From a bacterium (GTDB lineage Bacteria; UBP15; UBA6099), in the NCBI GenBank assembly GCA_029564595.1, contig JAKQPS010000054.1:1-47648 (forward strand): a stretch of DNA of 47,648 nucleotides, read 5' to 3'. The position numbers and the translations under genes were made by a program. Position 1 is the stretch's first letter. Each line of letters starts with the position of its first letter. Below are positions 1 to 47,648 of this stretch, one piece after another. The notes beneath the pieces were generated by a model. It was not told the origin of the DNA. It worked only from the letters and a program-made list of their open reading frames with translations, and searched no databases.

Positions 1-1
1 G

Positions 2-3000
2 GCAAGCTCGTGGCAAGGAGCTGACTTTACATTTGACGTTACGAACGCTGACGCGGGGTCGGGTGTCGGCGTGTGCGAATATATGGTCGAGAGCGATGGG
101 ATAGAGACGCTTGCATGGACGGTATACGGATGCGGAACGGACCCGACGATCACGGTGGGCGTAGGAGACGACTGCGATGTCGAGGGCGTGGACAAGTGCG
201 AAGTGTTCGTGCGGGTTACCGACGTTGCTGGCAACGGGCCTGCGAGCGCATCTAGGATATTCAGCATAGACTGGGCGAACCCGACGGTTACGATCAATGC
301 TCCTGCCGCCAGTTCGTGGCAGAGAGCTGACTTTACGTTTGACGTTACTAACGCGGACACCGGGTCAGGCGTGGATGTTTGCGAATATAGAGTCGTTAGC
401 GACAGCGTGGAAACGCTTGCGTGGACGGTGTACGCTTGCGCTACCGATCCGACGATAACTGTCGGCGTCGGAGACGACTGCGATGTCGAGGGCGCGGACG
501 AATGCGAAGTGTTCGTAAGAGTGACCGACGTTGCGGGCAACGGGCCGGTGAGCGCGTCCCGCGTGTTCGGCATAGACTGGACGCCGCCGGTAATATTGAC
601 CGGAGGTTTCGTCGAAGCGAGCGACTATCTATGGATATCGCCTTCAAACAACAGGCTTTATTTCGGAAACGGCATGGCCGCCGCGCAGGAGTTCCAAGTC
701 GAGGGAACCGCATCAGACGCTCTATCGGGAATGTATCGCGCGGCATTCTCTGCTGCTTTCTCGGACACTCCGGCGGACGACATGTCGGCGGAGGATTGGA
801 GCGGGACATACGACATCGACAGCTCGGACGCCGTCGCGGACAGCGTGACTGTTACGGTGTACGACCTAGCGGGCAACAGCGCGTCGGCCACGTATAACAC
901 CGTTCGCAATAATAGTTTGAGCGTGGAGTTCCTAGACCTGTCGCCGACCGGCCCCCCCGCGTTCACGCAGTTCAAGCTCTACTATCCCGACGGGGTCACT
1001 GAGATGACCTCGACCGGAGCGGATGGCCTGTCAGCCACCGTCACAGGCGGATATGATTTGTCTAAATTTATCCGGCTTTACGACAAGAACGGCGACGCCG
1101 AAGTGGTTCTTGACGACCCGGACGACGGAGTGGACGGCGATTTTGTGATTCAAACGCTGGCCTATCAGAACGGTTGCGGAACAGCTCCCGGAGACGCGTG
1201 GTGTCTGGAGCTATACACTATCGGTTGCGCGAGTTGCCATAACACGCCGCACTATATAGGCGTGTTTACCGCAGTCGGGGTCGAGATTAGGACGAACGCT
1301 TTTTATTCGAGTATTCCCGAAGACCATACCATAAACGGCGACCTCGGCGGGCCTCCTGTCGGGCCTCCTTTCACAATAGGCGATCCCGGAACCGTCGAAA
1401 TCGGATCCGGCCCCGACTACCTGTTGTTGACCGCGCTTGGAGAAAGAATTGTAACCTCGGACTTTACGATAAGCGCTTGGTGCGCCGGAGGCGCGTGTTC
1501 GCCCGTCTGCGCGCTAGGCAACTACTGCTCGGACACAGCTTCGATTGTGACGAAACCTGATTATGTGAAGATGGACACGGGCGGCGGTCCTGTGCTTGCG
1601 TCCAATATCGCCGACGACTCCACCCCGGCTGCAGGAGAATGGTCGTGGGACACAGTTAACAAGAGAGTGGTTTTATTTGACAATCCGGACGCGCCCGGAA
1701 CGACGATAACAGCTACTCCTAACGGTGGCAGCGAGACTGTTTGTGTGACGTTGATAGACGGATGCGGCATACTCGTGGATGAAGGCGGATGGAGCGACGA
1801 CATAGTCGAACTTACTCTTTCTCAAGCGCCGGATTCAGGCATGGATATCACCGAAAATTTGGCTAACGTCAATCAAGGGTTTGCGAATGTAACCGCTCCC
1901 GCCGTTGCGATCACGGAGCCGAACCAGACTGTCATAAAAGGCAATCTGGTCAAAGGAAAAGCATGTTTCTCAGTGACGGCCGAACAGTTGCCTTCTGATG
2001 ACCCGCAGAGTCCCATAATGATATCCTCCGCATATTTCGGAGCGACGCCGCTTTCGCACAAGATAGGGGAAAATTCGCCTCTTTATCTGTTGATTAGACC
2101 CCACACAGGAATTCCCGAATCCGACAGTTTCACAGGAATCGTTGATGTTGAAGATGTGTTTGTTCCCACGCCGGACACTACAGCTCAGGCGATTGTGTTG
2201 TCGCCGATGTGGAGTTACGACGGAGGAAAGATGCTTTTCACGTCCCGCCAGTCGAACCCCTGCGACGGAAACGCCGCCATCGGAGATTCGGAGTATTCCA
2301 ATTTCAATATTTACACGTTGACTCTTTCAGGCGGCATTTTGACGGATTGCGCTCGACTGACAAGCAACGTGAACGACGGATTCGCCACCTACGGCGTCGA
2401 TCCATCAAGCGATGTTACATGGATTGACGACGCGTCCAAGGTGATATTTGCCGCTCCCGATCACATAGGGACAGGAAGGAATAAACTGTTCTGGGTCGAC
2501 TCGACGGTTGGAGTCGGTCAGTCAGTTGGAGATCAATACGACTATCCGCCCGCCGGGCCTGTTATAGCCTCCGAAATGATCTTGGAGGATGTCTTGGTTG
2601 GCGACGGAATCATTAAGGTCAGCCTTAATCCCGGAGTGTTGATAAATATCGGCGACAAAGTTTCAATATATGAAATAGACTCATTCTCAGGAGAAATTGC
2701 CCAATCAGAGATCGCGGAAGTCACGAACATTCAACACGATTTCGGAAATTTCGTGACTGAGATACATGTGACTCCGAATACTGTGAACGCATACCTCGGC
2801 ATGATGAGCGCAGGGTCGAGTTTTGTCGAATATCCCGCGACGCTTAGGCAGATGGGGCAAAACATCGTTCCGTTGGACGACAACGCGGACTGGTGGGATC
2901 CGAATATCTCAGGGAACTACGCGGAATGCGCGGCGGCATATCGGAGCAAGCTGCTGGCTGTGCGCAAGCCGTCGGCGAACGCGGAGGATTACGTTTGCGG

Positions 3001-4699
3001 CCCGGCATGCGCGCAGGACGGCGCGGTCACAACGAACGCGAACATCGTGATGATCTCCGACACTAACGCAGACAGCGAATACACGGTTGGCGGCGGAGAC
3101 AACCTGATAAAAGTGACGAACTTCCACGGAGCCGGCGCATACTCTGTCAATCAGGTGTGGCCGATGAAGCCCAAGTGGTCTCCCGACTGCAAGATGATAT
3201 CGTTCCTAGCTTGGGACCGCTCGCCGGGCAACACCAACCCGACGCCGCCCTCGAAGACCAGCGTCTACATCATTAACCTCGACGCTGAGCATTCAGGATT
3301 CGAGAAGGCGACCCTGCCGATATCATCTCTGACGGACACCGGGGTGTACCCGATTTACAAGTACGACGATCACTCCATGCCTGCCAACTTCCCGAACTGG
3401 TCGGCGGATGGAAAACTCGTTTCGTACTCGCTTGACAGGAACAACGCGCTCGATCTGGAGCAAGCCAGTTCTGACATGGACAACCTAGTGAACCAGATGT
3501 TCGGTTCAAGCAACTACGACATATACCTTGAATACGTGCTGGATCAGCCTGAGAGCCAAGGGGCGATATACTCGCCGCAGTTGATGGGGAATGTGGACAA
3601 CAACGAGATGGCGCTGGCGCAGTGCCCGACGAATGGGGCGTCCACTTGCCCGAACAAGCCCAACTCGCCGTTCGTTCAGGTGTCCCAGATGTACTCAGGA
3701 GCCGGAGCGTATCTGAGGATGCTCACCCTCGGAGACGAAAGCGAGGTTAACGAAGGCGGAGGCATACTGTTCCAAGACGGAATAATCACGGCTGTGTTCC
3801 CGCCGAACGTGGTGGCAAGCAGCACAGTGTTCTACAACACCGACCCGACCGCCTATTGCGGAGGGGTATTGTTGCCGGATTGCCCGGTCGATCCCGATCC
3901 AACAAGAAACTTCATTGTTCAAGCCGGAGAAGCAAGAGAATACTTCCCGGACGGCACGAACTTCGAGTCGTACGCGCGCCTGATATTCAGGTACTGCGAC
4001 AGCGACGACATCGATCTTGACCTAACCTACAAGGGCGACGGCTTTATTGATGTCGGCACAGAAAACACTTACGCCGCCACATCGGCTGGAACCAAGTCTT
4101 TTACGTACGACCCGCTGTCAAACACATGCTCGATTGACGGAACTATAACATCCGGCGGAACGATAAGCGCGGACGCGTTGGCCGTTTACCACTGGGACAA
4201 AAACGCAATCCCGCCCCAGTGGGTTCGCATGGACGGAGCGGTGGACAAGGTCAACAAGACGATAACCGTGTTCTCGAAACACTTCTCTAGGTATGACACG
4301 CTGGGGTTCAGGACGGGGCTGCAGGCCCCCGTGCTCGTGCCGCTGCAGATAACTGATATCCGGACATATCCGAACCCGTACGTGCAATCGCGCAACTGGG
4401 CGGATGGAATCAAGTTCGCCGCCGGTGGGCTGAGCGGATACGGGCCGATCAACATAGAGATAAAAGTCATCGACATCCGAGGCTCGCTCGTGACGACGCT
4501 TGCCGGAGTGGTGAACGGCAACGCGCCCACCGACTTCAGCAACGTCTTTGAAAACAACGCATACACCCTGTTGCACTGGACAAACCCAGTGAACGCCGCA
4601 GGCCGCCCGCTGGCCTCCGGAGTCTATCTCTACTACATGACCGCCCGCACGACAAACTACGAAGTCACTCACAAAGGCAAGTTCTCAATCGTGAGATAG
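2..4699 (+). CDS. Large secreted repeat protein with FlgD-like C-terminal Ig domain (5' end outside window)
   Basis: The frame is open to the left window edge, so the gene is 5'-truncated; the Met codon at 71 lies inside a repeat and is not the start. Two copies of a 102-residue (306 bp) unit begin at codons 5 and 311, each with paired Cys and a DVAGNGP strand, like bacterial Ig/HYR modules. A CASCH motif (1226-1240) could bind c-type heme. PD40/TolB-like blades are visible near 2200 (WSYDGG), 3170 (WSPD) and 3400 (WSADG). The last ~110 residues (YPNPY, IDIRG, LASGVYLYY) match the FlgD-like Ig fold often found at the C terminus of exported proteins and related to sorting domains. I infer an extracellular or surface-bound protein; substrate and partner are unknown. 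The Cys-rich, Asp/Gly-rich composition supports an exported location. Confidence 0.8.
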   Translation, partial: ASSWQGADFTFDVTNADAGSGVGVCEYMVESDGIETLAWTVYGCGTDPTITVGVGDDCDVEGVDKCEVFVRVTDVAGNGPASASRIFSIDWANPTVTINAPAASSWQRADFTFDVTNADTGSGVDVCEYRVVSDSVETLAWTVYACATDPTITVGVGDDCDVEGADECEVFVRVTDVAGNGPVSASRVFGIDWTPPVILTGGFVEASDYLWISPSNNRLYFGNGMAAAQEFQVEGTASDALSGMYRAAFSAAFSDTPADDMSAEDWSGTYDIDSSDAVADSVTVTVYDLAGNSASATYNTVRNNSLSVEFLDLSPTGPPAFTQFKLYYPDGVTEMTSTGADGLSATVTGGYDLSKFIRLYDKNGDAEVVLDDPDDGVDGDFVIQTLAYQNGCGTAPGDAWCLELYTIGCASCHNTPHYIGVFTAVGVEIRTNAFYSSIPEDHTINGDLGGPPVGPPFTIGDPGTVEIGSGPDYLLLTALGERIVTSDFTISAWCAGGACSPVCALGNYCSDTASIVTKPDYVKMDTGGGPVLASNIADDSTPAAGEWSWDTVNKRVVLFDNPDAPGTTITATPNGGSETVCVTLIDGCGILVDEGGWSDDIVELTLSQAPDSGMDITENLANVNQGFANVTAPAVAITEPNQTVIKGNLVKGKACFSVTAEQLPSDDPQSPIMISSAYFGATPLSHKIGENSPLYLLIRPHTGIPESDSFTGIVDVEDVFVPTPDTTAQAIVLSPMWSYDGGKMLFTSRQSNPCDGNAAIGDSEYSNFNIYTLTLSGGILTDCARLTSNVNDGFATYGVDPSSDVTWIDDASKVIFAAPDHIGTGRNKLFWVDSTVGVGQSVGDQYDYPPAGPVIASEMILEDVLVGDGIIKVSLNPGVLINIGDKVSIYEIDSFSGEIAQSEIAEVTNIQHDFGNFVTEIHVTPNTVNAYLGMMSAGSSFVEYPATLRQMGQNIVPLDDNADWWDPNISGNYAECAAAYRSKLLAVRKPSANAEDYVCGPACAQDGAVTTNANIVMISDTNADSEYTVGGGDNLIKVTNFHGAGAYSVNQVWPMKPKWSPDCKMISFLAWDRSPGNTNPTPPSKTSVYIINLDAEHSGFEKATLPISSLTDTGVYPIYKYDDHSMPANFPNWSADGKLVSYSLDRNNALDLEQASSDMDNLVNQMFGSSNYDIYLEYVLDQPESQGAIYSPQLMGNVDNNEMALAQCPTNGASTCPNKPNSPFVQVSQMYSGAGAYLRMLTLGDESEVNEGGGILFQDGIITAVFPPNVVASSTVFYNTDPTAYCGGVLLPDCPVDPDPTRNFIVQAGEAREYFPDGTNFESYARLIFRYCDSDDIDLDLTYKGDGFIDVGTENTYAATSAGTKSFTYDPLSNTCSIDGTITSGGTISADALAVYHWDKNAIPPQWVRMDGAVDKVNKTITVFSKHFSRYDTLGFRTGLQAPVLVPLQITDIRTYPNPYVQSRNWADGIKFAAGGLSGYGPINIEIKVIDIRGSLVTTLAGVVNGNAPTDFSNVFENNAYTLLHWTNPVNAAGRPLASGVYLYYMTARTTNYEVTHKGKFSIVR

Positions 4700-4739
4700 T
4701 GGCGACAAAGGCGTATAGCACAACACTGGCCGGCGGTTA

Positions 4740-4762
4740 TGTTGAATGGACGTGAAAGACAA
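4740..4762 (+). repeat. 23-bp dispersed repeat, copy 1
   Basis: This stretch matches 37149-37171 at 21 of 23 positions. A second similar block (about 9 of 12) follows 19 bases downstream in both copies. It sits just 3' of the large secreted-protein gene. It could be a decayed coding remnant, since it contains a short frame beginning MDVKDKVKEIF and stopping after 18 codons. Chance cannot be fully excluded. Confidence 0.4.
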
Positions 4763-4852
4763 GGTTAAAGAGATTTTTCGCAAATGGTCAGTGTATCTGT
4801 GACATAATCAATATGCTGTTTTGTCCTTCAACACGATAAAACAGGCGATTTC

Positions 4853-5034
4853 AACCGAATCCGCCATTAGGATTCGGGAGCGATTGTTCAGATCGGATGA
4901 AACGCGGAACACAAGGCGCATTTTTGCAATGAACAGACCTTGCGGTTCATGAACAAAGAATGCGGCGGCAACGAAGCAGTTCGCCTCTGTAAAAATCGCC
5001 CCGGTTCGTCGGCTCTATTGGCGAATCCGGGTTC
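4853..5034. mobile_element. Possible MITE or solo insertion-sequence remnant with imperfect inverted ends
   Basis: The right end (5015-5034) is the exact reverse complement of 47511-47530, which lies just upstream of a transposase-like start. The left end (4853-4870) resembles the same sequence at about 15 of 19 aligned positions with one gap. Together they would bound a 182-bp element without a gene. I could not find a convincing target-site duplication, and the left boundary is uncertain because it overlaps a local hairpin (4855-4877). Confidence 0.35.
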
Positions 5035-5067
5035 AATTCAGCGAGCCTGTGTTTTTTGATTTGCGGT

Positions 5068-6201
5068 CTAAACAATGTGCTTGTTTATAGCGGAGCCGAA
5101 AAGCGTGGATAGATATTTCAGTTCATTGGCTTTTTTAGCCGCGGCGCAAGCCGGACCGTAAAACGCGGCCCCGAAAACGATTCCGACAGCGTCGAAATCA
5201 CCCAGAGAAATAAGTTCTCCTTTAGGCCTGTATCTGGAGACGCGGGAGCGAAGCCCGATTGCGGACCGGATGATGTTTTTCGCGGCGATGTCAGCGTGGT
5301 ATATAGCCCGTTGAGCGGTCAGAGAGTTGGCGTTCGGCAGGGGACTTGAAACCATCGCGGAATCCCCGGCCCCGAATACATTTTCATGTTCGCGGCAAAC
5401 GAGAGTCGGATCGACGGCGAGGCCGCTGGATGCCGCCGTTCCTATTCCGGTTCGTTTAATGCCGCCGCACCACACTGTCAGATCGCAGTCTATGTGTTTC
5501 CCTTCCTCAAGCCATACGCGCCCCGGAGACAGTTTCGAAATTGTCGTTCCGGTCAGCGTTCTAATATTCTCTCGTTTGAAAAAGGCTGAAATGTAATCCC
5601 GCTGAGCGTCTCCGCACTGTGATGCGGCGATAATTCTGTCCTGTTTTTCAACTATCGCGATTTCGCATTTCTTCGGGCCGTAACGCTGTCTGAGTTGCGC
5701 CGCGAATTCGACTCCGAGAAGCCCCGCTCCGCAAACAGCGATTCTTTTCTTAGATGCGCCACGCTTGTTCATGCCCAAAGACTTGATTCTCAATCCGCAT
5801 CTCATAGCCGATTCATAGCTTAAGATGTTTTCAGAGTTTTCAGCCGCGCCGGGGATGCCGAAGTAATTCGGCTCCGCGCCTGTCGCCACGACAAGGCGGT
5901 CCCAATCATAAACTGAACCATTCGCAAAGATTCTTCTATTCTTGAAATCCACTTCCTCCACAGAGGCATTGATGAAATCCGCTCGCGCAAAGTCTGCCAG
6001 CGTTCTTGTCGGAATTCTTATCAGGATGTCTCGTTCAGGGTCGACGGCAATTTGGTGAAGCCGGGTTTTAACCGCGTGGAATTCCGAAGGATCCAATATG
6101 ACTGCGTTGAAAGAGCGTCGGGCGTCGAGCGCGGCAAGCTTTGCCGCTATGCCAGCGCCGGCGTATCCGCCGCCTGCGATAAGAACGGTTCTTGTCGCCA
6201 A
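5068..6201 (-). CDS. NDH-2-like FAD-dependent NAD(P)H:quinone oxidoreductase family protein
   Basis: A 377-residue two-dinucleotide-fold flavoprotein. Visible motifs are the FAD-binding GGGYAG near the N terminus, the LVVATGAEP strand, a second Rossmann motif (VCGAGLLGVEFA) for NAD(P)H, and a late VFGAGDSA that contacts FAD. This is the type II NADH dehydrogenase/AIF-like arrangement; such enzymes pass electrons from NAD(P)H to quinone at the inner membrane without pumping protons. I prefer a TTG start at 6201, with AGAGGTG about 5 bases upstream, over an in-frame ATG at 6240 that would overlap aroB by 14 bases. It follows aroB on the same strand after 25 bases. No transmembrane helix is obvious, so peripheral attachment or a soluble role is possible. 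Confidence 0.75.
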   Translation of the reverse strand: MATRTVLIAGGGYAGAGIAAKLAALDARRSFNAVILDPSEFHAVKTRLHQIAVDPERDILIRIPTRTLADFARADFINASVEEVDFKNRRIFANGSVYDWDRLVVATGAEPNYFGIPGAAENSENILSYESAMRCGLRIKSLGMNKRGASKKRIAVCGAGLLGVEFAAQLRQRYGPKKCEIAIVEKQDRIIAASQCGDAQRDYISAFFKRENIRTLTGTTISKLSPGRVWLEEGKHIDCDLTVWCGGIKRTGIGTAASSGLAVDPTLVCREHENVFGAGDSAMVSSPLPNANSLTAQRAIYHADIAAKNIIRSAIGLRSRVSRYRPKGELISLGDFDAVGIVFGAAFYGPACAAAKKANELKYLSTLFGSAINKHIV

Positions 6202-6226
6202 AGCGTCACCTCTTTTTTCCGAGCCT

Positions 6227-7330
6227 CTACGGCCTCGCAATTCTGGAACGAATGACGCTCAGAATGTCTTTCTCGTCCACGTTGTCCGCCACGACAGCGC
6301 GGCCTATGCTCTCTAGGAGAACCAACCTGAGTTTTCCGCCGCGGCATTTTTTGTCTCTGAACATGCAATCCAGCAGATGTCGCGGCTGGGCGTTATTTAT
6401 CGTCACTGGAAGTTCAGCGGCAGATATCAGGCGTTCGACGCGCGCGGCGTCTTCCTGCGAGATCATGCCGATTCGAGCCGACAGGTCTGAGGCGCAGGCC
6501 ATTCCGACCGCCACCGCTTCGCCATGATTGTAATCTTTATATCCGCAAACCGCTTCCAGCGCGTGAGCGAAAGTGTGCCCGAAATTGAGAATTGCCCTGA
6601 TGTCTTTTGTGTCTCGTTCGTCTTTGCCTACCACCTTGGCTTTCAGACGGCAGCAGCATTCTATCGCTCGCGAAAGAAGCGCCTCGTCTCCGGAATTAAA
6701 TTTCTCCATGTTCTTTTCCATGAATTTTACAAACGGCTCGTCCATTATGAATCCGTATTTGATCACTTCTGCCGTTCCTGTTCTGAACTCCCGCGGTGGC
6801 AGGGTGGAAAGGGTGTCAGTGTCGACCAGCACCGCGCGCGGCTGATGAAAAGCCCCCACAAGGTTTTTTCCGAAAGGCAAGTCCACGCCTGTTTTTCCGC
6901 CTACGCTTGAGTCAACGCATGCAAGAAGCGTGGTGGGACATTGGATGACGGGGGTGCCGCGTCGGTAGGTAGCTGCCGCGAATCCAGCGATATCTCCCAC
7001 CACGCCTCCCCCTAACGCAACCACCACAGTGTCCGCAGCTCCGCTCGTCTGCGCGAAACGCGACACTACTTTTAAATATGTGTTAAGGTTCTTGTGTTTT
7101 TCTCCTGCCGCGATTATTTCGGTTTCGGTTTTTATTCCAGCGGCTTCAAGTGTTTTTACTACATTATTTAGATAAAGCGGGGCAACCTTCTTATCTGTGA
7201 CTATAAAAGCCAATGGCTTTTTTGAAACATCGCAAACTCGGTCTGCGATTCTATTTAACATCCCCGGGCCGATTTCAATAGAGTATCCGTCACTCCCGCT
7301 GAATTTAACTTTGACTGTTTTCTCAATCAT
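6227..7330 (-). CDS. aroB: 3-dehydroquinate synthase
   Basis: Catalyses DAHP to 3-dehydroquinate, step two of the shikimate pathway, using NAD and a divalent metal (usually Zn or Co). The 367-residue protein has the family length. Visible motifs include ALGGGVVGDIAGF and the RRGTPVIQCPTTLLAC segment, DSSVGGKTGV, KNLVGAFHQP, and metal-ligand blocks GTAEVIKYG (Glu), NFGHTFAHALE (His) and NHGEAVAVGM (His). An ATG at 7342 is also in frame, but the ATG at 7330 has GGAGAA at the right distance and is preferred. No other aro gene is in the window. It is probably co-transcribed with the downstream flavoprotein. Confidence 0.96.
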   Translation of the reverse strand: MIEKTVKVKFSGSDGYSIEIGPGMLNRIADRVCDVSKKPLAFIVTDKKVAPLYLNNVVKTLEAAGIKTETEIIAAGEKHKNLNTYLKVVSRFAQTSGAADTVVVALGGGVVGDIAGFAAATYRRGTPVIQCPTTLLACVDSSVGGKTGVDLPFGKNLVGAFHQPRAVLVDTDTLSTLPPREFRTGTAEVIKYGFIMDEPFVKFMEKNMEKFNSGDEALLSRAIECCCRLKAKVVGKDERDTKDIRAILNFGHTFAHALEAVCGYKDYNHGEAVAVGMACASDLSARIGMISQEDAARVERLISAAELPVTINNAQPRHLLDCMFRDKKCRGGKLRLVLLESIGRAVVADNVDEKDILSVIRSRIARP

Positions 7331-7367
7331 TACTTTCTCCATATTAACAATTCTAAATTTAGATATT

Positions 7368-7373
7368 ATTATA
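7368..7373 (-). promoter_or_regulatory. Possible -10 box for aroB
   Basis: A perfect TATAAT lies on the minus strand about 40 bases upstream of the aroB start, in AT-rich DNA. No good -35 box stands 16-18 bases further up, so this is a weak call. Confidence 0.3.
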
Positions 7374-7764
7374 CATTCAACCCCTATTCAAATAGAATAA
7401 GAAAAATGGTTTAGGACAATAAAGCGCGTGTATCCTCTTACACGCACGCGCGGCATTTTGGGTAAGCCAATACACCATCTTGCATTTATATATTATATTT
7501 GTTTTGTAAATGCTAATTCTCACTGTTTTTTTTAGCCGCAAAGATAACATTCGTATAAAAATATGAGCATATAAAAAAAGGGTGAATATAAATGGATATA
7601 ATATCATTTCCGACTGGCTTGGTTTGACGCGAAAGAAAGTACAAAACAAACAAAGCTGACATATTAAGATGAGGCATAATGATTGATTGTGTGTTTATAT
7701 GGGTTATGTGGTGTTATTGTTTGTTATTGCGTCTTGGGCATTAAAAAGAATCTGGAAATAAATT

Positions 7765-7773
7765 TGCTATAAT
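7765..7773 (+). promoter_or_regulatory. Extended -10 promoter for the pilin array
   Basis: TGCTATAAT is a perfect extended -10 element about 37 bases upstream of the first pilin ATG. The -35 region is poor, which is usual for extended -10 promoters. It would drive the four pilin genes that end at the terminator near 9843. Confidence 0.5.
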
Positions 7774-7809
7774 TTATCCTGCTGTACATAATACGTAAAG
7801 AGGTGGGCG

Positions 7810-8250
7810 ATGAGATCAAAAGGGTTCACGGTAATTGAAACACTGCTGATAGTAGTTTTGATCAGCATCTTAGCGGCGATATTGATTCCGAGGTTTACGA
7901 TAGGTTCCAAACAGGCAAAGATTCAATCCTGCGAAATGAACAGATCGATAATAAACACAATGACTGAAACATTTTATTTCATGGAAGGCACATGGCCGAA
8001 TCTTGATCTCGATGTGTTCAGACATGCCGCTGCGGATGGCGCATACGATACCGTTTGGGTGGATTCATCAAACAACGAATTCGACCCGGCGGTGCCAGCG
8101 GAGAAAGCGGCGTTATCGAACTTGGCCGGTAAGTATTTTCCGGATGGAATACCGACATGCCCGGTGGATGAGACATCATATGTTCTTGCTCCTTCGCCAA
8201 TATTCAGAGTATCGGGGCATAGAGAAGGTTCAGACACGCACGAGCTATAA
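7810..8250 (+). CDS. Type IV pilin / pseudopilin family protein 1
   Basis: A 146-residue prepilin. The class III signal is KG|FTVIE with cleavage expected after Gly5 and the conserved Glu at mature position 5, followed by a hydrophobic helix (residues 6-28) ending in IPRF. The C-terminal globular part has Cys41 and Cys117 as a probable disulfide pair, a TWPNLDLDVF segment, a YFPDGIPTCP loop and a terminal SGHREG motif shared with the next three proteins. Short length and the repeated calcium-loop-like C terminus recall type II secretion major pseudopilins, but no secretion ATPase, platform or peptidase gene is nearby. A strong ribosome site (AGAGGTG) precedes the ATG. It is first of four tandem paralogues. 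Confidence 0.85.
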   Translation: MRSKGFTVIETLLIVVLISILAAILIPRFTIGSKQAKIQSCEMNRSIINTMTETFYFMEGTWPNLDLDVFRHAAADGAYDTVWVDSSNNEFDPAVPAEKAALSNLAGKYFPDGIPTCPVDETSYVLAPSPIFRVSGHREGSDTHEL

Positions 8251-8294
8251 AATTGTCATAATATTATGTGTGGTTTATTGGGAGAATTACCGGC

Positions 8295-8768
8295 ATGAGA
8301 TTAAGCGGCTATCGGGGATTCACAATATTGGAAGTATTGATAGTCGTTGTTCTGATAAGCATTCTTGCGGCGATAGTTATACCTAGATTCATGGTTTCGA
8401 CGAAGCAGGCGAAAGTGCAGGCGTGCGAGATGCAACGGGCCATAATTAACAAACAGATAGAAAATTTTTATTTTATGGAAGCCACATGGCCGAATCTGGA
8501 TCTTGATGTGTTCAGGCATGCCGCTGAGAGCGGATGGAGTTCGACATCGGAATGGGTGGATTCGTCTGGAGTGAAATATCATTCGAACGACTCTGCTGAC
8601 AGGTTGAAACTGAGAAATCTAGCGTCGAGGTATTTTCCAGATGGAATACCGACTTGCCCGATAGATGAGACATCATATGTCATGATGCCTTCGCCGTGGT
8701 ATCGGGTATCGGGGCACAGAGAAGGTGAAGGAACGCACATTTGGGCGGAATATGATAGAAAGCCATAA
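8295..8768 (+). CDS. Type IV pilin / pseudopilin family protein 2
   Basis: A 157-residue paralogue of the preceding pilin. The prepilin site is RG|FTILE (cleavage after Gly8), followed by the LIVVVLISILAAIVIPRF helix. Two Cys, TWPNLDLDVFRHAAES, YFPDGIPTCPIDETSY and SGHREGEGTH are conserved; the C terminus carries about six extra residues. A longer reading from an upstream ATG at 8268 would add nine residues before the signal, but GGGAGA at 8279-8285 fits the 8295 ATG better. The region after the helix is more variable than the ends, as expected for pilins assembled into one filament with different exposed faces. Confidence 0.83.
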   Translation: MRLSGYRGFTILEVLIVVVLISILAAIVIPRFMVSTKQAKVQACEMQRAIINKQIENFYFMEATWPNLDLDVFRHAAESGWSSTSEWVDSSGVKYHSNDSADRLKLRNLASRYFPDGIPTCPIDETSYVMMPSPWYRVSGHREGEGTHIWAEYDRKP

Positions 8769-8813
8769 TTAAGCAGAGTAAGCGCTTTATATAATGGGCA
8801 AGGGGGCAAGGAA

Positions 8814-9263
8814 ATGAAAAACAGAGGATTTACAATACTTGAGGTCATGCTGGTTGTCATATTGATCAGCATACTCGCCGCGATCGTGATACCGAGGTTC
8901 GTGGTGTCCACGAAGCACGCGAAGGTTCAATCCTGCGAAATGAACCGCGCCATTATTAACAAAGCGGTGGAATCGTTCTATTTCGTGGAAGCAACGTGGC
9001 CGGACTTGGACCTGAATATTCTTAAACAGTCATCGCTTAACGCCGATATGGCGGCAAGCGGCAATTACGATCCGGACTGGTACGACGCTCGCGGCGACTA
9101 TGCGACAACCTATACGCAGAACGAACTGTATCGGCTGTCGTCGAGATACTTCCCGGATGGGATTCCAACATGTCCTTTGGATGAATCGTCGTATGTGCTG
9201 TTCCCGTCGCCTATATTCAGAGTTTCCGGCCACAGGGAAGGCGCAGGAACGCACGTATATTAA
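8814..9263 (+). CDS. Type IV pilin / pseudopilin family protein 3
   Basis: A 149-residue prepilin with NRG|FTILE (cleavage after Gly5) and an AAGGAAATG-type ribosome site. It is closest to pilin 4: both share the KQSSLN...ASGNYDPDWYD segment that pilins 1 and 2 lack, so the array contains two sub-pairs. Conserved Cys in QSCEMNRAIIN and IPTCPLDE. As for its neighbours, a minor or major filament subunit is inferred from family alone. Confidence 0.83.
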   Translation: MKNRGFTILEVMLVVILISILAAIVIPRFVVSTKHAKVQSCEMNRAIINKAVESFYFVEATWPDLDLNILKQSSLNADMAASGNYDPDWYDARGDYATTYTQNELYRLSSRYFPDGIPTCPLDESSYVLFPSPIFRVSGHREGAGTHVY

Positions 9264-9312
9264 TAGGTCATTGGATAATGAAAAATAATAATCAATTAAG
9301 GAGTGTATTATC

Positions 9313-9768
9313 ATGAAAAGCAAGAGCGCGGGGTTCACGATTCTTGAGGTGATGTTGGTCGTCATTTTGATCAGCATACTTGCGGCGATAGTGATTCCCA
9401 GATTTGTGGTGTCGGCGAGACAAGCGAAGGTTCAGTCCTGCGAAATGAACCGCGCCATCATCAACAAACAGATAGAAGCATTCTATTTTGTTGAAGCGAC
9501 GTGGCCGGACACGGACCTGAATATCTTCAAGCAGTCGTCGCTAAATCCTGACATGGTTGCAAGCGGCAATTATGATCCGGACTGGTATGATCAGGGGAAC
9601 AACGCCGCTACGACATACACTGCAGCCGAGTTGTACACATTGTCGGCGCGTTACTTCCCGGACGGCATACCCACATGTCCTGTGGACGAATCATCGTACA
9701 CGATGGGGCCGTCTCCGTTGTACAGAATCACCGGACATAGGGAAGGCGCAGGAACGCACGTATTTTAA
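9313..9768 (+). CDS. Type IV pilin / pseudopilin family protein 4
   Basis: A 151-residue prepilin with SAG|FTILE (cleavage after Gly7), preceded by AAGGAGTG about 8 bases before the ATG. Nearly identical to pilin 3 through the first 90 residues, which suggests recent duplication or gene conversion. Ends with TGHREGAGTHVF. It is the last gene before the strong terminator at 9843-9875, so pilins 1-4 probably form one transcript. Confidence 0.83.
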   Translation: MKSKSAGFTILEVMLVVILISILAAIVIPRFVVSARQAKVQSCEMNRAIINKQIEAFYFVEATWPDTDLNIFKQSSLNPDMVASGNYDPDWYDQGNNAATTYTAAELYTLSARYFPDGIPTCPVDESSYTMGPSPLYRITGHREGAGTHVF

Positions 9769-9784
9769 GTCGGCGTCTGACGTA

Positions 9785-9806
9785 TTATGCCGGACGCCCG
9801 GCATAA
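9785..9806 (+). other. Perfect 9-bp hairpin in pilin 3' region
   Basis: TTATGCCGG and CCGGCATAA pair across a 4-base ACGC loop. There is no T-run behind it. It lies 17 bases after the fourth pilin stop and 37 bases before the intrinsic terminator, and may stabilise the 3' end of the transcript. Confidence 0.5.
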
Positions 9807-9842
9807 ACGATGGAGCAACAACTTAATCGCTGAACTTCAGAG

Positions 9843-9875
9843 AAGCCGCGTCGCTTGTAAGCGCGTGGCTTTTTT
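9843..9875 (+). terminator. Rho-independent terminator after the four-pilin array
   Basis: AAGCCGCG(T)CGCTT pairs with AAGCGCGTGGCTT (about 12 bp with one bulged T and a G-T pair, tetraloop) and is followed directly by a run of six T. It separates pilins 1-4 from the fifth pilin. Confidence 0.8.
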
Positions 9876-9921
9876 GATAAAATGGCAATAGCGCGGCGTT
9901 TGCAAAACAAAGGAATAATTG

Positions 9922-10278
9922 ATGGCAGTATCGCATCCAAGACAGAGGGGAGTCTCGATAGGCGAGGTGGTCCTCGTCGTGCTGTTGGTTTCAATAATCG
10001 CCGCGATAGTGATACCTAGGTTTAAGAACATTACGATGGACGCGAAATATGAGGCATGTAGAACGAATGTCGCGAACATTAACGCTCTCGTTCAATTGTA
10101 CTATATCAAAGAGGGAACATGGCCTCAGCCTGATTTGAGCGACATAGTGATTGACGGGGAGTATTTTCCCGAACTGCAAATGCCTGAATGCCCTGTGTCG
10201 CCCGGAGCGGCGTATGAAATATGGCCTGTCGGCCATAGAGTAACAGGGCATGTGAAAGGGAATTCTGTTCATCCTTGA
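9922..10278 (+). CDS. Divergent type IV pilin-like protein 5
   Basis: A 118-residue prepilin with an altered signal, RQRG|VSIGE: Gly at -1 and Glu at +5 are kept but Phe at +1 is Val. The helix VVLVVLLVSIIAAIVIPRF is typical. The globular part is short, with TWPQPDLSD, a YFPELQMPECPV loop with the second Cys, and GHRVTGHVKG at the end in place of SGHREG. An AAGGA ribosome site fits the ATG at 9922 (a TTG stands directly before it). It lies beyond the terminator, so it probably has its own promoter or is transcribed with the next gene. Likely a minor pilin. Confidence 0.78.
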   Translation: MAVSHPRQRGVSIGEVVLVVLLVSIIAAIVIPRFKNITMDAKYEACRTNVANINALVQLYYIKEGTWPQPDLSDIVIDGEYFPELQMPECPVSPGAAYEIWPVGHRVTGHVKGNSVHP

Positions 10279-10317
10279 TGTTGAGGATGATAAGGCGGCT
10301 GGCGGGAAGGCCTGATT

Positions 10318-10788
10318 TTGTTGCCTATAGAATCTAACAGATGGTGGATGTTCTGGGGGATCGTTGTCGCGGTCTTTGCTCTTATTATGTTCAATCTTAC
10401 CGGGATGCCGTTCTCCGTGGCGGGAAGCTCTGAAAGCGATATAGCAAGAGAAGCCATAATGAATGATAGTTCGCTTACGGATCAAGAGCGTCAAGCCATG
10501 CTGGACCCGCAGGCGGCAATAGAATACACGAAGACAACAGTTTGCAGGCAGCACGCCAATTTGATAAACATGATGGTTGAAATATGGTATGTGAATCATG
10601 GCGGAGTGTGGCCGAACCCCGACCTGAGCGATATTGGTAGAGACAAGGATTATTTCCCAAACGGAGTGCCGATATGTCCGTATAACGGAATGCCGTACGC
10701 TCTTGACCCCACAACCCACAGAGTGGAATTGAACTTCTACGAAGTGGATGATGGCAAGATTGAAGAAACGATAGAATCAATGAGATAG
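10318..10788 (+). CDS. Pilin-like globular domain on an unprocessed transmembrane anchor
   Basis: About 156 residues. The C-terminal half (TVCRQHANLINMMVEIWYVNHGGVWPNPDLSDIG, then YFPNGVPICPYNGMPY) clearly matches the globular part of the upstream pilin-like protein 5, with both Cys kept. The N terminus does not: there is no G|FxxxE prepilin site, only a hydrophobic span WWMFWGIVVAVFALIMF (residues ~9-25) followed by a 40-residue acidic linker. It should therefore stay anchored in the inner membrane. No ATG is available after the upstream in-frame stop; start is TTG at 10318 or 10321 with GGGAAGG upstream. It may be an assembly or docking partner of the filament. Confidence 0.65.
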   Translation: MLPIESNRWWMFWGIVVAVFALIMFNLTGMPFSVAGSSESDIAREAIMNDSSLTDQERQAMLDPQAAIEYTKTTVCRQHANLINMMVEIWYVNHGGVWPNPDLSDIGRDKDYFPNGVPICPYNGMPYALDPTTHRVELNFYEVDDGKIEETIESMR

Positions 10789-10852
10789 CTGTCTGTTGGA
10801 AGCTTCTTCTTGATAAACAATCGGAAAAAGATTAGTTAAACGAGAATAATCA

Positions 10853-10881
10853 TTGAAATTGCGATTGATAATGAGTATATT
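10853..10881 (+). promoter_or_regulatory. Sigma-70-type promoter of the remA-gmk-rpoZ-coaBC operon
   Basis: TTGAAA (10853-10858) and TATATT (10876-10881) are separated by exactly 17 bases in an AT-rich gap. The expected start near 10888 leaves a leader of about 60 bases before the TTG start of the first gene. Confidence 0.55.
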
Positions 10882-10950
10882 CTGAGTTCATTGTTATTTT
10901 AAGTTGTTAAAGATGAGAGTTGGAAAATCGGTTATTGGCGGAGGAGAATT

Positions 10951-11220
10951 TTGGACACCAAGCTTATTAATGTGGGATTCGGCAACATAATATCTGCAAA
11001 CAGGGTAATATCCATTGTGTCGCCCGAATCTGCTCCGATAAAAAGGCTTATTCAAGAAGCAAAGGGAAAAGGAACGCTGATTGCTTCCACATGTGGAAGA
11101 AGAACTAGGGCGATAATAGTCATGGACAGCGGTCATATCGTGCTATCGGCGCTGCAACCGGAGACGATAGCCAACAGGTTTATGGATAAAGAATCATCCG
11201 CAGGCGAAGCAAAATCCTGA
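10951..11220 (+). CDS. RemA/DUF370 family regulatory protein
   Basis: An 89-residue protein with the DUF370 signature: [29 protein letters not shown], then a T(C)[18 protein letters not shown] block. Family members bind DNA as ring-shaped oligomers; Bacillus subtilis RemA activates biofilm matrix genes. Outside Firmicutes the role is not settled. The start is TTG behind GGAGGAG, a strong ribosome site. Its stop overlaps the gmk start (TGATG), so the two are translationally coupled. The remA-gmk-rpoZ-coaBC order is widely conserved. Confidence 0.85.
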
Positions 11221-11840
11221 TGAATCAGAATCTTCCGGAAGAGAAAAGAACGGTAGTCGTGGTGTCCGGCCCGTCGGGCGCGGGCAAGTCGACCGTGCTT
11301 CATGAAGTTTTAAAGGATGCCGGAATAAAAGAGTCGGTGGAGTATTCCGTGTCCGCGACAACTAGGCCGCCGAGGCCGGGCGAGGAAGACGGAAAGAGTT
11401 ATCATTTTCTGACGGAAGGCAAGTTCGACGATATGGCGTCAGGCGGGGAATTCCTTGAATGGGCGAAGGTGCATAACCACAGATACGGCACTCCCAAGGC
11501 AAACATTGCGAGAGCGTTTGCGTCAGGCAAGGACCTGCTGCTTGAGATAGACGTGCAAGGGGCGTTAAGGGTAAAGAAAGAGTATCCCGACTCGGCGCTG
11601 ATATTTATAACGGCTCCGCCGGATGTGTTTAGAGCGCGTTTACAGAATCGCCCGTCGAACCTAACCGGGGAGGCTCTCGCTCATGAAATTGAAATCAGGA
11701 TGAACACAGCGCGCCGGGAGCTTGAGTTGATGGGACAGTATGATTATGCGGTAATTAACGACAGACTTGACGAATCCGTAAAAAAGGTTATATCTATTAT
11801 AATCGCTGAGAGGTGCCGGTTGACGGCGGCTTTGCGGTGA
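11220..11840 (+). CDS. gmk: Guanylate kinase
   Basis: A 206-residue ATP:GMP phosphotransferase that makes GDP from GMP in the cytoplasm. The P-loop SGPSGAGKST spans residues 16-25. The GMP-binding SATTRPPRPGEEDGKSYHF and EFLEWAKVHNHRYGTP segments and the lid region DVFRARLQNR are in the normal order. Length is typical. The ATG overlaps the preceding stop by one base. It supplies GDP/GTP (and so (p)ppGpp and c-di-GMP precursors), consistent with coupling to rpoZ in many genomes. Confidence 0.96.
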   Translation: MNQNLPEEKRTVVVVSGPSGAGKSTVLHEVLKDAGIKESVEYSVSATTRPPRPGEEDGKSYHFLTEGKFDDMASGGEFLEWAKVHNHRYGTPKANIARAFASGKDLLLEIDVQGALRVKKEYPDSALIFITAPPDVFRARLQNRPSNLTGEALAHEIEIRMNTARRELELMGQYDYAVINDRLDESVKKVISIIIAERCRLTAALR

Positions 11841-11871
11841 AAAAGGGCTTTCGCGCCCCGGAGGAAAGATA

Positions 11872-12249
11872 ATGGCGTTCGATCAATTTGCGACTGAAGA
11901 CTTGCTGAAGAACTTCAACGGGAATAAATATATGCTCGTTAATGTGGCCGCCCTGAGAGCGCGCCAGATTAACGACGGCGTGCGCGTGTACGTCAAATCG
12001 GACAGCAGGCATCCGTTGCAGACCGCTCTCGAAGAGATTGCGCAAGGGTTCATTGGGTTTACTCTTGGAGCGGATGATATTTCTCCTGAAGACCTTGAAC
12101 CCGAAGAAGACGTTATCAGCTTCGACGAGATGGTCAATCTCGACGGCGACTTTGATTTCGAGGACGAAGAAGCGTTTGACATTGAGCCGCTGGATTTCGA
12201 AGACGACTTCGCGGGCATGGAAGAATTCGGGTACGAAGTGGAAGAGTGA
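11872..12249 (+). CDS. rpoZ: RNA polymerase omega subunit with a long acidic tail
   Basis: Residues 1-65 are a normal omega core: NKYMLVNVAALRARQINDG near residue 20 and ALEEIA near 58, which wrap the C terminus of the beta-prime subunit and help assembly. Residues ~67-125 form an unusual extension in which more than 40% of positions are Asp or Glu with interspersed Phe. The acidic tail is uninterrupted by stops, and the last codons overlap coaBC by one base, so it is not a frameshift artefact. AGGAAAG precedes the ATG. Confidence 0.9.
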   Translation: MAFDQFATEDLLKNFNGNKYMLVNVAALRARQINDGVRVYVKSDSRHPLQTALEEIAQGFIGFTLGADDISPEDLEPEEDVISFDEMVNLDGDFDFEDEEAFDIEPLDFEDDFAGMEEFGYEVEE

Positions 12250-13487
12250 TGGAGCGCAGACTCCTGCTGGGCATAACGGGCGGCATAGCCGCCTACAAAT
12301 GTCCGTACATCATAAGACTGTTCAAGCAGAACAATATTGAAGTGAAAGTGGTTGCGACTTCGCATGCTATGGAGTTCGTCGCGCGAGTGACCCTCGAAGC
12401 GCTTTCCGGGCAGCCGCTTTACATGGATATGTTCGGCCCTAGAGGCGACTCTTACGAGCACATCGAACTCGCAAAATGGGCGGACGTTATGGTTATAGCT
12501 CCGACGACCGCAAACTGCGCGGCGAAATTTGCGAATGGGATTGCGGACGATCTTCTAAGCGCTCTTTTTCTGACTTTCAAGAAACCTGTGTTGCTGGCTC
12601 CCGCGATGAACACGGCTATGTACATCGACGCAGCGACAACAAGAAATCTTAGAATTCTCAGGGAGCGAGGAGTAAAGGTGATAGAGCCGGACTCAGGGCC
12701 TCTTGCATGCGGGGACGCCGGGCTAGGCAGGATGGCTGAACCGGAGCAGATTTTTGAGCGCGCGATGCTGATGTTTGCCGACCGCGACGCGTTGTCCGGC
12801 AAAAAAGCTCTTGTGACCGCATCCGCCACACGGGAGCGCATTGATCCTGTCAGATTCATCTCCAACCGCTCCACAGGGAAAATGGGGTATGCCATAGCCG
12901 AAACTCTGGCGATGTGCGGCGCGGACGTTACTCTGGTGACGGGGCCTTCAAGCCTAGTATCTCCGGCGGACGTCAACATGGTCAGGGTGGAATCGGCGCA
13001 GGACATGTATGAGGCTGTGATGGCGCGCGCGGAAAGCTCCGACATAATAATAAAAGCCGCGGCAGTAGCGGATTTCACTCCGGCAACTGTATCCGAATCT
13101 AAGATAAAAAAGACCGGCAACGGGCTTACTCTCGAATTGAAACGCACCAAAGATATACTCGCTTCTTTGTCTGAAACGAAGAGGGAAGGCCAGCTTTTAA
13201 TTGGGTTTGCCGCGGAGTCGGACGACCATTTTTCGAACGCTGTCGGCAAACTCGTTAAGAAGAAGCTTGATCTGATTGTCATGAACGATATACGCGCGAC
13301 GGACGCGGGATTCGGGACTGACACCAACAGGGTTATGTTTGTTGTGCCGGGCGTAAAAGGTTCTCCTCCTGAAGGTTGGCAGTCAAAGGAGACCACAGAC
13401 GCGAATGTTTTCGTGAGGGCGACTCCTCTGCTCAGCAAATATGCGGTGGCTGACGAGCTTGTTAAAATCATCATCGGCATGATATAA
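12249..13487 (+). CDS. coaBC: Bifunctional phosphopantothenoylcysteine decarboxylase / phosphopantothenate-cysteine ligase
   Basis: A 412-residue CoA-biosynthesis enzyme. The N-terminal flavoprotein (CoaC) shows GITGGIAAYK, SYEHIELAKWAD with the catalytic His, PAMNTAMY and the LACGDAGLGRM active-site Cys loop. The C-terminal ligase (CoaB) shows SATRERIDPVRFISNRSTGKMG, the KAAAVADF segment and a lysine-rich SKIKKTGNGLTLELKRTKDIL strand. It makes 4'-phosphopantetheine from 4'-phosphopantothenate, Cys and CTP. The ATG overlaps the rpoZ stop (TGATG). It ends the operon. Confidence 0.96.
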   Translation: MERRLLLGITGGIAAYKCPYIIRLFKQNNIEVKVVATSHAMEFVARVTLEALSGQPLYMDMFGPRGDSYEHIELAKWADVMVIAPTTANCAAKFANGIADDLLSALFLTFKKPVLLAPAMNTAMYIDAATTRNLRILRERGVKVIEPDSGPLACGDAGLGRMAEPEQIFERAMLMFADRDALSGKKALVTASATRERIDPVRFISNRSTGKMGYAIAETLAMCGADVTLVTGPSSLVSPADVNMVRVESAQDMYEAVMARAESSDIIIKAAAVADFTPATVSESKIKKTGNGLTLELKRTKDILASLSETKREGQLLIGFAAESDDHFSNAVGKLVKKKLDLIVMNDIRATDAGFGTDTNRVMFVVPGVKGSPPEGWQSKETTDANVFVRATPLLSKYAVADELVKIIIGMI

Positions 13488-13534
13488 GCTTTTATACGTT
13501 CTTTTCGTTCACACATACCATTCTCTCAATTTCA

Positions 13535-13560
13535 TGTCAGGCGCGAGCCGCGAACTGACA
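13535..13560 (+). other. Stem-loop after coaBC
   Basis: TGTCAG pairs with CTGACA and an inner CGCG-AGC-CGCG stem stacks inside, giving a 10-bp interrupted hairpin 48 bases after the coaBC stop. The next bases are not a T-run, so it is either a weak terminator or an mRNA-end structure. Confidence 0.4.
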
Positions 13561-13673
13561 TTCCGGACATGCGGAGTGTTTTTGTGAGAATTTGTTTGAA
13601 ACCATGCCTGAGCGGGTAAATAGTATTCAGTTAGTGTAATTATTATGAGATTTTAGGCCGGCAAGGGGGAGAC

Positions 13674-14096
13674 ATGAATAAGCAACCAAAGATACTTGTT
13701 GTCGAAGATGATGACGATCTGCGGGAACTCCTCGGCGAGGCCTTGGAAAACGCCGGATACAGGACTGAGCTCGTGTCAGGGTATTACGAGGCTACCCGCG
13801 CGTTGGAAACAGACAAGTTCGATCTAGTGGCTCTTGATCTTATGCTTCCGGACGGGGATGGTATGGAAATATGCGACAGGGCGGTGAATCCGCGAGACGG
13901 CGGTTCAGGCGCGGCCGTGCTGGTGTTGTCAGGAAGAAACAGTATCGAATGCAAATTGAAAAGCTTTATGACCGGGGCGCGGCGCTTCGTGTCCAAGCCT
14001 TTCGAAATTGACGAGTTGATCTCTGCGGTAAAAGAAACGCTTAAAGGGCATTGTGTGGCAGCGGCCCCTCCGCCGGCGCCTTTGCCGGGGTTGTGA
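13674..14096 (+). CDS. Stand-alone response-regulator receiver domain protein
   Basis: A 140-residue CheY-like protein with no output domain. Acidic pocket EDDDD (residues 11-15), phospho-acceptor Asp in ALDLMLPDGDG (Asp near 56), the Ser/Thr switch in VLSGRN and the KPF lysine near 104 are all present. The last 20 residues are an Ala/Pro tail. Ribosome site AGGGGGAG is strong. No histidine kinase is adjacent. It resembles the second lone receiver at 36648, sharing a GARRF(V)xKPFExxELI stretch. The output is unknown. Confidence 0.85.
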   Translation: MNKQPKILVVEDDDDLRELLGEALENAGYRTELVSGYYEATRALETDKFDLVALDLMLPDGDGMEICDRAVNPRDGGSGAAVLVLSGRNSIECKLKSFMTGARRFVSKPFEIDELISAVKETLKGHCVAAAPPPAPLPGL

Positions 14097-14241
14097 TTTT
14101 TGCTTTTTTGACAAGTTGGATTTTTACCCGCGCGATCTCACATGAAAAAACAAAAATGATGCGGCTATATCAATCCTCTAGAGCGGACTGGCATTGTTTG
14201 ACTTCGAATGTAAGACATTCTCATTTTTGACAACCTTTCTA

Positions 14242-14269
14242 TTCAATCGCGCATGGCGGAGTGTATAAT
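14242..14269 (+). promoter_or_regulatory. Putative promoter of the RND transporter gene
   Basis: A perfect TATAAT at 14264-14269 stands 43 bases before the ATG. The -35 candidate TTCAAT (14242-14247, 16-base spacer) is weak; a TTGACA further upstream is too far away. Confidence 0.4.
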
Positions 14270-14311
14270 AAGCGCGCGCGGACATGACCGCCGCGACCGG
14301 GAGGTTCCACA

Positions 14312-17300
14312 ATGAACCTGACCAAGTTTTTTCTGGAAAAACCAATTTTCACAATCGTAATAATGCTGTTGCTGGTGTGGTTCGGGGCGGGTTCGCTGCT
14401 CAAACTCCGAGTTGAGACGCTGCCCGAAGTGAACGCGCCGGTGATATACGCGGCCATTCCTCTTGTGGGAGGCGCTCCTGAGGAGGTCGAAAGCCTCGTC
14501 ACCATCCCTGTGGAACAGAAGATCGCAGAAATTGAAGACGTTTCGCGTATTTCTTCTTCATCATGGCATAACGTGTCGTTAGTGGTTGTTTATTTCAACG
14601 AAACGGTCGACCCGGAAACGAAGTTCAAGGAGTTCAGAGACAAGATCAGCGAGGCTAAGGCGCTGCTGCCTGCCGAGGCGCTTGACCCGATTGTGCAGGA
14701 GATAAGCTTCGAAAACCTGCCGATGATGTTTCTTGGCTTTTCAGGCGACAACAAGAGCCAGCACGAGCTGAGCATGTACGCTTCCACTATCAAGAAAGAG
14801 CTTGAAGCTATTCCGGGAGTCAAGAGAATCGTGATGACCGGGGCGACCGAGAAAAGAATCGAAATCGGAATGCGCCCAGACTCGCTGCAAAAGTACGGAA
14901 CGGATCCCTTGAAGTATTTGATTGAGAACCTTGAAAAGATAAACACGAACTTTCCCGGCGGAAAGCTGACAGTGATGAATAAGGAGTACACTGTCCGGAC
15001 GCTCGGCAAGTTCGACAAGATGGCTGATCTCAAGCGGATGGCGGTAGGGACTCACGAGGGAGAGCCGATAAGGCTTTCGATGATGGCGGACATCGAGGAG
15101 ACATATCCTCAATCCGAAACTATCGCGCATGTGGACGGGCATCGCGGAGTGACGCTGGCGATAATGAAAAAACGCGGCCACGGAACTATCAATGTCGCTG
15201 ACAGGATAAAGGAAAAGCTCAAGGACTACGACAATGTTGTTGTGATGTCCGACGCTTCTGAATTTGTCAGACATCAGATCGGCGAGTTGAGGAATCATGC
15301 GGCGTGGGGTGTGTGCCTTGTTCTGGCGGTGCTGTTCATTTCGCTGGGGTTCAGAGTCGCCGCGATAGTGAGTTTCGCCATACCGATGTCATTCCTGATG
15401 ACGTTCACCGCGATGTATTTCAAAGGAATGACAATAGACATGGTGTCGCTGTTTTCGTTGCTGCTGGCGCTCGGGATGATGGTGGACAACTCGATAGTGG
15501 TGTGCGAGAACATTTATCGTCACATGACGCTGGGAAAGAGCGCGGATCGCGCCGCGCTGGAGGCGACCAACGAAGTCGGCTGGCCCATATTTTCTTCCAC
15601 GGCGGCGGTGGTGGCGGCGTTTCTTCCGATCGGGATATTTCTAAAAGGGCCGATAGGGGAGTTCACGCGCCCCATTTCGATAGTGGTCACGTTCGCGTTG
15701 CTCGCGTCGCTGATTGTGGCGAATTTTTTCAACCCCGTTCTTTGCTCGATATTCATGAAGAAGATAAAGAAAGAAGAGGAGCGGAAGAGCGGCAGAATAG
15801 GACTGCGCGCGCGCGCGGGGTACGGCAGGATTGTGGAGTGGTGTCTGGATCATGGGATGATTGTGATGAGCGCTGCGGGCCTGATACTTGTTTCGAGCGT
15901 TCTGCTGGTGGTCTTGAAAATTGTGGGACTTCAACTGTTTCCGCAACTGGACACAGCCAAGTTTTATATCGACCTGAAGACTCCGCCGGGAAGCACGATG
16001 GAGGACACTCGGGAATCCGTCGCGAGGATAGAGAAGTTCTTTGACGAATCGAAGTATGTAAAACATTACGTGTCAAACGTGGGATCATCGGGAACGCGCA
16101 TAGAGATAGACGACCATGTTTATTTCGGATCGAACATCGCTCGCTTCATAGTGGACCTCAAACCGATGAAGGAGACCGGGAAATCGCATAAGAAAATATT
16201 AGAGGAGTTCAGATACAGGATTTCCACCATGTTCGAAGACGGCACGGAAGCGGTCTTTATTGAAAAAGTGCTTGGGCCGCCGGTAGGCCCGCCGATAAAC
16301 ATTCAGGTTTCAGGCAACGATTTCACGCGCCTTAGAAAGACGACAGAGGTTATCGAGGAAATGCTCAAAAACCAGCGGGGAGTTGTCGATCTCAAGAACG
16401 ACGCCCCCGGCAATATTCCTCAGATAGTTCTCAAGACAAGGCAGGATGAGCTTGCGGGCGCGGGGATGACGACCCGCGATATCGGAGGTTTCATCTTCCT
16501 TGCCCTCACCGGACACAAAATCGGCGACATAATGGTCGGCGATGAGAAAACTGATATTTTCTTAAAAATTAAAAAAGACCCGAATCAGGATGTGACGGCT
16601 CTTCAATCTCAATCTTTCACGCTCCCTTCGGGCGAAGAGAAATATTTCAGCGATCTTTTATCTTTCCAGTTGACGGACGGGCTTTCTTCGATTGAGCGGG
16701 AGCAGGGCAGGCGCACGATAACTATCGAAGCAAACGTTGCCGCAGGGTTCGAGGCAAAAAGGATTGTGGACGCTCTCAAGCTGAGGATGCCGGGTCTGCG
16801 CGAGCAGATGATAGCCGACGACCCTGAGATGAAGAATGTGAATATCGAGTTTGCCGGGGAGACGATGCTGCTCGGAGAGGCGATGAAGAACCTCAGCGTG
16901 GCGTTTCTCGTGTCCATGATTTTTATCTATCTTATACTGTTGATCGAGTTCAAGTCGACCACGCAGCCGCTGATAATCCTCGTATGCGTGCCATACGCGC
17001 TGGTGGGCGTTATTCTCACGCTGCTTATCCTCGGCTATTCATTCAGCATTCTCGCCGGCATAGGCTTGCTCTGCTTGGTAGGAATAGTGGTGAACAACGG
17101 GATAATATACATCGACTACGCGAACCTTCTGAGGGAGCGCGGAATGAAAAGGCGAGAGGCGTGCGTGGAAGCGTGTCTGACGAGGATGCGCCCGATCATA
17201 CTAACAAAGATAACAGTCATACTTGGCATATTGCCTCTGGCGGCGGCATCCGCGGCGAAGACCCAGTTCTGGAAACCGCTTTGCTGGTCGATTATCGGCG

Positions 17301-17446
17301 GGCTTTTCATCGCCACGACATTAACTCTGGTAATCATTCCTGTGGCGTATTACATTGTCGAAGGCTGGAGGAAGGGCTATTACGACAAGAGGGGCGGCGG
17401 CGACTCTGAGGTAGCGGACGCTTCTTCTAATGCGCTGCTTCCGTGA
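14312..17446 (+). CDS. RND-family efflux transporter (AcrB/HAE1-like inner membrane pump)
   Basis: A full-length 1044-residue RND protein with the duplicated layout of one TM helix, a large periplasmic domain and a bundle of TM helices, twice. N terminus MNLTKFFLEKPIFTIVIML and the LPEVNAPVIYAAIPLVGGAPEEVE porter segment are typical. TM4 carries ALGMMVDNSIVVCENIYRH, the proton-relay Asp region with DN in place of DD, as in many non-enterobacterial HAE1 pumps. The second half repeats GIGLLCLVGIVVNNGIIYIDYANL. Proton-driven export of hydrophobic or amphiphilic compounds is inferred. No membrane-fusion protein or TolC-type gene is adjacent, so its partners are encoded elsewhere. Confidence 0.92.
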   Translation: MNLTKFFLEKPIFTIVIMLLLVWFGAGSLLKLRVETLPEVNAPVIYAAIPLVGGAPEEVESLVTIPVEQKIAEIEDVSRISSSSWHNVSLVVVYFNETVDPETKFKEFRDKISEAKALLPAEALDPIVQEISFENLPMMFLGFSGDNKSQHELSMYASTIKKELEAIPGVKRIVMTGATEKRIEIGMRPDSLQKYGTDPLKYLIENLEKINTNFPGGKLTVMNKEYTVRTLGKFDKMADLKRMAVGTHEGEPIRLSMMADIEETYPQSETIAHVDGHRGVTLAIMKKRGHGTINVADRIKEKLKDYDNVVVMSDASEFVRHQIGELRNHAAWGVCLVLAVLFISLGFRVAAIVSFAIPMSFLMTFTAMYFKGMTIDMVSLFSLLLALGMMVDNSIVVCENIYRHMTLGKSADRAALEATNEVGWPIFSSTAAVVAAFLPIGIFLKGPIGEFTRPISIVVTFALLASLIVANFFNPVLCSIFMKKIKKEEERKSGRIGLRARAGYGRIVEWCLDHGMIVMSAAGLILVSSVLLVVLKIVGLQLFPQLDTAKFYIDLKTPPGSTMEDTRESVARIEKFFDESKYVKHYVSNVGSSGTRIEIDDHVYFGSNIARFIVDLKPMKETGKSHKKILEEFRYRISTMFEDGTEAVFIEKVLGPPVGPPINIQVSGNDFTRLRKTTEVIEEMLKNQRGVVDLKNDAPGNIPQIVLKTRQDELAGAGMTTRDIGGFIFLALTGHKIGDIMVGDEKTDIFLKIKKDPNQDVTALQSQSFTLPSGEEKYFSDLLSFQLTDGLSSIEREQGRRTITIEANVAAGFEAKRIVDALKLRMPGLREQMIADDPEMKNVNIEFAGETMLLGEAMKNLSVAFLVSMIFIYLILLIEFKSTTQPLIILVCVPYALVGVILTLLILGYSFSILAGIGLLCLVGIVVNNGIIYIDYANLLRERGMKRREACVEACLTRMRPIILTKITVILGILPLAAASAAKTQFWKPLCWSIIGGLFIATTLTLVIIPVAYYIVEGWRKGYYDKRGGGDSEVADASSNALLP

Positions 17447-17581
17447 GGATGCGGATTTGATTATTGAGGATGCCTGTTTTAGAAATTCAGGCGTTCAATT
17501 ATCTGCAAATATTTGAATCTTATGGTCGGCTTTTCCGAGACGCAGAGATTTTGTTGTGCTCGCAAAAATGGTCGATGATAA

Positions 17582-18154
17582 TCAACCTGCTTGCGAAGAA
17601 GCATCCGCCGGTTGAGAATCCTCTTTCTCGCTTGACGATGTTTCCTCTGGAGCTTCGCCGTCTTCGATGTCCTCTTCGTATTCCTTTCTGGTGATTGTAT
17701 AAAAGGTGTCAGGCTCCGCGCGTTCGGTGAACGTTATTCCGTTCAGATGGTCGATTTCGTGTTGGAAAATCCGAGCCAGATATCCTTCGGCATCCAATTT
17801 TACTTTTTTCATATCCAAGGTCTGCGCTTGAACTGTCACGCGGTCGGCCCTGCAAACCGTGCCGTACAGAAGCGGAAAGCTTAGGCAGCCTTCGTCGCCG
17901 TATTGGACTTCTTTTGAAAACTTTAAGATTCTCGGATTTATGTAAACGCGAACGTCGTCTTGAGCGTGCATGACCGTGATGATTCTCACAGGGCGGTTCA
18001 CCTGATTGCCGGCAAGACCGACGCCGTTGCTGCAAAGCATGGTTTCGACCATGTCATCCGCGAGCAGACGCATTTCGTCAGTCATTTTTCTTATGCTTTT
18101 CGCCTGCTTTTTTAGCGTAGGATGTCCGTCGCAGACTATTTCCAGTTTCGCCAT
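17582..18154 (-). CDS. def: Peptide deformylase
   Basis: A 190-residue metalloprotease that removes the formyl group from nascent N-terminal Met. All three motifs are present: GVGLAGNQ (44-51, Gly for the usual second Ala), EGCLSFP with metal-ligand Cys90, and QHEIDHLNG with His132, Glu133 and His136. The last ~25 residues are a hydrophilic Glu/Ser-rich tail. AGGAGA precedes the ATG. It is transcribed alone; no fmt follows, unlike the common def-fmt pair. Confidence 0.96.
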   Translation of the reverse strand: MAKLEIVCDGHPTLKKQAKSIRKMTDEMRLLADDMVETMLCSNGVGLAGNQVNRPVRIITVMHAQDDVRVYINPRILKFSKEVQYGDEGCLSFPLLYGTVCRADRVTVQAQTLDMKKVKLDAEGYLARIFQHEIDHLNGITFTERAEPDTFYTITRKEYEEDIEDGEAPEETSSSEKEDSQPADASSQAG

Positions 18155-18195
18155 TTAAGCAATGTCTCCTATTATGACTCTCACAACACATTGAT

Positions 18196-18223
18196 AGTAT
18201 AACGGGATTTTCGGATAGTTAAA
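18196..18223 (-). promoter_or_regulatory. Putative def promoter
   Basis: On the minus strand, TTTAAC and TATACT stand 16 bases apart, about 42 bases before the def ATG. The -10 is good, the -35 weak. Confidence 0.4.
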
Positions 18224-18292
18224 CCCGGGTTGAATCGTTCCCGGACAAAAACAGCTTCAAATGTCATTAGCTCTCTCTTTTTATTAAAACCC

Positions 18293-18334
18293 GCCGGAAC
18301 TGAGGTTCGAGATTCTCAGCAAAGCCGGCTTTTT
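18293..18334 (+). terminator. Intrinsic terminator upstream of the toxin-antitoxin pair
   Basis: GCCGG pairs with CCGGC and an inner CTGAG pairs with CTCAG, followed directly by five T. It lies between divergent def and the toxin-antitoxin genes, where it would insulate the pair from upstream plus-strand transcription. Confidence 0.6.
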
Positions 18335-18345
18335 AAATTCTTCGA

Positions 18346-18374
18346 TTGCGATTATGTTTACAAAACAGTATACT
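18346..18374 (+). promoter_or_regulatory. Promoter of the MazEF-like pair
   Basis: TTGCGA (18346-18351) and TATACT (18369-18374) are 17 bases apart, 29 bases before the antitoxin ATG. In such modules the antitoxin or complex usually represses its own promoter. Confidence 0.5.
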
Positions 18375-18403
18375 AATAAGTAGACGGAAGGAGGTTGAGC
18401 GAC

Positions 18404-18730
18404 ATGGCGAACAGCAGCATAGTAAGGATTAACAATGAAACCAAAAGGACGCTTGAAGAACTATCTAGAAAATCGGGCGAGCCGATGCTCAACGTAATCG
18501 ACAGAGCGATAGAAGAATACAGGCGGCGCGTATTTCTTGAGGAAACAAACGCCGCGTACGCGAAACTGAAAAATGACGGAAAGGCGTCCGGAGAATATGA
18601 TCGGGAGACAGCCGAATGGGATTCCACCCTGATGGATGGCCTCGAAGATTTGGAATCATGGGAAGAAGGCGGGAAGCAGGGAGCAGGAAAGAAAGGAAGA
18701 AAACCCAATGATAAATCCCGCGCGAGGTGA
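18404..18730 (+). CDS. Antitoxin-like protein (ribbon-helix-helix type), partner of MazF
   Basis: A 108-residue protein. The N terminus SSIVRINNETKRTLEELSRKSGEPMLNVIDRAIEEYRR has the strand-helix-helix pattern of CopG/Arc-like antitoxins; the C-terminal half is acidic then strongly basic and would be the disordered toxin-binding and tail part. A TTG at 18395 is also in frame, but AGGAGG (18389-18394) fits the ATG at 18404. The next gene begins inside its last codons (23-base overlap), typical of toxin-antitoxin coupling. Identity as antitoxin rests on position and fold pattern. Confidence 0.75.
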   Translation: MANSSIVRINNETKRTLEELSRKSGEPMLNVIDRAIEEYRRRVFLEETNAAYAKLKNDGKASGEYDRETAEWDSTLMDGLEDLESWEEGGKQGAGKKGRKPNDKSRAR

Positions 18731-19049
18731 AATATGGCTGGCGGATCTTAACCCCGTAAGGGGACATGAGCAAGGCGGACAGCGTCCTGTAATAGTAATT
18801 TCCGCCGATATTTACAATTCCGGCCCGGCGGACCTTGTAGTTGTGTTGCCGCTAACAAGAACATATCGCGGCATACCTCTGCACGTTCAGATAAAGCCGC
18901 CTGATGGCGGCGTTAAAAGCCCTAGCGCCATACTCTGCGATGCCGTGAGGTCAATATCAAAAGACAGGCTTGTGAAAAAATCAGGCGCGGCGTCTTCCAC
19001 AGTAATTAAAGAAATCGAAGATAGAATGAGAATACTTCTTGAACTATAG
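18708..19049 (+). CDS. MazF/PemK family endoribonuclease toxin
   Basis: A 113-residue protein with the MazF signature: RGEIWLADLNPVRGHEQGGQRPVIVIS at the N terminus, VVVLPLTRT in the core and LCDAVRSISKDRLVKK near residue 80, where the catalytic Arg and the conserved Ser/Thr of the family map. It cuts mRNA at short sequences to stop growth until antitoxin returns. The ATG at 18708 has GAAAGGAAG upstream; a longer in-frame reading would overlap the antitoxin fully and is unlikely. Confidence 0.88.
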   Translation: MINPARGEIWLADLNPVRGHEQGGQRPVIVISADIYNSGPADLVVVLPLTRTYRGIPLHVQIKPPDGGVKSPSAILCDAVRSISKDRLVKKSGAASSTVIKEIEDRMRILLEL

Positions 19050-19145
19050 GAACGAGAGAAAATACCGCCCCCAACCGGAGCGCAATTCATTAAAAAAAAT
19101 CGTGAAAACAAGCCGCCTGACTCGGCGCGCTGAGTGAACGCACTA

Positions 19146-19931
19146 ATGAACAACATTTTAAAATACTTATTCATAGTCAGCGCGGCGGTTTTCGTCATAA
19201 GCGGACTGACGAAGGACAGGCTTCCGAACCCGGACGGAATCGTCGAGGAGTTGTTGCTGGAGCCGTATCAGGAAGAAGTGGAGATTGAAGAGTTCACGAC
19301 AGAAAGAAAAGGCATCGTGTACACCGTCAACCCGTTGTATGAATATGATATTTATGGGCTTGTGGTTTCTTACAGCGACGCGCGCGGATTCTTGAACATT
19401 TCGCACAAGCGATGGGGCGACTATCTGAATATTAAGGACCTGTGTCTTATATGGGGACAGAACCTGCGGACGCCTCATTATAAAAAGTTCAAGTACAAAA
19501 GCGGGGATTGGATGTGCATGTACCGCACGAGAGACGGCGAGGCATACGCCGTTTTCAGGAGCGACAAGTTTTCAAACAACCATCTGCTGGTGGATGACGA
19601 GGCGCTAAAGAAGCTTGTTCGAAAAACACGCCGGGGAGATCAGGTTCACATATCGGGGTATCTATCCGAATATTCGCACGACGGCGGGTTTACGAGGGGC
19701 ACTAGCACGACTAGGCTTGACAAGGGAAATGGGGCCTGCGAGACGATATATGTGACAGGGTTCGAGATATTGAAGCGTTCGCGTCCGGCGTTGGATATTT
19801 TGTTTGCCGTTTCAGGCATAGCCGCGGCGTCGAGCGCGCTAGCGATAATAGCGATCTTTTTTGTCTACACCGGGGCCGCCCGCAAAGGCGCGGGCGCGAC
19901 GGAAGTTACAGAGCGAAGAAAAGAATCATAG
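19146..19931 (+). CDS. Two-TM membrane protein of unknown function
   Basis: About 261 residues. An N-terminal TM or signal anchor (ILKYLFIVSAAVFVISGL) and a C-terminal TM (ILFAVSGIAAASSALAIIAIFFVYTG) flank a ~190-residue hydrophilic domain rich in Tyr, Trp and charged residues. The topology suggests a periplasmic domain held by both ends, with a short basic cytoplasmic tail. The middle part (IYGLVVSY, DLCLIWGQNL, GDQVHISGYLSEYS, then ETIYVTGFEILKR) has an OB-fold-like strand pattern, but I do not recognise the family. A GTG at 19134 is also in frame. The 3' end overlaps the convergent PhoH gene by six bases. Confidence 0.6.
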   Translation: MNNILKYLFIVSAAVFVISGLTKDRLPNPDGIVEELLLEPYQEEVEIEEFTTERKGIVYTVNPLYEYDIYGLVVSYSDARGFLNISHKRWGDYLNIKDLCLIWGQNLRTPHYKKFKYKSGDWMCMYRTRDGEAYAVFRSDKFSNNHLLVDDEALKKLVRKTRRGDQVHISGYLSEYSHDGGFTRGTSTTRLDKGNGACETIYVTGFEILKRSRPALDILFAVSGIAAASSALAIIAIFFVYTGAARKGAGATEVTERRKES

Positions 19932-21254
19932 CAGTTCCGCGGCTAGTTCGGCCAGTTTTGAGCGTTCCCCTTTGACCAGCGTGACATGTCCGGCGGCGGG
20001 ACTGTCCTTAAATCTTTCCACGACATAGTTAAGGCCGTTGCTGTTGGTGTCCAGATATGGATGGTCTATCTGATAAGGGTCGCCGGTCAGAACGACTTTG
20101 GTGTTTTTTCCGGCTCGGGTGATAATCGTTTTCACTTCATGCTGCGAAAGATTCTGCGCTTCGTCGACAATCATGAACTGGTTGGGAAGACTGCGGCCTC
20201 TGATGTAAGTGAGAGGCTCTATGTTTATCATTCCCGTGCTTTCGACAAGTTCGCGGATTTTTCTTTTCTCGCGTTTTTTATCCTGCGCGCCCAGAGTGAA
20301 AATCAGGTCTAGGTTGTCGTAGAGCGGCTGCATCCACGGGTCCATTTTTTCTTCGATGCTGCCGGGGAGGAATCCCAAATCTTTGCCCATCGGCACAACG
20401 GGGCGGGATATGAGGAGCCTCTCGAATGCGCCGCGCTCTAAGACGGCATGGCATCCGGCGGCCAGCGCGATCAACGTTTTTCCTGTTCCGGCTCGACCGT
20501 TTAGAGTTACCAAACTAATTGAGTCGTCTATCAACAGTTCGAACGCGAACAACTGTTCGATATTCAGCGGTTTGATGCCTGATACGACGGCTTCGTAAGA
20601 GTGTTTAAGAGGAACTATGGCGCCCGCTTCTGCGTCGAAGCGGCCGTAAGCGGTTTTTCCGTTCTCAGCGCAGGAAAGAGACACAAGTTCGTGAGGACGC
20701 ATCGGTTCGGCGAGAACAAGTTTGCCGTTAGCCGCCAGTTCGTCCAGTTGAGACGCGGAAGCTTCCTTTTCGGCGTATCCTTTGTACAGTTCCTCGAACT
20801 GTATTTTGCCCGGTTCATAGTCTATCGTCACAAGGCCTATGGCCTCGGCTTTTATCCGCATATTTATATCTAAAGTCACGAAGACGCATAGGTTGTCCGG
20901 ATTCTTATCTTGGATGGAAAGGGCGGTCGCAAGAATGCGATTGTCTTCCTTGTTGCTCCGGAGGCTGGCTGGAAGCGAACTCATAGGTTTGTCTCCGAAC
21001 TCTACGGAGACATTGCAGCCGTTTTCGAGAGTGACGCCATCGGATAAACTTCCGTTGACGGTTCTCAAGTTGTCAAGAATGCGGGAAGTCTGGCGGGCGT
21101 TGCGGCCTACGTCGTCCGAGCGGCGTTTCTGGTCGTCGACTTCTTCGATGACTTCAAGTGGTATTTTGATTATTTCGTTTGGAAAAGCGTATATGGAATT
21201 TGGGTCGTTGATGAAGATGTTGGTGTCCGGAATGAGAATCCTCTTTTTGTCCAT
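19926..21254 (-). CDS. PIN domain-PhoH ATPase fusion (PhoH2/YlaK type)
   Basis: A 442-residue protein. Residues 1-145 form a PIN nuclease domain: IPDTNIFIND with Asp10, an acidic EVIEEVDD, and NKEDNRILATA (Asp104) plus VTLDINM (Asp129). Residues ~230-442 are the PhoH P-loop domain with Walker A LNGRAGTGKT (251-260), FMIVDEAQN as Walker B and LTGDPYQID. Related mycobacterial PhoH2 proteins are ATP-dependent RNA helicases with ribonuclease activity; that role is inferred here. AAGGCGG precedes the ATG. It is 67 bases downstream of the SppA-like gene on the same strand. Confidence 0.9.
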   Translation of the reverse strand: MDKKRILIPDTNIFINDPNSIYAFPNEIIKIPLEVIEEVDDQKRRSDDVGRNARQTSRILDNLRTVNGSLSDGVTLENGCNVSVEFGDKPMSSLPASLRSNKEDNRILATALSIQDKNPDNLCVFVTLDINMRIKAEAIGLVTIDYEPGKIQFEELYKGYAEKEASASQLDELAANGKLVLAEPMRPHELVSLSCAENGKTAYGRFDAEAGAIVPLKHSYEAVVSGIKPLNIEQLFAFELLIDDSISLVTLNGRAGTGKTLIALAAGCHAVLERGAFERLLISRPVVPMGKDLGFLPGSIEEKMDPWMQPLYDNLDLIFTLGAQDKKREKRKIRELVESTGMINIEPLTYIRGRSLPNQFMIVDEAQNLSQHEVKTIITRAGKNTKVVLTGDPYQIDHPYLDTNSNGLNYVVERFKDSPAAGHVTLVKGERSKLAELAAELL

Positions 21255-21321
21255 TGATGAAACCGCCTTTTATTTTGTGTTAAACAATTTGAGCAGCAAC
21301 ATTTTATATCTCAGCCTGCGT

Positions 21322-22194
21322 TCAGCGCGCCTCGAAACCCGAATGAGAGCGCATCCAATCTATGACGCTTTCCGCCGCTCCGCGCCCGACGCTCTTTGGA
21401 GCTGACGACAGAAATCCCCGCATTGCGACCAGCAGTTCTTCGCGAAAATCCTCGATGTCGGCAACCATGAGGTGTTTGAAATTTCCGATTATTTCGCATT
21501 GTCGAATAGCTTCGGCTCTGCCGCCGAGCCGGTCAACAAGGCCGAGGCTTTTCGCCTCGTCGCCGAGGAAAATTCGTCCATCCGCCAGTTTTTCAATCTG
21601 CTTTTTTTCAAGGCCTCTGTTTTCCGCGACTGACGCCACGAACCTGTCGTGGATTTTATCGATATGTTCTTTAATGGCGCGGCGTTCTTTTTCGGAGATT
21701 TTTCTGAACGGGACGCCCATGTCTTTGAATTCGCCTGACTTAAAGCCTTCGTAGCCGACGCCGAATTTTTTCATAAGTTCTGAAAATTCCAGATGAGTTG
21801 AAATGACGCCGATGCTGCCGACGGAACTCATAGGGTCAGCCACTATTCTGTCGCATGCGCTGGCGGCCCAGTAGGCGCCGGAGGCGGCGACATCCCGAAC
21901 CCAAGCGACTGTGGGCGCGCCCGCCGCCCGGATTGCGTCTGCGATTTCTTTGCTTGGAAGCACGGCGCCGCCGGGACTGTTTATCTCAAATATAAGACAT
22001 CTTACGCCTCGGTCGACAGCCCATTTGATTTTCTGCGAGATGCGGTCGGGCCCGATTGAGCCGAAATGAGAGCCTGATGCTGCGGCGGAGGAAATGGGGC
22101 CGAATATCCTGATTTTTCCGATAACCCGGCCTGCAAAAGGTCCTACCATCGCTCTTTGAAAGCGTTTTGTCGCCGCTTTTCCCATGCCGTCCAT
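21322..22194 (-). CDS. sppA: Signal peptide peptidase SppA-like serine protease (S49), apparently without membrane anchor
   Basis: About 290 residues, short-form SppA. SPGGAVLPSKEI, RDVAASGAYWAASACDRI with the nucleophile Ser, SVGSIGV and the FKSGEFKDMG lysine region of the Ser-Lys dyad are all visible, in family order. Unusually, the N terminus shows no clear signal peptide or TM anchor before the IRIFGPI strand. Start is uncertain: ATG at 22194 or 22185, or TTG at 22230; none has a strong ribosome site. It would cleave leftover signal peptides if membrane-associated, or act as a cytoplasmic quality-control protease. Divergent from the Rrf2 gene. Confidence 0.85.
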   Translation of the reverse strand: MDGMGKAATKRFQRAMVGPFAGRVIGKIRIFGPISSAAASGSHFGSIGPDRISQKIKWAVDRGVRCLIFEINSPGGAVLPSKEIADAIRAAGAPTVAWVRDVAASGAYWAASACDRIVADPMSSVGSIGVISTHLEFSELMKKFGVGYEGFKSGEFKDMGVPFRKISEKERRAIKEHIDKIHDRFVASVAENRGLEKKQIEKLADGRIFLGDEAKSLGLVDRLGGRAEAIRQCEIIGNFKHLMVADIEDFREELLVAMRGFLSSAPKSVGRGAAESVIDWMRSHSGFEAR

Positions 22195-22324
22195 GCCGCA
22201 TAGTCTATCAGAGGGGGGTGGAATTATCAAACGCGCGGTCGCGGCGGTTGCCGTTTAAGTCTTATAAATCTATTTGATTGATTATGGAATTGTAACACCA
22301 AAACTTATACAATTTACGTTGCTG

Positions 22325-22336
22325 GCGTTATAACGC
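22325..22336. promoter_or_regulatory. Perfect 12-bp palindrome upstream of the Rrf2 gene
   Basis: GCGTTATAACGC is a perfect inverted repeat 30 bases before the regulator's ATG and contains a TATAAC that could serve as its -10 box. Rrf2 proteins bind palindromes as dimers and often control their own promoter, so this is a candidate operator. Confidence 0.4.
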
Positions 22337-22365
22337 TTGATAAAGAATTTGCAGGAGGACGACTT

Positions 22366-22776
22366 ATGTCGAACATGCTAAAACTGTCGGACGCGGCGGC
22401 GATGGGTTTTCACGCTATGGCCATAATGGGGACGAATTACAAGAAAGGGCCTGTCACCACAAAAGAAATTTCGGAGATGCTGGATGTTTCCGAGGCGCAC
22501 ATGAGCAAGGTAATTCAGAGGCTGGCCAAGTCGGGGCTGGTCATCTCCACAAGGGGACCGAAAGGCGGAAGCGAATTGGCTAAACCGCCCGCAAAAATCA
22601 GGCTGATCGATGTGTATGAGGCTGTCGAAGGACCATTCAGAATTTCTGACTGCCTTTTGCATAAGAAAACAATGAAATGCAAAGAGTGCGCATTTCAGGG
22701 GCTTGCCCACGAGGTGAACAAGCTCGCGATGGATTACCTAAATCAAACGACAGTGGACAAGGTTAAGATAGGCTGA
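22366..22776 (+). CDS. Rrf2-family transcriptional regulator with three Cys (IscR/NsrR-like)
   Basis: A 136-residue winged-helix regulator. The HTH is ISEMLDVSEAHMSKVIQRLAKSGLV, the wing is STRGPKGGSELAKP. Cys96, Cys105 and Cys108 sit in the loop where IscR and NsrR hold an Fe-S cluster, though with 8- and 2-residue gaps rather than 5 and 5. It is followed on the same strand by NifU and the cysteine desulfurase, so it very probably senses Fe-S status and controls this operon. Strong GCAGGAGG ribosome site. Confidence 0.88.
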   Translation: MSNMLKLSDAAAMGFHAMAIMGTNYKKGPVTTKEISEMLDVSEAHMSKVIQRLAKSGLVISTRGPKGGSELAKPPAKIRLIDVYEAVEGPFRISDCLLHKKTMKCKECAFQGLAHEVNKLAMDYLNQTTVDKVKIG

Positions 22777-22844
22777 CGGCTCGTCGCGGAACAATGGCGG
22801 CGCGAACAGAGTTATATGTGTAAACGTTTGAAAGGCGGCGGCTG

Positions 22845-23696
22845 ATGTGGGATTATACCGAAAAAGTTAAGGATCATTTCTTAAATCCGAGAAACACAGG
22901 AGTGATAGAAGACGCTCACGGAGTGGGGCAGGTAGGCTCCATGGCGTGCGGAGACGCGCTGAAGTTGATGTTCAGGCTGGACGCTGAAGGACGAATCGAG
23001 GACGCGAGATTTCAGACTTTCGGTTGCGCCAGCGCGATCGCATCTTCATCTGCGCTGACTGAGATGATAAAGGGAAAAACGCTTGAAGAGGCCTCCACTA
23101 TCACCAATCAGGATATCGCGGACTACTTAGGCGGGCTTCCGGAGCAGAAAATGCACTGTTCCGTCATGGGGATGGAAGCGTTGCAGGCTGCTATCGAGAA
23201 TTACAAATCCGGCGGCGAGGCAGGCAATGTGGAAAAAACGGACAGCCGGGTAGTCTGCTCATGCTTCGGCGTGACTGAAAAAGAAATCGAGAGAGCCGTA
23301 GCGGAAAACGACTTGAGGACTGTAGAACAGGTTACGCATTATACGAAAGCCGGCGGAGGATGCGGCGGATGTCACAGCGACATAGAGGGCATTATCGCAA
23401 GAGTCAGGAGCGGGCTTGCGCAAGGAGGACCGACGCGGAAGAGGCCGTCTAAACTCACAAACATACAGAGGATAAAGCTTGTTGAAGAAGTTGTGGAGAG
23501 GGAAATAAGGCCGCAGCTTAAACGCGACGGCGGAGACATAGAACTCGTGGATATAGACGGTCCGCGAGTGGTTGTGGCGATGCGGGGCGCTTGCTCCAAA
23601 TGCAGTGTCGCTCAGTTCACGCTTAGGGATGTCGTAGAGGCTAAGCTGCGCGAATTCGTGTCGGAAGACATTGTCGTTGAAGAGGAGAGCAAATAA
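22845..23696 (+). CDS. nifU: Three-domain NifU-type Fe-S cluster scaffold
   Basis: 283 residues in three modules. Residues 1-125 are the IscU scaffold with Cys in MACGD, FGCAS and MHCSV that receive the new cluster. Residues ~130-185 are a BFD-like [2Fe-2S] domain (VVCSCFGV and GGGCGGCH). Residues ~205-280 are the Nfu-type carrier domain with GACSKCSVAQFTL. This is the full NifU of nitrogen fixers and of several anaerobes that use it as the general scaffold. No nitrogenase gene is in view, so a housekeeping role is likely. The stop overlaps the desulfurase start by one base. Confidence 0.93.
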   Translation: MWDYTEKVKDHFLNPRNTGVIEDAHGVGQVGSMACGDALKLMFRLDAEGRIEDARFQTFGCASAIASSSALTEMIKGKTLEEASTITNQDIADYLGGLPEQKMHCSVMGMEALQAAIENYKSGGEAGNVEKTDSRVVCSCFGVTEKEIERAVAENDLRTVEQVTHYTKAGGGCGGCHSDIEGIIARVRSGLAQGGPTRKRPSKLTNIQRIKLVEEVVEREIRPQLKRDGGDIELVDIDGPRVVVAMRGACSKCSVAQFTLRDVVEAKLREFVSEDIVVEEESK

Positions 23697-24859
23697 TGGA
23701 AGTTTATCTCGATAATAACGCGACCACCCGAACGGCTCCGGAAGTGGTCGAGGCGATGGCTCCGTTTTTCGGGACCGAATACGGCAACCCGTCCAGCATG
23801 CACAATTTCGGCGGGAGAGTGAAGAAGCATATCGATGAAGCGAGAGAGAAAGCGGCGGCCCTGATTAACGCAGACCCCGCGGAGATTGTATTCACGAGTT
23901 GCGGCACGGAAAGCGATAATATGGCGATAAGAGGCGCGCTTGAGGCTGAACCGGATAAACGTCACATAATCACTTCAAAGGTGGAGCATCCGGCGGTTCT
24001 GTCGGCGGCGCGCTATATGAAAAGGTTCGGATACAGGATAACGGAGTTGTCTGTGGACGGGCAGGGATTGCTTGACCTTAACGAGTTGCGCGATTCGATA
24101 TCCGATGACACGGCGCTAGTGAGCCTGATGTGGGCTAACAACGAAACCGGAGTTTTGTTTCCGATAAAAGAAGCGGCTGAAATTGCGCAGTCCAAAGGAG
24201 TTCCGTTTCACACGGACGCCGTGCAGGCGGTTGGAAAAATTCCCATCGACGTAAAAAAGACGCCGGTGAACATGTTGTCCATATCGGGACACAAGCTGCA
24301 CGCGCCTAAAGGGGTTGGAGTGTTCTACGCGCGGCGCGGCACGGCGGTCATGCCTTTTATGCACGGCGGACATCAGGAAAACGGTCGCCGCGCAGGCACA
24401 GAAAATGTCCCTTACATAGTAGGATTGGGCCGCGCCGTCGAAATTGCGGCGGCGAACATAGACTCGGAGTTCAAACACACCAAGAATCTGCGCGACAGGT
24501 TGGAGTCAGCGTTGATTGAAAAATGTCCCGATACAAGGCTCAATGGACATCCTGAACTGAGACTCCCAAACACTTCGAATATCAGCTTTGAATACATCGA
24601 GGGAGAAGCTATATTGCTGATGCTCGACAATGTGGGAATAGCCGCTTCGTCGGGGTCGGCATGCACCTCCGGATCGCTTGAGCCTTCTCATGTGATGCGC
24701 GCTATGGGAGTGCCGTTCACCGCCGCTCACGGTTCGATAAGATTCAGCCTGTCTCGTTACAACACTCAAGAAGAAATCGAATACGTCATAAAGAAGATGC
24801 CTCCGATAGCTGAAAGGCTGAGGTCGATGTCTCCATTTGCGCCGAAAAAGGGGGCGTGA
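23696..24859 (+). CDS. nifS: Cysteine desulfurase (NifS/IscS class)
   Basis: A 387-residue PLP enzyme that frees sulfur from cysteine for the scaffold. YLDNNATTR at the N terminus, the FHTDAVQAVGKIPID strand, the PLP Lys in SGHKLHAPKG, and the mobile Cys loop SSGSACTSGSLEPSHVM are all present. The 12-residue loop with Cys marks it as group I (NifS/IscS), not SufS. Translationally coupled to nifU. It probably also supplies sulfur for tRNA and cofactor thiolation, as no other desulfurase is in view. Confidence 0.94.
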   Translation: MEVYLDNNATTRTAPEVVEAMAPFFGTEYGNPSSMHNFGGRVKKHIDEAREKAAALINADPAEIVFTSCGTESDNMAIRGALEAEPDKRHIITSKVEHPAVLSAARYMKRFGYRITELSVDGQGLLDLNELRDSISDDTALVSLMWANNETGVLFPIKEAAEIAQSKGVPFHTDAVQAVGKIPIDVKKTPVNMLSISGHKLHAPKGVGVFYARRGTAVMPFMHGGHQENGRRAGTENVPYIVGLGRAVEIAAANIDSEFKHTKNLRDRLESALIEKCPDTRLNGHPELRLPNTSNISFEYIEGEAILLMLDNVGIAASSGSACTSGSLEPSHVMRAMGVPFTAAHGSIRFSLSRYNTQEEIEYVIKKMPPIAERLRSMSPFAPKKGA

Positions 24860-24862
24860 AAA

Positions 24863-25639
24863 ATGTCTATGGATAGATGTCCCGGACAAGACACGCGGCT
24901 GTGGAAGCCGGGAGACATATTCGATTTGGAGTGTCCCGGCTGCGGCGCGCGCATAGAGTTCTTCAAGGACGAGTCCCGCAGGGTGTGCAAGAAGTGCGGA
25001 TACGAGATTCCGAACCCTAAGTTGAATCTGGGTTGCGCGCAGTGGTGCGAGCATGCCGAGCAATGTCTGGGAGCGCGAGCGCACGCTGAAAAAGACCCCG
25101 GAGCCGCAGACGCCGCGCTCGGCCAGCGGATGAAAATCAGGCTGATATCCGAAATGAAAGCCGTCTTCGGAGATGACGCGCGAAGGGTTGCCCACGCTCT
25201 CAAGGTTCTTCAACATGCCGAAAGGATTCTTGAATGCGAAAAGGCAAATCCTGTAACTGTAATCGCGGCGGCAATTCTGCACGACATTGGAATTATTGAG
25301 GCCGAACGGAAACACGGAAGCTCCGCGCCAAAATATCAGGAACTTGAAGGCCCGCCGATAGCGCGAGCTATTTTGAAGAAACTGGATATTTCCGGCGATG
25401 TGGCGGAACACATAGTCCGCATCGTAGGAAGCCACCACACGGCAGGCGACATCGAATCTCCCGAATTTAACATTCTCTGGGACGCTGACATGATTGTGAA
25501 TATACCGGATGAGCGGGCGGGAATGGACAAAGAGCGGCTTAAAGCGTTTATTGAGAAGACATTCCGAACTGAGACGGGAAAGAAAATCGCTCTAGATCTG
25601 TATTGCGTGGAATACACACATGAAGAAAAGAGAGATTGA
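24863..25639 (+). CDS. Zinc-ribbon plus HD-domain phosphohydrolase
   Basis: 258 residues. The N terminus holds a zinc ribbon, CPGCG...CKKCG (about residues 24-47), then a further cluster CAQWCEHAEQC (58-68). Residues ~105-230 are an HD domain: HALKVLQHAERIL, AAAILHDIGI, the SHHTAG motif and LWDADMIVN. Family members are metal-dependent phosphohydrolases, often on nucleotides; the substrate is unknown. It starts three bases after the desulfurase stop, so it belongs to the Fe-S operon and might need a cluster itself through the extra Cys. Confidence 0.8.
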   Translation: MSMDRCPGQDTRLWKPGDIFDLECPGCGARIEFFKDESRRVCKKCGYEIPNPKLNLGCAQWCEHAEQCLGARAHAEKDPGAADAALGQRMKIRLISEMKAVFGDDARRVAHALKVLQHAERILECEKANPVTVIAAAILHDIGIIEAERKHGSSAPKYQELEGPPIARAILKKLDISGDVAEHIVRIVGSHHTAGDIESPEFNILWDADMIVNIPDERAGMDKERLKAFIEKTFRTETGKKIALDLYCVEYTHEEKRD

Positions 25640-26477
25640 TTCCGAGAGCAGTGTCGGCGCTCGACGTGTCAGCTCTGATTTTAATAAACCCGCCCTTGAA
25701 TCTATTTACCTCAAATATAACCGGCGGGAATTTGTTCACCCCGACCCTCTTGAATTTCTGTATCATTACGACAATCCCGGAGACAGGGAGATAGCGGGGC
25801 TTGTTGCCGCGTCGCTCGCGTATGGAAGAGTGGCGCAGATACTCAAGAGCGTCGGGCGCGCGCTTGACGAAATGGGCCGCTCGCCGTCGGACTTCCTTTC
25901 AAAGGCTTCGGATTCGACTCTGCAAAAAACATATCACGGATTCAAACATAGGTTCACGACCGGCGAGGAGTTGGCTCTGACGCTGGCAGGGGCGCGCGAC
26001 GCGATTGAACGCCATGGCTCTCTTAAGAATTGCTTCATTTCACACTATAAAAACAATCACGAAACTCTTTTGGACGCGCTAGACGGGTTCGCCGGGGAGA
26101 TAACATCGCGACTTGGAGGAAGATGTTATCTGTTGCCGGCTCCCTGCGGAGGCAGCGCGTGCAAACGGATGAACCTGTTCCTGCGCTGGATGGTCAGAAA
26201 AGACGAAGTCGATCCCGGCGACTGGAGCGGCGTTCTGCCCGCGTCCAAGCTTGTGATTCCTCTGGACGCACACATGTGGAGAATTGCCAATCAATATGGT
26301 TTGACTCAAAGAAAACAGGTTGATATCGCCTCAGCAATCGAGATTACTAAAGAATTCAGAAAGATTTCTCCCAATGACCCTGTGAAGTATGATTTTTCGC
26401 TGACCCGCCCCGGTATTATGGGGAGTTATAATCAACGAAGCAAACATGATGAGAAGAACAATCGAATCTGTGAATAA
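25620..26477 (+). CDS. TIGR02757 (DUF2400) family protein
   Basis: 285 residues. LESIYLKYNRREFVHPDPLEFLYHYDNPGDREIAGLVAASLAYGRVAQILKSV is the family hallmark, followed by the central FLRWMVRKDEVDPG...VIPLDAHMWRIANQYGL and the C-terminal DPVKYDFSLTRPGIMG. The fold resembles the HhH-GPD DNA glycosylases, but no activity has been shown that I know of. The last residues differ from the usual CHFG-like ending. It overlaps the HD gene by 20 bases and closes the operon. Confidence 0.82.
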   Translation: MKKREIDSESSVGARRVSSDFNKPALESIYLKYNRREFVHPDPLEFLYHYDNPGDREIAGLVAASLAYGRVAQILKSVGRALDEMGRSPSDFLSKASDSTLQKTYHGFKHRFTTGEELALTLAGARDAIERHGSLKNCFISHYKNNHETLLDALDGFAGEITSRLGGRCYLLPAPCGGSACKRMNLFLRWMVRKDEVDPGDWSGVLPASKLVIPLDAHMWRIANQYGLTQRKQVDIASAIEITKEFRKISPNDPVKYDFSLTRPGIMGSYNQRSKHDEKNNRICE

Positions 26478-26612
26478 CAACAAAAAACAACAATATCGAC
26501 ATTCCGGAAGAGGGAGAGCTTGATGAAGTTGATTTTTCGGTTCTCTCTGTTAATATATCTCTGAACTGAAACATTAGCATGCGCTGTTTTTGTTTTGATA
26601 AGCGGAAGGAAT

Positions 26613-27119
26613 ATGTTGGCCGTATCCAAAGCAAATGAGATTCACAAGGAAGAGCGGACGAGCGTTTATGCAAGAGTGACTTCGGACGCGACTCGCTTCA
26701 TGCTGGAGTCGTCTCTTCCTTCAGAGTATGTCATCGAATATGCTCCAAGCGACGAACATGTGATAGCCGCGGTGAAGCGAGACGCTTACGATGTGTATGT
26801 AATAGACACTGCCGGTTTGTCGGGAGAGATGAAAACCCGGCTCATCATTGAGATAGGAGCATTGAGGCTTAAGCATCCGATAAGGATTCTGGCGCTTCTG
26901 GACGGATATCCTCTGAAGAACTCAAACAGGATGGAGGTTTTCGGGCCTTTGTTTTTCTTGGAGGTCTTTGCCACAAAGCAGCGAATGAAGAGAACTCTCG
27001 AGGCGCTGACATCGAAGAAAATTTACAAGCGCGGCTCCGATGCCGGCAGGGACACCGGATGCCGAGTGAAAAAAGACGACAAATTTTTTAACACAGCGGG
27101 ATTTATGGAACAGCAATAA
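26613..27119 (+). CDS. Degenerate receiver-like protein (unknown function)
   Basis: 168 residues, start at ATG 26613 behind GGAAGG. The pattern AAVKRDAYDVYVIDTAGLSGEMKTRLIIEIGALRLKHPIRILALLDG...FGPLFFLEVFATKQRMKRTLEAL follows the strand-helix order of a CheY-like receiver, with VIDT where the phospho-acceptor Asp would be. The conserved Lys of the KP motif is replaced and the N-terminal acidic pair is missing, so normal phosphorylation is doubtful. The last 35 residues are basic and hydrophilic. Two bases after its stop comes the HD-GYP gene, so they are probably co-translated. The receiver assignment is inference. Confidence 0.55.
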   Translation: MLAVSKANEIHKEERTSVYARVTSDATRFMLESSLPSEYVIEYAPSDEHVIAAVKRDAYDVYVIDTAGLSGEMKTRLIIEIGALRLKHPIRILALLDGYPLKNSNRMEVFGPLFFLEVFATKQRMKRTLEALTSKKIYKRGSDAGRDTGCRVKKDDKFFNTAGFMEQQ

Positions 27120-27121
27120 CG

Positions 27122-28240
27122 ATGAGCGAGAACGAACAACAGATAAAATTGGTGCTGGGCCAACCTCTTGAGGCGGACATCGTTTCAGCGGATCGTTCAG
27201 TGGTGCTCGTTAAAGCCGGCACGATGGTCACTCAGGATTTGATGATGAGGCTGACCAACTGGCTCCATGAACAGGAACGATTGAGGGAGAAACAGGAGAA
27301 GACTGGAAAAAAAGGCGCGCGCCATAAAATGCGCTGGGACATTCTCAAAAAACTGGAGTTCGAGCAGATTGTTTCTGACAGGACCCGGAAACAACTAGAG
27401 AAAGGATGCGAGAAATTTTTCTCAACAATAGGAAAAAAAGGCTCTCCTCCTGATATCGCGGCGCTTGAGGAAGCCGTTCAGACTATGGTTTCGGAATCTC
27501 CAGACAATCCGGATATGCCTCTGAAATTGTTGGAGATGAAGAAACACTCCTCATATCTGTTTCAGCACGCCATGAACTGCGGAGTCATCGCCACGTTCGT
27601 CGCGACATCCTTAAAGTATCCAATAAGAGAAATCGCTGCGTTCGCGCTGGCAATGATGCTTCATGACACCGGGCTTCTGACCGTAAATCCCGATTCTTTG
27701 AACAAGATGGAGCTGACTGAAAAGGAGCTTGTCGACATCAGGAATCACCCGAGAAGCGGATACGACGCTTTGCGGACAATTCCCGGAGTCGATCCGCTGG
27801 CGTTGCTTGTCGCTATCGGGCATCATGTTTACGCGGACGGTTCTGGATATCCCGACAATGTGGATTTTCATGATTTGCCGGAACTGGTTCATCTGGCGGT
27901 AATCATCAACGACTTCGAATCCCTCACATCCGAGAAACCTCTCAGCGAAGCGATACACATGCACGAGGCTATTGTCGCGCTGTTGAGACAAAGCGAGAAA
28001 TATCATCCCGTAATGCTCAGTCATTTCATCCGAGTGGTCGGATTCTATCCCGTCACCACCTTCGCTCAACTCAACACGGGGGAAGTGGGCGTGGTGGTCA
28101 GGAATAATCCTGAGAATCTGTTTCTTCCAGAGATCAAACTTGTTATGGACGAGAACGGAAAGAGATTCCCAAGCGAAATCAGCGTGGATTTGATGAGAGA
28201 GAGCGACAGATGGATCACGCGGATTAAAGACGATATCTGA
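27122..28240 (+). CDS. HD-GYP domain protein, probable cyclic-di-GMP phosphodiesterase
   Basis: 372 residues. An N-terminal ~120-residue part with a PilZ-like or DUF3391-like strand (GQPLEADIVSADRSVVLVKAGTMVTQDLMMRL) precedes the HD-GYP core: His149, HDTG (181-184), His209, HH (234-235), DGSGYP (239-244) and INDFESLTS with Asp264. The metal ligands of the family are kept, and GYP is intact, though HDIGK has become HDTGL. It should hydrolyse c-di-GMP or related dinucleotides. A C-terminal ~60-residue domain (LNTGEVGVVVRNNPENLFLPEIKLVMDENGK) is common in these proteins. It sits between the receiver-like gene and FapA. Confidence 0.85.
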   Translation: MSENEQQIKLVLGQPLEADIVSADRSVVLVKAGTMVTQDLMMRLTNWLHEQERLREKQEKTGKKGARHKMRWDILKKLEFEQIVSDRTRKQLEKGCEKFFSTIGKKGSPPDIAALEEAVQTMVSESPDNPDMPLKLLEMKKHSSYLFQHAMNCGVIATFVATSLKYPIREIAAFALAMMLHDTGLLTVNPDSLNKMELTEKELVDIRNHPRSGYDALRTIPGVDPLALLVAIGHHVYADGSGYPDNVDFHDLPELVHLAVIINDFESLTSEKPLSEAIHMHEAIVALLRQSEKYHPVMLSHFIRVVGFYPVTTFAQLNTGEVGVVVRNNPENLFLPEIKLVMDENGKRFPSEISVDLMRESDRWITRIKDDI

Positions 28241-28272
28241 GGCGTTAGGAAACGCCGGGGACGGAAATTGCC

Positions 28273-30237
28273 GTGAAAGTGGAATTGCTGAAAAAGATGC
28301 AGGAAGCGGCGCTTCAGCTTGATCCGCCTTCGGTTCCTCCGAGACAGCGCAAATGGCGCGTAGATTGCTCGATAAAAGAAAACGGAATGATAGCATACGC
28401 CAGAGTCGTAGCGGCCGATGACAAGTGCGACGCGACGGAATACGACATCTTGGCGAGGATATATCGAGAGGGCGCGCGGCTTGGAATAAACCTTGAGCGC
28501 GTCCGTGAAATGGCTGTTAAGAAACGGTTTAACGAAGATGTGGTCGTGGCGGTCGGGATTGAGCCTGAACCGGGCGCGGACGCCGCGATATATCCAAAGA
28601 TGGATTTCAAAGAGTTTACCCCCAAAGAAATAATCGAGAAATTTCCCGGCCAGCCTTTTTATAAAGGGGAGCTTGTCGAAGCGGAGCAAGTCCTATTGGA
28701 GAAATCGCCCGCTTCCCCCGGAATACCGGGATTCACAGTGCGGGGGCAGATGATAGCCGCGACTCCGGGGAAAGACGTTTTTTTCGATGTCGGGCCGAAC
28801 TTAAGAGTGTCGGAGGACGGCAGAAGCGCCGTTGCGGAGATTTCCGGAATGGCCGGCCTTGTAAAAGGAACAATTGAGATTCGGGAACCGCAGTACGACG
28901 AATGGAAATACAATATCTCGTTCAAAAACAAAAACATGGAGGCGCATCTTGCGATTGTTCCCGGCATGTCCCGACAACCGGCTCATGATAGGGAATGGTT
29001 CGAAGATTTGCTCCGTAGAAACGATATCAAGTTCGGGGCGGTCACTGACGCATGGAAACTTATCCCAACCACGCTGCACTCGACATATTCGATTGTGACG
29101 GCAAGAGGCGAGCGGCCTGTTCCCGGAGACGCGGCCAGAATCGATGAAAAATTTGAGCTTTCGGCTTCGTCCGGAATTTTTTATGTAAAAGCCGGACAAC
29201 TTATTGCGGAGAAGAAGCCCGCCGGAAAAGGCATTAAGGGAAGAGATGTTTTTGACAAACCCATCGACGCTCCCGACGGCTCGGACACGGAGCTTACCGC
29301 CGGAATTAACACCTATCTGTCTGAAGACGGCTTGAAACTTTTCGCCGGAGCCGACGGATGCGTTGTCAAACGAAAAGGCGTCTACTCTGTCGCGAGAGTC
29401 GTGTCGATTGAAGGGGGAAACGGATCAGTTCGCAAACAGGCGAGACACGAGGAGGCTGTGAAAGTGGTCGGCAACCTGACTGCCGGACATGAAATAGTGT
29501 CCGGCGCGCACGTTGATATCACAGGGGATGTCGCGTCCTGCGACATTATCGCCGGGGCAACTTTGAGAGTGGCGGGACATGTGCGGGACTGCATGAAAAA
29601 CCGGATTCAATGCGCAGGGGACCTTGTGTTAGGCTCGGCTGAGAGATCGAGGTTTGTGGCGGGCGGCGGGGTATACTTTTCCGGCGAGTTGCGCAACTGC
29701 GAGATTTACTCAGGCGGTTCGCTGTCATGCAACGGGACGAACAAGGGAACGCTTGCAGGATGCAATGTCGTTGTCGCAGGCTCGGCGGACCTGTGCAATC
29801 TCGGCTCGGATAATGGCTCCGCATGCGTTTTAATGGTAGGCGCGGCTCACGCTGCAAGAAGCCGCCAAGAGCAGTTGACGCGCGAGATAGTCAAACTAAT
29901 CGACAGCCACAACCTTGCCGCCGCTGAATGCGCTCGAATAGAGACGGCAGTCAAAGAAAAGACCGCCACAAGGGAAGACATCGCCAAGCTGAAGAGGCTC
30001 CTAGTCGCGCGCGAAACGCTTCTCGAAAGAATACGCATTACTCAGGCTGCCATCGCCAAAATAAAGACGGACATGGAAGAATCCGCGGCAAAAGCTTTCA
30101 TTAGAATTAATGGAACAGCCCATCCCGGAGCGCGGGTAAGAATCGGGCCTCACGCGAGAACAATTGATTCTCCTCTGAAAAATTGTCTCTTGTATTATTC
30201 GCCTCTATCGCGCGCGGTGGAAATCAAGCAATTCTAA
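28273..30237 (+). CDS. FapA family (DUF342) protein
   Basis: A 654-residue protein with GTG start. N-terminal ~280 residues include the FapA N domain: GQPFYKGELVEAEQVLLEK and PGIPGFTVRGQMI. Residues ~285-550 hold the polymer-like right-handed beta-helix of DUF342: SASSGIFYVKAGQLIAEKKPAGKGIKGRDVFDKP, VVGNLTAGHEIVSGAHVDITGDVASCDIIAGATLRVAGHVRD and related Gly-rich turns. A coiled-coil segment (~560-620, rich in Glu/Lys/Arg) follows. FapA-type proteins are linked to polar localisation and motility in Vibrio and to flagellar assembly; the target here is unknown. It follows HD-GYP after 32 bases and is probably in the same operon. Confidence 0.85.
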   Translation: MKVELLKKMQEAALQLDPPSVPPRQRKWRVDCSIKENGMIAYARVVAADDKCDATEYDILARIYREGARLGINLERVREMAVKKRFNEDVVVAVGIEPEPGADAAIYPKMDFKEFTPKEIIEKFPGQPFYKGELVEAEQVLLEKSPASPGIPGFTVRGQMIAATPGKDVFFDVGPNLRVSEDGRSAVAEISGMAGLVKGTIEIREPQYDEWKYNISFKNKNMEAHLAIVPGMSRQPAHDREWFEDLLRRNDIKFGAVTDAWKLIPTTLHSTYSIVTARGERPVPGDAARIDEKFELSASSGIFYVKAGQLIAEKKPAGKGIKGRDVFDKPIDAPDGSDTELTAGINTYLSEDGLKLFAGADGCVVKRKGVYSVARVVSIEGGNGSVRKQARHEEAVKVVGNLTAGHEIVSGAHVDITGDVASCDIIAGATLRVAGHVRDCMKNRIQCAGDLVLGSAERSRFVAGGGVYFSGELRNCEIYSGGSLSCNGTNKGTLAGCNVVVAGSADLCNLGSDNGSACVLMVGAAHAARSRQEQLTREIVKLIDSHNLAAAECARIETAVKEKTATREDIAKLKRLLVARETLLERIRITQAAIAKIKTDMEESAAKAFIRINGTAHPGARVRIGPHARTIDSPLKNCLLYYSPLSRAVEIKQF

Positions 30238-30305
30238 AAATGCGTCGGCGATTCAAACACATTCTCGCCTATTCCGAAAACTATAATATAGGAATCTGGA
30301 AGCGG

Positions 30306-30935
30306 TCATCCGAGCCATTTGAAACGGAAGTCGCAGATTTCGTCTCCCCGAGATATTGTTTCCGGTCGCTCCAAAGATACTTCGGGCTGGCGCTCATCGA
30401 AGAAGATTCTATCGCCTTCGCAGAAGACGGGGGCCATTTCTTTTTCGCCGATCGCGTCGAGCAGTTCCACGAAGCGGCAGCGGGTCACCCGCATGTTCAG
30501 CGCTTCATCGCCTTCGACGACCATATCGGCGTCCGCGTTGAAAAACTTCTCTTTTATTGATTTCATGAATCCTTCGCGCTCGCGTTCGTCCATATTCAGA
30601 ATATCCTTCTTTTTCATAGGGGGAACATTTCGAGACAGGAAATCGACAGCGCCGACGATTACTATTTCTCTCACAAGTTCGCGAGCGCGTTCCGGCGGGA
30701 CCGACTCTCTGAGCCTTCGCTCCAGAAGCGCTGCTGGGCCTATCTGCCGTCGCGAGAGGGTTTCCTGTGTGTCCGCAGGCGGAGGCAATTCGTTCCAAGG
30801 CCGCCCAAGCGCCTTGTCAATCATTACGAGGACCAGCGTTCTAGCGGCGTCTTTCGCGCTCAACTCCCGGAATAACGTTTTTACTGCCGCCGCCGCGCCC
30901 GCGAGTTCCGACATTGCCATTTGAATTGGGATCAT
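30306..30935 (-). CDS. L-2-amino-thiazoline-4-carboxylate hydrolase-like protein (ATC hydrolase family)
   Basis: 209 residues. The C-terminal half matches the family pattern: TRCRFVELLDAIGEKEMAPVFCEGDRIFFDE and TISRGDEICDFRFKW, with Cys153, Cys172 and Cys201 conserved. The N-terminal half is Ala/Glu/Arg-rich and helical. The named member opens the thiazoline ring of ATC to make cysteine precursors in Pseudomonas, but most relatives in anaerobes stand beside radical SAM or corrinoid genes and have no assigned reaction. It follows the radical SAM gene on the same strand by 29 bases. Confidence 0.68.
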   Translation of the reverse strand: MIPIQMAMSELAGAAAAVKTLFRELSAKDAARTLVLVMIDKALGRPWNELPPPADTQETLSRRQIGPAALLERRLRESVPPERARELVREIVIVGAVDFLSRNVPPMKKKDILNMDEREREGFMKSIKEKFFNADADMVVEGDEALNMRVTRCRFVELLDAIGEKEMAPVFCEGDRIFFDERQPEVSLERPETISRGDEICDFRFKWLG

Positions 30936-30964
30936 TCCGCCGTCCTTATCAGTCGCGATTGTCG

Positions 30965-32014
30965 CTATATTCTATCTTTCAAAGCTTCGCGCAGAACGTC
31001 GTCGATGGTGAATCCTCCGCCCTGCGCGGCTATCTCCGCCTTGATGCCTGAGAGAATGCTTTCAACGCGTCGTCGCCTCGCGTCATCCCGCATGTCTTCA
31101 AGCTCTCCGAACCAGCCCAGCCTTGCTCCCACCTGAAAAAGTTCCTTTTCGTGAATCGGCATCGCGAGGAAATAGTCCATAGCCGCGAGCATTCTTTCCT
31201 TGTCTTTCGGAAGCGTTCCTCTTACTTCCTGAAGAAGGTTGAGCATGTGATCGCTGACTATCTCGCTTGTTATTCCTTCAAGATGAGATATCAGCAGTCG
31301 AAGCTCTTCCACTGTTTCGAAGTCTGACAGGGGGATGAACTCGCCGCGCCGGGTTTTTTCATCCAGAGGCGTTCCGGGAATAACGCGGCAGGAGCGAACC
31401 CGGATGAAATCAGGGTCGATTGCATTGAGAACCCGCGCCGTCTCGACCGCATGGCCTTCTGACATAGTCTTTCCGCCAAGCCCCGGCATGATGTATTCGC
31501 TAAGCGATATTCCGGCGTCCATCACTTTTCGTCCTGAAACAATAAGTTCTTCCGGAGAGCAACCTTTTCTAATGGAGTCTAGAAGAGGGCCGTAACCGGA
31601 TTCCAGTCCCATGTGGAGTCGGCTTAGTCCCGCGTCTTTAAGCTCTTTGAGTTCGGACACGGTCTTTCTCGCCACAGTTTGGGCGCGGCCGTATGTCGTT
31701 ATTCTGGAAACTGCGGAGAACCTGCTCTTCAGATATATGATGACTTCAATCAACTCGGATGTCTTCATTAGTATCGCGTTTGCGTCCTGAAGGAACGCAG
31801 TCGAAACAGACGAGACGCCGGAGCCGTACAACTGCGCAGCCGCGTCGATGTCTTTCTTGATCTCATCCACGGATTTCTTCTCGAATTTTGTTCCCTTATA
31901 GACATGGCAGAATTCGCATTTGTTCCACGGACAATTGCGGCTGACACGAATCAGCAGGCTGCCCGCCTCGCTGGGCGGCCTGATTGGCCCGACATCGTAT
32001 GTATCCGAAAACAT
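30965..32014 (-). CDS. Radical SAM protein with CX4CX2C cluster motif
   Basis: 349 residues. The cluster motif CPWNKCEFC (Cys28, 33, 36) has four residues between the first two Cys instead of the usual three. HVYKGTKFEKKSVDEI, FLQDANAILM, LKDAGLSRLHMGLESGYGPLLDSIRKG (SAM-binding GLESG) and SEYIMPGLGGKTMSEGHA form the TIM-barrel core. The last ~80 residues are a helical family-specific part. The start at 32014 has AAGGAG; ATG 32041 is also in frame. The reaction is unknown. It is not a glycyl-radical activase: it lacks the N-terminal GxxxxCxxxCxNPE layout and ferredoxin inserts. Confidence 0.85.
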   Translation of the reverse strand: MFSDTYDVGPIRPPSEAGSLLIRVSRNCPWNKCEFCHVYKGTKFEKKSVDEIKKDIDAAAQLYGSGVSSVSTAFLQDANAILMKTSELIEVIIYLKSRFSAVSRITTYGRAQTVARKTVSELKELKDAGLSRLHMGLESGYGPLLDSIRKGCSPEELIVSGRKVMDAGISLSEYIMPGLGGKTMSEGHAVETARVLNAIDPDFIRVRSCRVIPGTPLDEKTRRGEFIPLSDFETVEELRLLISHLEGITSEIVSDHMLNLLQEVRGTLPKDKERMLAAMDYFLAMPIHEKELFQVGARLGWFGELEDMRDDARRRRVESILSGIKAEIAAQGGGFTIDDVLREALKDRI

Positions 32015-32105
32015 CTCATTTCTCCTTCGTTTGCCGGACATAATTATAAGGGGATAAGCGTTGCGCTTCCAACAGTCCGATCTTTCCCACAGCGGCCCGG
32101 CGTTC

Positions 32106-32134
32106 TTGTTCGGCCTGTTTCAGTGTGATATAAT
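32106..32134 (+). promoter_or_regulatory. Extended -10 promoter of the sugar cassette
   Basis: TTGTTC (32106-32111) and a perfect TATAAT (32129-32134) are 17 bases apart, with TG at 32126-32127 giving an extended -10. It would start transcription near 32141, about 90 bases before the RmlD-like gene. Confidence 0.55.
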
Positions 32135-32229
32135 CAGTCGGAAAATGGTTGAATCGCGTCGATGATAAGTTTTCGAAAGAAGAATTCACCCCGCCGTCAA
32201 GCACAATATGCGCGTGAAAGGATATTGAA

Positions 32230-33084
32230 TTGCCCGGCGTATTGATTACAGGAGCCACAGGCCTGCTCGGAGCGAGCCTGACCGCTTGTTTCAAAGCGCA
32301 AGGAATCGAATTTGTCGTCCACGGGTTTTCCAAAGAGGCGGATTATGCAGCGGATCTATCAGATCGGCGCGCGGCGTTCGAAATGCTTGATGCCGCCCGG
32401 CCTGAGCACATAATCAATCTTGTCGCATTGGCAGATGTGGACAAATGCGAAATTGATCCCAATCTGGCATATCGCACGAACACTCGCGTGGCGGAAAATC
32501 TGGCCGAGTGGGTCTCCGACCGCGACTCCGCCCGCTTGGCACATATATCCACCGATCAGGTGTATGACTCTCCCGGACTGAACGCGGAAGACAACATTGT
32601 TATTCGCAACACGTACGCGATGACCAAGCGAGCGTCCGAACTTGCTGTCATGATGGCCCCCGGCGCGTTGGCGCTAAGAGTGAACTTTTTTGGAAAAAGC
32701 CGCGCGCCGGGCCGTTCCAGTTTCAGCGATATGCTGATCGACACTTTTAAGAATGGCAAACCAATAACTCTATTCACAGATATCATGTTTTCTCCGCTAT
32801 CGCTTAAGACGCTCAGCGAAATGATTGTGACCGCCGCGATGTCCGAAGCGTCCGGCGTTTACAATTTGGGAAGCAGGGATGGCATGAGCAAGAGAGATTT
32901 CGCTGTGGCTCTGGCCGACCGGCTGGGGTTGCCGCTTTCATCCGCAAAGGACGGAGTCTCGGATAATTTTAATTTCAAAGCCAGAAGACCGAAAAACATG
33001 CTTATGGACTGCTCGCGTTTTGAGAAAGATTTCAACGTTAAACTCCCGACCCTGAAGGAAGAAATTGCGAACGCGGAGGTGTGA
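32230..33084 (+). CDS. RmlD-like NAD(P)-dependent sugar-nucleotide reductase/epimerase
   Basis: 284 residues with a TTG start behind AAAGGAT. The Rossmann motif GATGLLG (8-14), STDQVYD (107-113) and Tyr129-x3-Lys133 are those of dTDP-4-dehydrorhamnose reductases and related extended SDR enzymes; the strand AADLSDRRAAFEMLDAARPEHIINLVALADVDKCE is typical RmlD. Because no rmlABC is present and the next gene is NeuB-like, the substrate may be another keto-sugar nucleotide. Its stop is overlapped by the NeuB-like start. Confidence 0.85.
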   Translation: MPGVLITGATGLLGASLTACFKAQGIEFVVHGFSKEADYAADLSDRRAAFEMLDAARPEHIINLVALADVDKCEIDPNLAYRTNTRVAENLAEWVSDRDSARLAHISTDQVYDSPGLNAEDNIVIRNTYAMTKRASELAVMMAPGALALRVNFFGKSRAPGRSSFSDMLIDTFKNGKPITLFTDIMFSPLSLKTLSEMIVTAAMSEASGVYNLGSRDGMSKRDFAVALADRLGLPLSSAKDGVSDNFNFKARRPKNMLMDCSRFEKDFNVKLPTLKEEIANAEV

Positions 33085-34175
33085 GTTTGCTCCACACGCC
33101 ACATAGGAAATTGAGATTTGGACGGCATGAGATAGGCGAAGGCCGTCCGGTTTTTTTCATAGCTGACATTGCCGCTAACCATGACGGAGACCTGTCCAGA
33201 GCCGAAGACCTCATCGGTTTGGCCGCTGAGGCAGGCGCGGACGCAGCAAAATTTCAACATTTCGCCGCCGAGACCATTGTGAGCGATTACGGGTTCAGAA
33301 ATCTCGGTTCTCAGCAGTCTCATCAAGCCTCATGGAGCAAGTCGGTTTTCGAAGTGTACAAAGACGCCAGTCTCCCGGATAACTGGACGCCCGCTCTGAA
33401 ACGCGCTTGCGACGACGCGGGCATCGCTTTCTTCACCAGCCCTTATTCTTTCGAGCTTGTGGACGCGGTGAACGAATATGTGGAAATATTCAAAATCGGG
33501 TCGGGAGACATCACATGGCTTGAGATTATCCGCCATATTTGCGGCAAAGGGAAACCTGTTCTTCTCGCGACGGGCGCGTCGTCGATAGACGAAGTAAGCG
33601 CCGCGGTCGACGCCATGCTGGAAATCACTCCAATGATCGGAATCATGCAGTGCAACACGAATTACGTGGCTTCGCCTGAGCAGTTCAAGCACGTGAACCT
33701 CAATGTGTTGAAGACTTACGCCAAGATGTGGCCGGACGCCGTTTTGGGGCTTAGCGATCATACTCTAGGTTGCGCCGCGACTCTGGGCGCGGTCGCCCTC
33801 GGAGCGAAGGTGGTTGAAAAACATTTTACGGACGACCGGGAAAGAATAGGCCCCGATCACAGTTTCTCAATGACTCCGCGGGACTGGCGCGAGATGGTCG
33901 AAAGAACGCGCGAGTTGGAGGCAGCTCTGGGTTCCGGCGAGAAAAAGGTCGAAGAGAACGAGTCGCGGACGTTCGTCCTTCAAAGACGGGCGCTTCGCGC
34001 GGCTGTCGATATCCCCAAAGGCGGCTCTTTCACCCGCGATAATCTTGTTGCTCTCAGGCCGTGTCCCGAAGACGCGTTGCCGCCGGGCAAGCTGGACGAT
34101 ATTCTAGGCCGCTCTGCTCGAAAGGATATCCCAGCCGGTGCTCATTTATCATGGACAGACATAGACTGGCAATAA
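33081..34175 (+). CDS. NeuB-family N-acetylneuraminate-like synthase
   Basis: 364 residues, GTG start behind GGAGG. The N-terminal TIM barrel shows FIADIAANHDGDLSRAEDLIGLAAEAGADAAKFQHF, SPYSFELVD, FKIGSGDITWLEII, LLATGASSIDEV and GLSDHTLGC, with EKHFTDDRERIGPDHSFSM, as in NeuB/SpsE/PseI. A SAF (antifreeze-like) domain follows at ~300-360 (RRALRAAVDIPKGGSF...DIPAGAHLSWTDI). The enzyme condenses PEP with a hexosamine derivative to make a nine-carbon nonulosonic acid. Which one cannot be told from sequence. The CMP-transfer gene (neuA-like) is not in the window. Confidence 0.9.
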   Translation: MSLLHTPHRKLRFGRHEIGEGRPVFFIADIAANHDGDLSRAEDLIGLAAEAGADAAKFQHFAAETIVSDYGFRNLGSQQSHQASWSKSVFEVYKDASLPDNWTPALKRACDDAGIAFFTSPYSFELVDAVNEYVEIFKIGSGDITWLEIIRHICGKGKPVLLATGASSIDEVSAAVDAMLEITPMIGIMQCNTNYVASPEQFKHVNLNVLKTYAKMWPDAVLGLSDHTLGCAATLGAVALGAKVVEKHFTDDRERIGPDHSFSMTPRDWREMVERTRELEAALGSGEKKVEENESRTFVLQRRALRAAVDIPKGGSFTRDNLVALRPCPEDALPPGKLDDILGRSARKDIPAGAHLSWTDIDWQ

Positions 34176-34861
34176 TCATACCCGCTTTCAATGAAGCGGC
34201 GACCATCGGAAAAATAGTCGATGCGGCTTCTGTCATCGGGGTTGTTATTGTGGCAAACGACGCCTCAAGCGACGAGACCGCGCTCGAAGCCGGCAAATCC
34301 GGCGCGATAGTCGTCAGCCATGAAAAGAATCTTGGTTACGACGCGGCCCTGAGTTTAGGGTTTGCCGAAGCGGCGCGCAGAGGGTTCGAATTTGCGGCCA
34401 CGATGGATGCCGACTCCCAGCACAATCCTGAGAACCTGAAAAGTTTTGCTGCGGCTCTGGAAGCGGGGGCGGATGTAGTGTCGGGCGTCAGGCCGTTTCG
34501 CGCCCGCGCGGCGGAATCGCTTTTTTCCTCTCTCACGGATTTCTTGTGCGGCATCAAAGACCCCATGTGTGGAATGAAAGGTTATAGGATGGCAGTATAC
34601 GAAAAACTTGGCCATTTCGACTCATATAAATCCATCGGAAGCGAAACGATTCTTTTCGCCGCGAAACTCGGAATGAGAATAGAACAGATTGGAATTTCAA
34701 TAGCGCCGAGAACGGGCTATTCTAGGTTCGGAAGCTCGCTTCGCGCCAACGCCAAGATTTTCAGGGCCGCTGTTCTAGGCATCATCAAGTATCCTTGTTT
34801 CAGGAGACCCAAGTATTTATTTTATTCTAACTTTTCGGCAACAGAAGGAAACATCGTTTAA
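34151..34861 (+). CDS. Glycosyltransferase family 2 protein
   Basis: 236 residues with a GT-A fold. IIIPAFNEAATIGKIVDAA at the N terminus, VVIVANDASSDETA, EKNLGYDAALSLGF and the metal-binding MDADSQHNPENL are standard for the DPM1/polyprenol-phosphate glycosyltransferase branch. There is no C-terminal TM pair, so it is a soluble or peripheral enzyme. The ATG at 34151 lies within the last codons of the NeuB-like gene (25-base overlap). The nucleotide-sugar donor is unknown; together with its neighbours it probably builds a surface glycan. Confidence 0.86.
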   Translation: MDRHRLAIIIPAFNEAATIGKIVDAASVIGVVIVANDASSDETALEAGKSGAIVVSHEKNLGYDAALSLGFAEAARRGFEFAATMDADSQHNPENLKSFAAALEAGADVVSGVRPFRARAAESLFSSLTDFLCGIKDPMCGMKGYRMAVYEKLGHFDSYKSIGSETILFAAKLGMRIEQIGISIAPRTGYSRFGSSLRANAKIFRAAVLGIIKYPCFRRPKYLFYSNFSATEGNIV

Positions 34862-34989
34862 AAAGAGCAGCGCGAGACGTGTTTGCATCAGAACTTAGGA
34901 TGGATTTCCTTATGCGGGCAAGGCGATGTTGTTTGTTATTATGGGGGAAGCAGTTCGGCGTTAAGCGCGCTCCCTCGCGAGATCGCTGT

Positions 34990-35017
34990 TTGTGTGTCAT
35001 ACTTAACTGAGTAGAAT
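34990..35017 (+). promoter_or_regulatory. Weak promoter candidate before the methylase
   Basis: TTGTGT (34990-34995) and TAGAAT (35012-35017) with a 16-base spacer lie 67 bases before the methylase ATG. Both boxes are imperfect. Confidence 0.3.
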
Positions 35018-35083
35018 TGTAAAAAATCAAAAGGGCAAGAAGGGTGCCGAACGCTCTCTTTGCCTCAGCCGGGAGGCGGCGGA

Positions 35084-35713
35084 ATGTCAGAAAACCAATT
35101 TTCCACCGATCAGGAGTCATTTTGGGCGATGGATTTCGGGAATGAATATATCATTAGAAATAGTTCTGAAGATTATATCGCTCCGAAAATGCGACTTCTT
35201 TCCTGCGCTATCTCAAAATGCCGTAAAATTGATTCCGTAATCGAATTCGGTTCTAACATAGGTCTGAACATGATCGCTTTGCGCCCTCTGCTGCCTAAAG
35301 CAAAAACTGTCCGCCGTGGAGATCAATCCGGTAGCGTATGAAAAAGTGAAGTCTCTAGGATTTGTGGAAACTTTCAACGAGTCGATACTTGAATTTAAAT
35401 CGGACAGGAAGTGGGATATTGTTTTACCATGGGCGTGCCGATACACATAAATCCCGACAGGTTGCCGGACGTTTACGACAGGATGTTTTCGGCGAGCCGT
35501 GAATATGTCCTGATGTGCGAATACTACAATCCGACCCCGATGGAAATAGAATATCGAGGCCACCGAGAACGGCTCTTCAAAAGGGACTTTGCCGGAGAAT
35601 TCATGGACAGACACAAGGGCGTAGAGCTTGTGGACTATGGCTTCATTTATTACAGAGATCCGATATTTCCGCTTGGGGATTTCACTTGGTTTTTGATGAG
35701 GAAACCGCAGTGA
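35084..35713 (+). pseudogene. Pseudaminic-acid-biosynthesis-associated methylase-like gene with two compensating indels
   Basis: Three frames must be joined to read one protein. From ATG 35084 (GGGAGG ribosome site) the first frame gives WAMDFGNEYIIRN and VIEFGSNIGLN, the SAM-binding motif of TIGR03587-type methylases. One extra A in the five-A run at 35302-35306 shifts it. The next frame reads SAVEINPVAYEKVKSLGF...KWDIV. A missing T at the T-run 35422-35425 shifts back to TMGVPIHINPDRLPDVYDRM, CEYYNPTPMEIEYRGHRERLFKRDFAGEF and the FPLGDFTWFL end. Both shifts sit in homopolymers, so sequencing or assembly error is as likely as true decay. If intact, it would methylate a nonulosonate-type precursor. 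Confidence 0.75.
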
Positions 35714-35738
35714 ACTGAAACGCGCCGTCTATTGCGGG

Positions 35739-36122
35739 TTATTCCGCCACGATTCTTATCGAACGGCCTTCCTCTCCGTCTTCCGAATGGAACTCAATGG
35801 GTTTTCCGGTTTCCAGCGTCTTCATGACCTCGTCGATGGAAGAATCCGAGCCGGGCAGGGCGGAGTCCTTAGGGATAAACCTGAAAAAAAGTTTCACCAG
35901 AGAAAGCGGGATGCGGATAGGGGTAAGGCTTTTATACTTCCCGGCTGATTTTGATTTTATCTCAATATTGAGCCAACGCGCCGCGCCGGAAGGGGCGACT
36001 CCGGGATTCTCCACGGCTTCCGCCTTGTCGAGGGCTTCTATAAGCCTTACTCCCTGTTCGGGAGTTATCTTTCCCTCTCGTATCATGTTCAGCACTTCAA
36101 GTTTTTCTTTCCCGTCGGTCAT
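35739..36122 (-). CDS. SHOCT-like domain protein
   Basis: 127 residues. The N-terminal EKLEVLNMIREGKITPEQGVRLIEAL is a SHOCT-type helical module, which also occurs at the end of the adjacent DUF2089 protein. The rest has LNIEIKS strands, a hydrophobic patch IRIPLSLVKLFFRFIP and a C-terminal EFHSEDGEEGRSIRIVAE strand, a layout seen in proteins paired with DUF2089. GAGGGAT fits ATG 36122 better than the upstream ATG 36158. Function unknown; probably the partner of the DUF2089 regulator. Confidence 0.65.
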   Translation of the reverse strand: MTDGKEKLEVLNMIREGKITPEQGVRLIEALDKAEAVENPGVAPSGAARWLNIEIKSKSAGKYKSLTPIRIPLSLVKLFFRFIPKDSALPGSDSSIDEVMKTLETGKPIEFHSEDGEEGRSIRIVAE

Positions 36123-36171
36123 ATATCCCTCATTCCATTGAAGCCTCTCTAGCGTCACACAGCCTTAATAC

Positions 36172-36546
36172 TTATAATTCTTCTATCAAAGCCGCGCCTT
36201 CGTCCGGGGTAAGATCCCCCCTTTTTATCGATTCAATAATCTCCAGCCGCCGCAACCGCCTCGTCTCAGGATCGTCTTTTCTCAGCTTTCTGTTTAACTT
36301 CTCGATTATTGCGTCCAACCTGTTTCTTACGGTCGGATAGGACACGCCCAGACGTTTTTCCATTTCTTTGATATTGCCCCTCGAAACTACGAACAACTCA
36401 ACAAACCGCCGTTCCTCGTCCGTCAGGTCTGAAAAAAGGCCGTGTCCGAATTCGCCCTCGATGGCGGTGTTGCACTCGGAACATGAAAGCCTTGATATCA
36501 TTAGAGTGTTGTTGCACACAGGACAATGGCTCAAAGCTCTTTTCAT
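36172..36546 (-). CDS. DUF2089 family zinc-ribbon/HTH regulator
   Basis: 124 residues. An N-terminal zinc ribbon (CPVCNNTLMISRLSCSEC), then LTDEERRFVELFVVSRGNIKEMEKRLGVSYPTVRNRLDAII, which is a sigma-like helix-turn-helix, then a C-terminal SHOCT-like end (RLEIIESIKRGDLTPDEGAALIEEL). The order is exactly that of DUF2089. It probably binds DNA as a regulator and acts with the downstream SHOCT protein, which starts 49 bases later. A 5-bp hairpin (36568-36581) lies in its short leader. Confidence 0.82.
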   Translation of the reverse strand: MKRALSHCPVCNNTLMISRLSCSECNTAIEGEFGHGLFSDLTDEERRFVELFVVSRGNIKEMEKRLGVSYPTVRNRLDAIIEKLNRKLRKDDPETRRLRRLEIIESIKRGDLTPDEGAALIEEL

Positions 36547-36593
36547 CCGGTCCTCGATGCGCCGCTAGGCCTTTTTAGGCCCTCTGCGACAGA

Positions 36594-36621
36594 TTGACTT
36601 TTTCAAATATAATATTACAAT
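36594..36621 (+). promoter_or_regulatory. Promoter of the second lone receiver gene
   Basis: TTGACT (36594-36599) and TACAAT (36616-36621) are 16 bases apart. Transcription would begin near 36628, which rules out an in-frame TTG at 36594 and supports ATG 36648. Confidence 0.55.
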
Positions 36622-36647
36622 ATTTTAAGAGTCATTTAAAGAAATTA

Positions 36648-37088
36648 ATGGAAAACATAACATTGGATAAAAAAAGCGCAACAGTCCTAGTGATAGAGGA
36701 CGACAGGGATATGAACGACATGGTGTCTCTAATTTTGCGCGACGCCGGATATGAGCCGCTTTCGGCATTCGACGGAGAGGAAGGATTGGAGATAGCGGGT
36801 CGTGACAATCCCGACGCCATCATTCTCGATCTCATGCTGCCGAAGATGAACGGAATAGAAGTCTGCCGCAAGCTGATGGAAAACGAAAGCACGCGGTCGA
36901 TTCCTGTGATAGCGCTGACCGCAAAGAATGAATTGACATCAAAACTGTCGATGTTCGTGGCGGGCGCGAAACGATATATCACAAAACCTTTCGAACAGTC
37001 TCATTTGATAAACGAGATAAAAAGAGCTTTAAAACAACGCGACATATCAGCCCATTTCGGAGAAGACTTCCCCGATCCTCGCGGATAA
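36648..37088 (+). CDS. Stand-alone response-regulator receiver domain protein
   Basis: 146 residues, CheY-like, no output domain. Acidic pocket EDDRD, phospho-acceptor Asp in ILDLMLPKMNG, the Thr switch in ALTAKN and the Lys in TKPFEQSHLI are all present. A hydrophilic tail RDISAHFGEDFPDPRG follows. No kinase is adjacent. It is similar in design to the receiver at 13674. The ribosome site before the ATG is poor (TTAAAGAAATTA), and its strong promoter may compensate. Confidence 0.85.
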   Translation: MENITLDKKSATVLVIEDDRDMNDMVSLILRDAGYEPLSAFDGEEGLEIAGRDNPDAIILDLMLPKMNGIEVCRKLMENESTRSIPVIALTAKNELTSKLSMFVAGAKRYITKPFEQSHLINEIKRALKQRDISAHFGEDFPDPRG

Positions 37089-37148
37089 AATCCGGCAAGC
37101 TAGAGTTTATTTATAATTGATATGGCATTTACTCATTAGCGAGAATTT

Positions 37149-37171
37149 TGTTGAATGGTCGTGAAAGATAA
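37149..37171 (+). repeat. 23-bp dispersed repeat, copy 2
   Basis: Matches 4740-4762 at 21 of 23 positions and lies just upstream of the tRNA-Thr promoter. Confidence 0.4.
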
Positions 37172-37183
37172 ATGCAAGGAGTC

Positions 37184-37211
37184 TTGACATAAATAGCCAG
37201 TAAATTACAAT
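37184..37211 (+). promoter_or_regulatory. tRNA-Thr promoter
   Basis: A perfect TTGACA (37184-37189) and TACAAT (37206-37211) with a 16-base spacer lie 74 bases upstream of the mature tRNA. Confidence 0.6.
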
Positions 37212-37235
37212 CTAATGTGCAATTTGAATGGGACT

Positions 37236-37419
37236 TTGATTAGATAATAAACGGGCAGGACGGATTTGATTCTGCCTCCCGGTTCGCCAACGTAGCTCAG
37301 CTGGCAGAGCAGCGCATTCGTAATGCGCAGGTCGTCGGTTCGAATCCGACCGTTGGCTCTAAAATCATTTCTCTACAATCCAATGCTTTTTCAGCAGTTT
37401 AATTGTGTTATCTAATCAA
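37236..37419. repeat. 12-bp perfect inverted repeat enclosing the tRNA gene
   Basis: TTGATTAGATAA at 37236-37247 is the exact reverse complement of 37408-37419. In the precursor transcript the arms could pair and loop out the tRNA. Equally it could be a relic of an integration event at the tRNA. Confidence 0.6.
37286..37358 (+). tRNA. tRNA-Thr(CGT)
   Basis: A complete cloverleaf. The acceptor stem GCCAACG/CGTTGGC is a perfect 7-bp match with discriminator T. The anticodon stem GCGCA/TGCGC frames the loop TTCGTAA, giving anticodon CGT for ACG codons. The T arm holds GGTTCGAATCC. The CCA end is not encoded. It lies alone between a receiver gene and the catabolic operon. Confidence 0.93.
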
Positions 37420-37475
37420 GTCTGATTGACTGCAACAAAAAAAAGTGTTTTGTTCACTTGTGTTTTTGTGCGCCG

Positions 37476-37492
37476 CTCAACTGGCGGTTGAG
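37476..37492 (+). other. Hairpin between tRNA and catabolic operon
   Basis: CTCAAC and GTTGAG form a perfect 6-bp stem with a 5-base TGGCG loop, about 35 bases before the operon promoter. A weaker hairpin followed by T-rich sequence lies at 37444-37467. Either could help end the tRNA transcript. Confidence 0.35.
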
Positions 37493-37526
37493 AAATGAAG
37501 ATGTTTCATTCAGAAAATAAAAGCTC

Positions 37527-37555
37527 TTGACAACAGCATAAAAACGATATATATT
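37527..37555 (+). promoter_or_regulatory. Strong promoter of the 37.6-47.4 kb catabolic operon
   Basis: A perfect TTGACA (37527-37532) and TATATT (37550-37555) are exactly 17 bases apart. The start would lie near 37562, about 58 bases before the SCP2-like ATG. The interval holds the short inverted sequence TTGATATAGTCAA (37559-37571), a possible operator at the transcription start. Confidence 0.65.
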
Positions 37556-37619
37556 GTTTTGATATAGTCAAGCATTGCTTTCTTGTTGATTCATAAAAAC
37601 ATGTTCATGGGGGCGTTTC

Positions 37620-38060
37620 ATGAGCGAGTATTATCGAGACACGGAGCATCTTTACGAGATTTATAATTACTTTCTAGGCCGGGTTCTGACGGACGAGAAG
37701 ATAGGCGCAAAGATGGCGCGCGCCGGTATAATAATTAAGTTTATATATACGGACCCCGACGGGGAAGTGACGATTGATCTGAAGAATCCGCCCACAAAAC
37801 CGGGCTACTTCGGCGATTTTTATCTTGGGCCGTGCGATAAGAAAGAAGACGTCTGGTCGAAGCAGTCAGCGGACCACTCGCACAGGTTCTGGCATGGCAT
37901 GGAGAACCCTATTGTTGCGATAACCAAGGGGAAGGTGAAACAGGGCGGAAATGTGACGGCAATGATGAGGCTGCTGCCGGTAGTGCGCCCGGCGTTTGAA
38001 TTGTTTCCTGTCTGCCTCGTGGAAATGGGACAGGGAGAACTGGCGTTGAAAAAAGTCTGA
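37620..38060 (+). CDS. SCP2-like sterol/lipid-binding domain protein
   Basis: 146 residues. IIIKFIYTDPDGEVTIDLKN, the FGDFYLGPCDKKEDVWSKQSADHSHRFWHGMENPIVAITKGKVKQGGNV segment and the hydrophobic C-terminal helix recall the SCP2 fold, where the GK(I/V)KxxG strand precedes the last helices. Members bind lipids or acyl-CoA-like ligands in a hydrophobic groove; many small bacterial forms sit next to regulators or CoA-pathway genes. First gene of the operon; GGGGG precedes the ATG. Ligand unknown. Confidence 0.68.
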   Translation: MSEYYRDTEHLYEIYNYFLGRVLTDEKIGAKMARAGIIIKFIYTDPDGEVTIDLKNPPTKPGYFGDFYLGPCDKKEDVWSKQSADHSHRFWHGMENPIVAITKGKVKQGGNVTAMMRLLPVVRPAFELFPVCLVEMGQGELALKKV

Positions 38061-38091
38061 TTGCGGCATAAGGATTGAAACGGGGATTGAT

Positions 38092-38649
38092 ATGGGAGTG
38101 AAACACGCGATACTGGGGCTTCTTCATTTCGGAGACATGCATGGATACAGGATAAAAGAGCTGTTGCAGCGCGACTTCGGACACATGTGGACCGTGAATT
38201 TCGGGCAGATATATCCGGCGCTGAGGGACATGAGAGAAGAAGGGCTTGTGACTATGTCGAGGGTCGAGGGGGAGAACGCTCCTGACAGGAAGCTTTATTC
38301 GATAACGGAAGAAGGGCGGGCGGAGTTCCGCAGATGGCTTGAAAGCGAGCCTGAGAGAGGGTTGACGATACGCGACCCATTTTTGCTCAGGTTTGCGTTC
38401 TTCGGATTCAGTGACGCGAGCATGGCGCTTGAACGCATAGACGAACAGATAAAATCATATGAGGAACAACTTGAGCAGAGGCGTGGCAAAGCCCCAAGAA
38501 GAACGCTCGGCAATATTCAGGCACGGTTGCTGAGCGAGCTTGGGTTGAGGCTCAACGAAGCGATGCTGGAATGGCTGGGACGGGCAAAGAAGGAAATTGA
38601 GGCGGAGGCCGCCGCCGAAACCAGTCCGCGCAGAGTTGCCGGAGTATAA
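38092..38649 (+). CDS. PadR-family transcriptional regulator
   Basis: 185 residues. The N-terminal winged helix reads HAILGLLHFGDMHGYRIKELL, then FGQIYPALRDMREEGLVTMSRV and DRKLYSITEEGRAEFRRWLES, the PadR signature. A longer C-terminal helical part (Vir-like) of ~90 residues forms the dimerisation arm and probable effector site. PadR proteins usually repress genes for metabolising aromatic acids or drugs until the compound binds. Placed second in the operon, it probably controls the promoter at 37527. Confidence 0.88.
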   Translation: MGVKHAILGLLHFGDMHGYRIKELLQRDFGHMWTVNFGQIYPALRDMREEGLVTMSRVEGENAPDRKLYSITEEGRAEFRRWLESEPERGLTIRDPFLLRFAFFGFSDASMALERIDEQIKSYEEQLEQRRGKAPRRTLGNIQARLLSELGLRLNEAMLEWLGRAKKEIEAEAAAETSPRRVAGV

Positions 38650-38661
38650 GGAGCATCAAAA

Positions 38662-39657
38662 ATGGAATTCACAGGAATAACGCTTGTGACCGGGGCTGCG
38701 GGTTTTATGGGCAGGCATCTTGTCGAGTATCTATCGGGGCGCGGCGTGAAGGTAAGAGCTTCGGCCAGACCTCGCAAGGACACATCTTTTTTCGACAGGT
38801 TAGGAGTCGAATTTGTCGGCGCCGACCTCACGAAGCCTGAGACTCTGCCTGCGTTGTTCGAAGGCGGAGTGGACAGGATATTTCATCTCGGGGCAATCTG
38901 CAATTTTTCAACTCCGTACGAAAAGCTCAGTCCGACCAACGTGGCGGGAGTGGAGCGGATATCGACGCTGGCAATGGAATCCGGTGTGAAAAGGTATGTG
39001 CATTGCGGTTCGACGAGCGTTTACGGGCCTTACACGGGCAAGCCGTTTAAAGAGGATTCTCCGCGCAATCCGAAGGACAATTACGGACGAAGCAAAAGGG
39101 ACGGCGAGGATGTGCTGTGGAAAAAGATTGATGCCGGGTTTCCGGCGATAATCACGCGCCCATGCACTGTTTACGGTCCCGGATGCAATGACGGGGCGGG
39201 GAAGGCGTTTTCACGCCCGACTTCGATCTCTGTGATTCCCGGCGATGGACGGCAACTTTTATCCAACGTAAGGGCTGAAGATGTCGCGGCGGCCCTCGAT
39301 CATCTTTCACATCTTGACTCAGCGGTGGGGAAAGCTTTCAATATCGCAGACGACAGCCATCCGCCCCTTGCCGAGGCGCTAACACTGGCGGCGAAAGCGT
39401 TCGGCTCTAAACCGCCTTCTTTGAAAATCCCTCTTGAGATTGTGAAGCTTATCGCTCTCGCGGATGGATTCATTTCGGAACGAAAAGGAAAAATACCCGA
39501 TCTAGAGTATGACGCGGTGAAATATCTTTCCGACGACTATGTGGTAGACAACGTCCGGTTGAAAGAGACCGGTTATAAGTTTATATATCCGGATTTTAAG
39601 GAATCGATGAAGCAGATGGGAGAATGGCACAGGCGGAATTCTGCCGCCGCGCGCTAA
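38662..39657 (+). CDS. NAD-dependent epimerase/dehydratase (extended SDR)
   Basis: 331 residues. GAAGFMGRHL (11-20) binds NAD(P); Ser/Thr around 117-119 and Tyr141-x3-Lys145 form the catalytic set. The sequence RPCTVYGPG, SNVRAEDVAAALDHL and the C-terminal helices resemble 3-beta-hydroxysteroid-dehydrogenase-like and sugar-epimerase SDRs. In this operon a hydroxyl/keto conversion on the pathway intermediate is more likely than sugar chemistry, but this is inference. AAGGAGC precedes the ATG. Confidence 0.82.
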   Translation: MEFTGITLVTGAAGFMGRHLVEYLSGRGVKVRASARPRKDTSFFDRLGVEFVGADLTKPETLPALFEGGVDRIFHLGAICNFSTPYEKLSPTNVAGVERISTLAMESGVKRYVHCGSTSVYGPYTGKPFKEDSPRNPKDNYGRSKRDGEDVLWKKIDAGFPAIITRPCTVYGPGCNDGAGKAFSRPTSISVIPGDGRQLLSNVRAEDVAAALDHLSHLDSAVGKAFNIADDSHPPLAEALTLAAKAFGSKPPSLKIPLEIVKLIALADGFISERKGKIPDLEYDAVKYLSDDYVVDNVRLKETGYKFIYPDFKESMKQMGEWHRRNSAAAR

Positions 39658-39732
39658 CCGTCGATGTTGAAGAATACCGGCGGGCGCGCAAGGCTTGATG
39701 TCGTTTACTAAAATTCTCTGGAGGCCGCGATT

Positions 39733-40560
39733 ATGAAACAGGTTGTGGTTATAACAGGACTTGGTCAGGGCATGGGACGCGAGACGGCTAAACTGCTTGC
39801 GAAATCCGGGGACGAGATTGCGGGTTTCGACGTCGACGGCGAAAGTGTCGGAACTTTGGAAGAAGAATTGCGCCGCGCGGGCAGGGACCCTCTTTTAATG
39901 AAGATAGATGTGACTGACAGGGACGGGATACTGAAATTCCGCGATGAAACGCTGAAGAAATATGGACGCGCGGATGTCGTTCTGTCGAACGTAGGGATAG
40001 GTTTTTTCGGCCCGTTTGAAGAGGTTGACCTTGAGAAAGCCCTCAAATGTCTGGAAATAAATGTCATAGGGACGGCCGCAGTATTTCAGGCGTTTCTGCC
40101 GTCGATGCGAAGCCGGGGAGCGGGCAAGCTAATAGCGGTGTCCTCGCTCGTCGGGCAAGTTCCATTTCCGTTCGAGTCGATCTATTCCGCGAGCAAGTTC
40201 GCCGTTGAAGGTCTGGCTCAATCTCTCAAGTACGAAGTGGAGCCGTTCGGGATCAAGGTGGCGCTGATTCAACCGGCGCAGGTGTCGACGACATTCGCGG
40301 CAAAAATACACAAACTGCCGCCCGAAGGCTCGCCGTACAGGGAGCGGGCGCGGCGTTTCATCGAGAAAGACGAGGAGTTGATAAAAACTGCGCCGACGCC
40401 GGAGATGGCCGCAAGGGAGATAGTGAAAATAGTCAAAGCCCGAAATCCCGCCCTTCACAATCAACTTGAGCCCAAAAGTTCATTTCTGTTGGCGCTCAAC
40501 AGAATTCTCCCGGCGCGTGTAAAAGACGAAATTTTATTAAACTATATGGATATAAAATAG
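39733..40560 (+). CDS. Classical short-chain dehydrogenase/reductase
   Basis: 275 residues. TGLGQGMG (8-15) for cofactor binding, NVG (86-88), Asn110, Ser138, Tyr151 and Lys155 (YSASK) form a complete catalytic tetrad. The Asp at 33 (GFDVDG) after strand two favours NAD over NADP. The C-terminal 40 residues are longer than the minimal SDR and end KSSFLLALNRILPARVKDEILLNYM, possibly a membrane-facing helix. GGAGG precedes the ATG. It would oxidise or reduce a secondary alcohol in the same pathway as the glycyl radical enzyme. Confidence 0.88.
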   Translation: MKQVVVITGLGQGMGRETAKLLAKSGDEIAGFDVDGESVGTLEEELRRAGRDPLLMKIDVTDRDGILKFRDETLKKYGRADVVLSNVGIGFFGPFEEVDLEKALKCLEINVIGTAAVFQAFLPSMRSRGAGKLIAVSSLVGQVPFPFESIYSASKFAVEGLAQSLKYEVEPFGIKVALIQPAQVSTTFAAKIHKLPPEGSPYRERARRFIEKDEELIKTAPTPEMAAREIVKIVKARNPALHNQLEPKSSFLLALNRILPARVKDEILLNYMDIK

Positions 40561-40589
40561 TTTTCGACGGAAAGCGGAGGCGGCAAAAG

Positions 40590-42974
40590 ATGTTGTCCGC
40601 AAACAAGATCGAGAAAACCGGAAGAGCCGGAAGAGTAAGCAGACTGCGAGAGCGAATCATAAACGCGCCGAGGGAAGTCTGCGTCGAGCGGGCGAGGTAT
40701 GCGACGCAGGCGTTTTCGAAGAACTGGGATTTGCCGCCGCTTACCCGGATGAGCCTCGCGCTGGAACATATTCTGGACAACATCAGCGTGATAATCCGCG
40801 AGGGCGAACTGATAGTCGGCTGCCGCACGAGCAAGTTGAACGCCGCGCCGCTGTTTCCCGAAAACAAATCTAAGTGGATCGAGGGCGACGTCGATACGTT
40901 CTCTACTAGGTTTTTGCAGAACGCGCTTATATCCGCGGACGAACAGCGCGAATTGGCGGAGGATTTGCTTCCGTTCTGGCGCGGCAAAACCGTTGAGGAC
41001 GACTTGAACGAGAGGATGCCCGAAGACATCGCTCTCGACATGGACAAGTACATTTTCACGATGATTCTGGAGATAACATACGGCGTAGGTCATTTCACGC
41101 TAGACCATGAACGCCTGTTGAAAAAAGGATGCGTCGGAATAGCGGATGAAGCCCGCGCGCGCATGAGCGCGATTTCCGGTAATTCTGCTGCCGATGAAGA
41201 AAAAAGATTATTTTACGACGCTGTGGTCAGGTCGGTGAACGCTGCGGTGAAATTCGCAAACAGATACGCGGAGGCAGCCTCGAAACTGGCTGATGTTGAA
41301 ACGGACTCCGAGCGCGTCGTCGAGTTGAGAGACATCTCCAGAATCTGCCGAAGGGTTCCCGAACATACGCCCGAATCTTTTCATGAGGCCGTCCAGTTCG
41401 TTTATTTCATGCATTTGATATCGCAGATCGAGACGGGCGGCAACTCGATTTCCTTGGGAAGAATAGACCAGTATCTTTACCCATATTATGCAAAAGACAT
41501 GAAGGAAGGGCGCGTTACGCCGGAGCGCGCGAGGGAGCTGCTATCCCTGTTGTACCTAAAAACCAATGAGATATGGAACGTGCTGGAAGAGGCGTTCATA
41601 CCCGGCGGGGAAGGTCCTGAAGGCAAGACGACGCAGAACGTTACAGTGGGCGGAGTCGGCGCGGATGGACGGGACGCCACCAACGAACTGAGTCACATCG
41701 CGCTTGACGCGTACGCCGACGTCCGAACCGTGCAGCCGAACTTCTCGGTGCGCGTAGGCCCGGAAGCGCCGGATATTTTTTTCGCAAAGGCCGCGGCATA
41801 CGCGCAGGACGGCGTTCTGTTGCATTTTTTCAACGATGAAAAAGTTATCGAATCTTTGACTCGCGGAGGCCACGCGCTAGAGGACGCGCGGGATTACGGG
41901 GTTGTCGGGTGCGTGGAGCCTAACGCGCAGGGAAAGACGTTCGGCTCAACTTTCGCAGTGCAGTTCAGCGGGATAAAGTGTCTGGAATTTGCTATGAGCG
42001 ACGGAGTGGACAACATATTCGGATACCAGTCCGGCATCCAAACCGGGGATCCCGCGGATTTCGAAGAATTCGAAGATGTCTGGAACGCATATGCCGCGCA
42101 GGTGTCGCATTTCATCGGCCAGATGGTTCGAGGCATGGAGGTAATGGACGAATGTATCGCCGCGAAACTGCCGTCGCCGTTTGCCTCCGCGACTGTGTCC
42201 GGCCCGATGGAAAAGGGTGTTGACCTTACGCGGGGCGGGGCCGTTTACAACTCGACCGGAGTTCAATTAATAGGATTTTCAAACGTGGCGGACAGCCTGT
42301 TCGCGATTAAGAAAGCGGTGTATGAGGACAAGCTGTATTCGATAGGCGAGCTTGCCGCATGGCTTTCGTCGGATTGGGACGAAGGCGAGGATGTTCGCTC
42401 CCGGTTGCTTAATAAATATCCAAAATTCGGAAACGACAATGATGAAGTCGACGAGATGGCATCGAGAGTCATTGAACATTTCTGCGCCGAGGTTGTGAAA
42501 CACAAGAACTATCGCGGCGGAGCTTTTTGGCCGGGAGTATTTTCAGTCGGTTTCCACATAGCTATGGGGGCGTTCGCGGGAGCAAGCGCGGACGGCCGCC
42601 GGGCAGGCGACGTGCTTGGCAACGGCGTCACTCCCACCAACGGCAACGCTCTGAACGGCCCGACAGCGGTGGCGAATTCCGTCGCCAAACTGCCGCTCTC
42701 TCTTGTTCACAACGGCGTTAACCTGAACATGCGTTTCAATCCGTCCAAGCTCAATTCCTCCGCGTTCCGATCCTTTATCAAGACTTATCTCAGGAACGGC
42801 GGGATTCAGCTTCAATTCAACATGACCAGCGCGGAAGAGTTGAAGGCAGCGCAGGCCGACCCGGAAAAATACCGTGACCTGATTGTGAGGGTGAGCGGCT
42901 ATTCGGCTCTTTTCACGGGACTTAGCGAAATAGCCCAGAACGAAATAATCAGCAGAACCGAATACGCGTTGTAA
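40590..42974 (+). CDS. Glycyl radical enzyme (dehydratase/eliminase-like, substrate unknown)
   Basis: A full-length 794-residue glycyl radical enzyme. The thiyl-radical Cys441 lies in GCVEP with Glu443, the Cys-x-Glu pair of glycerol/diol dehydratases, choline trimethylamine-lyase and isethionate lyase; pyruvate formate-lyase (two adjacent Cys) is ruled out. The glycyl radical site is RVSGYSA with Gly770, 24 residues from the end. The N terminus TGRAGRVSRLRERIINAPREVCVERA and EGELIVG are family-typical. Carbons are cleaved or eliminated after an activating radical SAM enzyme makes the Gly radical; oxygen destroys the enzyme. No activase gene is in the window. Downstream CoA-transferase and acyl-CoA dehydrogenase suggest the product is a carboxylic acid. 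Confidence 0.9.
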   Translation: MLSANKIEKTGRAGRVSRLRERIINAPREVCVERARYATQAFSKNWDLPPLTRMSLALEHILDNISVIIREGELIVGCRTSKLNAAPLFPENKSKWIEGDVDTFSTRFLQNALISADEQRELAEDLLPFWRGKTVEDDLNERMPEDIALDMDKYIFTMILEITYGVGHFTLDHERLLKKGCVGIADEARARMSAISGNSAADEEKRLFYDAVVRSVNAAVKFANRYAEAASKLADVETDSERVVELRDISRICRRVPEHTPESFHEAVQFVYFMHLISQIETGGNSISLGRIDQYLYPYYAKDMKEGRVTPERARELLSLLYLKTNEIWNVLEEAFIPGGEGPEGKTTQNVTVGGVGADGRDATNELSHIALDAYADVRTVQPNFSVRVGPEAPDIFFAKAAAYAQDGVLLHFFNDEKVIESLTRGGHALEDARDYGVVGCVEPNAQGKTFGSTFAVQFSGIKCLEFAMSDGVDNIFGYQSGIQTGDPADFEEFEDVWNAYAAQVSHFIGQMVRGMEVMDECIAAKLPSPFASATVSGPMEKGVDLTRGGAVYNSTGVQLIGFSNVADSLFAIKKAVYEDKLYSIGELAAWLSSDWDEGEDVRSRLLNKYPKFGNDNDEVDEMASRVIEHFCAEVVKHKNYRGGAFWPGVFSVGFHIAMGAFAGASADGRRAGDVLGNGVTPTNGNALNGPTAVANSVAKLPLSLVHNGVNLNMRFNPSKLNSSAFRSFIKTYLRNGGIQLQFNMTSAEELKAAQADPEKYRDLIVRVSGYSALFTGLSEIAQNEIISRTEYAL

Positions 42975-43006
42975 AACGGCAAGACACATTGATGGGGGAT
43001 TTCCGA

Positions 43007-43942
43007 ATGTCGAAAGTGACGACAATCAACAAAGCGATCTCGGAGCATGTGAAAGACGGCGACTTTCTTTTTATCGGAGGGTACATCTGCAGGACGCCTT
43101 ACGCCGCCATCCACGAGATAATCAGGCAGGGCAAGAAAGACCTTACCGTCACGAGAAGCAACGCGGCGGACGATTTCGACATGCTCATCGGAGCGGGAGC
43201 GGTGAAAAGATTTATTGCCACATTTCTCTCGCTAGGTTTTTTCGGGCTGGGGCGCTGCTACCGGCGCTCGCTTGAAAAAGGGATACCGCACAAGATAGAA
43301 GTCGAAGAATACACAAACCTGTCGCTTCCCACCATGCTGATGGCCGGAGCTATGGGGATGCCGTTCGCGCCCGTAAGGGATATGGCCGGCTCAGATCTGA
43401 TGAAAGTGAAATCTTTCATGGGGGACAACAAATACAAAGTCATCGAATCGCCGTTTGACGGAGCGCCGACAGTTCTTGTGCCGGCGCTGAACCCGGATGT
43501 GGCGATAATACACGTCCAGCAATCGGACGAGACAGGCAACGCGCAAATATGGGGCATCGGCGGCGACTGCCAGCACGGAGCCAACGCCGCTAAGAAGGTT
43601 ATCGTATGCTGCGAGCGGATAGTCAGCCGCGACATAATCGGCAAGGACCCCTCTCGAACCATCGTGCCGGATTATAAGGTAGCGGCGGTGGTCGAAGAGC
43701 CGTTCGGCGCTCATCCGGGATACACTCCCGGCTTCTACGACACCGATTTCAAATTCGGCAATGTTTACAAGACAGCGTCATCCACCGAAGACGGTTTCAA
43801 GCGATTCCTTGACGAATGGGTTTACGGAGTGAAAAACAGGAACGAGTACATTCAGCATTACATTAAGAGTTACGGATACGCGTCGTTTAAAAAACTGGAA
43901 GCGGAATTCGATTACGGATATCCGGTCAGCTACTCATATTAA
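43007..43942 (+). CDS. CoA-transferase subunit A (glutaconate CoA-transferase-like)
   Basis: 311 residues, close to the 320 of Acidaminococcus GctA. INKAISEHVKDGDFLFIGGYICRTPYAAIHEIIRQGKKDLTVTRSNAADD is the family I CoA-transferase alpha start; later DVAIIHVQQSDETGNAQIWG is typical. The last ~60 residues (KRFLDEWVYGVKNRNEYIQHYI) match the GctA/IpdA-type end. Start chosen at ATG 43007 with GGGGGA upstream; TTG/ATG at 42989/42992 are poorer. Forms an alpha-beta heteromer with the next gene product; moves CoA from a donor acyl-CoA to the pathway acid. Confidence 0.88.
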   Translation: MSKVTTINKAISEHVKDGDFLFIGGYICRTPYAAIHEIIRQGKKDLTVTRSNAADDFDMLIGAGAVKRFIATFLSLGFFGLGRCYRRSLEKGIPHKIEVEEYTNLSLPTMLMAGAMGMPFAPVRDMAGSDLMKVKSFMGDNKYKVIESPFDGAPTVLVPALNPDVAIIHVQQSDETGNAQIWGIGGDCQHGANAAKKVIVCCERIVSRDIIGKDPSRTIVPDYKVAAVVEEPFGAHPGYTPGFYDTDFKFGNVYKTASSTEDGFKRFLDEWVYGVKNRNEYIQHYIKSYGYASFKKLEAEFDYGYPVSYSY

Positions 43943-43994
43943 AGGCTCGCGGCTGACAGAAGCCGACGCGCGGCGCGGAGGAAAACGAGGAACA

Positions 43995-44798
43995 ATGGCT
44001 GCTAAACAACTCGACGGATACATAAAACCGGAACTGATGGCGTGCTGCGGCGCGCGGGAAATTCAGGAGAACGATATCGTGCTGGTCGGCACGGGGTTTC
44101 CGACTATGGCGGCAAACATCGCGAAGCACACGCACGCGCCGAACGCGAGGCTCATGCAGGAATCCGGCGTTTACGACGCGCGCCCCAAGCGGCCCGCGCT
44201 ATCTGTGGGCGATCCCTGCTTGAATCCGGGAGCCGCGATGATCGGCGGCCTGATGGACATAATGGGCATGGGGCTTCAGGCCGGCAACGTGGATGTCGGG
44301 TTTCTTTCAGGCAGCCAAGTCGATAAATTTGGGAACATCAACACTACTTGCATAGGCGATTACGAGAATCCCAAGAGCAGGCTGCCGGGCAGCGGAGGAG
44401 CCAATCCTATCGGCTCTCTCGTTAAACGAGTCTTAATCATTGCCCTTCACGACACTAGACGGCTCGCTGAAAAAGTGGACTTCATTACCACTCCGGGCTA
44501 TATAGACGGCCCCGGCGCCAGAGAGAAGCATGGCCTTCCTCCCGGCACAGGGCCGCACGTGATTATAACCAACAAAGCCGTTATGCGGTTCGACAAATCG
44601 ACGGGCGAGGCGTACCTTGACACCTATCATCCTGACACCACAGTCGAAGAGGTCGTAAAGAGCACTCCGTGGGATTTGAAGGTTTCTCCCGATGTTCGCG
44701 AAACGGAACCGCCGACGGAAGACGAACTTCGGGTTCTGCGCGAAGTATTGGACCCCAAGCGCATGATTTCGGCCTACATCAGCAGGGGCTACGTTTGA
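43995..44798 (+). CDS. CoA-transferase subunit B (glutaconate CoA-transferase-like)
   Basis: 267 residues, matching GctB length. Glu56 in LMQESG is at the place of the catalytic Glu of family I beta subunits, which forms the glutamyl-CoA intermediate; IpdAB-type ring hydrolases lack a Glu there, so a true transferase is favoured. VLVGTGFPTMAANIAKH, VDVGFLSGSQVDKFGNINTTCIGD, RLPGSGGANPI and the ITNKAVMRFD strand are standard. 52 bases after subunit A. Confidence 0.88.
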   Translation: MAAKQLDGYIKPELMACCGAREIQENDIVLVGTGFPTMAANIAKHTHAPNARLMQESGVYDARPKRPALSVGDPCLNPGAAMIGGLMDIMGMGLQAGNVDVGFLSGSQVDKFGNINTTCIGDYENPKSRLPGSGGANPIGSLVKRVLIIALHDTRRLAEKVDFITTPGYIDGPGAREKHGLPPGTGPHVIITNKAVMRFDKSTGEAYLDTYHPDTTVEEVVKSTPWDLKVSPDVRETEPPTEDELRVLREVLDPKRMISAYISRGYV

Positions 44799-44848
44799 TC
44801 GGTTCAAAATTCGCCGCGCAATGAATTAAAGATTGAAAGGGAAAGCTT

Positions 44849-46231
44849 ATGTCAGCCGCAAACGAAACGCACACTGGAAAACTTGCCGAGTTCTGTTCGC
44901 GCGTGTCCATCGATTCGCTTCCAAAGGAGGCAGTCGAGAAGGCCAAGTTGTGCGTCCTTGATTTCATAGCGAACGTATATGGCTCGCAGCAACTGGAGAT
45001 TGTCGGGAAGATCGGCGAATATGTAAAAACTTTCGGCGGGCAAGGCGACGCGACGGCGCTGGGGCTGGGATTCAAGACAGGCCCTCACAACGCCGCCTTT
45101 ATCAACGGAGTGGCAGGCGAGGCGATAGAGGCGCAGGACGGGTTGCGGTTCGGCGGAAATCATCCGGGCGCGGCGGTGATACCTGCGGCTCTCGCAGTCG
45201 CCGAGCAAACGGGACAGGGCGGAGCGCGTTTTATCGAGTCGGTTATCGCTGGATACGAAGCCGCCAACCGGGTCTCCGCGTCGGTTCACCCTCATCACAC
45301 TCTGTCGGGATTTCTGCCGACTGGAACATGCGGGACTTTCGGAGCGGCAGCGGCGGCGTCTCGAATGATGGGGCATGACGCCGAAACCACGCTGGCTTCC
45401 ATCGGGACCGCCGGGTTCATCCTTCCGATATCCATGGCAGAGCATCTCATGGGCGGATACTCCGCAAAAATAGTGCAGGGCGGGCAGGCGGCCTCGGCGG
45501 GAATCACCGCCGCCGGATTGGCAGCCGCAGGCATAACCGCTCCTCCTTACACGCTCGAAGGTTCCAGCCTCAAAGGGGGATTCACTCAGATTACCACGCG
45601 AGGCTCATTCGACATTAACAAGATAACTTCCGGCCTCGGCGAAAAATACACGATAATGGATATCTATTTCAAGCCTTACACGTCATGTCGCCACACCCAC
45701 GGAGCCGCGCAGGCCGCTCAGGAACTGAAGGCGGCTGAAAGAATCGATATCGCAGAGATTGAAAGAATAGATGTTTTTACTTACGCCATCGCAACGGTGG
45801 CCGTAGGCAAGACTATAGGGCCGGAAGACAGTTTCGTGTCCGCGCAGTTCTCGCTGCCGTATGTGGTGGCGGCGTGTCTGGCGCATGGAGACATGAGCGC
45901 GGAGCAGCTAAAGGCCGACAGCATATCGGACGCTCGAATCGTCGAGTTGGCGAAAAAAGTGAAGGTGTCCATCGACCCTGAACTCAACAAAGCTTATCCG
46001 GACAAGACATCGAGCAGGGTGGAGCTGACGTTGGCAGGAGGACGGAAAGCGGTCCGCCAGACGGATATCCCGAAAGGCGACCCGCGCAATCCCATGACAG
46101 CCGATGATATTGCCGAAAAGTTAAAAAGATTCTCAGCGGGCCTAGACGCGGACCGCGCGCGGCGAATAACCGATCTTGTTCTTGACATTGAAAATGTTAA
46201 ATCAATAAGCGATCTGACATCGCTAATATGA
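44849..46231 (+). CDS. MmgE/PrpD family protein
   Basis: 460 residues, full family length. The N-terminal helical domain shows KLAEFCSRVSIDSLPKEAVEKAKLCVLDFIANVYGS, then INGVAGEAIEAQDGLRFGGNHPGAAVIPAALAVAE and VSASVHPHHTLSGFLPTGTCGTFGAAAAAS, as in PrpD and cis-aconitate decarboxylase; the KPYTSCRHTHGAAQAA segment lies in the second domain. Family reactions are dehydration of 2-methylcitrate, decarboxylation of cis-aconitate, and epimerisation of iminodisuccinate. The exact reaction here is unknown; a hydro-lyase, decarboxylase or epimerase step on a branched or dicarboxylic acid is likely. GAAAGGGAAAG precedes the ATG. Confidence 0.86.
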   Translation: MSAANETHTGKLAEFCSRVSIDSLPKEAVEKAKLCVLDFIANVYGSQQLEIVGKIGEYVKTFGGQGDATALGLGFKTGPHNAAFINGVAGEAIEAQDGLRFGGNHPGAAVIPAALAVAEQTGQGGARFIESVIAGYEAANRVSASVHPHHTLSGFLPTGTCGTFGAAAAASRMMGHDAETTLASIGTAGFILPISMAEHLMGGYSAKIVQGGQAASAGITAAGLAAAGITAPPYTLEGSSLKGGFTQITTRGSFDINKITSGLGEKYTIMDIYFKPYTSCRHTHGAAQAAQELKAAERIDIAEIERIDVFTYAIATVAVGKTIGPEDSFVSAQFSLPYVVAACLAHGDMSAEQLKADSISDARIVELAKKVKVSIDPELNKAYPDKTSSRVELTLAGGRKAVRQTDIPKGDPRNPMTADDIAEKLKRFSAGLDADRARRITDLVLDIENVKSISDLTSLI

Positions 46232-46250
46232 CAGCCACCGGGAGGCAGTG

Positions 46251-47411
46251 ATGGACTTTAATCTTGACAAAGATCAACAGATGCTTGTGGACATGCTTAG
46301 AAAGATGGGAAAACGGGAGAATTTCAAACAGCTCGCCGTGGAGATCGACAAAACAGGCGTGTTCCCGGATTTTCTGATGAAAAAGTACGGAGAACTGGGG
46401 CTTTTAGGGATGACGCTTTCGCCGGAATACGGAGGCGGAGGGCAGCCGAACATCAACGCCATCCTTGCCATAGAGGAGCTTGCAAAGTTCAGCCCGATGA
46501 TAGCCGCTCCGATTTTCGAGTCCAACATCGGCCCGGTGCGGGTCATAAACGCGTATGGAACCGAAGAACAGAAAAAAGCGATTATTCCCGGCGTGTGCAA
46601 AGGCGAGAAAAGCGTGTCCGTCTGCATGACGGAGCCGGAGGCGGGTTCGGACCTTACTTCGCTTTCCACAAAACTCATAGAGGACGGCGACGGCTATCTG
46701 CTCAACGGTAGGAAGACGTTCATAACCGGGGGCGGGGAGGCCAGCCACTATCTCGTTTATTCCAGATACGGGGACACTCCGGATTACAAGGGCATCGGAG
46801 CGGTCATTGTTGAAAAAGGCGCGCCCGGTTTCACATTCGGCAAGCAGGAGGATTTCATGGGTTTGCGAGGAATGCCTTCGTGCGACTTGATTTTTGAGAA
46901 TGTTAAAGTCCCGAAGGAGAACATTGTTCTTCGCATGGGCGAGTTCAAGAAACTTATGACGACATTCGACGTGGAAAGGTGCGGGAACGCGGCCATGTGT
47001 CTTGGCACCGCAGCCGGAGCCATAGAAGAAGCGAAAGCCTATGCCATGGAACGCAAGGCGTTCGGACGTCCGATATGCGAATTTCAGGATATACAATTCT
47101 CAATAGTAAACATGGCGATGAAGCTGGACGCCGCGCGCCTGCTCGTTTACCGCGCAGTGACCGGAGCCGGACGCGGTTTCCCATCAATGTTGGAAGCGGG
47201 CATGGCAAAATGTTTCGCCAATGAGATGGTCGTTGAAGTCACTGACGCAGCGATGCAGGTGTTCGGTGGATACGGATACAGCAAGGAGTTCCCCGTCGAG
47301 AGGATGCATCGCGACGCTCTGGCGTGGCGCGTGGCCGGAGGCACTGTGCAGATGCTTCGCGTGGCTATGGCCAGCATCATGTTCGCGCGGCGATTCAATC
47401 AGAAAGCCTGA
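46251..47411 (+). CDS. Acyl-CoA dehydrogenase with IVD-type catalytic Glu placement
   Basis: 386 residues, standard length. CMTEPEAGSDLTSLSTKLIEDGDGYLLNGRKTFITGG, FENVKVPKEN, ERKAFGRPICEFQDIQFSIVNMAMKLDAARLLVYRA and QVFGGYGYSKEFPVERMHRDA are all present, giving FAD and acyl-CoA sites. The usual C-terminal Glu (EGT) is Gly363 (GGT). Instead Glu242 stands in DVERCGNA on helix G, where isovaleryl-CoA and long-chain acyl-CoA dehydrogenases keep their base. It therefore most likely acts on branched or substituted acyl-CoA, passing electrons to ETF. GGGAGG precedes the ATG (19 bases after PrpD). Confidence 0.9.
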   Translation: MDFNLDKDQQMLVDMLRKMGKRENFKQLAVEIDKTGVFPDFLMKKYGELGLLGMTLSPEYGGGGQPNINAILAIEELAKFSPMIAAPIFESNIGPVRVINAYGTEEQKKAIIPGVCKGEKSVSVCMTEPEAGSDLTSLSTKLIEDGDGYLLNGRKTFITGGGEASHYLVYSRYGDTPDYKGIGAVIVEKGAPGFTFGKQEDFMGLRGMPSCDLIFENVKVPKENIVLRMGEFKKLMTTFDVERCGNAAMCLGTAAGAIEEAKAYAMERKAFGRPICEFQDIQFSIVNMAMKLDAARLLVYRAVTGAGRGFPSMLEAGMAKCFANEMVVEVTDAAMQVFGGYGYSKEFPVERMHRDALAWRVAGGTVQMLRVAMASIMFARRFNQKA

Positions 47412-47510
47412 TTTTTAGACTATTTTAATTCGTTTTTGTTTCAGCGGCGAATTCATTGCGCGTCTAGCTTATTCGTCAAGCTGTCAAATTGCTTTTGCGA
47501 CTGACCTATA

Positions 47511-47530
47511 AACCCGGATTCGCCAATAGA
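47511..47530 (+). repeat. Terminal-repeat-like 20-mer (inverted copy at 5015-5034)
   Basis: An exact 20-base match to the reverse complement of 5015-5034. It lies 91 bases before a transposase-like start codon, where the left inverted repeat of an insertion sequence would be expected. Confidence 0.55.
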
Positions 47531-47564
47531 AAAATAGAAAAGGCATCTAGATGTTCCAGAAAGA

Positions 47565-47603
47565 CCGATAGAATTTGAGTTGTTCAGAAACAAGAACTAT
47601 CGG
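47565..47603 (+). other. Stem-loop before the truncated gene
   Basis: CCGATAG (47565-47571) and CTATCGG (47597-47603) form a perfect 7-bp stem with a 25-base loop. It ends just before the GGAGG ribosome site, a position where insertion sequences often carry a structure that blocks translation of read-through mRNA. Confidence 0.4.
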
Positions 47604-47620
47604 AACGGAGGAACAAAAAG

Positions 47621-47648
47621 ATGCCCAGTAAAAAGTATGTCAAAAGCG
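47621..47648 (+). CDS. Start of a truncated gene, possibly a transposase
   Basis: ATG at 47621 behind GGAGG (47607-47611) opens a frame MPSKKYVKS that runs off the window. Nine residues are far too few for a family call. The terminal-repeat-like 20-mer and the stem-loop upstream, plus a 209-base gap after the catabolic operon, suggest the left end of an insertion sequence; some IS transposases begin with a similar basic MPxKKY stretch. Confidence 0.4.

Follow-up and report, generated by a model that had tools for sequence, protein, structure and literature searches.

The gene at positions 10318 to 10788 of the window, by which we mean the whole 47,648-nt stretch of DNA analysed here, encodes a pilin head carried on a membrane-anchor helix and a variable acidic linker. 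Comparison with its neighbours and orthologues suggests that the protein, hereafter termed the mimic, may be a non-polymerising, inner-membrane pilin paralogue that is accessory to type IV filament assembly, a reading to which we give somewhat less than even chances. The gene adjoins a cluster of five pilin genes, and the features delineated there are as follows:

7810 to 8250, plus strand: pilin 1, site G|FTVIE
8268 to 8768, plus strand: pilin 2, site G|FTILE
8814 to 9263, plus strand: pilin 3, site G|FTILE
9313 to 9768, plus strand: pilin 4, site G|FTILE
9769 to 9885, plus strand: structured intergenic element of about 117 nt that separates pilin 4 from pilin 5, recognised by conservation and folding
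9919 to 10278, plus strand: pilin 5, a probable minor pilin and first gene of a putative two-gene unit, the pair being conserved in a second family (genome G005)
10303 to 10310, plus strand: ribosome-binding site CGGGAAGG, 7 nt before the TTG of the mimic
10318 to 10788, plus strand: the mimic, a tethered pilin-head protein of 156 aa with a TTG start, supported by its open reading frame, its orthologues (L009, L010 and L011) and dN/dS

The open reading frame that a preliminary description had marked at 10318-10788 proved to be a real gene. The stretch CGGGAAGGCCTGATTTTG at its start shows no differences across three genomes, while the preceding 20 nt diverge, and where the window gene has its second TTG codon both near orthologues have CTG, which makes 10318 the likely start. 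The gap of 39 nt that separates the gene from the end of pilin 5 contains stop codons in the mimic frame; on these grounds, and on the agreement of the orthologues, a frameshift or a wrongly assigned start was rejected. The mimic is under strong purifying selection within the genus (pairwise dN/dS among three species, 0.025-0.062; pilin 5, 0.09-0.12), and a pseudogene was rejected on these values. The protein gave no match in Pfam and nothing credible in a sequence search of the PDB, and its weak NifM match in NCBIfam (E = 7e-4; 19.5 bits against a cut-off of 168.2) was taken as chance. The TTG start and the lack of a Pfam match are what could be said for a decaying pilin duplicate, or a mis-called gene without function; with dN/dS at 0.02-0.06, a conserved ribosome-binding site, an architecture kept in another family and orthologues that contradict it, we regard this explanation as very improbable.

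Four parts can be distinguished along the protein:

10342 to 10401, plus strand: membrane-anchor helix, residues ~9-28, from hydropathy, 40% identity between families (residues 1-31) and an AlphaFold2 helix at residues 7-28 (modest confidence)
10411 to 10515, plus strand: acidic variable linker, residues 32-66, with 9% identity between families and mostly low pLDDT
10516 to 10728, plus strand: pilin head, residues 67-137, with 58% identity between families, a match to pilin 5 (E 1e-10) and a VIA Z of 6.4 to PilJ
10729 to 10785, plus strand: acidic, divergent C-terminal tail, from the alignment and low pLDDT, standing where pilins end in GHREGxGTH

Type IV pilins carry a class III signal peptide, with G at -1 and, as a rule, E at +5, immediately ahead of a hydrophobic stretch; the prepilin-peptidase site is accompanied by the N-terminal half of alpha1, which forms the core of the type IV pilus filament. 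Two of these defining features are lacking in the mimic. A G|xxxxE site is absent from the window protein and from every complete orthologue, the sole G....[ED] of the window protein being G36-SSES-D, which no hydrophobic stretch follows and which the distant orthologue does not have. In place of a continuous helix running from alpha1-N to alpha1-C, a variable acidic linker of about 35 residues intervenes (net charge over residues 36-70, -6 in the window protein and -5 in the distant orthologue). An N terminus made of a transmembrane helix and an acidic linker without a prepilin site, as the preliminary description had it, is thus borne out. The third feature, a globular head with alpha1-C, a Cys-bracketed loop and beta strands, is present by sequence, with a limited fold match. 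These same differences bear on the possibility that the mimic enters the filament through its transmembrane helix as a tip or base subunit. Its helix and head do follow one another in prepilin order, with likely the same topology, and its gene adjoins that of a minor pilin; but with no G|xxxxE site, no equivalent of E5 in the helix and a linker that interrupts the continuous alpha1 helix packing the filament core, incorporation seems to us decidedly improbable.

The anchor reaches a best 19-residue hydropathy mean of 2.06 (residues ~9-28), and its cytoplasmic end bears a conserved N-R-x-W-M-x-W; neither an acidic residue nor any other partner-specific mark was seen in it. Between families it retains 12 of 30 residues, a count reached by none of 100,000 shuffles (mean 2.7). 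With conservation in the anchor and not in the linker, the former is probably a functional, working part of the protein, which would be unexpected for a discarded signal peptide. This comparison weighs on a further explanation, in which the hydrophobic stretch would serve as a cleavable signal peptide and the head as a soluble periplasmic pilin binder, a secreted decoy or chaperone. In the window protein S33-V34-A35|G fits the -3/-1 rule for a signal peptidase I cut after residue 35, but the G005 orthologue does not preserve this motif (PYISLDGG), the hydrophobic core stops ~8-10 residues short of the putative cut, and 40% identity in the anchor against 9% in the linker is unlike a discarded signal, so that we consider such a secreted form quite unlikely. 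Of the earlier proposal of a permanently membrane-bound pilin mimic beside a pilin cluster, the membrane-bound mimic and its setting are supported, whereas its permanence is qualified by the possible cut after residue 35; a permanent membrane location is nevertheless likely from the sequence.

The relationship of the head to pilins carries the argument. Mimic residues ~72-137 match pilin 5 (window 10045-10245) with 45% identity over 66 aa (E = 1.2e-10), and in an alignment of 25 sequences C76, C120, W98-P99, Y112-F113 and P118-x-C120-P121 (mimic numbering) are invariant. On pilin 5 the homology starts at K43 (roughly position 32 in the mature protein), so that the mimic is missing the peptidase site together with the N-terminal half of alpha1. 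What is left consists of the alpha1-C helix (residues 64-93 in the AlphaFold2 model) and the Cys-bracketed WP...DLSDI...YFP.G.P.CP loop region. The C-terminal half had been described as matching pilin 5; both Cys and both loops are indeed shared, but the YFPNGVPICP loop is nearer to that of pilins 1-4 (YFPDGIPTCP) than to that of pilin 5 (YFPELQMPECP). Compared with type IV minor pilins and T2SS pseudopilins of the GspG/ComGC kind, which pilins 1-5 resemble along their N-terminal ~60 residues, the mimic has the head, Cys pair and loop motif common to pilins 1-5, but is without the class III signal peptide and alpha1-N core that those proteins possess. In the head tree, which is rough as it rests on 77 model positions, all mimics group together with 100% bootstrap support, and a split at 98% separates them from pilin 5 and the remaining pilins. 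Their separate clade indicates that the paralogue predates the two families. On this tree the mimic is an old pilin paralogue and not a recent loss, so that the earlier wording of a protein that "has lost" its prepilin site suits the missing alpha1-N, but not a recent event.

Some variation was also seen among the pilins themselves. Pilins 1-4 carry an insertion of ~30-40 residues before YFPDGIPTCP, which the pilins of G004 and G005 do not have, and nearly all of these pilins (pilins 1-4 and those of G004 and G005) end in GHREGxxTH, which might bind metal. The pilin 5 site is conserved without Phe (G|VSIGE, with Val at +1, and G|IALGE in G005), and pilins 1-4 have G|FTxxE.

An AlphaFold2 model of the mimic, built with 23 sequences, shows a helix at 7-28, a low-confidence linker, a helix at 64-93 and a short loop/strand head; its confidence is modest (mean pLDDT 63, pTM 0.46), with about 73-88 in the head over residues 71-140. 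The structural comparison with pilins that the preliminary description had proposed gave a partial answer: a Foldseek search of the model against the PDB returned no significant match, its top row being the Clostridioides pilin PilJ (E = 6), whereas in the VIA comparison two of the six chains compared reached Z >= 2, namely PilJ, with Z 6.4 (72 residues, 2.5 A), and a subunit of the meningococcal pilus, with Z 3.0. The modelled fold agrees with a pilin head and would be weak by itself, the claim being carried by the sequence evidence. A control model of pilin 5 was too poor for use (pLDDT 55) and had no Foldseek match.

Three full-length orthologues were found, in G002 (99%), G003 (97%) and G005 (about 40-43%), the last belonging to a different family of the same order as the window genome and keeping the mimic layout. 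A fourth (G001, L030) is ended by a contig edge; its start is alike, with 92% identity over 26 residues. The full-length family is thus known from five genomes only, one of them truncated. Every orthologue sits directly after an orthologue of pilin 5, at 22 nt in G005. Orthologues with an intact site, which had been named as the observation that would overturn the proposal, were not encountered, the three complete proteins and the truncated one all being without it. The pair and the other pilins of G005 lie on different contigs, and the other pilins adjoin PilC. Four other pilins were found in G004 (80% complete), in which a full-length mimic and pilin 5 were not detected, and G006 (78% complete) yielded neither head matches nor a mimic; incompleteness may account for both gaps.

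A profile of the head gave matches in only 8 of the 337 genomes searched (E <= 1e-4). Beyond the order these comprised G257, with an ordinary minimal pilin (GFTLIE), and G226 (GFSLLE); the phylum of G257 was searched and gave nothing further. A match in G053 was rejected, as it falls in a 454-aa open reading frame that looks like an extracellular solute-binding protein and is unrelated. The minimal pilin of G257, from an unrelated phylum (L058, 1375-1665), has the WPAADLSDIGADGDYFPEGVPLCPVCG loop too, and the loop motif is therefore wider than the order.

The window genome contains three prepilin-peptidase matches, PilM, several T2SS/T4P ATPases and about a dozen prepilins, and with these genes present the cleavable pilins are presumably processed in this bacterium. 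Elsewhere in the window, 71-4699 is an open reading frame of 1542 aa in which Ig-like segments recur and whose C-terminal domain resembles, by eye, surface-sorting or FlgD-like ends, and 18395-19049 holds two small overlapping frames that read, again by eye, as a MazEF-type toxin-antitoxin pair.

Upstream of pilin 5, the element at 9769-9885 is 98-99% identical across four congeneric genomes, as compared with 49-91% for the short spacers between the other pilins and 84-94% for the pilin genes in the same genomes. It is predicted to fold into two strong hairpins (MFE -51.2 kcal/mol, z -5.5) and ends at its 3' side in an intrinsic terminator (long hairpin and U run, z -5.1), together with a promoter-like TGATAAAAT. 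The element is single copy, has no match in Rfam and was not found outside the genus; it is a promising candidate for a novel small RNA or for a regulatory 3' end of the pilin transcript. Given a strong terminator before pilin 5, pilin 5 and the mimic probably form a unit of their own or are reached by limited read-through, and co-expression of the mimic with this minor pilin is the best reading of the arrangement.

Two known systems offer models for such a protein, and the mimic belongs to neither. The first comprises TfpX/TfpY/TfpZ of Pseudomonas and FimB of Dichelobacter, which it resembles as a small, non-prepilin inner-membrane protein with its gene directly beside a pilin gene (39 nt in the window, 22 nt in G005) and a terminator in the locus. 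TfpY, whose gene adjoins pilA, was not detected in the fibre and has been proposed as an assembly primer, and in Pseudomonas the stoichiometry of the accessory protein is set by a terminator between pilA and tfpY (PMC11841053). The terminator near pilin 5 and the mimic is a suggestive parallel only, as it stands before pilin 5, whereas that of P. aeruginosa lies between pilA and tfpY. TfpY-like proteins also differ in having ~235 aa, three N-terminal transmembrane helices and a different, mixed alpha/beta periplasmic domain, as against one such helix and a pilin head in the mimic. By analogy, TfpY/FimB would be its closest working model, as an analogue and not a homologue.

The closest evolutionary model, likewise by analogy, would be ArlF/ArlG, duplicated filament subunits with an N-terminal transmembrane helix and a soluble filament-type head, which are essential accessory proteins outside the filament proper (PMC8667602). 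They differ in being archaeal, with an archaellin beta-sandwich head, an archaellum operon and a stator/S-layer context, whereas the mimic has a pilin-type head in a bacterial genome with PilM-type T4P genes; ArlG is N-terminally cleaved by a protease, and a sequence relation was not detected. An envelope anchor or collar of this type, the head docking on the filament base or stacking with like heads to join the filament with the inner membrane or a different layer of the envelope, would share the evolutionary route of ArlF/ArlG (subunit duplicated, N-terminal transmembrane helix kept, core helix lost or shortened; PMC8667602) and would suit the long tether and the conserved head surface DLSDIGRDKDYFP. 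The head is however a small pilin head and not a beta-sandwich, an S-layer- or peptidoglycan-binding part is not evident, and the C-terminal tail is short and divergent between families, and we rate this role as unlikely. The open-licence literature on uncleaved pilin-domain proteins yielded little of use.

As an accessory, non-polymerising paralogue, the mimic would remain in the inner membrane, N-in/C-out. Close to the assembly platform its tethered head would bind the heads of either pilin 5 or the major pilins. There it could recruit or hold the first subunits, by priming or chaperoning, or restrain them, and, lacking an alpha1-N that could enter the filament core, it would be left behind by the growing filament. 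The earlier suggestions of an assembly nucleator, a length control or a decoy are guesses between which sequence does not discriminate; priming or chaperoning has the best precedent. It is also conceivable, though doubtful, that this lineage independently paralleled ArlF/ArlG: a filament subunit would have been duplicated and stripped of its polymerising helix, its head staying permanently tethered to the membrane and serving as a dedicated docking subunit, not incorporated itself, that determines where or how filaments begin or are anchored.

These observations concern a narrow, uncultured lineage, which limits their general reach. Within it, a non-polymerising pilin head maintained under strong selection next to a minor pilin would parallel, in bacteria, the stator paralogues of archaella and would offer a ready-made tool for separating head-head recognition from core-helix polymerisation, which bears on how type IV filaments start and on how abundant pilins stay ready in the membrane.
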